Shown here piece after piece: positions 1-34,262 of a stretch of 34,262 nucleotides of DNA. Location: positions 1-34,262 of IMG/VR virus record IMGVR_UViG_3300046559_000025; one strand, written 5' to 3'. Below the pieces are notes generated by a model. The model had not been told where the DNA came from, searched no databases, and was given only the letters and a program-made list of their open reading frames with translations. The translations under genes were made by a program, and so were the position numbers. The stretch comes from a virus. Numbering within the stretch: the stretch's first letter is position 1; every line of letters starts with the position of its first letter.

Positions 1-743
1 CCCTTTGAGGGGCTACCGGGATAAGAGAATCGCCACGTACCGTCATTCTTGAAGATCAGAATTGAGTTATTCAGCGGCAACATGGCGGTAATAAAACCGC
101 TTTCACCGGGAGCCACGTCAAAGAAGTCTGTCGCGGTAGTCCATGTATCCAGTTTTGGCGTACCGGAGCTATCGATCGTAGAGAACATAACTCGGGAGCC
201 TGTAGCGGCATTTCCCGTACCGGCAATCCACAGACGCGACTTATAGGCGATAAGGATATCACCCTTTACGATACCGGTTCCGGTAACGGTAAAGTCGGCC
301 AGCGTAGAGTCAGACTTACGCCACTTGAATCCCTGAATAGTAGCGTTTACTCCCACAGAGAAGTAAGCCATGTCCTGTACTTGAACATATCCGGTGACCT
401 TATTAACGTCACCGGATAGGAGCTTAATTTGAACAAAGGCCGTGGGGTCGCCGTTGAGCATATAGCCCAGCGACCAGTCCGTACCCGTCCATTTCTGAGC
501 GATAACATACCACTCAGTAGTGGAGATACGGTAAATACCCATTACTTTCCAACCTGCGGTATTTGTTGAGGAAAGAACACTTCCATCAACTACTTCCATA
601 GGCGGTCGGGAAGTAAGGGAGCTATCGAGTCCAACTTCAAAGTTGATCAAATCGACAGCTTGGTTATCCCCAGCTTCACCGGCTTGGGAGACATTGTTAA
701 GGCCCCCTGTAAAGGGGCCGATGAGAACTGGTTTACCGGGCAT
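1..743 (-). CDS. Virion structural protein, tail/neck (partial, runs off left edge)
   Basis: The frame is open from an ATG at 743 to the window edge (247 codons, no stop), so the C-terminus is missing. It begins MPGKPVLIGPFTGGLNN and is rich in short Gly/Thr/Ser beta-strand-like segments (for example WRFSYPG near the edge). N-termini of this kind are typical of phage stabilization or tail-tube-closing proteins that follow the adaptor gene; that is a family-level impression, not a firm assignment. The start follows the adaptor stop directly (TAAATG), with AGAGGA about ten bases upstream inside the adaptor gene, which supports this start and translational coupling. It could equally be another beta-rich tail or knob protein. 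Confidence 0.7.
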   Translation of the reverse strand, partial: MPGKPVLIGPFTGGLNNVSQAGEAGDNQAVDLINFEVGLDSSLTSRPPMEVVDGSVLSSTNTAGWKVMGIYRISTTEWYVIAQKWTGTDWSLGYMLNGDPTAFVQIKLLSGDVNKVTGYVQVQDMAYFSVGVNATIQGFKWRKSDSTLADFTVTGTGIVKGDILIAYKSRLWIAGTGNAATGSRVMFSTIDSSGTPKLDTWTTATDFFDVAPGESGFITAMLPLNNSILIFKNDGTWRFSYPGSPSK

Positions 744-1403
744 TTAGAATACGTCCTCTAGATCAAGGCGAATAGTAGGGAAGTCTGAGTTCTGAGCAAC
801 AGTCCTGTTGGAATGAATACCGAGAGTCTTTTCAAACTGAGACTGCTTCATCTGCGCCATTTGGGGGTTTTCGTCAAGTTCATATGCCTGAAGAAGACAG
901 TATTGAACAAGAGCGGAGTAATAGCTATCAGGGATCGTCAGAGCGTCTGAAGTAGTAGTTACCTTCGTCGGCAGAGCCGTAAACCGGAATGTAAGCCCCA
1001 GCGGATAGCCGGTAGTAGGCTTGGGGTAAAGAATAAGGTTTCCCTCTTCTTCAAACCAAGCCGTAGGATCACCGGTATTTCCGTCACCGATAGCGTAGTT
1101 TTCTGCTTCCTGAACCGTAATGGCCCGAAGCAGGACGTTATTAAAGCGAACCGACGTGATTCGACTGATATTAGTCAGGTTTGGATCGGCGCTAAGAGCA
1201 TAGGTATCCTGATTAGCGATAACATCTGTCTTAGCAAGCTTTTGGTTAATCGTATTATTTTGATCTACGATTTCCCGCTGTCCGTCATTAATCCATCGAA
1301 TAATGTCGGCATCGTTAATTTCGACACCAGATTCGTCACCGAACTGGCGCTTTACCGACGTAAGAACATCGGAGACGTTGCGCGTATAGCGTTCAATAGA
1401 CAT
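744..1403 (-). CDS. Head-tail adaptor (SU10/P22 gp4-like)
   Basis: 219 aa. The N-terminal part is helical and carries the segment IIRWINDGQREIV (about residues 34-46), a pattern typical of short-tailed-phage adaptor proteins that dock under the portal. The middle is beta-rich (FTALPTKVTTT), and a second helical part (YSALVQYCLLQAYEL) follows, ending in a long C-terminal tail, as in the SU10-adaptor family. Its place after capsid and lysis genes and just before a tail protein fits a connector role. The start has AAGG six bases upstream. The order of domains and the length fit the family; the function is inferred from these and from synteny. Confidence 0.7.
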   Translation of the reverse strand: MSIERYTRNVSDVLTSVKRQFGDESGVEINDADIIRWINDGQREIVDQNNTINQKLAKTDVIANQDTYALSADPNLTNISRITSVRFNNVLLRAITVQEAENYAIGDGNTGDPTAWFEEEGNLILYPKPTTGYPLGLTFRFTALPTKVTTTSDALTIPDSYYSALVQYCLLQAYELDENPQMAQMKQSQFEKTLGIHSNRTVAQNSDFPTIRLDLEDVF

Positions 1404-1411
1404 TTAGTACC

Positions 1412-1861
1412 TTACTGAATACCAAGGGTGGGGAATTCATTATCTGCCCCAAGCTTACGGCCATTAATGCGGTAGGTATGGAGCGGGCTGGAAGCAACCG
1501 CGTGAGCCACTTCAGCCCGCTCCATAAGGTGTTCCCGATGTTCCTTCTTACGTTTTTCTTCTGCCTTGGCTTTATCGTCGATAAACTTGTTATAGAGCGA
1601 CTTTTCTCCATGACGTGTAGAATCGTTTTCCCACAGCCAACGCATAAGGAACGTCGTATTACGCGCCATTTCCTCAGAGAGTTCTTTAATGATAAATCCG
1701 CCAAGCTGATCCACCAAAGCAAAGGGCTTATCGGCGCTATGCTCCGCTCGTTGTTCCGTGGGCTGGTAGGCAATGCGCAAATTGGGATATGCGGCATTTA
1801 CCTGTGCATCACATTCCAGAACTTCCGAGGGGATGAGGGTTGACCCGACGAATTCAAACAT
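1412..1861 (-). CDS. Hypothetical late protein, charged C-terminal half
   Basis: 149 aa from ATG 1861 (MFEFVGSTLIPSEVLE), chosen because CTAAGGAGAG lies just upstream; a longer reading to 1927 would run over the endolysin stop. The middle has GGFIIKELSEEMARNT and then a Lys/Glu-rich helix (KAKAEEKRKKEHREHLMERA, about residues 96-115). No family recognised. It sits between endolysin and adaptor in the late operon, so a small virion or assembly protein is the likeliest role. Similar short proteins between capsid and connector genes often assist head completion, but nothing in the sequence proves this. Confidence 0.75.
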   Translation of the reverse strand: MFEFVGSTLIPSEVLECDAQVNAAYPNLRIAYQPTEQRAEHSADKPFALVDQLGGFIIKELSEEMARNTTFLMRWLWENDSTRHGEKSLYNKFIDDKAKAEEKRKKEHREHLMERAEVAHAVASSPLHTYRINGRKLGADNEFPTLGIQ

Positions 1862-1874
1862 TAAATATCTCTCC

Positions 1875-2516
1875 TTAGACGAGGTTAAAGACCCAACCGG
1901 GTTCAATAACGTTGGGGTTGGAAGCAAGGCTGGTATAGCGTCCCTTGTTCAAAGCAATAAGGGTATTAACCGAAGTACCGAACTGCTTTGCAATGGTGCT
2001 CAGGGTATCGCCCTTAGTGACAATGCACTGGGTAGGCTTACGGGCGGCGGGAGGGGCCGGAGGGGCCAATACCTTTTCCGGTCGCGGCCTAAGCCAGCCG
2101 GTAACAGTTCCAGTTCCATGCTGGGAATAGCGAAGGGTCGCACGCCCGGCGGGAAGCCAGTTAAAGTTACCGTTTTCCTGAATAACGTGGACAAAAGTAG
2201 TATCCGCGCTTTCAACTACGGCGGTATGTCCATAAACGTTAGAAGCGTCGCCGCCCCAAACAATAACGTCACCGCGCATAGGAATCTGGTTGGGCTTAGT
2301 CAGATCGTTATTAATACGAATCCAATAAGCATCGGGAGCCGCGTCGAGAAGACCCTTAGCTCCGTTAACCCCGCCGACAGACTTAGGCCAAGGAACTCCG
2401 AAGATATCCTGACCGTACTGATCGACAAGATCGACACACTGATTACCAAAGGCACCGTCGGGATTCATATTGCGCCCGACAGCACTAGCAATCCAATTTT
2501 CAATAGTGGTAGACAT
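1875..2516 (-). CDS. lysA: Endolysin: CHAP amidase/peptidase plus LysM
   Basis: 213 aa. Residues about 1-130 form a CHAP domain: the catalytic cysteine is in GNQCVDLVDQYG (Cys27), the histidine in YGHTAVVES (His97), with the RGDVIVWGG strand between. A Pro/Ala linker (APPAPPAARKP) joins it to a C-terminal LysM domain (CIVTKGDTLSTIAKQFG to WVFNLV), which binds peptidoglycan glycan. No signal peptide, so release depends on a holin. The adjacent upstream gene at 2905-2525 encodes a membrane protein, giving a compact lysis cassette inside the structural operon. The start has AGGAGG a few bases upstream. CHAP enzymes cleave peptide stems or cross-bridges; which bond is cut cannot be told. Confidence 0.93.
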   Translation of the reverse strand: MSTTIENWIASAVGRNMNPDGAFGNQCVDLVDQYGQDIFGVPWPKSVGGVNGAKGLLDAAPDAYWIRINNDLTKPNQIPMRGDVIVWGGDASNVYGHTAVVESADTTFVHVIQENGNFNWLPAGRATLRYSQHGTGTVTGWLRPRPEKVLAPPAPPAARKPTQCIVTKGDTLSTIAKQFGTSVNTLIALNKGRYTSLASNPNVIEPGWVFNLV

Positions 2517-2524
2517 TATGCCTC

Positions 2525-2905
2525 CTATCTATGCTGAATGATGGGCCAGATAAACGCGGCTCCTGCGAGAAGAAGGCCTGTTATCGAGACTTTCTTCCCC
2601 CAGTCGCTGTCTTGTTTATCTCGGATTTCCCGAATATCTTCTTTATTTTCCACAGAAGTTGAAGTATTAGCGGCGATTCGGCCGTCTATCTCCCGAAGAA
2701 GCTTATTGCCGTTTTCTTTACCGTTTTCAAGCTTCAAATCAACTGCTTTAATCTGTGCTTCAAGGTCAACGCGGACCTTATTCGTCTCTTTAGCGTTGTC
2801 TTCGATACGGCGGGAGTGCTCTGTGACCACCGTGCTAAGCACGCCTTCGATCCTGCCAAGCTGAACTTGTACCGCAATTAAGGTGGCCTGTTCTTCCCCA
2901 GCCAT
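2525..2905 (-). CDS. Holin-like membrane protein, single C-terminal TM
   Basis: 126 aa from ATG 2905 (MAGEEQATLIAVQ), chosen over the ATG at 2977 because GGAGG lies just upstream and the longer form would overlap the previous gene. Most of the protein is a long predicted coiled coil rich in Lys, Glu and Asn. The C-terminal 22 residues hold one transmembrane segment (ITGLLLAGAAFIWPII) ending in QHR. It lies eight bases upstream of the endolysin. Small coiled-coil proteins with one terminal TM next to lysA in actinophages are usually called holins; a second, two-TM holin candidate lies at 31957-31691, so which of them triggers lysis is open. Confidence 0.7.
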   Translation of the reverse strand: MAGEEQATLIAVQVQLGRIEGVLSTVVTEHSRRIEDNAKETNKVRVDLEAQIKAVDLKLENGKENGNKLLREIDGRIAANTSTSVENKEDIREIRDKQDSDWGKKVSITGLLLAGAAFIWPIIQHR

Positions 2906-2919
2906 AAGAAAGCCTCCTA

Positions 2920-3273
2920 TTAGACGATCAGGGCTACCCAAGTCCCCAATGTTCCGTTTCCGGTTCCCACAGTGCAAATATAGAGACGCTGGTTAGCAGT
3001 ACCCGGCGTATCTGTGCGCTGATAGAAGTTTCCGGCTACGCCACCATTAGGTACGGTAGCCAGAGAAGGGGCACCGGCACCGACGAAGGTGTTATCGACA
3101 CATTCCTTGATAATCCCGAGGTTCTTCTGCCGCTGATATTCCGCCTCTGCACCCATAGGGTCGTAAAGGAGCTGAGCCTTTGCCTTGGACGGGAAATAGC
3201 GGAGAAGCTTGGTGGCAAAGTTCTCACTGGCGTGCTTGTAGCCAGCGTCACCCTGCTGATATGTATTAGGCAT
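2920..3273 (-). CDS. Small virion protein, beta-rich C-terminus
   Basis: 117 aa. The N-terminal half is helical (YKHASENFATKLLRYFPSK). The C-terminal half has the pattern GNFYQRTDTPGTANQRLYIC...GTWVALIV, a small beta module often seen in phage fibre, spike or decoration proteins, where a strand is followed by a cysteine strand and a GTW turn. The gene follows the capsid gene across a terminator and precedes the lysis cassette, and the start has GGAGG at ideal spacing. A capsid decoration or vertex protein is plausible from its position beside the capsid gene, but it could be any small structural protein. Confidence 0.75.
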   Translation of the reverse strand: MPNTYQQGDAGYKHASENFATKLLRYFPSKAKAQLLYDPMGAEAEYQRQKNLGIIKECVDNTFVGAGAPSLATVPNGGVAGNFYQRTDTPGTANQRLYICTVGTGNGTLGTWVALIV

Positions 3274-3334
3274 TTTGACCTCCTAAGTCATTTTAATTTT
3301 AACAGTTAGTTATCTGTATGGGAATTAGGCACAA

Positions 3335-3372
3335 AAATAGGGAGGCAGGGAATTAACCCTACCTCCCTATTT
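3335..3372 (-). terminator. Intrinsic terminator after capsid gene
   Basis: A 16-base stem (3335-3350 with 3357-3372, one mismatched pair) closes a six-base AT loop. Read on the minus strand the hairpin ends in a run of five T. It lies 13 bases past the major capsid stop, before the small virion protein, so it would reduce but probably not abolish readthrough to the lysis genes and may set the high capsid to lysis protein ratio. Confidence 0.85.
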
Positions 3373-3385
3373 ATTGAGTTATCTA

Positions 3386-4597
3386 CTAGGAGATATCCTC
3401 GGTGATGTTAGTAACAACACCGTGAGAGTTACGACGAGTAGTACCAAGTTCGCTGTACTCGTAAAGAGAAGCGACATAGGCGTCGTATCGGCCAGAAGCA
3501 TCGACCTTCTGCTTCCACATAGAACCATCGCGGTCCATGAATTTGAATTCATGCGGCCGGTACAGGTTAATGGCCTTTTCGTTAACGAAGTATGCCGTCG
3601 AAGCCGGAGCGTCGATATCAGCAATCATCGGAAGAGAACCCGAAGAACCAGCGTTGAATTCCAGACCGGTGTAACCACCGGCGAAAGTCTTGGTATCGGT
3701 AAAGCGCCTCTGCTGAGTAAGCAGCTGCCAATATGCCCGCTGAACTCCGAGAGTCGTAAGGATAACAGTTGCCTTAGTACCATTACGGCGAAGACGGTCA
3801 GCCATTCGCATAAAGGTAGCCTCACTAAGAGCGGTAGAAGTACCGCCCTGAGTGTTCTTTTCAGCCTTCCAAACACGCTGGGTAGCCGGGTTAATACCGT
3901 ACAGGGTAGAGGTATCGTCCACGATAGCGGCAAGACCAGTCCATTCACGGCCAAAAGAGCCCTGACGAACAAGGATATCGCCAGCGGCTACGCCGGTAAG
4001 CGTACCGGTAACCGTAACGGTATTAGCAACGGTATCAGCGGTAGTAACGCGGATATTCGGCTGGCGAACGGTAGCCGTAGCACCAGTCTGGATATCCAGA
4101 AGTTCATCATCCTGAACGTGCTGGACGTTATCAACCGTGATAACCTGACCTGCCACAGAAACAACCGTAGCAATACGGCCATTACCGTTACCGAAATACT
4201 GACGGTTACGGTCTTTAGTGAGGTCTTCCTTAATGCCGGAAACTTCCATTTCCATAGCATCTGCAAACGACTGGTAATCCTTAGTGGCCAACTCGAAAGT
4301 CTGACCATTAAGTTCAATAGCACCGTACTGGTACTTCAGACCAAGCTGAGCACGCGCCGTGCCCTGCTTACCAGCATTGGGAAGAACTTCGCCTTCGTTA
4401 CGTGCGCCGATACCCGAGTTACGAGAAGTCTCAATCGGGAATACGACATACTTACCGCCGTAAGGCAGAGTACCCGTACCATTGCTGGACGAAGTAATAC
4501 GGTTGTAAGAAAGGGTATCGTTGTTAAGCTGTTCGTTAAGAGAGCCCTGATACACTTCCTTAAGAATGGGGTCAAGGTTAGCCATTGTCTGTGGCAT
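3386..4597 (-). CDS. Major capsid protein (HK97-type fold)
   Basis: 403 aa. The N-terminus lacks a long cleavable prodomain. The segment YQYGAIELNGQTFELA (about residues 91-106) is followed by the helix with DAMEMEVSGIKEDLTKDRN, the usual spine-helix region of HK97-fold coat proteins. An inserted Thr/Val-rich beta region (about 145-215, TVVSVAGQVITVDNV...) looks like an I-domain-type insertion. The C-terminal part carries YTGLEFNAGSSGSLPMIADIDAP and a GRYDAYVASLYEYSELGTT end region common in capsid proteins. It lies between the scaffold gene and a terminator. The start has AAAGGA eight bases upstream; an internal ATG four codons on is a less likely start. Confidence 0.9.
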   Translation of the reverse strand: MPQTMANLDPILKEVYQGSLNEQLNNDTLSYNRITSSSNGTGTLPYGGKYVVFPIETSRNSGIGARNEGEVLPNAGKQGTARAQLGLKYQYGAIELNGQTFELATKDYQSFADAMEMEVSGIKEDLTKDRNRQYFGNGNGRIATVVSVAGQVITVDNVQHVQDDELLDIQTGATATVRQPNIRVTTADTVANTVTVTGTLTGVAAGDILVRQGSFGREWTGLAAIVDDTSTLYGINPATQRVWKAEKNTQGGTSTALSEATFMRMADRLRRNGTKATVILTTLGVQRAYWQLLTQQRRFTDTKTFAGGYTGLEFNAGSSGSLPMIADIDAPASTAYFVNEKAINLYRPHEFKFMDRDGSMWKQKVDASGRYDAYVASLYEYSELGTTRRNSHGVVTNITEDIS

Positions 4598-4633
4598 AAC
4601 AATATCCTTTCAAGGGAGTCAGGAGAAGGCAGA

Positions 4634-5479
4634 TTAGCCTTCGTTAGCGGCTCTCAGCAATTCGGCTACGTGGGCAGTTCGATCTGCCTTAGACATAGTA
4701 GCGGGATTAACCTGAGAGCTAGGGAGTGCCCGATTCCCTCCACCGGAGAGATTAGGCGGGGCAGGTGTACCCGGCTTCCTAAACCATCCCATGTTATCAA
4801 GTTCCTTTGCCGCCGCATTAAGGTCTTCACGACCACCGGAGACAGAGGCATTAGCGATTGCTCGCTTAATGACTTCCTGATAAGGGATATGGGGATAGTT
4901 TGTCTGAAGCTGGGTAATCTCGGTATTCAGCTGAGCATTAACCTGCTGTTCCATCTGCTGATTCTGCATTTGGACAGCCATTTGGTTAGCAAGCTGTGCC
5001 TGCTGTGCTACCTGCTGAAACCGAGGGTCTTTACTAATATCGAATTCAGGAGTCTGTTCAAGACCGCTGATATCGTATTCACTCTGCGTTTGGCCCTGGC
5101 TATTGTTCTGACCCTGCTGTGGAGCCTGCGGAGAAGTCGGGATGTAATTGTACTGAGTATTCAGGAAATCAAATACGCCCCGAGGGTTAGTCTGGAAAAG
5201 ATGCGCCAGTTGCATAGACTGGTCGATATCATCCCGGCTAACGCCGTGCTCTACAAACTCCTTGAAAGGAGCGAATTTCTGCTGTACCTCTTGCGTGTAT
5301 TTATCCGACTTAGAAAGGTGTTCTTTCAAGTGGCCGTGGAACTCCTGCGGCACCGGGGAAAGAATATCATTCCAAGCCGGGTTATCGCTAATGTCCTGAG
5401 AAGTGCTGGTATCTACGCCTGTGTCTGTGTTGTCGTTAGACGGTGCGTTATCCGCGTAGATATCGTTTTCCGGGTCCAT
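4634..5479 (-). CDS. Capsid scaffolding protein
   Basis: 281 aa, acidic at the N-terminus (MDPENDIYADNAPSND) and strongly Gln-rich helical in the middle (QQVAQQAQLANQMAVQMQNQ about residues 156-175), with a Pro/Gly/Ser-rich section and a short basic/acidic C-terminal helix (SKADRTAHVAELLRAANEG) of the kind that binds coat protein. It sits directly between the portal and major capsid genes, the standard scaffold position. Composition, predicted helicity and synteny agree; there is no enzymatic motif and no sign of a protease fused to it. Confidence 0.87.
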   Translation of the reverse strand: MDPENDIYADNAPSNDNTDTGVDTSTSQDISDNPAWNDILSPVPQEFHGHLKEHLSKSDKYTQEVQQKFAPFKEFVEHGVSRDDIDQSMQLAHLFQTNPRGVFDFLNTQYNYIPTSPQAPQQGQNNSQGQTQSEYDISGLEQTPEFDISKDPRFQQVAQQAQLANQMAVQMQNQQMEQQVNAQLNTEITQLQTNYPHIPYQEVIKRAIANASVSGGREDLNAAAKELDNMGWFRKPGTPAPPNLSGGGNRALPSSQVNPATMSKADRTAHVAELLRAANEG

Positions 5480-5552
5480 TACTTCTCATTTCCGAGTTGT
5501 ACCATTGAAGGCCCTGACTCTTTATTTAGTTTATTAAAGCTATTAGTGTTCG

Positions 5553-7778
5553 TCAACTGGGTGCGCCTGCGGGAGCACTTTGCGGGGCAGTAGCATTAGA
5601 GAACTGATTATTACCGCCGACATTAGGCCCACCATTAGGACCCTTTGCCGGGGGTCCGCTTTGTGCGCCCGGCATACCACCGGGAGCGCCGCCCATAGGA
5701 GCGCCGCCCGGGGGTTGTCCGCCAGCACTACCGCCCTGCATAAGCTGAGTAAGCTGAGCCGTAGCCTGCTTATCCTTATGTGCCTGAACATGCTTCTCAA
5801 ACTGGTCTTTAATAGACTGGTCCAAGTTTTCATATCGCTGGGACTTCTGGAAGTTCTGGTGGATAAAGATATGCGTATCATCGTTATCGTAGTCGTTGAC
5901 TGGAAACAACGGCCTATCGAACTTATCCAAAAGCTGTGAAACTACAGGGTCTTGTCGCGCAGTGTTTTCATCGACACCGTGCGTATCAAGATACTGTTGC
6001 TTCATTTGCTGAGCCTGTTGCATAGCCATTTGAACTTCTTCCACAGGAAGATTGGCCATACGCATATTCTCACGCTTTGCCTGATTCTCATCTACCTTAA
6101 CAAGCTGGTAGTAAGCGCGCATGTTAGGCAGGTCCAGCATTTCCAGACCCTTATCAGCGGGAATCATACCCCGGTTCATAAGGTCCGTAACAAAGGCCCG
6201 CATTGCCGCCTGAGAAGTCGGGAGAGCAGTTCCCTGATCGATACGAATATCCGTACCGGACTTGATATCGGCACCCTTTAGGAACAGGACCGAGAAGGAC
6301 TGGTCCATTCCGGTGGCCTTAATCATACGGGGTTCGTCCCAATACTGAACTGCAAGCTGAAGAGACTGTGAAGCCGCTTCTTCCGTGGCCTGTTCAATAG
6401 AGTCATAAACCGACGCCATAAAGCTATCGTCACGTTCCTGCAAGAAGTTAATAGCGGTAGCCGCCGTAACTCCGCTGGGAGCGTTACCCTTACTTACCTG
6501 ATGCTGACCTGACATATCCTCCCAGTCGCGAAGCATTTCTTGACGCTCTTCGCTAATATACTGGGGCATAGGCGGGATAGGAATCGGAACCGGCTCTTTA
6601 AATCCCGGTTTAATTGGAATAAGCTGACCCGGCTTAGAAGTCCAACGATTGATATCGATAGAACCCTCTTGAACAAAGTATCCAGCTTTAGCAGTTGCAT
6701 TCCGATTCTCCACTGTCTGAGAGCGGGACCTGTTGATTTCCTTCTGAATAGGAATAAGGTCTTCGATAGTAGACGTGGAGTAGAAGGAACCCGAAGGCAC
6801 ATTCTCAATCTTTACGAACGGGAACTTTCCGTGATCGTAAGGTAGTCCGTCGTCTGTGCAATATACGATCGTCTTATCAACGACAATAGCCATGCCGCCG
6901 TTCGGGAAGAGAGTCGTAGCGCCCGGCTTGATATAAATTTCAATAACCAAGGAAGAGTCAGGCTTAGCATTAGACTCAGTACCCACAAGGTTGAGATAGC
7001 GAGTCTCAAAGATTTCATTGGTCCCCACTACGGTAGGCTTCAAATCGCTACTAAGCTTATCAGCGAAACGTTCTTTTACGTCTTCCACAGACATTGTGTA
7101 AGCGTGGAGAACAAAAGGCTGACGCTGAATGTCCTGTTCAAGCAGATCAGGCACAAAAATATGGAATGGCGTAGGAGCCGAGAAGCAGAAGTCCCCCGAA
7201 AGGTCGTTATCTCCCTGCTTATCCGTCTCATCGCTATCCCATGCGACTTTCACGTATCCAATTCCACATGTAGAGGTCCAGAATGCCGCCTGCTTAAAGG
7301 CCGCATCGAATCCCTTTTCTTCGCTAACGTATTCCCAAACCGCTTCGCCAGCCTCAGCGGCAATGATATCTTCATCTTCCGCTGACGCCGGTTTAACTGA
7401 CGCCATAGGTTTCTGAGAAGTCATACGGCTAATCTCGGTTCTAACGGTAGGGCGTACCCGGTTAATAACCAGACGCACTCTACCGGGAACCTGTGGAGCG
7501 CGGATCAACTTACCTTTGAGAAGCGAAACATACTGATCGCCCTTGAAGAATGCAAGGTTGATATACCACTGATTACGGATAGGAGCTACGTCGCTCTTGC
7601 ATTTCTCGTAGCGTGACCTAATCCAATCGGAACGCTTCTTATCGAGAATGGCCTGAGCCATAGCGGCTACAACGTCAGACTCAGGATCATCTGCGCTGGT
7701 ATATCCGTGAATCTCTCCGGCGGTACTCTTCTTCTTAGAAGGTGATACCGTGTTCTTCGCTATAGTAGTCTCGCTCAT
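5553..7778 (-). CDS. Portal protein (P22-like, 741 aa)
   Basis: 741 aa, the length of large P22-type portals. N-terminal helical wing begins near WIRSRYEKCKSDVAPIRNQWYINLAFFKGDQ; the pattern RVRLVINRVRPTVRTEISRMT is typical of this portal class. The central stem/clip region includes GKFPFVKIENVPSGSFYSTSTIEDL. Near residues 560-640 Gln/Met-rich helices follow, then a low-complexity Gly/Pro/Ala tail (about 685-741, GGAPMGGAPGGMPG). The tail is probably disordered and may act as a scaffold or terminase contact. The start is ATG 7778 with GGGGAGGA upstream at a longish spacing. It follows hypothetical genes after terL, as expected for packaging modules. Confidence 0.92.
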   Translation of the reverse strand: MSETTIAKNTVSPSKKKSTAGEIHGYTSADDPESDVVAAMAQAILDKKRSDWIRSRYEKCKSDVAPIRNQWYINLAFFKGDQYVSLLKGKLIRAPQVPGRVRLVINRVRPTVRTEISRMTSQKPMASVKPASAEDEDIIAAEAGEAVWEYVSEEKGFDAAFKQAAFWTSTCGIGYVKVAWDSDETDKQGDNDLSGDFCFSAPTPFHIFVPDLLEQDIQRQPFVLHAYTMSVEDVKERFADKLSSDLKPTVVGTNEIFETRYLNLVGTESNAKPDSSLVIEIYIKPGATTLFPNGGMAIVVDKTIVYCTDDGLPYDHGKFPFVKIENVPSGSFYSTSTIEDLIPIQKEINRSRSQTVENRNATAKAGYFVQEGSIDINRWTSKPGQLIPIKPGFKEPVPIPIPPMPQYISEERQEMLRDWEDMSGQHQVSKGNAPSGVTAATAINFLQERDDSFMASVYDSIEQATEEAASQSLQLAVQYWDEPRMIKATGMDQSFSVLFLKGADIKSGTDIRIDQGTALPTSQAAMRAFVTDLMNRGMIPADKGLEMLDLPNMRAYYQLVKVDENQAKRENMRMANLPVEEVQMAMQQAQQMKQQYLDTHGVDENTARQDPVVSQLLDKFDRPLFPVNDYDNDDTHIFIHQNFQKSQRYENLDQSIKDQFEKHVQAHKDKQATAQLTQLMQGGSAGGQPPGGAPMGGAPGGMPGAQSGPPAKGPNGGPNVGGNNQFSNATAPQSAPAGAPS

Positions 7779-7837
7779 CTGGTGTTAATCCTCCCCTCGT
7801 TGCTAGAATGATATCAACTTCGTCTTGTGCGTCTGAG

Positions 7838-8353
7838 TTATCTTTTACTGGGCTTAATTCCGCTGAACCCGAATTCATCGCTTGAATCGCCTGAAAGCTC
7901 ATCGGGTCCTTCGTCGATAGCATCGCTACCGTCTTGTCCAGAAGCTTCGTCAGAGGTACTACCGTCTCCGACATTATCTTCAGGCTTTTCAGCATGAGTA
8001 GGACTATCGTTGTGAGGCACAACACGATCAAGGAAATCAGAGACCAGTACAGATAGTCCATCTTTAAGGCTTTCTACTTCGCGGGGGACATTAAGGACTT
8101 CGGCATTAAGCTCTTCAATACGACGCTTCAGGATAGTAACTTCATCCTGAGTAGCCATACCCAAGACCCGCGCCATTTCCTCAACGTCGGTTACCCGGAT
8201 ATATGCGATGCCGTGAAGATCATCAAGATCGACTCCAAGGTCAAATACTGGACCATCAGCAGTCCTATGAATGATATCCGCAGACATAAAGCCCCAAGGC
8301 TGTTCTTTAAGAACATAACGAGAGTGGGGGTGATGGTTAGTTGGAAGTGTCAT
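7838..8353 (-). CDS. Hypothetical acidic coiled-coil protein
   Basis: 171 aa from ATG 8353, which has GAGGGA upstream and overlaps the previous gene by 17 bases. N-terminal half: strand-rich segment (RYVLKEQPWGFMSADIIHR, DDLHGIAYIRVTDVEEMARVLG). Then a heptad-like helix (ILKRRIEELNAEVLNVPREVESLKDGL), and a C-terminal third that is Asp/Glu/Ser/Gly-rich and likely disordered, ending GFSGIKPSKR. No family recognised. Its location between terL and portal suggests a head-assembly or packaging accessory protein. A different reading frame within the 3' half (8061-7735) encodes a possible TM protein, see findings. Confidence 0.75.
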   Translation of the reverse strand: MTLPTNHHPHSRYVLKEQPWGFMSADIIHRTADGPVFDLGVDLDDLHGIAYIRVTDVEEMARVLGMATQDEVTILKRRIEELNAEVLNVPREVESLKDGLSVLVSDFLDRVVPHNDSPTHAEKPEDNVGDGSTSDEASGQDGSDAIDEGPDELSGDSSDEFGFSGIKPSKR

Positions 8354-8561
8354 TGTTGTCCCTCGCGATAGCCGCATTAGCCCAGAACATAGCTTCTTCA
8401 AGCTTAGTAATAGCTAGTGCCTTTTCCCGACCTGAAGGAAGCTTCTCTTCAAAGAATAGAGCAAGCTTTTGACTGTTATACCTGACGGAAGAATGATCCA
8501 TCTTCTTTTCATCAGTATTAGCCGCATGAAAGCCGAAGCGGTGTTCGATATCAGCCGACAT
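8337..8561 (-). CDS. Small hypothetical late protein
   Basis: 74 aa from ATG 8561 (MSADIEHRFGFHAANTDEKK), preceded by GGAGAAG at good spacing; it overlaps the upstream gene by 11 bases and the downstream one by 17, the usual compact coupling of this operon. The sequence has HSSVRYNSQKLALFFEEKLP and an Ala-rich helix (LEEAMFWANAAIARD). This resembles short phage proteins of the type that carry a helix pair similar to Acb-like or DUF-type packaging accessory proteins only loosely; I do not recognise a family. Confidence 0.7.
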   Translation of the reverse strand: MSADIEHRFGFHAANTDEKKMDHSSVRYNSQKLALFFEEKLPSGREKALAITKLEEAMFWANAAIARDNNDTSN

Positions 8562-9012
8562 TAGTCTTCTCCATTTCAACATAAATCGGAGTGTCGTTAT
8601 CCGGCGTTACCGGATCGAGAACTGCCTGAAGTTCTACTACCGGAGCAGGCTGTTCTACAGGGGCCGGGGTACTCTCGGCATTCCCCTGCTTTGATCCGGT
8701 AGTTTCCGGTGCAGGGCTTTCCTTTGCCGCAGTATCTCCCGATACAGGGCTTTCTGCCGGAGCCTCTTCGGCGGGAGCTTCTTCTTCGTCATGGAACACC
8801 ACATTCTCAACAAAGTCCCCCACAGGAGGCTCAATGGGCTTATCGATATCCCGGATTACCTCAAAGGCACCCTGAGAGATAACAGTGTTATCGAATACCG
8901 AGTGGAAGTCGGGCTTAGCGCCCATAACACTCGCACGATAACGTTCGTCGCGGATAGCGTCAATCTCGTGAGTGTACGGACCGCCGCCAGCCTTATCTAC
9001 TTTATAACTCAT
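8551..9012 (-). CDS. Hypothetical acidic protein with Pro/Ala/Glu linker
   Basis: 153 aa. The start ATG (9012-9010) overlaps the terL stop by one base (TAATG), so translation is coupled to the terminase. Residues 1-70 look folded (GGGPYTHEIDAIRDERYR, VISQGAFEVIRDIDKP); residues about 70-140 are a low-complexity Ala/Pro/Glu stretch (EEAPAEEAPAESP), likely disordered. No family recognised. The position between terminase and portal suggests a virion or packaging role. Confidence 0.75.
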   Translation of the reverse strand: MSYKVDKAGGGPYTHEIDAIRDERYRASVMGAKPDFHSVFDNTVISQGAFEVIRDIDKPIEPPVGDFVENVVFHDEEEAPAEEAPAESPVSGDTAAKESPAPETTGSKQGNAESTPAPVEQPAPVVELQAVLDPVTPDNDTPIYVEMEKTNVG

Positions 9013-10583
9013 TACCCGACTCCTTCAAACTCCCAAGAATCGGGAGAATCGTAAACTTGATAGACAGACTCCCTTGGGGTGAATCCCGGAGTTCCTGTGT
9101 CTCTATATGGTACCAACATATCCTTCACCGCGTCTATTGTCTGCATATTAGCGGAGACACGATTACCCTTATTATCGAATGCCATATCAGGCTGAAGAGT
9201 CATAAAGTAACGGAGAGAGTCGGGGGCATCATCATCCTTCTTATGGATAGTGCCCTTGGGTGCGTTATCAAACTGAAGCTTCTTAGAAGCATAGGTAGCC
9301 CACCTTAGACGCATCATCTGGTGTTCCAGAGTGGTGCAGTTAGGGGTGTATTGCCAGAAGGGCCTACCTTCTTCCCGAGGGTCAGTATCGACCTTCATAT
9401 ATTGCTCTATTTTGATAAGGCCTATGTTGACAGAAGCAGGTCCTGTAGGAACTCCCTCAACGGCAAGATAGATACCGTGTCGAGAGTATTCTTGGATATC
9501 GGAAGTTCCTGTATTACTACGGGTTTGCCGCATGGCAGGATCGCCAGTTCTAAGGTAGACGCTGATACCCTTGGGTTTGAGGAACTCATCTTCGTATTCC
9601 TTTACTTTCTTAGCCCAGTCTTCAATAGTGGTAAAGCTCTCTACCATTTCATGAAAAGTAGTAATATGACCATTGGGCTCAACAGCGTGCCAAAGCCAAG
9701 CAGTAGGGTGAGCCCAACCAATATCAATAGACGTATAAACTCGCATATCTCGGGTGACTTCAAAGTTAAACTGAGTTTTGTGAAGCTCTGGATTAAAACT
9801 CTTAAATACACGGCCACCGAGTTGGACGAATTGTCCCTTCTCACGTGCCGCCCGTTCCTGCGGGTCAAGTCCTGCAAGGTATTCCTCAGCTTCTTCTTTA
9901 CCGATGTGGGGGTTATCGAGCATATCTGCCTGAATAACGTCGAAGATAACATTGGTCTTATCTTCGACCACAGGGGAATAGATATCCTCATAAACCCATG
10001 TAAGACCATCCAGCGGGGTCATGGAAATCCACCATGAACCGCCGGTATCAATTAGACGGGCACGACACTCATTGAAAATATGCTTAGGGGGTTCCTCGTC
10101 AAAAGCGATAAAGTGTCGAGAAGTTCCAGCAAACTTGTCCAACTCTTGGTCATAAGACATAAACTCAATAAAAGAACCATTGTTAAGAGTAAGAGTCTTA
10201 AGATACTTATCGTAAGAATCTTCCCATGACCCGTTGATGAGGTATTTCGCCGGGAGCCATTGCTGGAAGAGGGGGAGGATAATCTTAGAAAGCCCATTGG
10301 GGAAGTCAACACAAACCAAGCGACCCCGTGTGGGTTCTTTCGGCATAGTCCGATAAGGGTGAGTCTTTGTGAGCCACCAGAGGCATTCCGTAACATCGGC
10401 AATAGTCTTTCCCGCTCGGTTTCCACCGATATAAAGTCGCCCCTTCTTATGGGACTTATGGAATTTGAGTTGTTTCTTGTGTGGCTCATAGCGGGACAAG
10501 TTCGGAAGAAAGGCCGTTTTGGTCAGACTTTCCCCGAGATTCGCCAGCATATCTGACACTGTTAGTGTTTTCTTCGGGGGCAT
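9012..10583 (-). CDS. terL: Terminase large subunit
   Basis: 523 aa. The N-terminal ATPase shows Walker A GGNRAGKT (residues 53-60) and Walker B with catalytic acid FIAFDEE (158-164). The C-terminal RNase H-like nuclease starts with the strand YTSIDIGWAHP (Asp287), then a second conserved acid region in RTGDPAMRQ and the last Asp cluster near KKDDDAPDSLRY (about 460-467). The enzyme pumps DNA into the prohead through the portal and cuts concatemers. The gene is about 0.8 kb downstream of the small-terminase candidate, with fibre-like and small genes in between. Start ATG 10583 has only a weak purine-rich ribosome site. Confidence 0.96.
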   Translation of the reverse strand: MPPKKTLTVSDMLANLGESLTKTAFLPNLSRYEPHKKQLKFHKSHKKGRLYIGGNRAGKTIADVTECLWWLTKTHPYRTMPKEPTRGRLVCVDFPNGLSKIILPLFQQWLPAKYLINGSWEDSYDKYLKTLTLNNGSFIEFMSYDQELDKFAGTSRHFIAFDEEPPKHIFNECRARLIDTGGSWWISMTPLDGLTWVYEDIYSPVVEDKTNVIFDVIQADMLDNPHIGKEEAEEYLAGLDPQERAAREKGQFVQLGGRVFKSFNPELHKTQFNFEVTRDMRVYTSIDIGWAHPTAWLWHAVEPNGHITTFHEMVESFTTIEDWAKKVKEYEDEFLKPKGISVYLRTGDPAMRQTRSNTGTSDIQEYSRHGIYLAVEGVPTGPASVNIGLIKIEQYMKVDTDPREEGRPFWQYTPNCTTLEHQMMRLRWATYASKKLQFDNAPKGTIHKKDDDAPDSLRYFMTLQPDMAFDNKGNRVSANMQTIDAVKDMLVPYRDTGTPGFTPRESVYQVYDSPDSWEFEGVG

Positions 10584-10674
10584 GGTCTTCTTCTCTAGGT
10601 GTCCAACAGTGCTTACATATCTTCTGATTAGTGTAAACGCTGTAGAAATAATCTCTTGCGCTATGAGAACACAT
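10486..10674 (-). CDS. Small zinc-knuckle-like protein overlapping terL start
   Basis: 62 aa in a frame that overlaps the first 98 bases of terL. It holds a possible metal site: Cys2, His4, Cys20, Cys23 (MCSHS ... ICKHCW), a C-x-H / C-x-x-C arrangement. Only this frame fills the otherwise empty stretch between terL and the upstream gene, and AGGG lies before its ATG. The C-terminal half, inside terL, is low in features. I consider it a real but short gene; the alternative is a 107-base spacer with a chance reading frame. Confidence 0.5.
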   Translation of the reverse strand: MCSHSARDYFYSVYTNQKICKHCWTPREEDHAPEENTNSVRYAGESRGKSDQNGLSSELVPL

Positions 10675-10690
10675 CGTCGTGCCCTATCTT

Positions 10691-10984
10691 TTAAGCTGTG
10701 GTCTGATCCACAGCGCCCTGTTGAGTTAGGAGAGAGATAACAGAGGCCAAAGCCGTGTTAGAACCCTTAGCACCACTGATAATTACGCCTTCAAACAAAA
10801 GCGGGGAGTCACTGCCGTTATGAACGTGACTCCCCGCCGCGGCCTGATTATTACCGGCCCCTAATGTATGATGTTGTGAGCCTGCTTCAGTATCTACGTC
10901 GCTATAAAGGTGAAAGAGCTTCACCGTCATAGGATCAGGACTTGGGTTATGGTCAGTATTCTCGGATGCGGCTGATACGCTCAT
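10691..10984 (-). CDS. Small tail-fibre-like structural protein
   Basis: 97 aa. It contains the run SQHHTLGAGNNQAAAGSHVH (about residues 36-55), a His/Gly/Ala pattern typical of short phage fibre or appendage modules, followed by NGSDSPLLFEGVIISGAKG. The start overlaps the stop of the lectin-like gene by one base (TAATG), so both are translated together. Probably part of the receptor-binding apparatus or an adaptor to it; no enzyme motif. Confidence 0.72.
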   Translation of the reverse strand: MSVSAASENTDHNPSPDPMTVKLFHLYSDVDTEAGSQHHTLGAGNNQAAAGSHVHNGSDSPLLFEGVIISGAKGSNTALASVISLLTQQGAVDQTTA

Positions 10985-11397
10985 TACTGAATCGCCACCC
11001 AGTTAACGATGATTGCATAGCTAGTACCAATAGCCGCACCGTCAGACGTTGCCAACTTAACAGTAAACTGCGTAGTCGAAATAGAATACGTCATAAGGGA
11101 CAGCATAAGCGCTCTACCGGCAGAGTTAATGTTGATAGATGCGACAACAATAGGTGCCACGGTAAAACCAGCCGGTAGCGTGACTACTTGAGTAAGGTTA
11201 GTCTGCGCACTCGTAAGGTTTAGGGTAGTGGTGCCGCTTGCAATCCTAGAAGCGATAGGCGTTCCCAAACCATCGACATTTTTATTAACTTCGTCCGCAA
11301 TAGTGGAGAAGTTAGTATTAAGAGTTGGCAGAGAATAGTTTTCTGCCGGATCAGGTAGCTGGAGATTAGACGCTCCAATGGCTTTCGCGGTACTCAT
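10984..11397 (-). CDS. Tail fibre protein with H-type-lectin-like domain
   Basis: 137 aa. The C-terminal ~75 residues match the H-type lectin pattern: a strand VVTLPAGFTVAPIVVASINI, a middle strand ending in STTQFTVKLATS, and the closing strand YAIIVNWVAIQ, which corresponds to the conserved aromatic-x-W-x-A end. Such domains bind sugars and occur in phage fibres. The N-terminus (LPDPAENYSLPTLNTNFSTI) resembles short phage fibre N-termini that set up the attachment. Unusually it lies between the small- and large-terminase candidates rather than among tail genes. Confidence 0.75.
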   Translation of the reverse strand: MSTAKAIGASNLQLPDPAENYSLPTLNTNFSTIADEVNKNVDGLGTPIASRIASGTTTLNLTSAQTNLTQVVTLPAGFTVAPIVVASININSAGRALMLSLMTYSISTTQFTVKLATSDGAAIGTSYAIIVNWVAIQ

Positions 11398-11417
11398 GGG
11401 TATCCTTTGGCATCTAG

Positions 11418-12221
11418 TTACATTTCGATAGCCCGGTTTCCGCGAAGTGAAAGCTGTTGGCCGATAGCCATTCTCTCATTCGGGTCTTTCACGGTTTCAT
11501 CGATAATCTCTAGTAGGATACCAAACAATTTCTGTGCGTCAATTTGCTTGTTCTTAGCCGGATCAAAGTGACCGGTAAGCTGGAAGCCAAATTCAATAGC
11601 TTTTTGCTCCCCATTGGCCATTTTATTAGCCAGCGCGAGTTCTGCGAGAGGGATAGCGGCCCTTACAGCGTCTCCACCGAGCTTCTTATACGCCTCATCG
11701 AAGACTTTATTCTTCTGCCAAGCGGCGAATTCGGCCCATGTAACGCCTACCTTCTTCAATTTCTGCGCCGGAGTTAGCGGAGAAGAGATATCGGTGAGCA
11801 GGGTAAGATAAGCAATCATCTTGGATGATAAGCCTTCGTCCTTTTCCAAGATCATAATTCCAAGGCTGGACATTTTGTCCAGATAGTCCTCGGAGACAAT
11901 GTACTCATCGATTTCTTCTATGCTGGGAGTCGGTGCCTTTAGTGCGCCATTAGCATCGAAGCCGAATTGAAAGATCGTGGCACGTTCCGCCCATAGCTCA
12001 CTAATAGCCTCGGCTGTAATCTCCCTATCAAGCGTATATAAGGTACGGCTGAGCATGGCGATCTGGTTGCGTACCGCGAGCGTCATCGACCCCACTGTAT
12101 ATACAGTACGAACGGCCGGCAGATCGGCCCCTGTGGGCGCTGGCGGGGTGCTGGGGGAGGGTGATTCGACAGACTCAGCCGGTTCTGGCTCATCCATACC
12201 CATAGCGTCGAAGATATCCAT
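11418..12221 (-). CDS. Terminase small subunit candidate (phBC6A51-type HTH)
   Basis: 267 aa from ATG 12221 (MDIFDAMGMDEPEP), where TAATG couples it to the upstream gene; the ATG at 12245 would give a longer form. After an acidic, Pro/Ser-rich linker the protein is helical. The part VGVTWAEFAAWQKNKVFDEA (about residues 177-196) looks like the helix-turn-helix of phBC6A51-type small terminases, followed by the usual region with ALANKMANGEQKAIEFGFQLTGHFDP. A C-terminal helix could mediate oligomerisation. It would recognise the packaging site. The evidence is pattern plus position upstream of terL; another HTH regulator is possible. Confidence 0.68.
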   Translation of the reverse strand: MDIFDAMGMDEPEPAESVESPSPSTPPAPTGADLPAVRTVYTVGSMTLAVRNQIAMLSRTLYTLDREITAEAISELWAERATIFQFGFDANGALKAPTPSIEEIDEYIVSEDYLDKMSSLGIMILEKDEGLSSKMIAYLTLLTDISSPLTPAQKLKKVGVTWAEFAAWQKNKVFDEAYKKLGGDAVRAAIPLAELALANKMANGEQKAIEFGFQLTGHFDPAKNKQIDAQKLFGILLEIIDETVKDPNERMAIGQQLSLRGNRAIEM

Positions 12222-12478
12222 TACATGTAACCTTTCCAATGCCATTCATGCCATTCCCTATATTCCGTGGTGAATGGTTCACCGGCATGTTTAACTTCAC
12301 GTCTATACATACCGACCTTCATAAGCGACGTAATGCTTTCCGTGTCATTAGTCCAAGCAGGCATTTCGATAGTCGGGACCTTGATATAGCCCCGCTTATT
12401 AAGCGCATCCGAGATAACGAGCAAAGCACCGTCTTTAGGGCCGCCGCGGAGCATGATAGTGGGCTGACTATTCTCCAT
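12221..12478 (-). CDS. GGP-x-DG motif protein, unknown function
   Basis: 85 aa from ATG 12478 (MENSQPTIMLRGGPKDGALL), which has AAAGGA nine bases upstream. The motif RGGPKDG near the start is common to many small phage and bacterial proteins of unknown function. The C-terminus is rich in Trp/His/Tyr (YREWHEWHWKGYM). It overlaps the upstream gene by 11 bases and couples to the next one. No role can be assigned. Confidence 0.78.
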   Translation of the reverse strand: MENSQPTIMLRGGPKDGALLVISDALNKRGYIKVPTIEMPAWTNDTESITSLMKVGMYRREVKHAGEPFTTEYREWHEWHWKGYM

Positions 12479-13004
12479 CGAAGATCGTCCTTTCACCCAC
12501 AGGAAGATCAGCTAGGTAGGCAATGTTCTCAGGGGGCATCCCGAAGAATTCCAGTCGCTTCTTAATAACGACAGGTAGGAACTTCGTGCTACCGGCCTCA
12601 TAATGCTGAAGAATAGCGGGGTTAATAAGAAATAGTTTAGCGAATTCCATCTGCGTATCTGCAACGATTTCACGGAATTCAATCCATGAATCGTATTTAC
12701 GGGTAGGAACTTTAAGCCACATACGCGGGGTAAGAAGGCGCTTACGCTCTTCGAGCATTTCCTTCTTATAGGCGACGTACTTAATCCCCCACAGGGTATC
12801 CTTATCGACTCGGGTCATAAAGCTGTGGAGCTTAGGCGGCATTGTGTCATACAGAGCAAGATCGGTTCTGTGGACAATTGAATAGCCGACGTTTGCAATT
12901 TCGGCCAAAGTGCTTTTATTGAGTTCGCGTCCGTTCAGGGCAGTAAGGATGCGTTCGTCATTATTAGCGGACTGGATAAAAAGCTGAACTGGATTGATAG
13001 CCAC
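12468..13004 (-). CDS. DNA-binding protein with two helix-turn-helix regions
   Basis: 178 aa from GTG 13004, two bases past the previous stop, with AAAGG at nine bases; a longer ATG reading to 13040 would overlap. Two HTH-like regions can be seen: LNKSTLAEIANVGYSIVHRT (about residues 29-48) and, near the C-terminus, FAKLFLINPAILQHYEAGST (about 125-144), the second matching the Cro/CI-type pattern where a Glu-Ala-Gly turn follows recognition-helix residues. Being near the front of the late operon it may regulate late transcription or bind the packaging site. It is one candidate for the factor that binds the CTCTATGC operators described below. Confidence 0.75.
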   Translation of the reverse strand: MAINPVQLFIQSANNDERILTALNGRELNKSTLAEIANVGYSIVHRTDLALYDTMPPKLHSFMTRVDKDTLWGIKYVAYKKEMLEERKRLLTPRMWLKVPTRKYDSWIEFREIVADTQMEFAKLFLINPAILQHYEAGSTKFLPVVIKKRLEFFGMPPENIAYLADLPVGERTIFDGE

Positions 13005-13005
13005 G

Positions 13006-13155
13006 TTATGTGACCTTTCGGATTTGTGTGCGGACGCCAAACATGCGATAATGCATAGCCATTTGCATAGCAGTTTCGGAACTTACGGTAATATAGGCCA
13101 TTCTCCACTTATCGTCAGGGAAAAGTTGGCGGAATACTACATACTTTCTTCTCAT
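13006..13155 (-). CDS. Short leading protein of the late operon (leaderless)
   Basis: 49 aa from ATG 13155 (MRRKYVVFRQLFPDDKWRMA). This start is chosen because the promoter -10 TACTAT ends six bases upstream, so the predicted mRNA start is the A of this ATG. An upstream in-frame ATG (13254) would lie before the promoter. The protein is basic/aromatic with YITVSSETAMQMAMHY in the middle. No family recognised. It is the first gene of the minus-strand operon and couples to the GTG of the double-HTH gene. Confidence 0.7.
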   Translation of the reverse strand: MRRKYVVFRQLFPDDKWRMAYITVSSETAMQMAMHYRMFGVRTQIRKVT

Positions 13156-13161
13156 GTGTTT

Positions 13162-13190
13162 ATAGTATCCGTAGCATAGAGGGAAGTCAA
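13162..13190 (-). promoter_or_regulatory. Late-operon promoter, leaderless
   Basis: On the minus strand: TTGACT (13190-13185), 17-base spacer, TACTAT (13167-13162), then six bases to the ATG at 13155. The spacer holds the motif CTCTATGCTACGG that recurs at five other control sites. Spacing and hexamers fit a host sigma-A (sigma-70) promoter. The whiB promoter has the same architecture. Confidence 0.75.
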
Positions 13191-13298
13191 GAGGGAAAAA
13201 ATTCTCAAGTGGTAAAGGGATAAACGTGGCTGGAAGTTCAAAGCTCGGCAACATGGTTAATGGCTATATAGGACTATATGCGGTAGACTATCCATATC

Positions 13299-13317
13299 GG
13301 CCCCAAAGAAGAGGGCC
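13299..13317 (+). promoter_or_regulatory. Leader hairpin with CAAAGAAGA loop (copy 1)
   Basis: Stem GGCCC / GGGCC closes the nine-base loop CAAAGAAGA, 18 bases before the ATG at 13336 and just upstream of its ribosome site. The same loop with a different stem occurs at 14977-14995. See findings. Confidence 0.6.
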
Positions 13318-13335
13318 ACCAATGAAAGGCACACA

Positions 13336-13926
13336 ATGTCACTCTCTCCCGTATATGAACTGATCTACTCCCAGCCGACCGAAGAGACTGTAGTTATCGG
13401 CGAGTTCGATAGCTGGGAAATGCTGGCCTCTCTTCTCACTGAGGAATGCACAATGATCACGGAAGAGTCCGGCAATACTGAGTTGACCCTCATGCTCTCT
13501 TGCTGGTTCATGAAGATGCAAGCTTCGGATGCGGTTCAGTTCGCTGACCTCACAGAAGAGAAGATGGTCTATACCTACCCTGAGTCTGGTATTACCGGCG
13601 GCTGGTCTATCCGTCTTCTTGATACCGGCATTGAGATTCTTCGGACTGAATCCTTCACTAACCGCGAGGGTCAGAATGTGGAGATTGAACTGGAGAAGTC
13701 CACTCTCAACGGCGAGAGCGAATACAACGTCCGCACTTCGATATCGACTCTCACCTTTGAACGCACGGCTACGGTACGGACTATCATTCAGTCGGTATCA
13801 AGCTGGGAGTCGAAGATCAACGCTATCAATGAGATGCGCTACCTCATGATGATCAACGGCTATGAGGCTCCTAAGTCGAAGCAGGCTATCGTCAAGCTGA
13901 GCGGCCAGTTCCGCGACCAGCGATAG
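13336..13926 (+). CDS. Unknown acidic protein, single-gene unit
   Basis: 196 aa (MSLSPVYELIYSQPTEETVV). AAAGG lies six bases before the ATG. The sequence is acidic with repeated strand-like segments (TEEKMVYTYPESGITGG, NVEIELEKSTLNGESEYNV) and a helical C-terminal section (SWESKINAINEMRYLMMI). No family recognised. It is read divergently from the late operon, carries its own leader hairpin and is closed by a UUCG hairpin at 13936-13959, so it is a stand-alone transcript. Its C-ending codons look better optimised than in the small genes of the early block, which suggests high expression. It could be an early host-takeover or anti-defence protein; this is speculation from position only. Confidence 0.85.
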   Translation: MSLSPVYELIYSQPTEETVVIGEFDSWEMLASLLTEECTMITEESGNTELTLMLSCWFMKMQASDAVQFADLTEEKMVYTYPESGITGGWSIRLLDTGIEILRTESFTNREGQNVEIELEKSTLNGESEYNVRTSISTLTFERTATVRTIIQSVSSWESKINAINEMRYLMMINGYEAPKSKQAIVKLSGQFRDQR

Positions 13927-13935
13927 AGGCTATAT

Positions 13936-13959
13936 GGTCCCACCCTTCGGGGTGGGACC
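13936..13959 (+). terminator. UUCG hairpin terminator of the 196-aa gene
   Basis: A perfect ten-base stem (13936-13945 with 13950-13959) closes a TTCG tetraloop, ten bases after the stop at 13926. No T-run follows, as is frequent for actinobacterial terminators. Confidence 0.75.
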
Positions 13960-13964
13960 TAGCC

Positions 13965-13992
13965 GCGTGGAAATAAACTGGGTGGATTTGAT
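13965..13992 (+). repeat. 28-base direct repeat, copy 1
   Basis: This block (starts GCGTGGAAATAAACTGG, ends GATTTGAT) recurs at 14814-14841 with one change in 28 bases. Each copy opens a control region that later contains CATGTT, TTTGATGCGTC and a GCATAGA operator-like site. The 205-base stretch 13927-14131 holds the terminator, this repeat and the likely promoter of the Lsr2-like gene, but no gene. Confidence 0.8.
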
Positions 13993-14040
13993 ACTGGCCG
14001 ACGCCCTGATCCATGTTTATTGGTTTGATGCGTCTTATAT

Positions 14041-14070
14041 GTTGCATCGTGCTGGCATAGAGGGTAATGT
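14041..14070 (+). promoter_or_regulatory. Candidate promoter of the Lsr2-like gene with operator copy
   Basis: TTGCAT (14042-14047) and TAATGT (14065-14070) are separated by 17 bases, a passable sigma-A arrangement 60 bases before the ATG. The spacer contains TGGCATAGAG (14053-14062), a copy of the shared operator motif. An alternative -10 (TTATAT at 14033-14038) cannot be excluded. Confidence 0.4.
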
Positions 14071-14131
14071 TTCTCTTGTAAGGCAAACAACCCCGGGGAA
14101 CGATCCCCACAGAGTCCAAAGGACAAAGACC

Positions 14132-14725
14132 ATGACTGAAGTTTCCACTCCCAGCGCCGCCGATTCCATCTACGCAACGATCGCCAACGATATCTTGGCT
14201 GAAGCCAAGAATGACTCCCAGAAGCTTCACGATATGGTGAAGCAGGTCAAGACGGCCAAGGGTAGCGCGGATGACGTGAAGAAGTGGATCGATGAGTCCA
14301 CAGAAGACACCGTTGTGAAGCGCCGCGACGCTATCGCCAACGCCAAGGCAAAGATCGCGGAGATTCAGGCCGAGCTTGAAGCAGAAGCACGTGCCGCTAT
14401 CGTCCCGGATGATATCGACGTTAACGCGATTCAGGAATCCTTCAAGACGGTACGTGGTGAGGTTATCAAGACTCTCAGCGCCGCCCGTATCATTCTTGGC
14501 AAGGCAGGCGTTAAGGACTTGTCCGAGATTGATGAGCTTCAGAATAACCTGCCTAAGAGCATCACGGGCGTATTCAGCGGCTCCGGTAAGTCCCCTGAAG
14601 AACTTGCCAAGGTTCGGGAATGGGCTCGCGCTAATGGCCACACTGTCGCGGATCAGGGCCGGATCGCAAAGTCGATTCAGGATGAGTATGACGCCGCTAT
14701 GAAAGAGGGCGCAACGGCTGAGTAA
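14132..14725 (+). CDS. Nucleoid-associated protein with Lsr2-like C-terminal domain
   Basis: 197 aa from ATG 14132, with AAAGGA eight bases upstream; the reading frame is open further up but has no better start. Residues about 1-110 are helical, with a charged coiled coil (KKWIDESTEDTVVKRRDAIA). Residues about 155-190 match the Lsr2 DNA-binding domain: SPEELAKVREWARANGHTVA, then DQGRIAKSIQDEYDAA. Lsr2 has RGR in the minor-groove loop; here it is QGR. Lsr2 proteins bridge and silence AT-rich DNA in Actinobacteria. The phage protein keeps the DNA-binding end but has a different, longer N-terminal part in place of the Lsr2 dimerisation domain. It has its own promoter and a strong terminator. It may mask phage DNA, counter host Lsr2 silencing or set early gene expression. 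Confidence 0.82.
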   Translation: MTEVSTPSAADSIYATIANDILAEAKNDSQKLHDMVKQVKTAKGSADDVKKWIDESTEDTVVKRRDAIANAKAKIAEIQAELEAEARAAIVPDDIDVNAIQESFKTVRGEVIKTLSAARIILGKAGVKDLSEIDELQNNLPKSITGVFSGSGKSPEELAKVREWARANGHTVADQGRIAKSIQDEYDAAMKEGATAE

Positions 14726-14731
14726 GCTCTA

Positions 14732-14771
14732 AAAAATATCCCCTATACCTTCGGGTATAGGGGATATTTTT
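14732..14771 (+). terminator. Strong UUCG terminator, bidirectional
   Basis: Perfect 18-base stem (14732-14749 with 14754-14771) around a TTCG loop, ending in a T-run on the plus strand and, because it is symmetric, on the minus strand as well. It starts six bases after the Lsr2-like gene stop. Confidence 0.93.
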
Positions 14772-14776
14772 ATGCC

Positions 14777-14807
14777 CTGATATCAGATCATATATCCTAT
14801 AGGATAT
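14777..14807. repeat. Two adjacent perfect palindromes
   Basis: CTGATATCAG (14777-14786) and ATATCCTATAGGATAT (14792-14807) are each perfect palindromes, five bases apart, just past the terminator. They look like protein-binding sites at the left edge of the noncoding region 14726-15377. Confidence 0.7.
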
Positions 14808-14813
14808 TGGATT

Positions 14814-14841
14814 GCGTGGAAATAAACCGGGTGGATTTGAT
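14814..14841 (+). repeat. 28-base direct repeat, copy 2
   Basis: Second copy of the block at 13965-13992 (27 of 28 bases identical). It is followed by a perfect Crp-type site, then CATGTT and TTTGATGCGTC, as in the first copy. Confidence 0.8.
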
Positions 14842-14851
14842 GCGTACCAAC

Positions 14852-14871
14852 GGTGTGACCCACGTCACACC
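14852..14871. promoter_or_regulatory. Perfect Crp/GlxR-type operator
   Basis: GGTGTGAC-CCAC-GTCACACC is a perfect inverted repeat. Its core TGTGA-N6-TCACA (14854-14869) equals the consensus bound by cAMP receptor family proteins, including Crp of mycobacteria and GlxR of corynebacteria. It lies about 26 bases upstream of the shared GTAGCATAGA operator motif at 14897. Confidence 0.65.
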
Positions 14872-14896
14872 CTCTCATGTTGTGTTTGATGCGTCC

Positions 14897-14913
14897 GTAG
14901 CATAGACTCTATG
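14897..14913. promoter_or_regulatory. Operator motif copy GTAGCATAGAC with palindrome
   Basis: GTAGCATAGAC (14897-14907) is a copy of the motif found at the late, whiB and 22-kb promoters. The bases CATAGACTCTATG (14901-14913) form a palindrome around one central base. TTGATG at 14887-14892 lies upstream and TATGTA at 14910-14915 could be a -10 (18-base spacing), giving a possible plus-strand promoter for a noncoding or long-leader transcript. Confidence 0.5.
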
Positions 14914-15000
14914 TATGGCCTCAGGTCAGCCCGTTGGTTCGGGAGTTGTTTTAGAACTCAATAGCGATATGAAAATAAAGCCAAAGAAGAGCTTTAGGGC
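14910..15000 (+). ncRNA. Possible structured small RNA or long leader
   Basis: No open frame of note. Three small hairpins follow one another: CCCG/CGGG (14930-14943), GAGTT/AACTC (14943-14959) and AAAGC/GCTTT with loop CAAAGAAGA (14977-14995). The nearest gene starts only at 15378. Transcription from the putative promoter at 14887-14915 would make a structured RNA, either stand-alone or a 460-base leader of the early operon. Neither a known family nor a terminator at its end is seen. Confidence 0.35.
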
Positions 15001-15148
15001 ATATCAGATATAAAGGATATGATTATATCCAAGATAGCGAACTATCAATGTTATCTGTAGCTGATATGCCTCATGGACATTCTTTGATATCCAAAATGCC
15101 GATAATATTGGTTGCTAATAATCTAACTTTTTACATTCGAGTATAAAT

Positions 15149-15190
15149 CCCATATAGAAGTCTTTCACTCCGTTACAGACTCTATATGGG
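15149..15190. repeat. Long bulged hairpin next to the AGTGTAAA array
   Basis: CCCATATAG (15149-15157) pairs with CTATATGGG (15182-15190) and, after a bulged A, AGTCT (15159-15163) pairs with AGACT (15177-15181), leaving a 13-base loop. Fourteen pairs with one bulge. It directly abuts the repeat array. No T-run follows on either strand, so a terminator is unlikely. Confidence 0.7.
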
Positions 15191-15193
15191 TTT

Positions 15194-15326
15194 AGTGTAA
15201 ACTTTATACAATGTAAAGTGTAAACCCTAACTTCCGCGTATTCTAGGGGTTTTAGTGTAAGGTTTACACTCCGAGTGTAAACTTTATACACTCCTAGTGT
15301 AAAGTGTAAAGAATCGGACTGTAAAC
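15194..15326. repeat. Phased AGTGTAAA repeat array (origin or operator array)
   Basis: Copies of AGTGTAAA or close variants start at 15194, 15217, 15254, 15274, 15296, 15303 and 15318 (CTGTAAAC), with inverted copies at 15263-15270 and 15287-15292. Most neighbours are 20-23 bases apart, about two helical turns. AGTGTAAACTTTATACA occurs twice exactly, 80 bases apart (15194 and 15274). The array is AT-rich, lies between the two divergent halves of the genome and before the replication genes, and has a hairpin on its left. This is the organisation of iterons at a replication origin, or of an array of repressor sites; the sequence alone cannot decide. Confidence 0.65.
15263..15290 (+). promoter_or_regulatory. 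Candidate early-operon promoter inside the array
   Basis: TTTACA (15263-15268), 16-base spacer, TATACA (15285-15290). Both hexamers overlap array repeats, so a protein bound there would control the early operon starting at 15378. Confidence 0.5.
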
Positions 15327-15332
15327 CCTAGT

Positions 15333-15355
15333 GATATGCCCCTATCAGGCATATC
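15333..15355 (+). promoter_or_regulatory. Leader hairpin before the early operon
   Basis: GATATGCC (15333-15340) and GGCATATC (15348-15355) form a perfect eight-base stem with loop CCTATCA, eight bases upstream of the AAAGGAG ribosome site of the first early gene. It could protect the mRNA 5' end or tune translation. Confidence 0.55.
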
Positions 15356-15377
15356 CCACTAAAGGAGATATACCGCT

Positions 15378-15578
15378 ATGACATGGATCGAAGTAACTCC
15401 CGCTTATGGCCGCGACTACAAGAATCAGAAGGCAGTAAAGGAAGATTGGGATAAGAACCTCGACTTCCGTGATACTCGCACTGGTTCTTACATCACTAAG
15501 AATGAGGCTATCAAGCACAACCTGTCTGTTAATGTCCGCTACTCCAACCTTACTAAGATTGTGACGGTAAAGAAGTAA
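15378..15578 (+). CDS. Small conserved-type phage protein
   Basis: 66 aa (MTWIEVTPAYGRDYKNQK). The pattern VTPAYGRDYK ... DFRDTRTGSYI ... VNVRYSNLTKIVTVKK resembles a short protein found in many actinophages, function unknown. Strong AAAGGAG ribosome site nine bases upstream. First gene of the early operon after the repeat array. Basic C-terminus. Confidence 0.85.
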   Translation: MTWIEVTPAYGRDYKNQKAVKEDWDKNLDFRDTRTGSYITKNEAIKHNLSVNVRYSNLTKIVTVKK

Positions 15579-15579
15579 C

Positions 15580-15705
15580 ATGACTACCCGTAAAGAACTT
15601 CGTAAGAAGTATTCCCTCACTAAGTTCACCGCTGATCTGTTTATCTTTGCAGTAGCGGCCTTCTTTATCCTGTCTATCTACCTTGGAAGCGGTGTTATCA
15701 AGTGA
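15580..15705 (+). CDS. Small single-TM membrane protein
   Basis: 41 aa: a basic N-terminus (MTTRKELRKKYSLTKFTA) followed by one transmembrane segment (LFIFAVAAFFILSIYLGS) and the end GVIK. It starts one base after the previous stop and its own stop overlaps the next GTG start (GTGA), so it belongs to the coupled early operon. Small early membrane proteins often act in superinfection exclusion or host membrane changes, but no function is shown. Confidence 0.7.
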   Translation: MTTRKELRKKYSLTKFTADLFIFAVAAFFILSIYLGSGVIK

Positions 15706-16028
15706 GTGAACTGAAGCCTGAGATTAAGGCCGCACTATCCCACAGAGAATACTTCAATCAAGGCGGGCTTAAAGGTTTCTATCCTTATTCGGATGCTCGG
15801 CCGCATATGGTATACATTGTGCGCAGTGGCGTTGATACCATTGCTGTCTTCGACGGTGACATATGGCATATAAGCGACAGCGACTTTCATTCTCTGCGCA
15901 CTAAAGAAGACTTGAGACTAGTCAAGCAAGTTATCGGGGATCATGATGCTTACTCCATGTTCCCTGTGGTTCCCACGTTGGCCGCAATGGATGCTCTTCT
16001 TGAGCGTCTCGAAGTTAAGGAAATCTAA
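15702..16028 (+). CDS. Hypothetical early protein
   Basis: 108 aa from GTG 15702, which overlaps the previous stop (GTGA). MSELKPEIKAALSHREYFNQ starts it; the middle has YIVRSGVDTIAVFDGDIWHI, a beta-rich stretch, and the end is helical (LAAMDALLERLEVKEI). No family recognised. The stop overlaps the next start (TAATG). Confidence 0.8.
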   Translation: MSELKPEIKAALSHREYFNQGGLKGFYPYSDARPHMVYIVRSGVDTIAVFDGDIWHISDSDFHSLRTKEDLRLVKQVIGDHDAYSMFPVVPTLAAMDALLERLEVKEI

Positions 16029-16282
16029 TGCCTAAGTACACATACGGTGCTAAGTACATCGAAGTAGTAAAGACCGAACTATCCGACGTTGTTCTCTTCA
16101 ACCGCTCATCTAAAGAAGTATTGGTTATTCCCCTGTGGGAATTGGAACGGGTGACTAAGGAACTAACCGACCTTGTTATCGCTGAGCAGGATAAGAAGGA
16201 TGAAGAACGTAGGCGTAAAGAGCAGGCAGAGAATGATCTGCTTCAATCCAACCTTTGGCGTATTAAGAAGGAAGGCGAGTAA
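16028..16282 (+). CDS. Hypothetical early protein, charged C-terminal helix
   Basis: 84 aa. The N-terminal half is beta-like (GAKYIEVVKTELSDVVLFN, EVLVIPLWELERV), and the C-terminal half is a charged helix (EQDKKDEERRRKEQAENDL). Coupled on both sides by TAATG overlaps. No family recognised. Confidence 0.8.
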   Translation: MPKYTYGAKYIEVVKTELSDVVLFNRSSKEVLVIPLWELERVTKELTDLVIAEQDKKDEERRRKEQAENDLLQSNLWRIKKEGE

Positions 16283-16467
16283 TGACTAAGCGAATCTCTA
16301 CCGTAGAGGCGGACTTGATTACTAAGTTCGGTACTCCTGCCCACGAATCATACGATATCGAAGAACTACGTGAGTATGGCGTTGACTTCAATCAACTCAT
16401 TAAGGAATACGTGAGAGACGGTAATAAGAAGATCGTCCTTACCCTTACCACAGAAGAGGTAGAGTAA
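16282..16467 (+). CDS. Small hypothetical early protein
   Basis: 61 aa (MTKRISTVEADLITKFGTPA), with EELREYGVDFNQLIKEYV in the middle and a strand KKIVLTLTTEEVE at the end. Coupled on both sides by TAATG. No family recognised. Confidence 0.78.
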   Translation: MTKRISTVEADLITKFGTPAHESYDIEELREYGVDFNQLIKEYVRDGNKKIVLTLTTEEVE

Positions 16468-16862
16468 TGTCCACAGAAGATAAGACTCAATTTATCCTCG
16501 ACTGCACGGAATTCCTGTACGTGTATTCGCCTAAGAATACCGAGGCGGACGCGCGCTATGTATTCAAGGATGCGCGATTCGACGGTCCTAATAAGCTCGA
16601 CGATGCTTATGAGTATGCTGTACAGCTTCATGAAGATAAACTCCTCAAAAGAATAGAAGAGTTCTTCAAAGAAGAATACGGCTCCCACAGGGTTAAAGAA
16701 GTACGGGACATTTCATGGGTATATGGTCCCAATGTTCATAGTCGGCATGTACGTGTTACCATTGAGGACCATGAGGGTACTGAAATAGTCGCTGACTATA
16801 AAGTCGAACTCGATAAAGACTGGCAGGTAACTACCTGTGAGGAATACAACCGCGTTATCTAA
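16467..16862 (+). CDS. Hypothetical early protein
   Basis: 131 aa, acidic. It has an N-terminal helical part with TEFLYVYSPKNTEADARYVF, a helix LDDAYEYAVQLHEDKLLKRI, and a C-terminal beta part (HVRVTIEDHEGTEIVADYKV). No family recognised; coupled to the preceding gene by TAATG. The gap to the next gene is ten bases. Confidence 0.8.
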   Translation: MSTEDKTQFILDCTEFLYVYSPKNTEADARYVFKDARFDGPNKLDDAYEYAVQLHEDKLLKRIEEFFKEEYGSHRVKEVRDISWVYGPNVHSRHVRVTIEDHEGTEIVADYKVELDKDWQVTTCEEYNRVI

Positions 16863-16872
16863 GTGAGAGGTT

Positions 16873-17382
16873 ATGCCTAACCCTAATCGTTTCAATCCGC
16901 GCAACAAAGCGCTAGGGGAAGCCAATACGCTACTTATATTGGCTTCCCTTAAGACCGGGCCTAAGACAATGAATGATCTTATGGCCGTGTCTGGTCTTAC
17001 TCGACAGACACTAACCAATAAGATCAAGGCCAATAAGGATATCCGGGCCACAGCTACTAGGCCGATCAAGTATTATATCGGTGACCATGTAGAGCTATCG
17101 ACTATCCCCGATGAAGTTATCCGCCCTGATAAACCTACTAAGGTAGACACTGTAAAGGCGGCCATTGTTCATGCGCCTAATGAAGTAGTCTTCTTTCCCG
17201 CCGCTACTCATCACGATCACTCACGCTTTCACGATCACATTCTTAACAGTGAAGAAGACAACGGCTTCATGAATATGTATCGATCTGTGGGAACTAAGAG
17301 TGATCTAAATAACCTTGAACACCAGATCAAAACAATGTATGACCTAGTTCAATTCCGTAAGACACTGAAGGAGTTTGAATGA
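16873..17382 (+). CDS. Winged-helix/HTH-type DNA-binding protein
   Basis: 169 aa. Residues about 14-70 look like a winged helix: EANTLLILASLKTGPKTMND, then LMAVSGLTRQTLTNKIKA as turn and recognition helix, followed by a wing-like TATRPIKYYIGD. The C-terminal half contains a His-rich segment (ATHHDHSRFHDHILNSEED) that could bind metal. The ribosome site (GAGAGG) is only two bases from the ATG, so translation may be weak. The coding start holds a perfect 12-base inverted repeat at 16916-16948. Possible early regulator, perhaps autoregulated. Confidence 0.75.
   Translation: MPNPNRFNPRNKALGEANTLLILASLKTGPKTMNDLMAVSGLTRQTLTNKIKANKDIRATATRPIKYYIGDHVELSTIPDEVIRPDKPTKVDTVKAAIVHAPNEVVFFPAATHHDHSRFHDHILNSEEDNGFMNMYRSVGTKSDLNNLEHQIKTMYDLVQFRKTLKEFE
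16916..16948. repeat. 12-base inverted repeat inside the HTH gene
   Basis: GGGAAGCCAATA (16916-16927) is perfectly complementary to TATTGGCTTCCC (16937-16948), loop of nine, about 45 bases into the coding region. It can be an operator for the encoded DNA-binding protein or an RNA hairpin. Confidence 0.75.
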
Positions 17383-17651
17383 GTAACCATACCGGCCCCG
17401 GTTATTGGAAGATCACTAATACCCGATACGGTTTTGCTGTGGTGGATGGTAAGGTACGACGTAAACGGTTATACCATACTGAGATAAATGCCAGTCATGT
17501 AACACCGTGGCTTGCTATATGGGTTAGCGATAATCCTTACAGTATCCAAGCACCTAAGAGATTCAAGACACATAAAGACGCCCTCGCCTATGCCGTGTTG
17601 GGTGGAACGCCTATCCCGCCTGAAACATTGGCAACTCTGGAAGAGAGATAA
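17379..17651 (+). CDS. Hypothetical basic early protein
   Basis: 90 aa, starting with an ATGA overlap with the previous stop. It opens GPGYWKITNTRYGFAVVDGK and has a basic strand region (RRKRLYHTEI) followed by PWLAIWVSDNPYSIQAPKRF and the helix THKDALAYAVLGG. No family recognised. It ends four bases before the SNF2 gene. Confidence 0.82.
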   Translation: MSNHTGPGYWKITNTRYGFAVVDGKVRRKRLYHTEINASHVTPWLAIWVSDNPYSIQAPKRFKTHKDALAYAVLGGTPIPPETLATLEER

Positions 17652-17655
17652 AACA

Positions 17656-19773
17656 ATGAGCGACCTTGACGATTTCTTTGCTAACATATTCGACGGAGCC
17701 GAACCTGCTAAACCGGCCAAAGAAGAGCCTGTTAGTGAAGCTCCCACAGAAGAAGTAAAGAAGATTGTTCTTAGCGGTGAGTTCTTTGATCCTGAAGACA
17801 AAGTTATCGAAGACGGTATTTGGGCGGGTATGACGGTTGAAGAAGTAGCCGCTGAATACGGTCAAGAAGAACCTGTAGAGCCTGTAGTTCTTTCTCCTGT
17901 GGATATCGCCAAGGCGGCTGTCGAAGCGGCTAACCAGCGCGAAGAAGAAGCACGCGCTAAGTTCCAAGCCGTTAAAGATGAGTACGCGGCAATGGAAGAA
18001 ATGATGCGGGTTATGCGTCAGAAGTTTGCCGACGCTAATACCGAATACCGTGAAGTCGCTAACGATAAGCACGCGGCACAACGTAAGCTTACTGAAGCTG
18101 AGTTCATTGCTCAGGAAGAAGCTAAAGAAGCTGAGATTCAAAAAGAGAAGCGCGTATTGGTAGAGGGATACCGTAAGAAGGTAGAAGAACTTGATCCGGC
18201 ATGGCGTAATGGTGCTTACGATCACCAGTGGGAAGGTGCTACTACTCTTGCACTTCACGGTAGCGCTCTATTGGGTGACGAAATGGGACTCGGTAAATCT
18301 CTCACCGCTCTTATGGTCCTCGACTTCATCGATGCACACCGCACGCTTATCGTTGCTCCTAATGGCACGGTAGAGAACCTGACTCTTGAGGCTATGCGTT
18401 GGAGTCCTCACCGCTTTACATTCCCTATGGCCGGTAGCGATAACGCTACTCGCACCGCATTGCTGAACACTATCTTCCGTCGCCGCTTTGAACAGGGTAA
18501 AGACTTTATCATGACGGTTAACTTTGAGCAGTTGCGTAATGCGGAATTCGTTGAGCAACTTCGTGAGTTGCAATTCGATACCATCATCGTCGATGAGGCA
18601 GACGGATTCAAGGATAAGTCGAGCGGTCTTTATAAGTCGCTCTATCGTCTGCGCTACGCGGCTAACAAGTTGGAAGAGAATGGTGAGCTTAGCTGTAGCG
18701 TTAAGCACTTCTATCCTATGACCGGTACCTTTATCCGCAACAAGCCTGCTGATATCTGGCCTGCCCTTAACTTGGTAGACAAAGAAGCTTTCCCGGTTGA
18801 GCGTGAGTTCCTGCTTACCTACTGCACCTATGATTCCTATGATGGGAAATGGAACTTCAGGACTGGTGGAGTTAGCTCGCTTATCAAGCGACTCGGTGGC
18901 CGTATCGTTATGCGCACCACAGTAGAGTGCGGAATCATTATCCCCGAACAGATTCTTCACGATGAGAATCCCGCTCACCTTGAAGTCTGTGAAGAATGTC
19001 GTACCGAATTCCCCATTCGCTTTATGGATGGTGAGTATGGTGACCAGCGCCGCATCATGAAACAGCTGGCCGAACATTCTCAGATCATTCTTGATAGCGA
19101 ACGTAAGACTTCCACTATGGAACAACTCGCTATCATTACCCGTAACCGGCAGGCAGTAGTATGGCCCGGCGGTATCAAGCTTACGGGTGAACATGCCGAC
19201 GGTAGTAAGTTCGAGTTCTCTGTGGGAGAAGACGTTAACGAATCTATCAAGGTCGATTGGGTGGAACGCAAAATCCGCGCCTTGCGTGCTAAAGGTAAGC
19301 GCGTAGTCGTATTCTCTCAGTTCAAGGACGGTATTAAAGAACTGGAGTCCCGGCTTAGGGATCAGCGGGTTGTTCGCTATGACGGTGACACGCCTTCTGA
19401 TATCAAGTCCCGGGTTATGCAGGACTTTGATAGGCGAGTAGTTGCCGATCGCGGCAATGAATGGGAATGGGATATCGTTCTCTGTAACTTTAAGACTGGC
19501 GGTGTTGGTCTTAACTTTACTCACGCCACAGATACCATTCTTCTCGATGAGTATTGGAACCCGGCAGGTAATGAACAGGCTTTCCGTCGCACTAAGCGAA
19601 TGGGACAGACTGAAGTAACTCACGTATGGATTCCCCGAGTTGCCCGCACTATCGATACGTGGATGAAGAATCTCAACGACGATAAGCGCGCTATGGTGGA
19701 CGGCTTTAACCTTGAAGTCGATATGGAAAAGAACCTGACCGACTTCCTCTCTATCATGAAGGGCGACCTGTAA
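17656..19773 (+). CDS. SNF2-type superfamily 2 helicase/ATPase
   Basis: 705 aa from ATG 17656; the longer frame upstream would overlap the preceding gene. Residues 1-180 are an acidic, coiled-coil section (from SDLDDFFANIFDG on). The helicase core follows: Walker A GDEMGLGKS (about 206-214), the DEAD-type motif II IIVDEADGF (about 310), motif III MTGTFIRN, then RecA domain 2 with KRVVVFSQFKDGIKEL, FKTGGVGLNFTHATD and motif VI QAFRRTKRMGQT (about 640-651), all typical of SNF2 proteins. A Cys pair (CEEC) sits between the domains. It likely remodels or translocates on DNA in replication, recombination or displacement of host proteins. SNF2 ATPases are known from many phages of Actinobacteria. 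Confidence 0.93.
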   Translation: MSDLDDFFANIFDGAEPAKPAKEEPVSEAPTEEVKKIVLSGEFFDPEDKVIEDGIWAGMTVEEVAAEYGQEEPVEPVVLSPVDIAKAAVEAANQREEEARAKFQAVKDEYAAMEEMMRVMRQKFADANTEYREVANDKHAAQRKLTEAEFIAQEEAKEAEIQKEKRVLVEGYRKKVEELDPAWRNGAYDHQWEGATTLALHGSALLGDEMGLGKSLTALMVLDFIDAHRTLIVAPNGTVENLTLEAMRWSPHRFTFPMAGSDNATRTALLNTIFRRRFEQGKDFIMTVNFEQLRNAEFVEQLRELQFDTIIVDEADGFKDKSSGLYKSLYRLRYAANKLEENGELSCSVKHFYPMTGTFIRNKPADIWPALNLVDKEAFPVEREFLLTYCTYDSYDGKWNFRTGGVSSLIKRLGGRIVMRTTVECGIIIPEQILHDENPAHLEVCEECRTEFPIRFMDGEYGDQRRIMKQLAEHSQIILDSERKTSTMEQLAIITRNRQAVVWPGGIKLTGEHADGSKFEFSVGEDVNESIKVDWVERKIRALRAKGKRVVVFSQFKDGIKELESRLRDQRVVRYDGDTPSDIKSRVMQDFDRRVVADRGNEWEWDIVLCNFKTGGVGLNFTHATDTILLDEYWNPAGNEQAFRRTKRMGQTEVTHVWIPRVARTIDTWMKNLNDDKRAMVDGFNLEVDMEKNLTDFLSIMKGDL

Positions 19774-19774
19774 C

Positions 19775-20206
19775 ATGCCTTGGTATCTCGCGCTCCTGCT
19801 AGTAGCAACTCTACTAGCAGGAGCGACGGGTATTGTCATAGTTAATATCCGTGACCGCAAACCGAAGTATAAAAGAATACAGGATGACTTCAGCCTTATG
19901 CTGGATACTCCTGCCAAGAAAGCCCGTCACCTGAAAGAACATCGTGACTGGGATCAAGAGTTCCACGGCTACCTAAAGCAGCGGGAACTTATTATCTGGA
20001 ACGGCAAGCTTATGTCCATCGAAGAAGCTGACCGTTCTTACTACGAAGAAGAAACAATAAGGAGATATAATGAAATTCTCGAAAAAGGTAAACTCATTCT
20101 ACTTAGCGGCTGCAATCGCATTCTCGGCTGTAACTGTGGGAAGCGTAGTTGCTCTTTCAACACCGGCACCGGCAGAAAGTCCGGTTGGAACTCAGGTCAG
20201 TGGTAA
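19775..20206 (+). CDS. Membrane protein with N-terminal TM, long 3' overlap
   Basis: 143 aa. One N-terminal transmembrane segment (YLALLLVATLLAGATGIVIV) followed by a charged cytoplasmic-type region (RDRKPKYKRIQDD, KKARHLKEHRDWDQEF). The last ~45 residues (LILLSGCNRILGCNCGKRSC and on) overlap the next gene in another frame by 137 bases and are Cys-rich, so they may be a by-product of the overlap. The coding start contains a perfect 15-base hairpin (19791-19825). Start one base after the SNF2 stop. Confidence 0.7.
   Translation: MPWYLALLLVATLLAGATGIVIVNIRDRKPKYKRIQDDFSLMLDTPAKKARHLKEHRDWDQEFHGYLKQRELIIWNGKLMSIEEADRSYYEEETIRRYNEILEKGKLILLSGCNRILGCNCGKRSCSFNTGTGRKSGWNSGQW
19791..19825 (+). repeat. 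Perfect 15-base hairpin after the SNF2 gene
   Basis: CGCTCCTGCTAGTAG (19791-19805) pairs fully with CTACTAGCAGGAGCG (19811-19825), loop CAACT, within codons 6-17 of the membrane protein gene. There is no T-run. It could attenuate transcription or be an mRNA processing site; the codons also encode an Ala/Leu-rich helix. Confidence 0.85.
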
Positions 20207-20273
20207 AGAATACACTATGACCACAGCACAGATGAATTACTTTCTCGACCGCATTCATTACGGACAGAAGTAA
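20070..20273 (+). CDS. Small secreted or membrane-anchored protein
   Basis: 67 aa. Strong ribosome site AAGGAG five bases before the ATG. The N-terminus is a signal peptide or anchor: basic MKFSKKVNS, hydrophobic FYLAAAIAFSAVTVGSVVAL, then STPAPAES, with a possible cleavage after Ala-Pro-Ala. The mature part is short (GTQVSGKEYTMTTAQMNYFL). It overlaps the previous gene by 137 bases in a different frame. Small exported phage proteins often act at the host envelope, for instance in superinfection exclusion; no direct evidence here. Confidence 0.75.
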   Translation: MKFSKKVNSFYLAAAIAFSAVTVGSVVALSTPAPAESPVGTQVSGKEYTMTTAQMNYFLDRIHYGQK

Positions 20274-20276
20274 GTC

Positions 20277-20477
20277 ATGAGTAAGCAGGAGGTAGAGGAA
20301 TTCGTTTGCGATAGCTGTGGAGCAACAGCTATCATCACTGACTTCAGTGAGAGCCACACACTGCCGCCTAACTGGCTCCACCTTATCGGGCAGGTAGATA
20401 AAGCCTATGCCTTTGAGCTTGACCTTTGTCCCAAAGATGCGGCCAAAGTCCTTAGATCACTAGAGAAGGAACTCTAA
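20277..20477 (+). CDS. Small zinc-binding-like protein
   Basis: 66 aa. EEFVCDSCGATAIITDFSES carries a Cys-x-x-Cys pair (Cys11, Cys14); a third Cys is in ELDLCPKDAAK. This resembles a minimal zinc ribbon with a helical end (RSLEKEL). No function known. Starts three bases past the previous stop. Confidence 0.78.
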   Translation: MSKQEVEEFVCDSCGATAIITDFSESHTLPPNWLHLIGQVDKAYAFELDLCPKDAAKVLRSLEKEL

Positions 20478-20478
20478 T

Positions 20479-20829
20479 ATGTGCGACGCTTGCGAAATGA
20501 TGAAAGAAGAAGACAGCGGAGTAAAGGCGCTCTATAACGAGTGGCTCGATCAGGAGAACATAAAGCCCGGCGGTATGCTTGGGGCTGACTATGAAACCGG
20601 AATGGTCCGAATCCCTAACATCGGTATCATGGTTGTTCAGAAGACCACAGACCGTAGTGTCACTACTCTTGAGGGACACACTGAACTGCCGCCTAAGCTC
20701 AATGCGATCATTATCCATGAAGGTGAAATGGATAACTTCATTCGCGGTATCTTTGTTCAGATGGGTCCTGAGTTCATGTTCGGTCTTATCGGAAAGGAGT
20801 TCAACAAAGATGACTACGACGGCATCTAA
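20479..20829 (+). CDS. Hypothetical early protein
   Basis: 116 aa (MCDACEMMKEEDSGVKAL), with a short Cys pair at residues 2 and 5, a helix ALYNEWLDQENIKPGG and a beta-rich middle (RIPNIGIMVVQKTTD, NAIIIHEGEMDNFI). AAGGA ribosome site upstream. It overlaps the 2H phosphoesterase gene by 20 bases. No family recognised. Confidence 0.8.
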   Translation: MCDACEMMKEEDSGVKALYNEWLDQENIKPGGMLGADYETGMVRIPNIGIMVVQKTTDRSVTTLEGHTELPPKLNAIIIHEGEMDNFIRGIFVQMGPEFMFGLIGKEFNKDDYDGI

Positions 20830-21325
20830 GCGGGCTAATACCTTCCAAGGTAGTCGGGTCTTCATCGGACTTAGGCCCACGATTTTCGATAACGTAGAAG
20901 ATCAGCACATCACTCTTGAGTACGTCGGTAGCTTCCCTGACTGGAAAGAACTCATCATGAAGTGCGAGCGTTGGGCAAACAAGTTTGCCTACATGCCCGT
21001 AACTGTGGAAGTGAATGGCTACGGTAACTGGCTGGCTACTAATAACGGTGACCATCGCTATTTCGACGTAGCCTTGATAGGCTTTAGGGAATACCCTGAA
21101 CTCACGTATCAGAAGAACTGGCATATCACCCTCGGCAAAGACACTAAGCCGATTAAGCCTCGACAATTCGATATCATGAAAGACGCAGACAAGTTCGATA
21201 TCTGCGACGATCTGTGGATCGGATATAAGAAGGCAGATGGTACGTCGGCTTGGATCAGGTACTTGGGCAATAGGGGAACCCTTATGCCTCAAGAATTGGA
21301 GCCTGAAAGTTGGCAGGTAGAGTAG
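20810..21325 (+). CDS. 2H phosphoesterase superfamily protein (LigT/Acb1-like fold)
   Basis: 171 aa from ATG 20810, chosen because GGAAAGGAG lies ten bases upstream; the frame is open further up but without such a site. Two H-x-T-x motifs define the family: HITL at 33-36 (in QHITLEYVGS) and HITL at 105-108 (in NWHITLGKD), 72 residues apart, with strand VFIGLRP before the first and FDVALIGF between. The family includes LigT RNA ligases/cyclic phosphodiesterases, ADP-ribose cyclic phosphodiesterases and phage Acb1, which cuts cyclic nucleotide signals of CBASS defence. Either anti-defence or RNA/NAD repair is possible; the substrate cannot be read from the sequence. Confidence 0.8.
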   Translation: MTTTASKRANTFQGSRVFIGLRPTIFDNVEDQHITLEYVGSFPDWKELIMKCERWANKFAYMPVTVEVNGYGNWLATNNGDHRYFDVALIGFREYPELTYQKNWHITLGKDTKPIKPRQFDIMKDADKFDICDDLWIGYKKADGTSAWIRYLGNRGTLMPQELEPESWQVE

Positions 21326-21888
21326 TATGCGCCTATTGTGCAGTAGGATTTCCAGAAGGATTCTGTCTCACAGAAGGCAAGTGCAGTTCAAAAGACGATA
21401 TGCTAGAAGGAGGCGAGAAGAACCTTGGAGAGATACTCGATATCACCGCGTCGCTCGGGGAAGACACATCTAGCGAGAGAGTATATAAAGATGCTGTCTC
21501 AACTGGACGCAAAAGAGCGGCCGAACTTTACCCGATATCAGTTGGGCAGGTTTGTGCGTGGGCATGGTCTAAAAACTGCGGGGGCGGCGTATCGCCTATC
21601 ACCGGCTGTACTGGTAGGCCAGCCACCAACATTCATCACGGACCTGATAAAAGCACGTTCTCTAATGAAGCCTCCAATATATCCGTCATTTGCACGTTTT
21701 GCCACAATCGCTGGCACGTCGCAAATGATAAGTTCTATAGTGAGCCAAGGCCCGATAATGGACTTCCGTGGCTACCAAATGTTCCCGAGGGTAAAGAACT
21801 TATACCCTTGGAAGCTAGAGTAAAAGCAAGTAAGCAGGAAATCCTTATGGAAGAAATGCTCATACCAGAAGGCGGTAAAGATAAGTGA
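21310..21888 (+). CDS. Zinc-binding HNH-type nuclease protein
   Basis: 192 aa from TTG 21310, with GGAG eight bases upstream; no other start gives the Cys-rich N-terminus. Residues about 6-25 hold several cysteines (CAYCAVGF, FCLTEGKC). The C-terminal part is HNH-like: NIHHGPDKS, then ASNISVICTFCHNRWHVAND, i.e. His-His, Asn, and the Cys-x-x-Cys-His pattern with the last His in RWH. HNH proteins nick or cut DNA; in phages they act as homing or repair nucleases or in packaging. A competing frame from 21425 to 21823 also lacks stops but shows no family signature beyond a chance GKT. Confidence 0.82.
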   Translation: MAGRVVCAYCAVGFPEGFCLTEGKCSSKDDMLEGGEKNLGEILDITASLGEDTSSERVYKDAVSTGRKRAAELYPISVGQVCAWAWSKNCGGGVSPITGCTGRPATNIHHGPDKSTFSNEASNISVICTFCHNRWHVANDKFYSEPRPDNGLPWLPNVPEGKELIPLEARVKASKQEILMEEMLIPEGGKDK

Positions 21889-22052
21889 ACGTAGATATCG
21901 TAGTAAACATTCAGTATAGCAAGGTAGTGCCAGTAGGTCCCGGTAAAGCTATTACGACTACCGAACAGATTCAGATCAAAGATACTGTCGATGAGACTGT
22001 GGTCCAGAGTTATATCAATACCATGACGCCGATAGTTAGCGAACCGGCTTAG
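21885..22052 (+). CDS. Small hypothetical protein
   Basis: 55 aa from GTG 21885, overlapping the HNH gene stop (GTGA). Sequence MNVDIVVNIQYSKVVPVGPG, then ITTTEQIQIKDTVDETVVQS, beta-rich, ending TPIVSEPA. No family recognised. It is the last gene before the promoter at 22069. Confidence 0.62.
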   Translation: MNVDIVVNIQYSKVVPVGPGKAITTTEQIQIKDTVDETVVQSYINTMTPIVSEPA

Positions 22053-22068
22053 CGTAAAGAATGTCGAT

Positions 22069-22097
22069 TTGACACGATAGCCACTCTATGCTACACT
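22069..22097 (+). promoter_or_regulatory. Consensus promoter of the second replication unit
   Basis: TTGACA (22069-22074), 17-base spacer, TACACT (22092-22097). A match to the host sigma-A consensus. The -10 is covered by the left arm of an 11-base inverted repeat (22084-22118), so a repressor bound there would block it. It begins a transcript with a ~195-base leader before the Cas4-like gene. Confidence 0.78.
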
Positions 22098-22118
22098 TGT
22101 AGTAACGGTAGCATAGAG
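22084..22118. promoter_or_regulatory. Inverted operator CTCTATGCTAC ... GTAGCATAGAG
   Basis: The arms 22084-22094 and 22108-22118 are perfectly complementary, 13 bases apart. They are two copies of the motif also found at 13171, 14053, 14897 and 31514. Centre to centre the arms are 24 bases apart, so two bound molecules would face the same side of the helix. Confidence 0.75.
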
Positions 22119-22125
22119 TAAGCAG

Positions 22126-22141
22126 ATAACTCAATAGGTGG
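22126..22141 (+). repeat. Leader repeat ATAACTCAATAGGTGG, copy 1
   Basis: Recurs at 24563-24578 with one change (ATAACTAAATAGGTGG). Both lie in untranslated leaders of replication genes (Cas4-like gene and SSB-like gene). Confidence 0.65.
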
Positions 22142-22183
22142 GGATAAGGATTACTCAACCTTATCTTAAACGATGACAGGGAA

Positions 22184-22271
22184 TGGGCGCTAGACGAAAG
22201 AGATTCCAAAACGGATCGTCTCGTATATGCGATCACGCTGGCTATATCTAGTTAGCCGAAGTTCACGCCCA
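22184..22271 (+). ncRNA. Structured leader RNA before the Cas4-like gene
   Basis: TGGGCG (22184-22189) pairs with CGCCCA (22266-22271) and encloses at least two hairpins: GATCG/CGATC (22214-22234) and GGCTA/TAGCC (22240-22257). This makes a multi-branched 88-base fold in the leader, with no open frame, 29 bases before the start codon. It is not a tRNA (no T-loop or D-loop features). A hairpin GATAAGG/CCTTATC (about 22142-22164) precedes it. Could be a regulatory leader, riboswitch-like element or stable RNA. Confidence 0.45.
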
Positions 22272-22288
22272 CCGCTATCCCAATAAGG

Positions 22289-22305
22289 AGCACAAAGAAG
22301 ATGCT
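22289..22305 (+). promoter_or_regulatory. Start-codon hairpin with CAAAGAAGA loop (copy 3)
   Basis: AGCA (22289-22292) and TGCT (22302-22305) close the loop CAAAGAAGA. The A of the start codon is the last loop base, and part of AAGGAG is in the stem. A four-base stem is weak on its own; the interest is the repeated loop. Confidence 0.35.
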
Positions 22306-23140
22306 GATTGAAGACGTAGAAGTTAGTCCCCCACAGAAGGTATGGCGCATTAGCCATTCCACAGGAGAAGCTTTCCTTGCCTGCGAAAAGAAGTATGAAT
22401 ACGCTCACGTAGAGAACCTTGCACCTAAGAAGATGCCTGCGGCTTTGGCCCTTGGTATCTACGGGCACGGAGTATTTCAGGTATTCTTTGAACAGATCAA
22501 AGAACATGGTGACGCTGGTGTTGCTCAGGCTCTTGCATTGCGCCACGCATATAAGGATATCGAACACTTCGGTAAGATCGGCAATGAGCTTATCTACTGG
22601 TTCGATAACGTATGGCCGACGCTTGGCTGGAAAATCCTTGAAGTCGAAAAGACGTTTTACCTGAAACTGAATGAGGATACGGAATACCCGTTTACCGTTG
22701 ACCTCATTATCGAATTGAATGGTCAGCTTCTTATCGTTGACCATAAATTCACCGCCGATGCCTATGCCGAAGAACTTCTTCTGGTATACCCACAGCTTCC
22801 CAAGTACATCGGGGCGCTTAGGGCATTGGGAACGCCGGTAGTATCCGCTATCTATAACATCGTCCGTACCCGGTCGATGAAAGATATGGACGCTAAGCTT
22901 GTTCGCCAGCCGGTAAAGGTGAACAACGCTCGCATTAAGAACAGCTTCAAGATTCACCTGAACACAATTGATAAGATCAAGTCTCATGAAGGTGAGTTCG
23001 TCCGCAACGTCGGATATGGTTGCAAGTTCTGCTCTTTCGTTGACCTCTGCGGTCTTGAAATGAATGGCGAAGATAGTACGTCGCTAAAGGCAGTGGACTT
23101 TGTTCCTAACACCTACGGATATGCAGGGGAGGAACTGTAA
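22301..23140 (+). CDS. Cas4/RecB-like PD-(D/E)XK exonuclease with Fe-S cluster
   Basis: 279 aa. The nuclease core is FTVDLIIELNGQLLIVDHKF (about residues 130-149), giving the Asp and DHK of the PD-(D/E)XK motif. An upstream Cys (FLACEKKYEYA, Cys28) and three C-terminal Cys (GCKFCSFVDLCGL, about 246-258) match the four cysteines that hold a 4Fe-4S cluster in Cas4 and AddB-type nucleases. Likely a 5'-3' or 3'-5' exonuclease making single-stranded ends for recombination with the Sak4-like ATPase two genes on. AAGGAG lies ten bases upstream; the ATG is inside a hairpin with a CAAAGAAGA loop (22289-22305). Confidence 0.87.
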   Translation: MLIEDVEVSPPQKVWRISHSTGEAFLACEKKYEYAHVENLAPKKMPAALALGIYGHGVFQVFFEQIKEHGDAGVAQALALRHAYKDIEHFGKIGNELIYWFDNVWPTLGWKILEVEKTFYLKLNEDTEYPFTVDLIIELNGQLLIVDHKFTADAYAEELLLVYPQLPKYIGALRALGTPVVSAIYNIVRTRSMKDMDAKLVRQPVKVNNARIKNSFKIHLNTIDKIKSHEGEFVRNVGYGCKFCSFVDLCGLEMNGEDSTSLKAVDFVPNTYGYAGEEL

Positions 23141-23490
23141 TGGCTGAGAAGATTGAACATAAGTGGCATAATCCTTGTACCCGCGATGATGATGCCCATA
23201 ATGCTGGCTGTATGTGGTGCGACGGCGGCTTGGAAGTCTGTAGTGTATGTGGAGCTTTTGAAGGTGCAACTCCTGATGATTGTCCTAATGTAAGGCTTCA
23301 GCCTGACGAGACGGACGCTATCTATAAAGGACTTAGGAACTTTAGAGACGGTAAGTGGCATGACGAATGCTGTCAGGTCATGCGCCATATCTACGACAAA
23401 GATAACCTCATGATGGAACAGGGCTACTTCCAAAATGAACACGGTCACTGGGAGAAATACCCGGTAGCAGAATGGGTAAAGGTGCTTTAA
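23140..23490 (+). CDS. Zinc-binding hypothetical protein
   Basis: 116 aa, coupled by TAATG to the nuclease gene. Cys-rich centre: NAGCMWCDGGLEVCSVCGAF and DDCPN, at least five cysteines with two C-x-x-C pairs, likely a zinc site. The C-terminal half has His/Trp-rich segments (KWHDECCQVMRHIYDKDNLM, NEHGHWEKYP). No family recognised; its place between nuclease and Sak4-like ATPase suggests a role in recombination or replication. Confidence 0.8.
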   Translation: MAEKIEHKWHNPCTRDDDAHNAGCMWCDGGLEVCSVCGAFEGATPDDCPNVRLQPDETDAIYKGLRNFRDGKWHDECCQVMRHIYDKDNLMMEQGYFQNEHGHWEKYPVAEWVKVL

Positions 23491-24483
23491 ATGGGTGAAT
23501 ACGACTACACTAAGCCGACTCAACCGATGCCGGTAAAGGCATACGATATGAAGTCTCTTCTTAGTTCTATGACGAACATGGAAGATGAAGAGGCTCCGTT
23601 TATCGGTGGTGTTTATGGTCCCGCAGGTAGCGGTAAGACCTTTACCACTATGGAACTTGCCCAGCAGATTACACCGCCGGATAAGATCATCGTCTACTGC
23701 TTCACTAATCAGGGTTGGACTTCCCTGAAGAATAAGCCGGAGCTTATGCACCGGGTAAAGAAGATGCCGTATGAAGACTTCGATCAGATTCGTTCTCTCT
23801 GTGAAGCTTTGAGAAATCCACAGTTCAGGGAGCTTACCAATATCGGGTCTGTGGTATTCGATGAGTTCAACACAATGTTTGACATGAATATCGAGGCCAT
23901 TACAAACTTCAGGTCTATCACGAATGAGAAGGGCTATAAGGACCCCGATACTCCTGAGTGGCCTGAATACAACACGGCAAAGATGCACATGATTAACCTC
24001 ATGAACGATGCTCTTGCAACACCGGGTATCAACTTCTTCTTTATCGCTCACCCGAGGTTCCAGAAGAAGACCGGCTTTACCGAACCGGATATGTTTGAGA
24101 AAGCTTCGCAGGCTTTTATGCGAGTGCTTCACTCTCTATACTACTTGACCAATGAAGAGCACGACGGTAGGGTAGTTAGGCGCATACAACTTATGGGTAC
24201 AGATCAGATCGTAGCGAAGAATCGCATTGGCGGTCTTGGAATGTACGCTAACAATGTGCGAGAGATTTCCGACGCTTTCAAGAAGTGGAGTGTCGGTAAA
24301 GAGGTTCAGTCTCCCGCTTCCCCCAAGATGGAGATTGAGTCAAAGGTAGAGGAACCTATCTCCGCTAAGGAACCCGAGCCTGAAGTAACGGCTGAAGAAG
24401 AAACAGTAGCTCAACCAGAAGCAGTAACCCCTACGGTAACTCTGCTTGACGGTGACGATATGTTCGCAGGAATGTTCAGCTGA
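23491..24483 (+). CDS. Sak4-like RecA-fold ATPase (phage recombinase)
   Basis: 330 aa. Walker A GPAGSGKT (about residues 44-51) and Walker B VVFDEFN (about 126-132), with the RecA-like core up to ~270 (NFFFIAHPRFQKKTGF). The C-terminal ~60 residues are acidic and low-complexity (EEPISAKEPEPEVTAEEE) and end in GDDMFAGMFS. Sak4-type ATPases anneal single strands together with a phage SSB; the SSB-like gene follows at 24698 and the exonuclease lies two genes upstream, the usual set. AAAGG eight bases before the start. Confidence 0.85.
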   Translation: MGEYDYTKPTQPMPVKAYDMKSLLSSMTNMEDEEAPFIGGVYGPAGSGKTFTTMELAQQITPPDKIIVYCFTNQGWTSLKNKPELMHRVKKMPYEDFDQIRSLCEALRNPQFRELTNIGSVVFDEFNTMFDMNIEAITNFRSITNEKGYKDPDTPEWPEYNTAKMHMINLMNDALATPGINFFFIAHPRFQKKTGFTEPDMFEKASQAFMRVLHSLYYLTNEEHDGRVVRRIQLMGTDQIVAKNRIGGLGMYANNVREISDAFKKWSVGKEVQSPASPKMEIESKVEEPISAKEPEPEVTAEEETVAQPEAVTPTVTLLDGDDMFAGMFS

Positions 24484-24509
24484 TAATTGAATAGCTCTAG
24501 TCGTAACTG

Positions 24510-24524
24510 CCCTGCGATTCAGGG
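24510..24524 (+). repeat. Short hairpin after the Sak4-like gene
   Basis: CCCTG / CAGGG around loop CGATT, 27 bases past the stop. Possibly a weak terminator before the SSB promoter. The stretch 24484-24697 (214 bases) has no gene: it holds this hairpin, the leader repeat, a GTCGCGAC palindrome, a TATAAT -10 and the ACCTC repeats. Confidence 0.45.
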
Positions 24525-24562
24525 AGTATGCCGGTAGAGAATAACTGAATAACAATTCAATA

Positions 24563-24578
24563 ATAACTAAATAGGTGG
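24563..24578 (+). repeat. Leader repeat ATAACTAAATAGGTGG, copy 2
   Basis: One base different from 22126-22141. It continues into TACCTACCTA, forming an imperfect palindrome around GGTACC (24577-24582). Confidence 0.65.
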
Positions 24579-24632
24579 TACCTACCTAATTGGGTCGCGA
24601 CTGTCATATCGCAGGCTAAGCAGGGTTATCCA

Positions 24633-24638
24633 TATAAT
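24633..24638 (+). promoter_or_regulatory. TATAAT -10 of the SSB-like gene
   Basis: Perfect consensus -10 hexamer 60 bases before the start at 24698. No good -35 at 16-18 bases, as often in actinobacterial promoters. It would give the SSB-like gene its own transcript with a pyrimidine-rich leader. Confidence 0.45.
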
Positions 24639-24653
24639 ACCGGCCACCACTTT

Positions 24654-24680
24654 ACCTCTTTACCTCAAACCTCTAACCTC
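24654..24680 (+). repeat. Four tandem ACCTC repeats in the SSB leader
   Basis: ACCTC starts at 24654, 24662, 24669 and 24676 (7-8 bases apart), directly before the AAAGGA ribosome site. The leader RNA here would be unstructured and pyrimidine-rich. Confidence 0.7.
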
Positions 24681-24697
24681 GAATCAAAGGAACTACA

Positions 24698-25249
24698 ATG
24701 TCTGAATCAAACAACTTCTTCGACGCATTCGGTGTCAACGCGAATGACGTGGACGAGAACCCGTTCTCTATCCCGAAGAACAAGTACGATGTTGTTCTCG
24801 CAGATGCCGGTGTCAAGGAATTCAATAACATTGAATACTTCGTCATCGAATGGCAGGTTGCTAACGGACCGCACGCCGGTAAGAACGCATCCGATATGCA
24901 CCGTATGCAACCGTGGACTCCGCAGGAACGCGATGATTGGGAAGCAATGAATGCCCGCACCCTTTCAGGATTCAAGAAGGCTCTTATGGACCTCGGAATG
25001 AATGCGGCTCAGATTGGCGCTTTCAATCCCCGGACTATGGGGCAGAAGCTGGCTGGAATTAAGGGGACCGCTTCAATGGGTCCGCAGAAGAACAAGCCGG
25101 AATACAATAGCATTTCAAACTTCTCCCGCAAGACGGCAACAACTCCTGTTGCTAACTCCGCTGGCGCACCGGTTAGTAACGGGAACCTTGCGGGAGAACC
25201 TGTGGCAGAGGAAAATCTTGCCGATATGCTGGGCGACTGGTCTAAGTAG
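24698..25249 (+). CDS. SSB-like single-strand-binding protein (DUF669-type)
   Basis: 183 aa. Residues about 25-140 look like an OB-type fold: NKYDVVLADAGVKEFNNIEY, FVIEWQVANGPHAGKNASD, GFKKALMDLG, and KLAGIKGTASMGPQKNKPEY. Then a Thr/Ala/Gly-rich linker and an acidic end (AEENLADMLGDWSK), the typical layout of single-strand-binding proteins. DUF669-like proteins replace SSB in many phages and work with Sak4-type ATPases, as here. AAAGGA six bases upstream of the ATG. Confidence 0.82.
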   Translation: MSESNNFFDAFGVNANDVDENPFSIPKNKYDVVLADAGVKEFNNIEYFVIEWQVANGPHAGKNASDMHRMQPWTPQERDDWEAMNARTLSGFKKALMDLGMNAAQIGAFNPRTMGQKLAGIKGTASMGPQKNKPEYNSISNFSRKTATTPVANSAGAPVSNGNLAGEPVAEENLADMLGDWSK

Positions 25250-25268
25250 CACGGGAAAATACTTAGAC

Positions 25269-25353
25269 CTCTCTCAGCGAACGTAAGTAAGAGAGAGTAC
25301 CACCACTGGTAAGACAATGGCGGGTGAGTTAGCCTTAGCTCACCCGCCATTGT
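25269..25353 (+). terminator. Two tandem hairpins after the SSB-like gene
   Basis: First CTCTCTC/GAGAGAG (25269-25275, 25291-25297). Then a perfect 15-base stem ACAATGGCGGGTGAG (25314-25328) with CTCACCCGCCATTGT (25339-25353), loop of ten. They fill the 135-base gap before the primase-helicase. Likely a terminator or attenuator that makes SSB mRNA more abundant than downstream mRNA; only a short T-rich stretch follows. Confidence 0.6.
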
Positions 25354-25384
25354 TGTCTAAGATAACTATGATTAGGAGCACCCG

Positions 25385-27202
25385 TTGTCAGAGAAGGACG
25401 GCATTCTTACCTTCCTCCAACATTGTTGGGGGGCAGAAGATACGTTTATCTATCTGGCCACTAAGCCCGAACCTGATCTGTGGAAGATCACAAAGCCACA
25501 GAAGTGGCCCGAGAATAGTGAACAGATAGTACAGTTCATAATTGCGTTCAACGCCCAAGGTAAAGATGTCTATTTCTCCCCGGCTCAATATGAAGATGAT
25601 CCGTCGGCTAAGGATAAGGCTAATGCCAAGGGTTCCCGCGTATTGGTAGTGGACCTAGACGGCTACAAGGACTCTCAGAGCGCCCCTGACGCGGCACTGG
25701 CGCTCCTGAAGGAGCTAAACCTCCCCGAGCCCACGTACCGCCTGCAAAGCTCTCAGAAAGGCGCTGAGCACTGGTATTGGATTCTTGATAAGTTCTATCC
25801 GTCCGATATCATTGAAGACCTGAATCGTCGATTGGCCTATTACCTAGGCGCTGATAAGGCATGTTGGAATATCGACCACGTATTCCGCCCTCCTTATACC
25901 CATAACCATAAGCCTGAGCGTAGGACCAAAGACGGAACGCCGCCTATGGTTACGATTGCACACTTCTCCCGAACAGTGCATTCTCCCACAGCCTTTGGCG
26001 ACTTGCCTGCCGTTAAGAAGCAGATCACCGAAATGATTGAATTCGGTGACATTCCCGCTATCAGCGACGTGCTGGCTAAGTATCCGTGGGATAACGTCCA
26101 CCTTGATATTCTGAAGATGGATAAGAAAGCATTCTGGAAAGATGCCTCCGGTGATTACGAAAACCGTGGCCTAACTATGATGCGTCTTGCTTACTTCTGT
26201 GCCGAAGTAGGTATGACAGATGAGGCTATGTATGCGGTCATTAATGACTGTGACGAACGTTGGGAAAAGTTCGTAGGTAGGCACGACCGAGATAAGCAAA
26301 TGGTAGCGTTCATTAATAGGGCTAGGCTTAAATACCCCACAGAAGTCTTCGCTGTGGAAATGGCTCAGGACGATATCAAGCAGGTCTATACGATCAAGGA
26401 ATTCCTTGCGTCAGATTTCAAGTTCGACTGGCTTCTCGATGGGTTGATTACTAAGAACTCTATCAACTCTATTTCATCCCGGCCCGGTGTCGGTAAGTCC
26501 CGTCTTACCCTTCAGCTTGCTAAGTGCCTTGCTTCAGGTGAGGACTTCTTAGGCTTCAAGAATCTGGCCGGTCCTATGAAGGTGATGTATCTATCACTCG
26601 AAATGGGCGGTCCTATCCTGAAATACTTCGTGCAGTCATTGGTGGAATCTTCCAGCATGGACATAGACGAAATAGAAGAACGGTTCCTCTTGGTCCCACA
26701 GGGAGAGCCTTTGGCTTTGGCTAGTCCCGACGGTGCGTTGTTCTTCGACTATCTGTTGGAAAGTCACCAGCCTGACTTTATGATTATCGATGCTATGTCC
26801 TCACTATCTCATGAAGAGATTGGTGAGAAGGTGGCTAAGCAGATCATGGGTAAGCTGAAGTCGGCATTGAATAAGAGCGGTATCACTTTCATGCTGATTC
26901 ACCACAACAAGAAGGGGAGCGAGCTTAATAAGAATAGCGCCCCGACTATCGACGATTTCTACGGTAACACCTTTGGTACCACAGACTTCGCCAGTATGAC
27001 AGCCCTGTGGAATCCTCCTAATAAGAGGTTCACAGAATTTCACGCCCTAAAGACTCGTGTAGGCGCGAGTCCCAAGCCTCTTATCTTGAACGGTAAAGAT
27101 CAGTTTACCTTTGAGATTGAGACAGAACAGGAGTCCACCAGTGACGATAACAATGGGGAAGAAAATCCCCTTCAGCAATTTGGCTTTGGAGCAATGGGTT
27201 AA
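25385..27202 (+). CDS. Primase-helicase: AEP primase-type domain plus RepA/DnaB-like ATPase
   Basis: 605 aa from TTG 25385, with TAGGAG six bases upstream. The N-terminal part resembles archaeo-eukaryotic primases as found in RepB/PrimPol proteins: VLVVDLDGYK (about 85-94, metal-binding Asp-x-Asp), LQSSQKGAEHWYWILD (about 119-134) and HVFRPPYTHNHKPER (about 165-180). The C-terminal part is a RecA-fold helicase: Walker A SRPGVGKSRLT (about 366-376), Walker B FMIIDAMSS (about 464), then HHNKKGSE and the sensor-like DDFYGNTFGTTDF. It would unwind and prime the phage fork with the polymerase next door. Overlaps the polymerase gene by 62 bases. Confidence 0.87.
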   Translation: MSEKDGILTFLQHCWGAEDTFIYLATKPEPDLWKITKPQKWPENSEQIVQFIIAFNAQGKDVYFSPAQYEDDPSAKDKANAKGSRVLVVDLDGYKDSQSAPDAALALLKELNLPEPTYRLQSSQKGAEHWYWILDKFYPSDIIEDLNRRLAYYLGADKACWNIDHVFRPPYTHNHKPERRTKDGTPPMVTIAHFSRTVHSPTAFGDLPAVKKQITEMIEFGDIPAISDVLAKYPWDNVHLDILKMDKKAFWKDASGDYENRGLTMMRLAYFCAEVGMTDEAMYAVINDCDERWEKFVGRHDRDKQMVAFINRARLKYPTEVFAVEMAQDDIKQVYTIKEFLASDFKFDWLLDGLITKNSINSISSRPGVGKSRLTLQLAKCLASGEDFLGFKNLAGPMKVMYLSLEMGGPILKYFVQSLVESSSMDIDEIEERFLLVPQGEPLALASPDGALFFDYLLESHQPDFMIIDAMSSLSHEEIGEKVAKQIMGKLKSALNKSGITFMLIHHNKKGSELNKNSAPTIDDFYGNTFGTTDFASMTALWNPPNKRFTEFHALKTRVGASPKPLILNGKDQFTFEIETEQESTSDDNNGEENPLQQFGFGAMG

Positions 27203-28895
27203 CCTTATCGAGAAAGCGACGATCGTTGGTTTCGATACAGAGAATCAAGGACTACGGGTTTATTCAGGTGAAGATAAGAACCTTGGGTTCTCCATCGCCT
27301 TTGAATCAGACTTCGGAGTTATTAAAGGTTACTTTCCCTGTAACCATATCAGGGGCGAGAACCTTGAAGAAGCTGACTGGAAAAAGATTCTTGATCTGGT
27401 CACGCGGAAGGTACTTGTTCTCTACAACGCCGTCTATGATCTTAGTGTCCTCCGACAACTCGGATACGAAATAAAGACATTCTTCTGCGCGCAGAGAATT
27501 GACCACCTGATTAACGAAAATCATCCCGTCTATTCTCTGGATGCAAGTGCTAAACGGTGGCTCGGCTATGAAGTCAAAGAGAAGTCACCTGAGTTTGAAT
27601 TGGCAATGCTGGCGTGGGGTTGGGCAGGAATGTCTTCTGATCTTATGTACCACTACGCACAGCAGGATGCCGCCGGTCACCTTGAAGTCTTTCTTGCAGA
27701 GACTAAGCATAAAGAATTCCGACCCGAGCTTGTTAAGTTCTGGAAGGATATTGAAGCGCCTAATATCAATGTTCTTTCCAAGATGCGGTCTTATGGTGTC
27801 CGTATCGACGTGCCGCGGTGTCGCTTTGAACAGCTTAAAGGCGAGCAAGTTCTGGTTGAGTTGGAAGATGATCTAGGCGGTAAACCCAGTTCATCTATCT
27901 GGCTTAAGAAAACTCTTCTGGACGACCTCGGACTAGAGCCTCAGTATAAAATTAATAAGAAGGGTGAGAAACGAATCACCTTTGACAAAGAAGCCATGAA
28001 AGTTTATGAGCTTCAGCTTGAAAGGGTAAGTGCTGAAAGTGACCTTGCGAAGAAAATTCTCGAATATCGAGGTTGGCAAAAAGCAGTATCTGGTTACTAT
28101 ATACCCTATCAACGATTCGTTGAGAGTGATGGACGTCTTCGTGCTGAATACAAACCCCACGGAACCGTTACCGGGCGATTCTCTTGTGCTGACCCTAACC
28201 TGCAACAAATCCCTAAAGAAACAAACAAACCGTGGAATGGAGCGGTTAAGTCTTGCCTTATCCCCGCAGAGGGATACAAGCTTTGGGAACTCGACTACAG
28301 TCAACTTGAATTCAGATTGGCAGCTGCGGCGGCTAAAGAGGATTCCCTACTCGAAATCTTTAACGACGACTCGCGGGACGTTTTCTCTGAAATGGCGGCT
28401 AAGCTTGGCATGGAGCGAAACCCTACCAAGACCCTCAACTATACCATCCAATATGGTGGCGGAGTTGGCCGAATTAAAACTGTTTTTGGAGTCACAGCCG
28501 GTAAAGCAAAAGATATCATCGATAACTACTATGACACCTACCCTAACCTAAAGGCGGCAGGTCAAGCCTATGGGCGACAGGCTAAGGTCAAGGGATATGT
28601 AGATATCTGGTCCGGTCGGCGTAGGCATTTCCGCTATCCGAAGGATGAATACTATAAGGCGTTCAACTCTTATATCCAAGGCGGCGCTAGTGACTTGGTA
28701 AAGATGGTAATGAATGATTGCGACAGGGAAGTGAACTGCGACGATAGCCGCTTACTTCTTCAGGTTCACGACTCGCTGGTATGGGAGATTCGTGAAGGTA
28801 TGGAAGATCAATTCCTGCCACAGATAGCAGAGATTATGACACGTCCAAATTTCGGAGTCCACCTTGCGGTGGACGCACACAGTTGGGTTAAATAA
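27141..28895 (+). CDS. DNA polymerase, family A with 3'-5' exonuclease
   Basis: 584 aa from GTG 27141, chosen because AGGAG lies seven bases upstream; the ATG at 27153 has none in range. Exonuclease motifs: GFDTEN (Asp32, Glu34), LYNAVYDLS, and YAQQDAAGH. Polymerase motifs: A WELDYSQLEFRLA, B RNPTKTLNYTIQYGG, C LLLQVHDSLVWEI with the catalytic Asp in HDS. No 5' nuclease domain, as in T7-type and other phage PolA. Motif B has Tyr where many enzymes have Phe, which is normal in T7-type polymerases. It replicates the phage genome with the primase-helicase and SSB. Confidence 0.95.
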   Translation: MTITMGKKIPFSNLALEQWVNLIEKATIVGFDTENQGLRVYSGEDKNLGFSIAFESDFGVIKGYFPCNHIRGENLEEADWKKILDLVTRKVLVLYNAVYDLSVLRQLGYEIKTFFCAQRIDHLINENHPVYSLDASAKRWLGYEVKEKSPEFELAMLAWGWAGMSSDLMYHYAQQDAAGHLEVFLAETKHKEFRPELVKFWKDIEAPNINVLSKMRSYGVRIDVPRCRFEQLKGEQVLVELEDDLGGKPSSSIWLKKTLLDDLGLEPQYKINKKGEKRITFDKEAMKVYELQLERVSAESDLAKKILEYRGWQKAVSGYYIPYQRFVESDGRLRAEYKPHGTVTGRFSCADPNLQQIPKETNKPWNGAVKSCLIPAEGYKLWELDYSQLEFRLAAAAAKEDSLLEIFNDDSRDVFSEMAAKLGMERNPTKTLNYTIQYGGGVGRIKTVFGVTAGKAKDIIDNYYDTYPNLKAAGQAYGRQAKVKGYVDIWSGRRRHFRYPKDEYYKAFNSYIQGGASDLVKMVMNDCDREVNCDDSRLLLQVHDSLVWEIREGMEDQFLPQIAEIMTRPNFGVHLAVDAHSWVK

Positions 28896-29320
28896 TGAAC
28901 GTATACTCTCGCGCCAGCGAAAAGAATCCCGCACACGCTATTCACATGTTTGACGCGGTAGGCGTATTCAATGCCAACTGCCCTGATTGCCAGACGCAGG
29001 CTAAGGCCATTGCCCGGTATATCTCCCCACAGCTTGTCGCTCTTGTTCTTCAGGATAAGAAGGACCGGGAAGAGCGACTGAAGAATATCGACGATACTGT
29101 AGTGAGGCTCCAAGCCGAGAAGGAACAGATCAAGCTCGATATCGAAAGGGGCTACGGTAACGATGTAGCAAAGCAGTCGGGCGAAGCTGGGACCTCATGT
29201 GCCTCATGCAAAAAGACTATTAGATTTGAGCATGGCTTCCCTAAAGACTTTAACACCTATACCGACGGTCGTGGCCGCTATTTCTGCACCGCTAAGTGCT
29301 ATGAGGAGAGTCCAAAATGA
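28895..29320 (+). CDS. Zinc-binding coiled-coil hypothetical protein
   Basis: 141 aa, TAATG-coupled to polymerase. It has C-x-x-C in NANCPDCQTQ, a central coiled coil (DRLQAEKEQIK-type region about 70-95), and a C-terminal zinc-type cluster CASCKK ... YFCTAKCYEE. This resembles short zinc-finger-like phage proteins of unknown function. Ends in ATGA overlap with the resolvase gene. Confidence 0.8.
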   Translation: MNVYSRASEKNPAHAIHMFDAVGVFNANCPDCQTQAKAIARYISPQLVALVLQDKKDREERLKNIDDTVVRLQAEKEQIKLDIERGYGNDVAKQSGEAGTSCASCKKTIRFEHGFPKDFNTYTDGRGRYFCTAKCYEESPK

Positions 29321-29808
29321 GGGTCTTATCAGTTGACCCCGGTAAAGACAAGGGTGGCCCTAAGTCGGGCTCAGGCTGGTGTTATCAGAATCCCGAGAAG
29401 GTCCTTCTGTGGGGAGATACCCAAGACCTCGCCGGATTCCTTATGGCATGGGACTTTGAGAAAAACCCTATCGATCACGTTGTCGTAGAGGGTTATAAGA
29501 TTCGTCCCGGCCAAGAGTCACAAAACGTCGGTATTCCGCTTATCACTGTGGAGAATGTTGGTAAGGTGAAGTTCTTCGCTCAGATGCGGAACATTCCCTT
29601 TACCGAATACATGCCCTTTGATAAGCGGAAACAGCAGGCGGCTACCGGGGCTAAGATCACCAGTAAAACGCCTAAAGATCAAACGCACCGGATCGATGCG
29701 TATAACCACGGACGCTGGTTCCTTATCGAACAGAATCTAAGTCCCACAGCCCTAGAGGCCATTCTATTCGCGGAACAGGGAATAGAGTGGAGGAAGGTAA
29801 AGAAGTAA
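29317..29808 (+). CDS. RuvC-like Holliday junction resolvase
   Basis: 163 aa. RNase H-type fold: strand 1 LSVDPGKDKG (Asp7), HVVVEGYKI with Glu58, and the end motif HRIDAYNHGRW with Asp127, the acid triad of RuvC-type resolvases. It would cut branched intermediates before packaging. ATGA overlap with the preceding gene; the stop is followed by the next start in TAATG. A general RuvC/RNase H nuclease is the alternative. Confidence 0.82.
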   Translation: MRVLSVDPGKDKGGPKSGSGWCYQNPEKVLLWGDTQDLAGFLMAWDFEKNPIDHVVVEGYKIRPGQESQNVGIPLITVENVGKVKFFAQMRNIPFTEYMPFDKRKQQAATGAKITSKTPKDQTHRIDAYNHGRWFLIEQNLSPTALEAILFAEQGIEWRKVKK

Positions 29809-30227
29809 TGGCTGACCTAATGAGCAATATCTATCTTAATCCCGAAGATTACCGGATCGCGCCTGATCTGGAGATATCTCCCAGTGACTACCACAAGAAG
29901 ATGCGTGATGGAAAAAGAGCCTGGCCTACCCAATACAACGTATATAGCAACCCGCTGGGGATCAGGTTGGGCTCTTTTACCAGTGAGCCTCTTGCACAAG
30001 AATTCGTCTCTAAGAGGATCAATCCTAAACCAGTATCTCCCCGCGTCTATGCGGATATATGTCGATGCGGTAGGTGTGGACCTGCTTGGGATTACATTAA
30101 AACAGGGGAAATCGTTTTTGAAAGGTGCGCTAACTGTCTAATGCCAATGCGGCATGACGTCATGTTGGCACTTAATGCACCGCTGACAAAAGACTTTAAC
30201 CTCGACGACTTCTTGGAGATGTTCTAA
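29808..30227 (+). CDS. Zinc-ribbon hypothetical protein
   Basis: 139 aa from ATG 29808 (MADLMSNIYLNPEDYR), where TAATG couples it to the resolvase; an upstream GTG at 29787 is possible. Zinc-type motifs: CRCGRCGPAW and, 30 residues on, ERCANCLMP. The end FNLDDFLEMF resembles the short acidic-aromatic motif also seen in the SNF2, Sak4-like and SSB-like proteins. No family recognised. Confidence 0.8.
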   Translation: MADLMSNIYLNPEDYRIAPDLEISPSDYHKKMRDGKRAWPTQYNVYSNPLGIRLGSFTSEPLAQEFVSKRINPKPVSPRVYADICRCGRCGPAWDYIKTGEIVFERCANCLMPMRHDVMLALNAPLTKDFNLDDFLEMF

Positions 30228-30607
30228 TGAAAGTAAAAGACCTCATTGCGAAGCTTCAGGAATTCGATCCCGAATTGACGGTTGTAATTCCTGATAGTGA
30301 GTATGGCGATACCACGGTAAGCGAAGTGAATATCGTCAAAGATACCTATGTCTACTGGGATAAGGCAACGACACTTCAACTCAGCGGTAATGATCTGACT
30401 AAAGAAGATATCGACCCGAAGTATTTCTTCCCACAGGAGCGGCCTGCGCCTCGTGCTGACGGCTTTATGAAGGGATATCAGCGGCTACTACAGGACGTGT
30501 TTACGGATCAGCTAAATGCCAGCCTGCATCCGTCTTTCTATAAGGGAACCCCGCCAGCAAAAGACGGTGTAGTTACTTTCAAGGTTATCAAAGGGGATAA
30601 AGAATAG
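30227..30607 (+). CDS. Hypothetical phage protein
   Basis: 126 aa. The start MKVKDLIAKLQEFDPELTVV is a common N-terminus of small phage proteins (KVxDLIxxLQxxDP). The following beta-type segment (IPDSEYGDTTVSEVNI) fits that family; the rest is specific to this phage. Coupled on both sides (TAATG, TAGTG). Function unknown. Confidence 0.82.
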   Translation: MKVKDLIAKLQEFDPELTVVIPDSEYGDTTVSEVNIVKDTYVYWDKATTLQLSGNDLTKEDIDPKYFFPQERPAPRADGFMKGYQRLLQDVFTDQLNASLHPSFYKGTPPAKDGVVTFKVIKGDKE

Positions 30608-31281
30608 TGGGCGCTGTAGACGATAAGATTGCGGAACTTCTCGCTAAGCACGGTGTTAAGAAGGAAGAGTTCGATATCCTTCCAGACGAAGAGGAAAAGA
30701 AAGACCCCCCTGAGCGAGTTCGCTTCAGGGGGGAGGCCGTTCTCTACGCTTTGGAATATCCGCTGAGTCCAAGGGTGACTAAGCGATGTAAAGAATGCAA
30801 TGAACCTTTCTTGACTCTTTATAAGTCTGTGGGATACTGCGGTAATGAGTGTGCGATCATTCATTTGAGAAAACACTTCGGGATTACATGGCGTCCTAGT
30901 AGGGACCGCCGTAAAGAAAAGTGGGAGATTCAGGCAGAGCCTAAGACTATCCCGCTGAAAGCTCTCCAAGCGATGAAAGCGATTGTAGCCCAAGCAGAAG
31001 CTGATCTAGGATATTCAATTGCTCTACCGGAGATTCTACCATTCGTACCAAAGTCCCCTTATTACCGGAATCAGGATAACTCAGCGGCTTCGGAAGAGGA
31101 CTATCGGATTTCGGTTTCGCCAGAACCTTTGGAGCGCCAGTTGGAAACGTTATCTTCTTTGGTTTCGTCAGAACAACCGGCTCTTCCTTCTTTAAGTACG
31201 ACTGGAAAGAAGGTTCAATCTCTGGAACCAGAGCAATCATTAGCGTCAGTTGATCTTTTGGAATCGCTCTTCGACTTCTAG
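30607..31281 (+). CDS. Zinc-finger protein, 3' half antisense to whiB
   Basis: 224 aa from GTG 30607 (TAGTG overlap). Acidic N-terminus, then a zinc-type cluster: RCKECNEPFL ... VGYCGNECAIIHLRKHFG (C-x-x-C, C-x3-C, about residues 61-92), followed by WRPSRDRRKEKWE. The C-terminal ~90 residues are Ser/Glu/Pro-rich and probably disordered; they lie opposite the 3' half of whiB (30947-31281), and end LLESLFDF. Last gene of the early operon. The zinc domain makes it real; the C-terminal tail may be set by the overlap. Confidence 0.75.
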   Translation: MGAVDDKIAELLAKHGVKKEEFDILPDEEEKKDPPERVRFRGEAVLYALEYPLSPRVTKRCKECNEPFLTLYKSVGYCGNECAIIHLRKHFGITWRPSRDRRKEKWEIQAEPKTIPLKALQAMKAIVAQAEADLGYSIALPEILPFVPKSPYYRNQDNSAASEEDYRISVSPEPLERQLETLSSLVSSEQPALPSLSTTGKKVQSLEPEQSLASVDLLESLFDF

Positions 31282-31498
31282 TTGTGGTACCCGCCCAGAT
31301 ACCCCACATGTCGTGAGCTACTGCATAATTAAGGCATTCGGTAGCTACGGGGCAAGCGGCGCATATAGGCCGCGTTAGTTCCATCCTCCCTTTTGATTCA
31401 TCACCTGTAAACAAACGAGGGTATTCGTTGCACTTACCCTCTTTAGACCATTCAGACCGTTTGCGTCCAGTCACCGCTGGCGCTTCCCCTATTCCCAT
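30947..31498 (-). CDS. whiB: WhiB-family iron-sulfur transcription factor
   Basis: 183 aa from ATG 31498. WhiB hallmark: Cys23 (GKCNEYPRLF), Cys46 and Cys49 (ICAACPVATE), Cys55, then the GVWGG-like turn as MWGIWAGTTTRSRR (about 64-77). Cysteines hold a 4Fe-4S cluster that senses redox/NO and binds the host sigma factor. The C-terminal ~100 residues (SYLKKEEPVVLTKPKKITF and on) are Lys/Pro-rich, unlike compact WhiB proteins, and lie antisense to the previous gene. The promoter (31505-31533) puts the mRNA start at the ATG, so it is leaderless. Likely controls late or early phage transcription or represses host genes. Confidence 0.92.
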   Translation of the reverse strand: MGIGEAPAVTGRKRSEWSKEGKCNEYPRLFTGDESKGRMELTRPICAACPVATECLNYAVAHDMWGIWAGTTTRSRRAIPKDQLTLMIALVPEIEPSFQSYLKKEEPVVLTKPKKITFPTGAPKVLAKPKSDSPLPKPLSYPDSGNKGTLVRMVESPVEQLNILDQLLLGLQSLSSLGELSAG

Positions 31499-31504
31499 GA
31501 GTAC

Positions 31505-31533
31505 ATCTTAACCGTGGCATAGAGTAGGCGCAA
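31505..31533 (-). promoter_or_regulatory. whiB promoter, leaderless, with shared motif
   Basis: Minus strand TTGCGC (31533-31528), 17-base spacer containing CTCTATGCCACGG, TAAGAT (31510-31505), six bases, then ATG 31498. Same layout as the late-operon promoter at 13162-13190. A second, better -35 type hexamer TTGACA (31564-31559) lies further upstream. Confidence 0.72.
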
Positions 31534-31629
31534 GTCAGGAACCAAGTAGTCCGGTCTGTGTCAAGGGCCAAAAACAAGTAGTCATTTGGGGTTGCGCCTG
31601 ATCCCAAAGTCGTTATAGAATCAAAGGGT

Positions 31630-31662
31630 AAGGCCGGTAGCTCCGCAAGAGCTACCGGCCTT
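31630..31662 (-). terminator. Terminator between holin and whiB
   Basis: Perfect 14-base stem (31630-31643 with 31649-31662), loop CGCAA. GC-rich without a long T-run. It lies 28 bases past the end of the holin gene and closes the right-hand late operon before whiB. Confidence 0.82.
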
Positions 31663-31690
31663 CAGGGCGTCTAGGGCAAGTTATCAGGGA

Positions 31691-31957
31691 TTAGGCCACA
31701 TGAGCGCCCTGCTTCGGCGGCGCTGAACTATCCACAGAGGGATCAACAGGCACCGCCGGAGTCTGGTTAGGTATCCCGTAGGTGAAGCCGTAAGAGGCAA
31801 GCACGAACAGGGCAATGCTAAGCCAACCAATCTGAGGGATATATTCAATACCCTGTCGATTAATAGGCTGTGCGCCGAGAGTTACAAAGACACTCCCGAG
31901 AAAAGCCGTAAGGCCAGAGGCATAGGCTTTAGCAGTATTCTTAAAGTGATCGTTCAT
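31691..31957 (-). CDS. Holin, two TM segments
   Basis: 88 aa. Two transmembrane segments: AKAYASGLTAFLGSVFVTLG and IGWLSIALFVLASYGFTYG, followed by the short polar end GIPNQTPAVPVDPSVDSSAP, a layout common in actinophage holins (second TM followed by Y-x-x-PN). It follows the virion lysin gene with a TAATG overlap and is the last gene before the terminator. It probably makes the membrane pores needed by the endolysin; the TM protein at 2905-2525 is a second candidate. Confidence 0.78.
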   Translation of the reverse strand: MNDHFKNTAKAYASGLTAFLGSVFVTLGAQPINRQGIEYIPQIGWLSIALFVLASYGFTYGIPNQTPAVPVDPSVDSSAPPKQGAHVA

Positions 31958-33213
31958 TACATCAGCTTTCTAGGTCGAAGATATCCAAGCAAAGAAGCCT
32001 TGGAAAGAGTCACCACAGCACTCGTACCTTTATTACCGGCACTCGTAGCGTTATTACTTAGGGTCTTTACGAACCCATTTCCCAAATCCTGGATGATGAT
32101 TCCAACATGGGACATAGGAGTATTTCCGCCAGCACCCCATACCGCAACGTCGCCCATTTGCGTCTTCTGGTTATTAGCGACTTGCTGATATACCTTTGGA
32201 TCATGGTTCTGCCATATCTCCTGAGCATAACCAACCATCGGTGCCTGACCTCCGACAAACCCTGTGGTATAGAAGTCGTAGAGGTCTACACACTGAGCGC
32301 CATAAGCATGGTCATAGTCCAGATACCTATTAGTATTAGACGTAATCCATTGGGCAGAGCCGTTTCCTGTAAGAGTAGGCGAACTTCTCGCACCCTCATT
32401 ATAAGAGGACATAATCTGCTGTGCTCTTGCATATTGCGCTTCATAATTAGAGCCGTCACTAAAAGCACTTCTCTGGACCGCCTGAGCCTTGGCCCACGGT
32501 GTATCGCCCTGTGCCGCGCTCAAATGGTCGAAGAAGGTTCCTGCCGCGTAGTTAGGATCGAGGACCTGTCCGGGCGCTCCCCAGCCCTGAGAGGGGCGCT
32601 GTTGGAACAACCCGAGACTGTCCTGATCGCCGCCGTTGATATTCCGCAGACCGGATTCAGCGAGAGAGGTCATAATACCGATTTGGATATCGCTATCACT
32701 AAGACCTCTTGCTTTACCCGCCCGAATAATAGCCTGAGCGTTATTGGACTGTTCCCCGTCGAGCCCCTTAATAGGTCCGCTATAGCTTCCATCTGAGGAC
32801 ATAGGGCCGAGGTTAGACGTATCCAGCCCCAAAGCTTTATTAGCGGCATCCCGAGCGGCATTAACCTTCTGGACTTGGGTATTAACAATACCATTTGCCG
32901 CCTTACCCATATTTGCAATAGGGTCCCCGTTAAGACCGAGTTCATCGGCATTAGCGGGTCTAATTGTCGTGCCAGTAACCTGACCGGGAGTGTTAGCGAT
33001 ATTAGATTGTGCCGGGGAGTTATTGGTATCAGGAGCCTGTGCTTGACCTAAAGCGGGAGTAGGCTGTGCCAGCCCCCCAGTATTAGACTGAGGGGCTGGC
33101 ATAGAATCAAAGTGACTCTGAGTGCCTTGCATATACTTAGATACCACAGGGCTCTTAGCGGCTGCCCCTAGACCAAAAGGGTCAGCCGAGATAGGCGTAG
33201 CCATATCTGCCAC
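31957..33213 (-). CDS. Virion lysin: transglycosylase-like plus CHAP
   Basis: 418 aa from GTG 33213 (TAGTG overlap, GAAGGA upstream). Residues 1-150 are Pro/Gln/Asn-rich linkers. Residues about 160-275 form a lysozyme/transglycosylase-like domain: the helix TSLAESGLRNI with the catalytic-type Glu186, and DSLGLFQQRPSQGWG, a pattern typical of actinophage virion-associated hydrolases. Residues about 285-418 are a CHAP domain with Cys308 (YGAQCVDLYDFY) and His369 (MSHVGII). Such two-enzyme proteins open the cell wall at injection. Its CHAP resembles that of the endolysin. Confidence 0.85.
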   Translation of the reverse strand: MADMATPISADPFGLGAAAKSPVVSKYMQGTQSHFDSMPAPQSNTGGLAQPTPALGQAQAPDTNNSPAQSNIANTPGQVTGTTIRPANADELGLNGDPIANMGKAANGIVNTQVQKVNAARDAANKALGLDTSNLGPMSSDGSYSGPIKGLDGEQSNNAQAIIRAGKARGLSDSDIQIGIMTSLAESGLRNINGGDQDSLGLFQQRPSQGWGAPGQVLDPNYAAGTFFDHLSAAQGDTPWAKAQAVQRSAFSDGSNYEAQYARAQQIMSSYNEGARSSPTLTGNGSAQWITSNTNRYLDYDHAYGAQCVDLYDFYTTGFVGGQAPMVGYAQEIWQNHDPKVYQQVANNQKTQMGDVAVWGAGGNTPMSHVGIIIQDLGNGFVKTLSNNATSAGNKGTSAVVTLSKASLLGYLRPRKLM

Positions 33214-34262
33214 TATGAATTCCTTCGATAATCCGCCTTACTAGCGGAGAACTTTGCCTTCTGCTCTCCTACATAGGATCGCTGAGCGGCCGGGCTATTG
33301 TAGTCGGTGATCTTCAGACCGCTAAGGAAGTTAGCGATTTGAAGGGCGGCTACGTTGGATTGGTTTTCTCCGTGCATAGCGCCATTGGCAGTATCCGTTC
33401 TACCCTGACCAGTAATGTTCTTACCAGTCATTTTAGAAAGAAGTCCACCGTAGGAGCCAGTCAAAGAGTCCTGAACGTACTGGGCCGGATCAGTAATAGG
33501 CACGCCATTACTTGTTCCAGTAGCCAGATCGATAGGAATCTTTGCAAACGGACTAGCCGCCCCGAGAACTGTCTTACCCATATTAAGCTCCGAAGAACCA
33601 TTCAACAATCCTCCCGCCGTAACTCCCGCTCCCAACTGGTCCATAACATCTGTTACCGGGTTAGCGAAGTTAATTCCCCACAGGGACTTACCTTCACCCT
33701 TCATAAGAGGGCCGATAACATTGTCGTAGTAATAGCTGGGCATCTGGGCATTGGGTGGAAATGGGTTGCCAAGACTTGTAGGATCGACTCCTTGAGTCTT
33801 AGCGAACTCATAAAGCGCCTTCTGTGGGATAAGGGCGACTCCCGGCTTATTCATCATCGTGTCTACAATGCGTGGTGTAATACCACGGAGCCATGTGTAG
33901 TACATGAATGCCGGTCGAACGTACTTAGCTTCCTTTGCCGTGAAGTCAGTAGACGTAGGAATCCAGCTAAGAACCTTTTCTTCCATCGACGCTTTAAGAT
34001 CGTGGATATCCTTGAACTTGCCCTTCATAGCGTGATCGATAGCGAGTGCGGTACGGCTGAAGTTATCCCGCGTTGCCGCAAGGTTATTCAGAGAGAACGT
34101 ATCGTTATCAAGCACTTTATTTTGAACGTCTTCAAGAGTCTGCCCAAAGCGGTTAAGCTTAGTAGCATCAGGAGTCTGCATAAAGTCTTCTGCAACACCG
34201 CCGCCATGATGCTTAGGCATAATAGGGCCGTCCTGCATAAGCCGGTACATAGACTCATAGCT
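33213..34262 (-). CDS. Large internal or ejection virion protein (C-terminal part, runs off right edge)
   Basis: The frame stays open to the window edge (codons SYES precede the first ATG at 34250), so only about the last 350 residues are seen. Segments FMYYTWLRGITPRIVDTMMN, IPQKALYEFAKTQG and LPSYYYDNVIGP-like (MPSYYYDNVIGPL) resemble the C-terminal domains of large multi-domain internal proteins of actinophages and cyanophages. The end is Gly/Ser/Asn-rich and basic (AKFSASKADYRRNS). Coupled to the virion lysin gene, which supports an injection or internal-core role. The length of the whole protein is unknown. Confidence 0.72.
   Translation of the reverse strand, partial: SYESMYRLMQDGPIMPKHHGGGVAEDFMQTPDATKLNRFGQTLEDVQNKVLDNDTFSLNNLAATRDNFSRTALAIDHAMKGKFKDIHDLKASMEEKVLSWIPTSTDFTAKEAKYVRPAFMYYTWLRGITPRIVDTMMNKPGVALIPQKALYEFAKTQGVDPTSLGNPFPPNAQMPSYYYDNVIGPLMKGEGKSLWGINFANPVTDVMDQLGAGVTAGGLLNGSSELNMGKTVLGAASPFAKIPIDLATGTSNGVPITDPAQYVQDSLTGSYGGLLSKMTGKNITGQGRTDTANGAMHGENQSNVAALQIANFLSGLKITDYNSPAAQRSYVGEQKAKFSASKADYRRNS

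Follow-up and report, generated by a model that had tools for sequence, protein, structure and literature searches.

A recurrent RNA hairpin with a constant loop and exchangeable stems at early genes of a soil phage and its Jasminevirus relatives

The window, by which we mean the whole stretch of DNA analysed (34,262 nucleotides, positions 1 to 34,262 of IMG/VR virus record IMGVR_UViG_3300046559_000025), is a contig of a soil phage. It is syntenic with the Arthrobacter Jasminevirus phages Casserole, Jasmine, Brad and Adat, with about 60% protein identity among the replication proteins, and its gene order is reversed relative to that of the Arthrobacter podoviruses Jasmine, Casserole and Brad (genus Jasminevirus). 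In Jasminevirus the early genes run leftward from the right terminal repeat, and the plus strand of the window is the early-gene strand. The genes, hairpins, boxA-like sequence and promoter-like sequence located below all lie on this strand.

The first hairpin, GGCCC-C(AAAGAA)G-A-GGGCC (13299-13317), is found 18 nt upstream of an ORF (13336-13926) whose product is a weak homologue of Casserole gp56/gp2, and it is unchanged in three more contigs of the same phage type. It is followed by a boxA-like sequence, GTTGTTTTAGAACTCAATAG (14945-14964), which is one base off a 20-mer of the regions upstream of Arthrobacter 16S rRNA and ends 11 nt upstream of hairpin 2, TAAAGC-C(AAAGAA)G-A-GCTTTA (14976-14996). 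This second hairpin, orthologous to CACC-A(AAAGAA)U-A-GGUG of Casserole and Brad, lies in an untranslated leader of roughly 400 nt, past which the first predicted ORF (15378-15578) encodes a basic product of 66 aa for which a homologue was looked for and none was found. The SNF2-type helicase gene (17656-19773) probably starts at the ATG at 17656, as its N-terminus MSDLDDFF aligns with MSELDDFF of Jasminevirus, and its 5' coding region contains hairpin 3, GGC-C(AAAGAA)G-A-GCC (17712-17732), with a stem of 3 bp in the window and of 5-6 bp in Jasminevirus. A promoter-like TTGACA-N17-TACACT (22069-22097), as read from the sequence, stands upstream of the gene for a RecB/Cas4-like PD-(D/E)XK exonuclease (exo, 22301-23140), an arrangement common to Jasminevirus. 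Hairpin 4, AGCA-C(AAAGAA)G-A-TGCT (22289-22305), whose GCA/TGC pairs are kept in Jasminevirus, overlaps both the Shine-Dalgarno sequence AAGGAG (22285-22290) and the start codon of exo at 22301. The original prediction, made on the window alone, had described hairpins with an identical loop, CAAAGAAGA, closed by GGCCC/GGGCC (13299-13317), AAAGC/GCTTT (14977-14995) and AGCA/TGCT (22289-22305); all three exist at these positions, the second with a stem that is really 6 bp long and reaches from 14976 to 14996. The boxA beside the 14976 copy, the likely bulged A with its hexaloop and the conservation of the coding copy had not been part of that prediction.

CAAAGAAGA occurs six times in the window (five times on the plus strand) against 0.35 expected, and it is enclosed by 4-6 Watson-Crick pairs at three copies and by 3 at the fourth, in the helicase gene. 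Coding copies at 16667 and 31161 are stemless, as is the one in gp31, the only such copy in Jasminevirus. When copies were counted regardless of pairing, a stem of at least 3 bp was present at 4 of 6 in the window, 4 of 5 in Casserole, 5 of 6 in Jasmine and 4 of 5 in Brad, compared with 4 of 138 other AAGAAG 9-mers in the same register. Among purine-rich 9-mers, CAAAGAAGA alone was enriched for stems in all four genomes, and none of 200 simulations of the window (third-order Markov) produced a loop of 7-12 nt, whatever its sequence, that had three different 4-bp stems. A search of the window against Rfam 15 returned no match above gathering score. A small RNA hairpin with a constant loop and swappable stems, repeated at several early genes, is confirmed as real.

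RNA folding pairs C1 of the 9-mer with G8 and bulges A9, which leaves the hexaloop AAAGAA; refined in this way, the element has at most sites a variable stem of 3-6 bp, a bulged A on the 3' side and a single pair that closes a hexaloop AAAGRA. The leader copy of Casserole and Brad has A1 and U8 at the closing pair with AAAGAA and A9 unchanged, which agrees with the modelled hexaloop and bulged A by one compensatory event; RNAfold leaves this A-U pair open. In an alignment of 13 sites (A6), in which leader and AAAGGA copies were included on account of their pairing, 82.4% of cells were paired as opposed to 48.1% in shuffled and at most 38.5% in slid alignments, double-change (compensatory) cells numbered 32 against 10.9 in shuffles, and the covariation score was 0.804 versus 0.186. 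None of 500 shuffles reached the observed value for any of these three measures. Taken one by one, the start-site folds are mostly no stabler than shuffles (z near 0); the stems of exo and gp44 comprise only 3 bp (4 at the exo site of the window), and the exo hairpin lies outside the predicted minimum-energy fold.

Conservation is testable only within the window and Jasminevirus, because the more distant relatives Shocker and DS1 do not carry the hairpin. Near-identical IMG/VR contigs add zero covariation, and a contig of 88-92% identity (L014) stops short of the hairpin region, its CAAAGAAGA copies being stemless. In Jasminevirus all copies of CAAAGAAGA are on the early strand and their stems differ from those of the window yet pair: AACC/GGTT at the start of Jasmine gp57, ACTC/GAGT at that of gp51, CCA/TGG at that of gp44, GCA/TGC at the exonuclease start (AGCA/TGCT in the window) and ACCGGC/GCCGGT in the helicase gene. 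Stems have also been replaced in place with pairing kept. Behind the promoter used in Jasmine, Casserole and Brad have another first early gene, with ACTAC/GTAGT around the loop CAAAGGAGA where Jasmine has AACC/GGTT, and at the leader locus after boxA AAAGC/GCTTT stands against CACC/GGTG, together with the inner change from C-G to A-U. Adat gp56, a weak counterpart of the window ORF at 13336, is directly preceded by a 3-bp version, CAA-C(AAAGGA)G-A-TTG, around CAAAGGAGA; this copy is absent from Casserole and Brad, and the leader copy of Jasmine is degenerate, with C replacing the bulged A. Each genome has a small number of copies (4-6), located in the early leader, at ribosome-binding sites or start codons of several early genes and at the start of the helicase gene. 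A search of relatives with a test of covariation had been proposed as a check on the original prediction, to which a sequence kept with its pairing lost would have been fatal; the relatives keep loop and pairing, and it is the stem sequences that have changed.

The copy in the SNF2 coding sequence had been thought a possible product of chance, which it probably is not. With its 5-6 bp in Jasminevirus it lies inside a block of 28-30 nt shared exactly by Jasmine, Casserole and Brad, between flanks that have diverged beyond alignment (ungapped identity 0.23-0.42). The block is intact even in Brad, where about 38 codons have been inserted ahead of it, and the window copy retains AACCGGCCAAAGAAGAGCC. 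The block may reflect a constraint on RNA or on protein (PAKEEP). Degenerate codons at helicase residues identical in all three phages are 82.4% identical anyway, so codon conservation alone is no proof of an RNA constraint.

Searched with a covariance model of the element (R1), the window and three Jasminevirus genomes gave 23 sites with E-values up to 0.03, every one of them on the early strand; the next match had 0.53. Because sites from Jasminevirus and the window had served to train R1, their recovery follows by construction and the negatives are the informative part: no match of this quality turned up in 43 host-region and other viral loci (324 kb, mostly host rRNA-region DNA), in the Arthrobacter phages PrincessTrina, Gordon and Galaxy, or in Shocker and DS1. 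The element is therefore confined to this phage group as far as tested, from which a factor reading it would probably be phage-encoded. Hairpins with a Shine-Dalgarno sequence in the loop are not generally enriched at Jasmine starts (7 versus 5.3, P 0.29), and a general theme of this kind is rejected for Jasmine; in the window it is weak (6 versus 2.3, P 0.025). This lack of a general excess in Jasmine implies that the constraint is specific to the CAAAGAAGA-type loop. A trans-acting antisense RNA was also considered and rejected on the absence of TCTTCTTTG from the Jasminevirus early strand, evidence that does not reach shorter kissing loops.

The leader copy differs from the others in its company. 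GTTGTTTGAGAACTCAATAG, one base from GTTGTTTTAGAACTCAATAG, occurs commonly in genomes of Arthrobacter, Mycobacterium, Kocuria and Rothia, and two Arthrobacter genomes have this 20-mer at 162-171 nt upstream of the 16S rRNA; we take it to be the boxA antitermination site of the host rRNA leader, which makes GTTGTTTTAGAACTCAATAG a putative NusB/S10 site by sequence match. In the Jasminevirus leader the same boxA-like sequence, ending in TTAATAG or TAAATAG, precedes that group's own form of the hairpin. A feature of lambda-type nut sites is thus present, namely a putative NusB/S10 site just upstream of an early-leader hairpin, and the layout appears nut-like. To judge by the copied rRNA boxA, these phages may borrow the host rRNA antitermination machinery, and a leader of about 400 nt would be the kind of transcript that needs protection from Rho. 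Most other viral contigs with the boxA pattern are unlike phage leaders; one (L158) resembles a host rRNA leader, and another (L149) has no homology to the window proteins. A leader peptide was rejected: hairpin 2 is surrounded by mini-ORFs, of 14 codons in the window and, read by eye, of 7-31 aa in Jasminevirus, but their sequences are not conserved.

At the start sites the hairpin ends about 1-9 nt from a start (gp51, Jasmine gp57, gp54, gp44 and Adat gp56) or overlaps it (exo, where A9 is the A of the AUG). The Shine-Dalgarno sequence GGAG of gp44 overlaps the 3' arm, and gp51, Jasmine gp57 and gp54 have SD-like purines in the 3' arm or the loop; neither the leader copy nor the helicase copy is at a start site. 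Since the start-site hairpins overlap or adjoin the Shine-Dalgarno sequence or start codon, binding there would control translation, and occlusion by a bound protein is plausible. The loop is not simply a Shine-Dalgarno sequence.

We hold with moderate confidence that the hairpins are copies of one cis-acting element by which a trans-acting RNA-binding factor recognises the early transcripts; the factor, in all likelihood encoded by the phage, would act on early translation and perhaps on antitermination. Such a factor would recognise the loop plus the bulge, leaving the stem sequence free provided that pairing holds; at start sites its binding would control translation, and in the early leader it may join NusB, S10 and NusA at boxA and influence RNA polymerase, on the pattern of boxB in the lambda nut site. 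The notion of a protein- or RNA-binding hairpin put forward in the original prediction is supported in part, by the conservation of loop and pairing, and is the most economical reading; the phage RNA-binding regulator named there as its reader is, like the direction of regulation and antitermination, something that we infer. Searches of Pfam and PHROGs gave no RNA-binding candidate, and the first-operon proteins tested for an N-like protein were without family match, although an HMM search can miss ARM proteins that are short and divergent. It is only tentatively suggested that one phage protein reads the hairpin twice: as a translational operator of several early genes, and as the boxB-like partner of a copied host boxA that would render RNA polymerase competent for antitermination in the early operon, which would amount to a nut-type system of an actinobacteriophage.

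The lambda boxB loop is a GNRA-like pentaloop, which the loop described here does not resemble. This difference bears on the view that the element is nothing but a boxB-type nut site, its factor riding on RNA polymerase and being reloaded by the copies in the operon, with nearness to starts a result of available non-coding space. Variable sites with an A-rich constant loop do recall boxB (PMC11893012), boxA and hairpin occur together in the early leaders of the window and Jasminevirus, one copy is within helicase coding sequence, and the copies are spread over the first ~8 kb of the early operon. However, boxA accompanies the leader copy alone, most other copies overlap a Shine-Dalgarno sequence or start codon, and no N-like gene was recognised, which makes this view unlikely. 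It is quite improbable that the purine loop is a Shine-Dalgarno variant presented in a hairpin as a translation signal in cis, with no dedicated protein. An SD-like AAAGGAG is found in the loop of Casserole/Brad gp54 and Adat gp56, and the SAS of Cluster K mycobacteriophages, GGGATAGGAGCCC, is similarly laid out, typically 3-7 bp before starts (PMC3203893), but AAAGAAG is a poor Shine-Dalgarno sequence and is yet kept exactly, at exo (AAGGAG) and gp44 (GGAG) the likely one is not part of the loop, the leader and helicase copies are remote from starts, and SD-in-loop hairpins show no general excess at Jasmine starts. There is little likelihood, too, that the hairpin presents a cut site to an endoribonuclease inactivating early mRNA, as RegB of T4 cuts the Shine-Dalgarno sequences and sometimes the coding sequence of early mRNAs (PMC3014915), for all the similar distribution, the purine-rich target and the 2H/LigT-like phosphoesterase in the same operon (a sub-threshold Pfam match): no RegB/RelE-type nuclease was recognised, the loop is without GGAG, and RNA structure, which is conserved here, inhibits RegB (PMC3014915). 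That the 9-mer arises from frequent Lys-Glu codons and Shine-Dalgarno purines, with stems formed by accident, is highly implausible despite the coding, stemless copies at 16667, 31161 and gp31, as it is contradicted by the stem enrichment, the covariation, the specificity of R1, the helicase block, the 4/138 control and the repetition of the pattern with other stems in independent genomes.

Post-transcriptional control and antitermination seem to be little described in phages of Actinobacteria; a literature search found no paper on boxA antitermination in mycobacteriophages, and the words "motif" and "hairpin" do not occur in the Jasmine genome paper. A defined RNA of 19-21 nt with natural stem variants is a ready bait for the regulator, with Jasmine or Adat on Arthrobacter sp. 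ATCC 21022, and a new orthogonal hairpin-protein pair could serve as a tagging tool like MS2 or boxB.

Among known systems, the lambdoid nut sites, including those of mEp021-type phages, are variable sites with an A-rich constant loop (PMC11893012). In common with the element, they combine boxA with a small hairpin that follows it within about a dozen bases and has a conserved A-rich loop; they too lie in the early leader and number several per genome. By contrast, the phage boxA here is of the actinobacterial rRNA type, the loop is the 9-mer CAAAGAAGA or hexaloop AAAGAA with a bulged A, and most copies are without boxA and at start sites, no N protein having been found. The boxA of actinobacterial rRNA leaders is nearly identical to the phage leader sequence over the 20-mer, whereas the host region 3' of it has no such hairpin. 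The SAS, a 13-bp consensus before starts of non-structural genes (PMC3203893), is likewise short, has one orientation and combines a purine core with complementary ends; however, it conserves its arms (GGG/CCC) and a real Shine-Dalgarno sequence, a consensus from which A6 departs as the arms vary by compensation around a constant AAAGAA, and some copies here lie away from starts. The T4 sites of gp43, RegA and RegB are likewise RNA signals placed where ribosomes bind early phage transcripts; one of them is a hairpin whose loop is conserved between relatives (PMC3014915). Yet gp43 has a single autogenous operator, RNA structure is lacking at RegA sites, and RegB needs an unpaired GGAG (PMC3014915), a motif absent from CAAAGAAGA and contained only in the AAAGGA variants; these sites share their logic with the hairpins, not their features. 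The repetition of one loop with changing stems that still pair points to a previously undescribed RNA signal that is probably read by a protein.

Judged by sequence match, the boxA of actinobacterial rRNA leaders is copied almost exactly at 14945-14964, in the early leader of the phage (the untranslated region preceding its first predicted early ORF), and also in the leaders of Jasminevirus, a group of syntenic Arthrobacter phages. The same boxA-like sequence is found in another viral contig, L149 (814-833), a contig that has no homology to proteins of the window.

The window homologue of Jasminevirus gp44 (start codon at 20479) is without the CAAAGAAGA hairpin, and TAGAG-AAGGAA-CTCTA lies immediately 5' of its start codon (about 20456-20477). 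A further hairpin, CCAAG-CAAAGAAGC-CTTGG (31981-32004), in which C replaces A9, the bulged 3' A of the recurring hairpin, is located on the strand antisense to the late genes and has a counterpart in Jasmine; it probably results from constraint by protein coding.

The Lsr2-like gene is bracketed by a 52-nt direct repeat of 79% identity, GCGTGGAAATAAAC(T/C)GGGTGGATTTGAT (13965-14016 and 14814-14865). The stretch between this gene and the early leader holds a bidirectional, terminator-like hairpin (14732-14771), an 18-bp inverted repeat that is free of mismatches and has A/T tails.

CTCTATGCTAC / GTAGCATAGAG occurs repeatedly near promoter-like sites (13172-13182, 14897-14906 and 22083-22118), with an inverted repeat of it spanning the -10 region of the exonuclease promoter, and is a possible operator; it is present in Jasminevirus too. 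Between the leader and the first early ORF lies an array of direct and inverted GTGTAAA/TTTACAC repeats (15188-15325), for which operator, origin or RNA structure are candidate roles. At the equivalent position Jasminevirus has another array, GGATAGGATAGAATGG.

Follow-up and report, generated by a model that had tools for sequence, protein, structure and literature searches.

The window analysed here is the whole stretch of 34,262 nucleotides of the IMG/VR record IMGVR_UViG_3300046559_000025, and its carrier is a virus of soil bacteria. The gene under study encodes a predicted 2H phosphodiesterase, and the features around it are as follows.

17512..19773, plus strand: SNF2-type helicase gene (Pfam SNF2-rel_dom, E 2.8e-10), the left border of the variable slot
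20479..20829, plus strand: 116-aa ORF with an N-terminal CxxC (CDAC), PHROG 30961 of unknown function, overlapping the start of the 2H gene by 20 bp
20794..20799, plus strand: AAGGAG, read directly in the sequence and likely to be the ribosome binding site for 2H
20810..21325, plus strand: predicted 2H phosphodiesterase gene, 171 aa, with HxT at H33-T35 and H105-T107
20906..20914, plus strand: codons of the first HxT (H33-I34-T35), H and T invariant in 7/7 members
21122..21130, plus strand: codons of the second HxT (H105-I106-T107), H and T invariant in 7/7 members
21310..21888, plus strand: HNH-type gene overlapping the 3' end of the 2H gene, with weak HNH PHROG matches (E 0.05-0.34) and annotated as HNH in Casserole

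The ATG at 20810 was taken as the start of the 2H gene, with AAGGAG 10 nt upstream and similar starts in relatives. In the promoter and terminator scan, the counts were close to shuffle expectation. The SNF2 ORF is given as listed, and its alignment with most relatives begins at residue 44-49. The HNH-type protein contains several Cys pairs and has no Pfam match.

The sequence-only reading of this DNA had placed the product of 20810-21325 in the 2H superfamily on the basis of two HITL motifs 72 residues apart. Both motifs were found, at residues 33 and 105. When the protein was shuffled 200,000 times, a loose form of the pair, with H-hydrophobic-[TS]-hydrophobic occurring twice at a distance of 55-110 residues, arose in 54 cases and two HITL motifs in none, so that the pair is not a product of chance. 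No other stop-to-stop frame of at least 60 codons, on either strand of the window, had the motif pair. The superfamily is recognised by two H-x-[T/S] motifs on paired strands, which the protein has, and the placement is backed by the motif pair, its conservation in seven of seven members and the predicted fold.

A tblastn search of 50,697 phage records returned eight matches, all from Jasmine-type phages of Arthrobacter sp. ATCC 21022; the proteins are about 41% identical to the window protein, and every one is labelled hypothetical. In IMG/VR, seven loci carry a family member. Two of them encode a protein identical to that of the window (DNA 99.8 and 99.98% identical over the shared stretch), two are at 47-48%, two are Adat and Jasmine, and one is Casserole-like. 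A plasmid search and two genome-contig scans yielded no relatives. The family is thus narrow, consisting of the Jasmine-type Arthrobacter phages and the seven IMG/VR loci, and the literature searches that touched it found no description. The window protein falls in PHROG 35499 (E 3.1e-37), which is unnamed and of unknown function, and no member record examined bears a function or a 2H label. The Jasmine representative of this PHROG, gp46, is 41-43% identical to the window protein and lies in the same gene order, but its first half has two insertions (5 and about 15 residues) that the window protein does not have.

Seven proteins were aligned (the window, L009, L010, L013, Jasmine, Casserole and Brad), and the six others were 40-48% identical to the window protein. 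Both His and both Thr residues are invariant, as are N-G-Y-x-N-W, K-N-W-H and other positions. Of 21 pairs compared, 15 were saturated or nearly so; the six with dS no higher than 1.04 gave a Nei-Gojobori omega of 0.05-0.18. The gene is under strong purifying selection.

AlphaFold models, built with six sequences, were obtained for the window protein (pLDDT 82.6, pTM 0.78) and for Jasmine gp46 (pLDDT 82.7, pTM 0.79). In VIA-align, 2H proteins filled Z 4.7-8.9 with the window model, with the next row at 3.6; the 2H rows of the Jasmine model were at 5.2-8.3, with the next at 3.8. A few rows (mitoribosomal and reovirus chains) were counted here as what we presume to be 2H proteins. Both predicted models have a 2H/LigT-like fold. 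With Z differences below 1 counted as ties, the window model matched Deinococcus CPDase (5h7e; Z 8.9, 135 residues aligned, rmsd 3.8), Arabidopsis Appr>p CPDase (1fsi; Z 8.8, 132 residues, rmsd 3.8), YjcG (Z 8.8, 129 residues, rmsd 3.4), E. coli LigT (Z 8.6, 126 residues, rmsd 3.0), rotavirus VP3 PDE (Z 8.2, 117 residues, rmsd 3.5), Usb1 (Z 7.8, 132 residues, rmsd 3.6), phage BCSR5 PDE (Z 6.6, 115 residues, rmsd 3.7), penguinpox cGAMP PDE (Z 6.4, 117 residues, rmsd 4.1) and Acb1 (Z 6.0, 106 residues, rmsd 3.7). The order was similar for the Jasmine model, with YjcG at 8.3, Arabidopsis CPDase at 8.3, Deinococcus CPDase at 8.2, LigT at 7.8, VP3 at 7.7, penguinpox at 6.2, BCSR5 at 6.1 and Acb1 at 5.9. 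Across both models, the LigT, YjcG and cyclic phosphodiesterase structures scored about 7.5-8.9 (E. coli LigT structures 7.5-8.6, plant and Deinococcus ADP-ribose CPDases 8.1-8.9) and Acb1 5.2-6.0. This difference of about 2 or more in Z is a lean of the models toward LigT-type folds and not proof, because Acb1 is a smaller target.

The best Foldseek match of the window model in the PDB was the rotavirus VP3 2',5'-PDE (E 1.7e-4), whereas the Jasmine model matched more weakly, with YjcG first (E 0.013) and then Usb1. As the matches of the Jasmine model were the weaker, the closest family was not named from the Foldseek rank alone. The C-terminal 2',5'-phosphodiesterase of VP3 (Z 7.5-8.2 with the window model, 11-14% identity) was outside the Foldseek top 50 of the Jasmine model, and neither PDB list had Acb1 among its top 50, an absence that rules nothing out. 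The BCSR5 Burkholderia phage PDE (9q2g/9q2y) and the penguinpox enzyme (9bkq/9ciw) share the 2H fold at Z 5.9-6.6 with 8-19% identity; our literature search found no paper on the BCSR5 PDE. Against viral models (BFVD), the window model matched 2H domains of many viruses and phages (best E 4.8e-4). These matches include 2H-like domains within large actinophage proteins of Gordonia phages Tardus and GMA2 and Rhodococcus phage ReqiPepy6, which fit the 2H domains of polyvalent proteins treated in a section of PMC5512222.

The sequence-only reading had named phage Acb1, which degrades the nucleotide signals of CBASS immunity, as a possible relative, and had remarked that, the motifs apart, the protein does not obviously resemble T4 Acb1. 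The second remark proved correct: the BLAST score against T4 Acb1 was 15.4 bits, which 386 of 2000 shuffled Acb1 sequences equalled. Membership of the Acb1 family was rejected, since the window protein matched neither Pfam Acb1 PF23474 (up to E 10) nor PHROG 755 (up to E 1), models that T4 Acb1 as a control matched at 2.7e-60 and 5.3e-68, and since the BLAST score was at the shuffled level and the Z values were below those of the LigT, YjcG and CPDase structures.

A true Acb1 that has diverged very far and kept its substrate range is, in our judgement, quite improbable. Like phage Acb1 (T4 gp57B), the window protein is a small solo phage protein with the 2H fold and a pair of HxT motifs, at a spacing of 72 versus 69 residues. 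Both also have a Trp, W74, ahead of the beta hairpin, although ThpR likewise has one there. However, the missing family-model matches and the lower Z in both models count against such a descent, and the stretch from the end of the central strand to the second His is 12 residues in the window protein versus 25 in T4 Acb1. In the models, this stretch holds a 4-residue helix (window) or no helix (Jasmine). The pocket description in PMC9117128 gives Y12, W74, F107 and W147 as the base-stacking residues of Acb1, with E141 as a contact and a C-terminal lid. The two sequences cannot be aligned, the pre-hairpin Trp is present in ThpR as well, and the lid residues of Acb1 are not recognisable in the window protein. 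An aromatic residue before the second His was considered as a counterpart of Acb1 F107 and was not used as a likeness, because the offsets differ (5 versus 6 residues).

The similarity to ThpR/LigT is weak and above the shuffled level. In BLASTP against E. coli ThpR (b0147), the window protein scored 23.9 bits, equalled by 2 of 2000 shuffled ThpR sequences, and ThpR outscored Acb1 for six of the seven members, the exception being L010. The first halves are alike in a strand, HxTLxxxG and GxWL before the hairpin, whereas the second half has no detected similarity to ThpR. The only Pfam match was LigT_PEase (PF02834) at residues 28-75, with E 0.0015 and 19.1 bits versus a cut-off of 23.3; TIGR02258 (RNA 2',3'-cyclic phosphodiesterase) gave E 0.068 and 13.1 bits versus 65.7, so that the protein lies below both curated ThpR/LigT cut-offs. 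Of five other members, L009 alone matched LigT_PEase (E 0.055). A search of the window record with the Pfam LigT profile gave no match at E 1, despite the E 0.0015 from hmmscan of the protein. Profile-profile comparison of the seven-member alignment with T4 Acb1, a 28-sequence Acb1 alignment and E. coli ThpR recovered the motif only and cannot rank the families. A PDB sequence search with the single window protein gave no match; in the profile search, all E values were at least 0.21, and the third hit was a Pyrococcus LigT-like protein (E 1).

These similarities bring in a second reading, an RNA-end enzyme of ThpR/LigT type that opens the 2',3'-cyclic phosphates which host ribonucleases leave on RNA (as on tRNA cleaved during defence) or trims 3' ends like Usb1. 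We regard it as the chief competitor, though on balance unlikely. The two sub-threshold families, the ThpR score and the Z values of LigT, YjcG and Usb1 (7.1-8.8 with the window model, 6.7-8.3 with the Jasmine model) argue for it, while the second half has 12 residues where ThpR has 32 before the second His. The genomes also speak against it, as no partner in RNA repair was found. RNA ligase PF09414, KptA PF01885 and macro domain PF01661 were absent from all four records searched (the window, which is a fragment, and three Jasmine-type genomes), as was RNA ligase PF09511, for which T4 was positive as a control. The PNK-type domain PF13671 had no match above its cut-off in these records, and its matches below the cut-off, in two of the four, cover a 20-residue P-loop. 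The window showed no tRNA genes, and neither did L004 and L014, the records covering Jasmine. The sequence-only reading had held that its proposal would be refuted by inactivity on cyclic nucleotides together with a structure closest to RNA-repair enzymes; the structural half nominally came out that way, but a fold ranking does not fix the substrate.

A cyclic phosphodiesterase of CPDase type, acting on Appr>p or 2',3'-cNMP, appears improbable. The Arabidopsis and Deinococcus enzymes were among the best structural matches in both models, but their Z values tie with those of LigT and YjcG. KptA is a known source of Appr>p, and neither KptA nor a macro domain occurs in the four records.

The neighbourhood was compared over the seven family loci with flanking sequence (the window, Jasmine, Casserole, Brad, L009, L010 and L013). 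All seven run from the SNF2-type helicase through small ORFs, where there are any, to 2H, and then to the HNH-type gene and the PDDEXK nuclease. The HNH neighbours of the relatives are 55-66% identical to that of the window, and the 2H proteins 41-48%. Jasmine, Brad, Casserole and L013 each have a homologue of the 116-aa ORF (27-30%) upstream of 2H, and none was detected in L009. At E 1, the 2H family profile detected 4/4 family records and found no match in 4/4 distant relatives that keep the HNH gene (Shocker, DS1, L051 and L052). In Shocker the layout is helicase, 51-aa ORF and HNH; in DS1, which has two tRNAs, three ORFs including an annotated amidase lie between helicase and HNH. In L051, an ORF that we take to be helicase-like from its GLGKT motif adjoins HNH, and L052 has a presumably peptidase-like ORF. 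Within the window, the slot ORFs 19775-20206 and 20277-20477 have no detectable match in the relatives compared. Because HNH relatives are without 2H, slot contents differ and these two ORFs are unmatched, we conclude that the 2H slot turns over like accessory cargo. The idea that 2H is a core gene of the replication block was dropped, as four distant relatives have HNH without it.

The gene had been said to lie among small accessory genes. This holds for its immediate surroundings, but the slot itself sits inside a replication/recombination block (SNF2 helicase, HNH, PDDEXK nuclease, AAA, RecA-like and PolA). PADLOC models matched none of the 2H, HNH and PDDEXK proteins, and the SNF2 protein had helicase-domain matches only. 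Among the window genes scanned, no known anti-defence gene adjoining 2H was identified. The 2H and HNH genes adjoin in 7/7 flanked loci and overlap in the window, and a catalytically dead or structural 2H partner of the HNH product in DNA processing may be imagined. Such a partner is very improbable, since the four catalytic residues are invariant, purifying selection is strong and 4/4 distant relatives have HNH without 2H.

A proposal for 2H domains of phages was made in 2017, reportedly by Iyer and colleagues. The portion of PMC5512222 that deals with these domains describes those its authors saw as lying in polyvalent proteins or standing alone, and never with RNA ligases, and proposes that they act as RNases or degrade 2'-5'A or cyclic/defence nucleotides. 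Studies have also shown that the 2H fold can serve the destruction of defence nucleotides, as stated for Acb1 in the relevant part of PMC9117128 and for poxvirus LigT-like PDEs in that of PMC11410667. The "conserved phage phosphoesterase" of EMBO Rep 2025 was considered as a relative and set aside, being an unrelated metallophosphoesterase according to the portion of PMC12287305 that describes it.

We therefore favour, tentatively and ahead of any single alternative, an accessory, catalytically competent solo 2H phosphodiesterase of Jasmine-like actinobacterial phages that would destroy a nucleotide signal of the host. Signal destruction is more likely than RNA repair and was ranked first because RNA-repair partners and tRNA genes were not found, and because of the 2017 proposal and the Acb1 and poxvirus precedents. 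The motifs, the predicted fold, the conservation and the accessory position come from calculation. From them we infer the activity, and with less certainty the preference for an immune signal over RNA ends. An anti-defence function is plausible, given the variable accessory slot, the lack of a detected RNA-repair partner and what was proposed in 2017 for phage 2H domains that stand alone. Of the earlier suggestion, the 2H label is right and the Acb1 family name is not supported, while an Acb1-like way of working is plausible.

If the protein acts as we favour, the two HxT motifs would form the usual metal-independent acid-base pair of the superfamily. One His would help the ribose 2'-OH (or water) to attack the phosphate, and the other would protonate the leaving group. 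The enzyme would open or shorten a small host nucleotide made during infection, which may be a cyclic oligonucleotide or a 2'-5'/2',3'-linked nucleotide. Nucleotide-signalled defence would thereby be blunted, in the manner of Acb1 and outside its family. Against this explanation, we count that sequence and fold lean toward ThpR/LigT/CPDase and not Acb1, and that 2H is present in every Jasmine-like locus examined, as a lineage-specific housekeeping gene would also show. A narrower possibility, on which we would place limited weight, is a separate class of anti-defence PDE that derived from ThpR/LigT independently of Acb1, with a shortened second lobe, and destroys an actinobacterial immune nucleotide, perhaps with a linkage that Acb1 spares.

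An anti-defence enzyme would represent a second, independently evolved phage 2H family directed against nucleotide-signalled immunity, found in actinobacterial phages whose records say only "hypothetical protein". If the product instead works on RNA ends, the gene is an ordinary LigT-like one of the solo kind. The question is testable in the isolated relatives Jasmine, Adat and Casserole, phages of Arthrobacter sp. ATCC 21022.

Some further features of the window were observed. A 5-nt loop separates the arms of a perfect 15-bp inverted repeat at 19791-19825, which lies inside the start of a 143-aa ORF, in the part that codes for a hydrophobic segment; of the loci compared, L001 (same population) and L003 (the window itself) are the only others to have it. 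A 67-aa ORF at 20070-20273 overlaps the end of the 143-aa ORF and has, by eye, a signal-peptide-like start, so it is possibly a small secreted protein in the variable slot. The 605-aa protein of 25385-27202, annotated in Jasmine as RecA-like recombinase only, carries an AAA_25 domain and weakly matches a RepB-type primase (E 0.0027, below cut-off). Near the C terminus of the 263-aa ORF at 13934-14725 lies an Lsr2 DNA-binding domain (PF23359, E 3e-12); in Jasmine, an Lsr2-like gene lies at each end of the record, within the reported 1330-bp terminal repeat.
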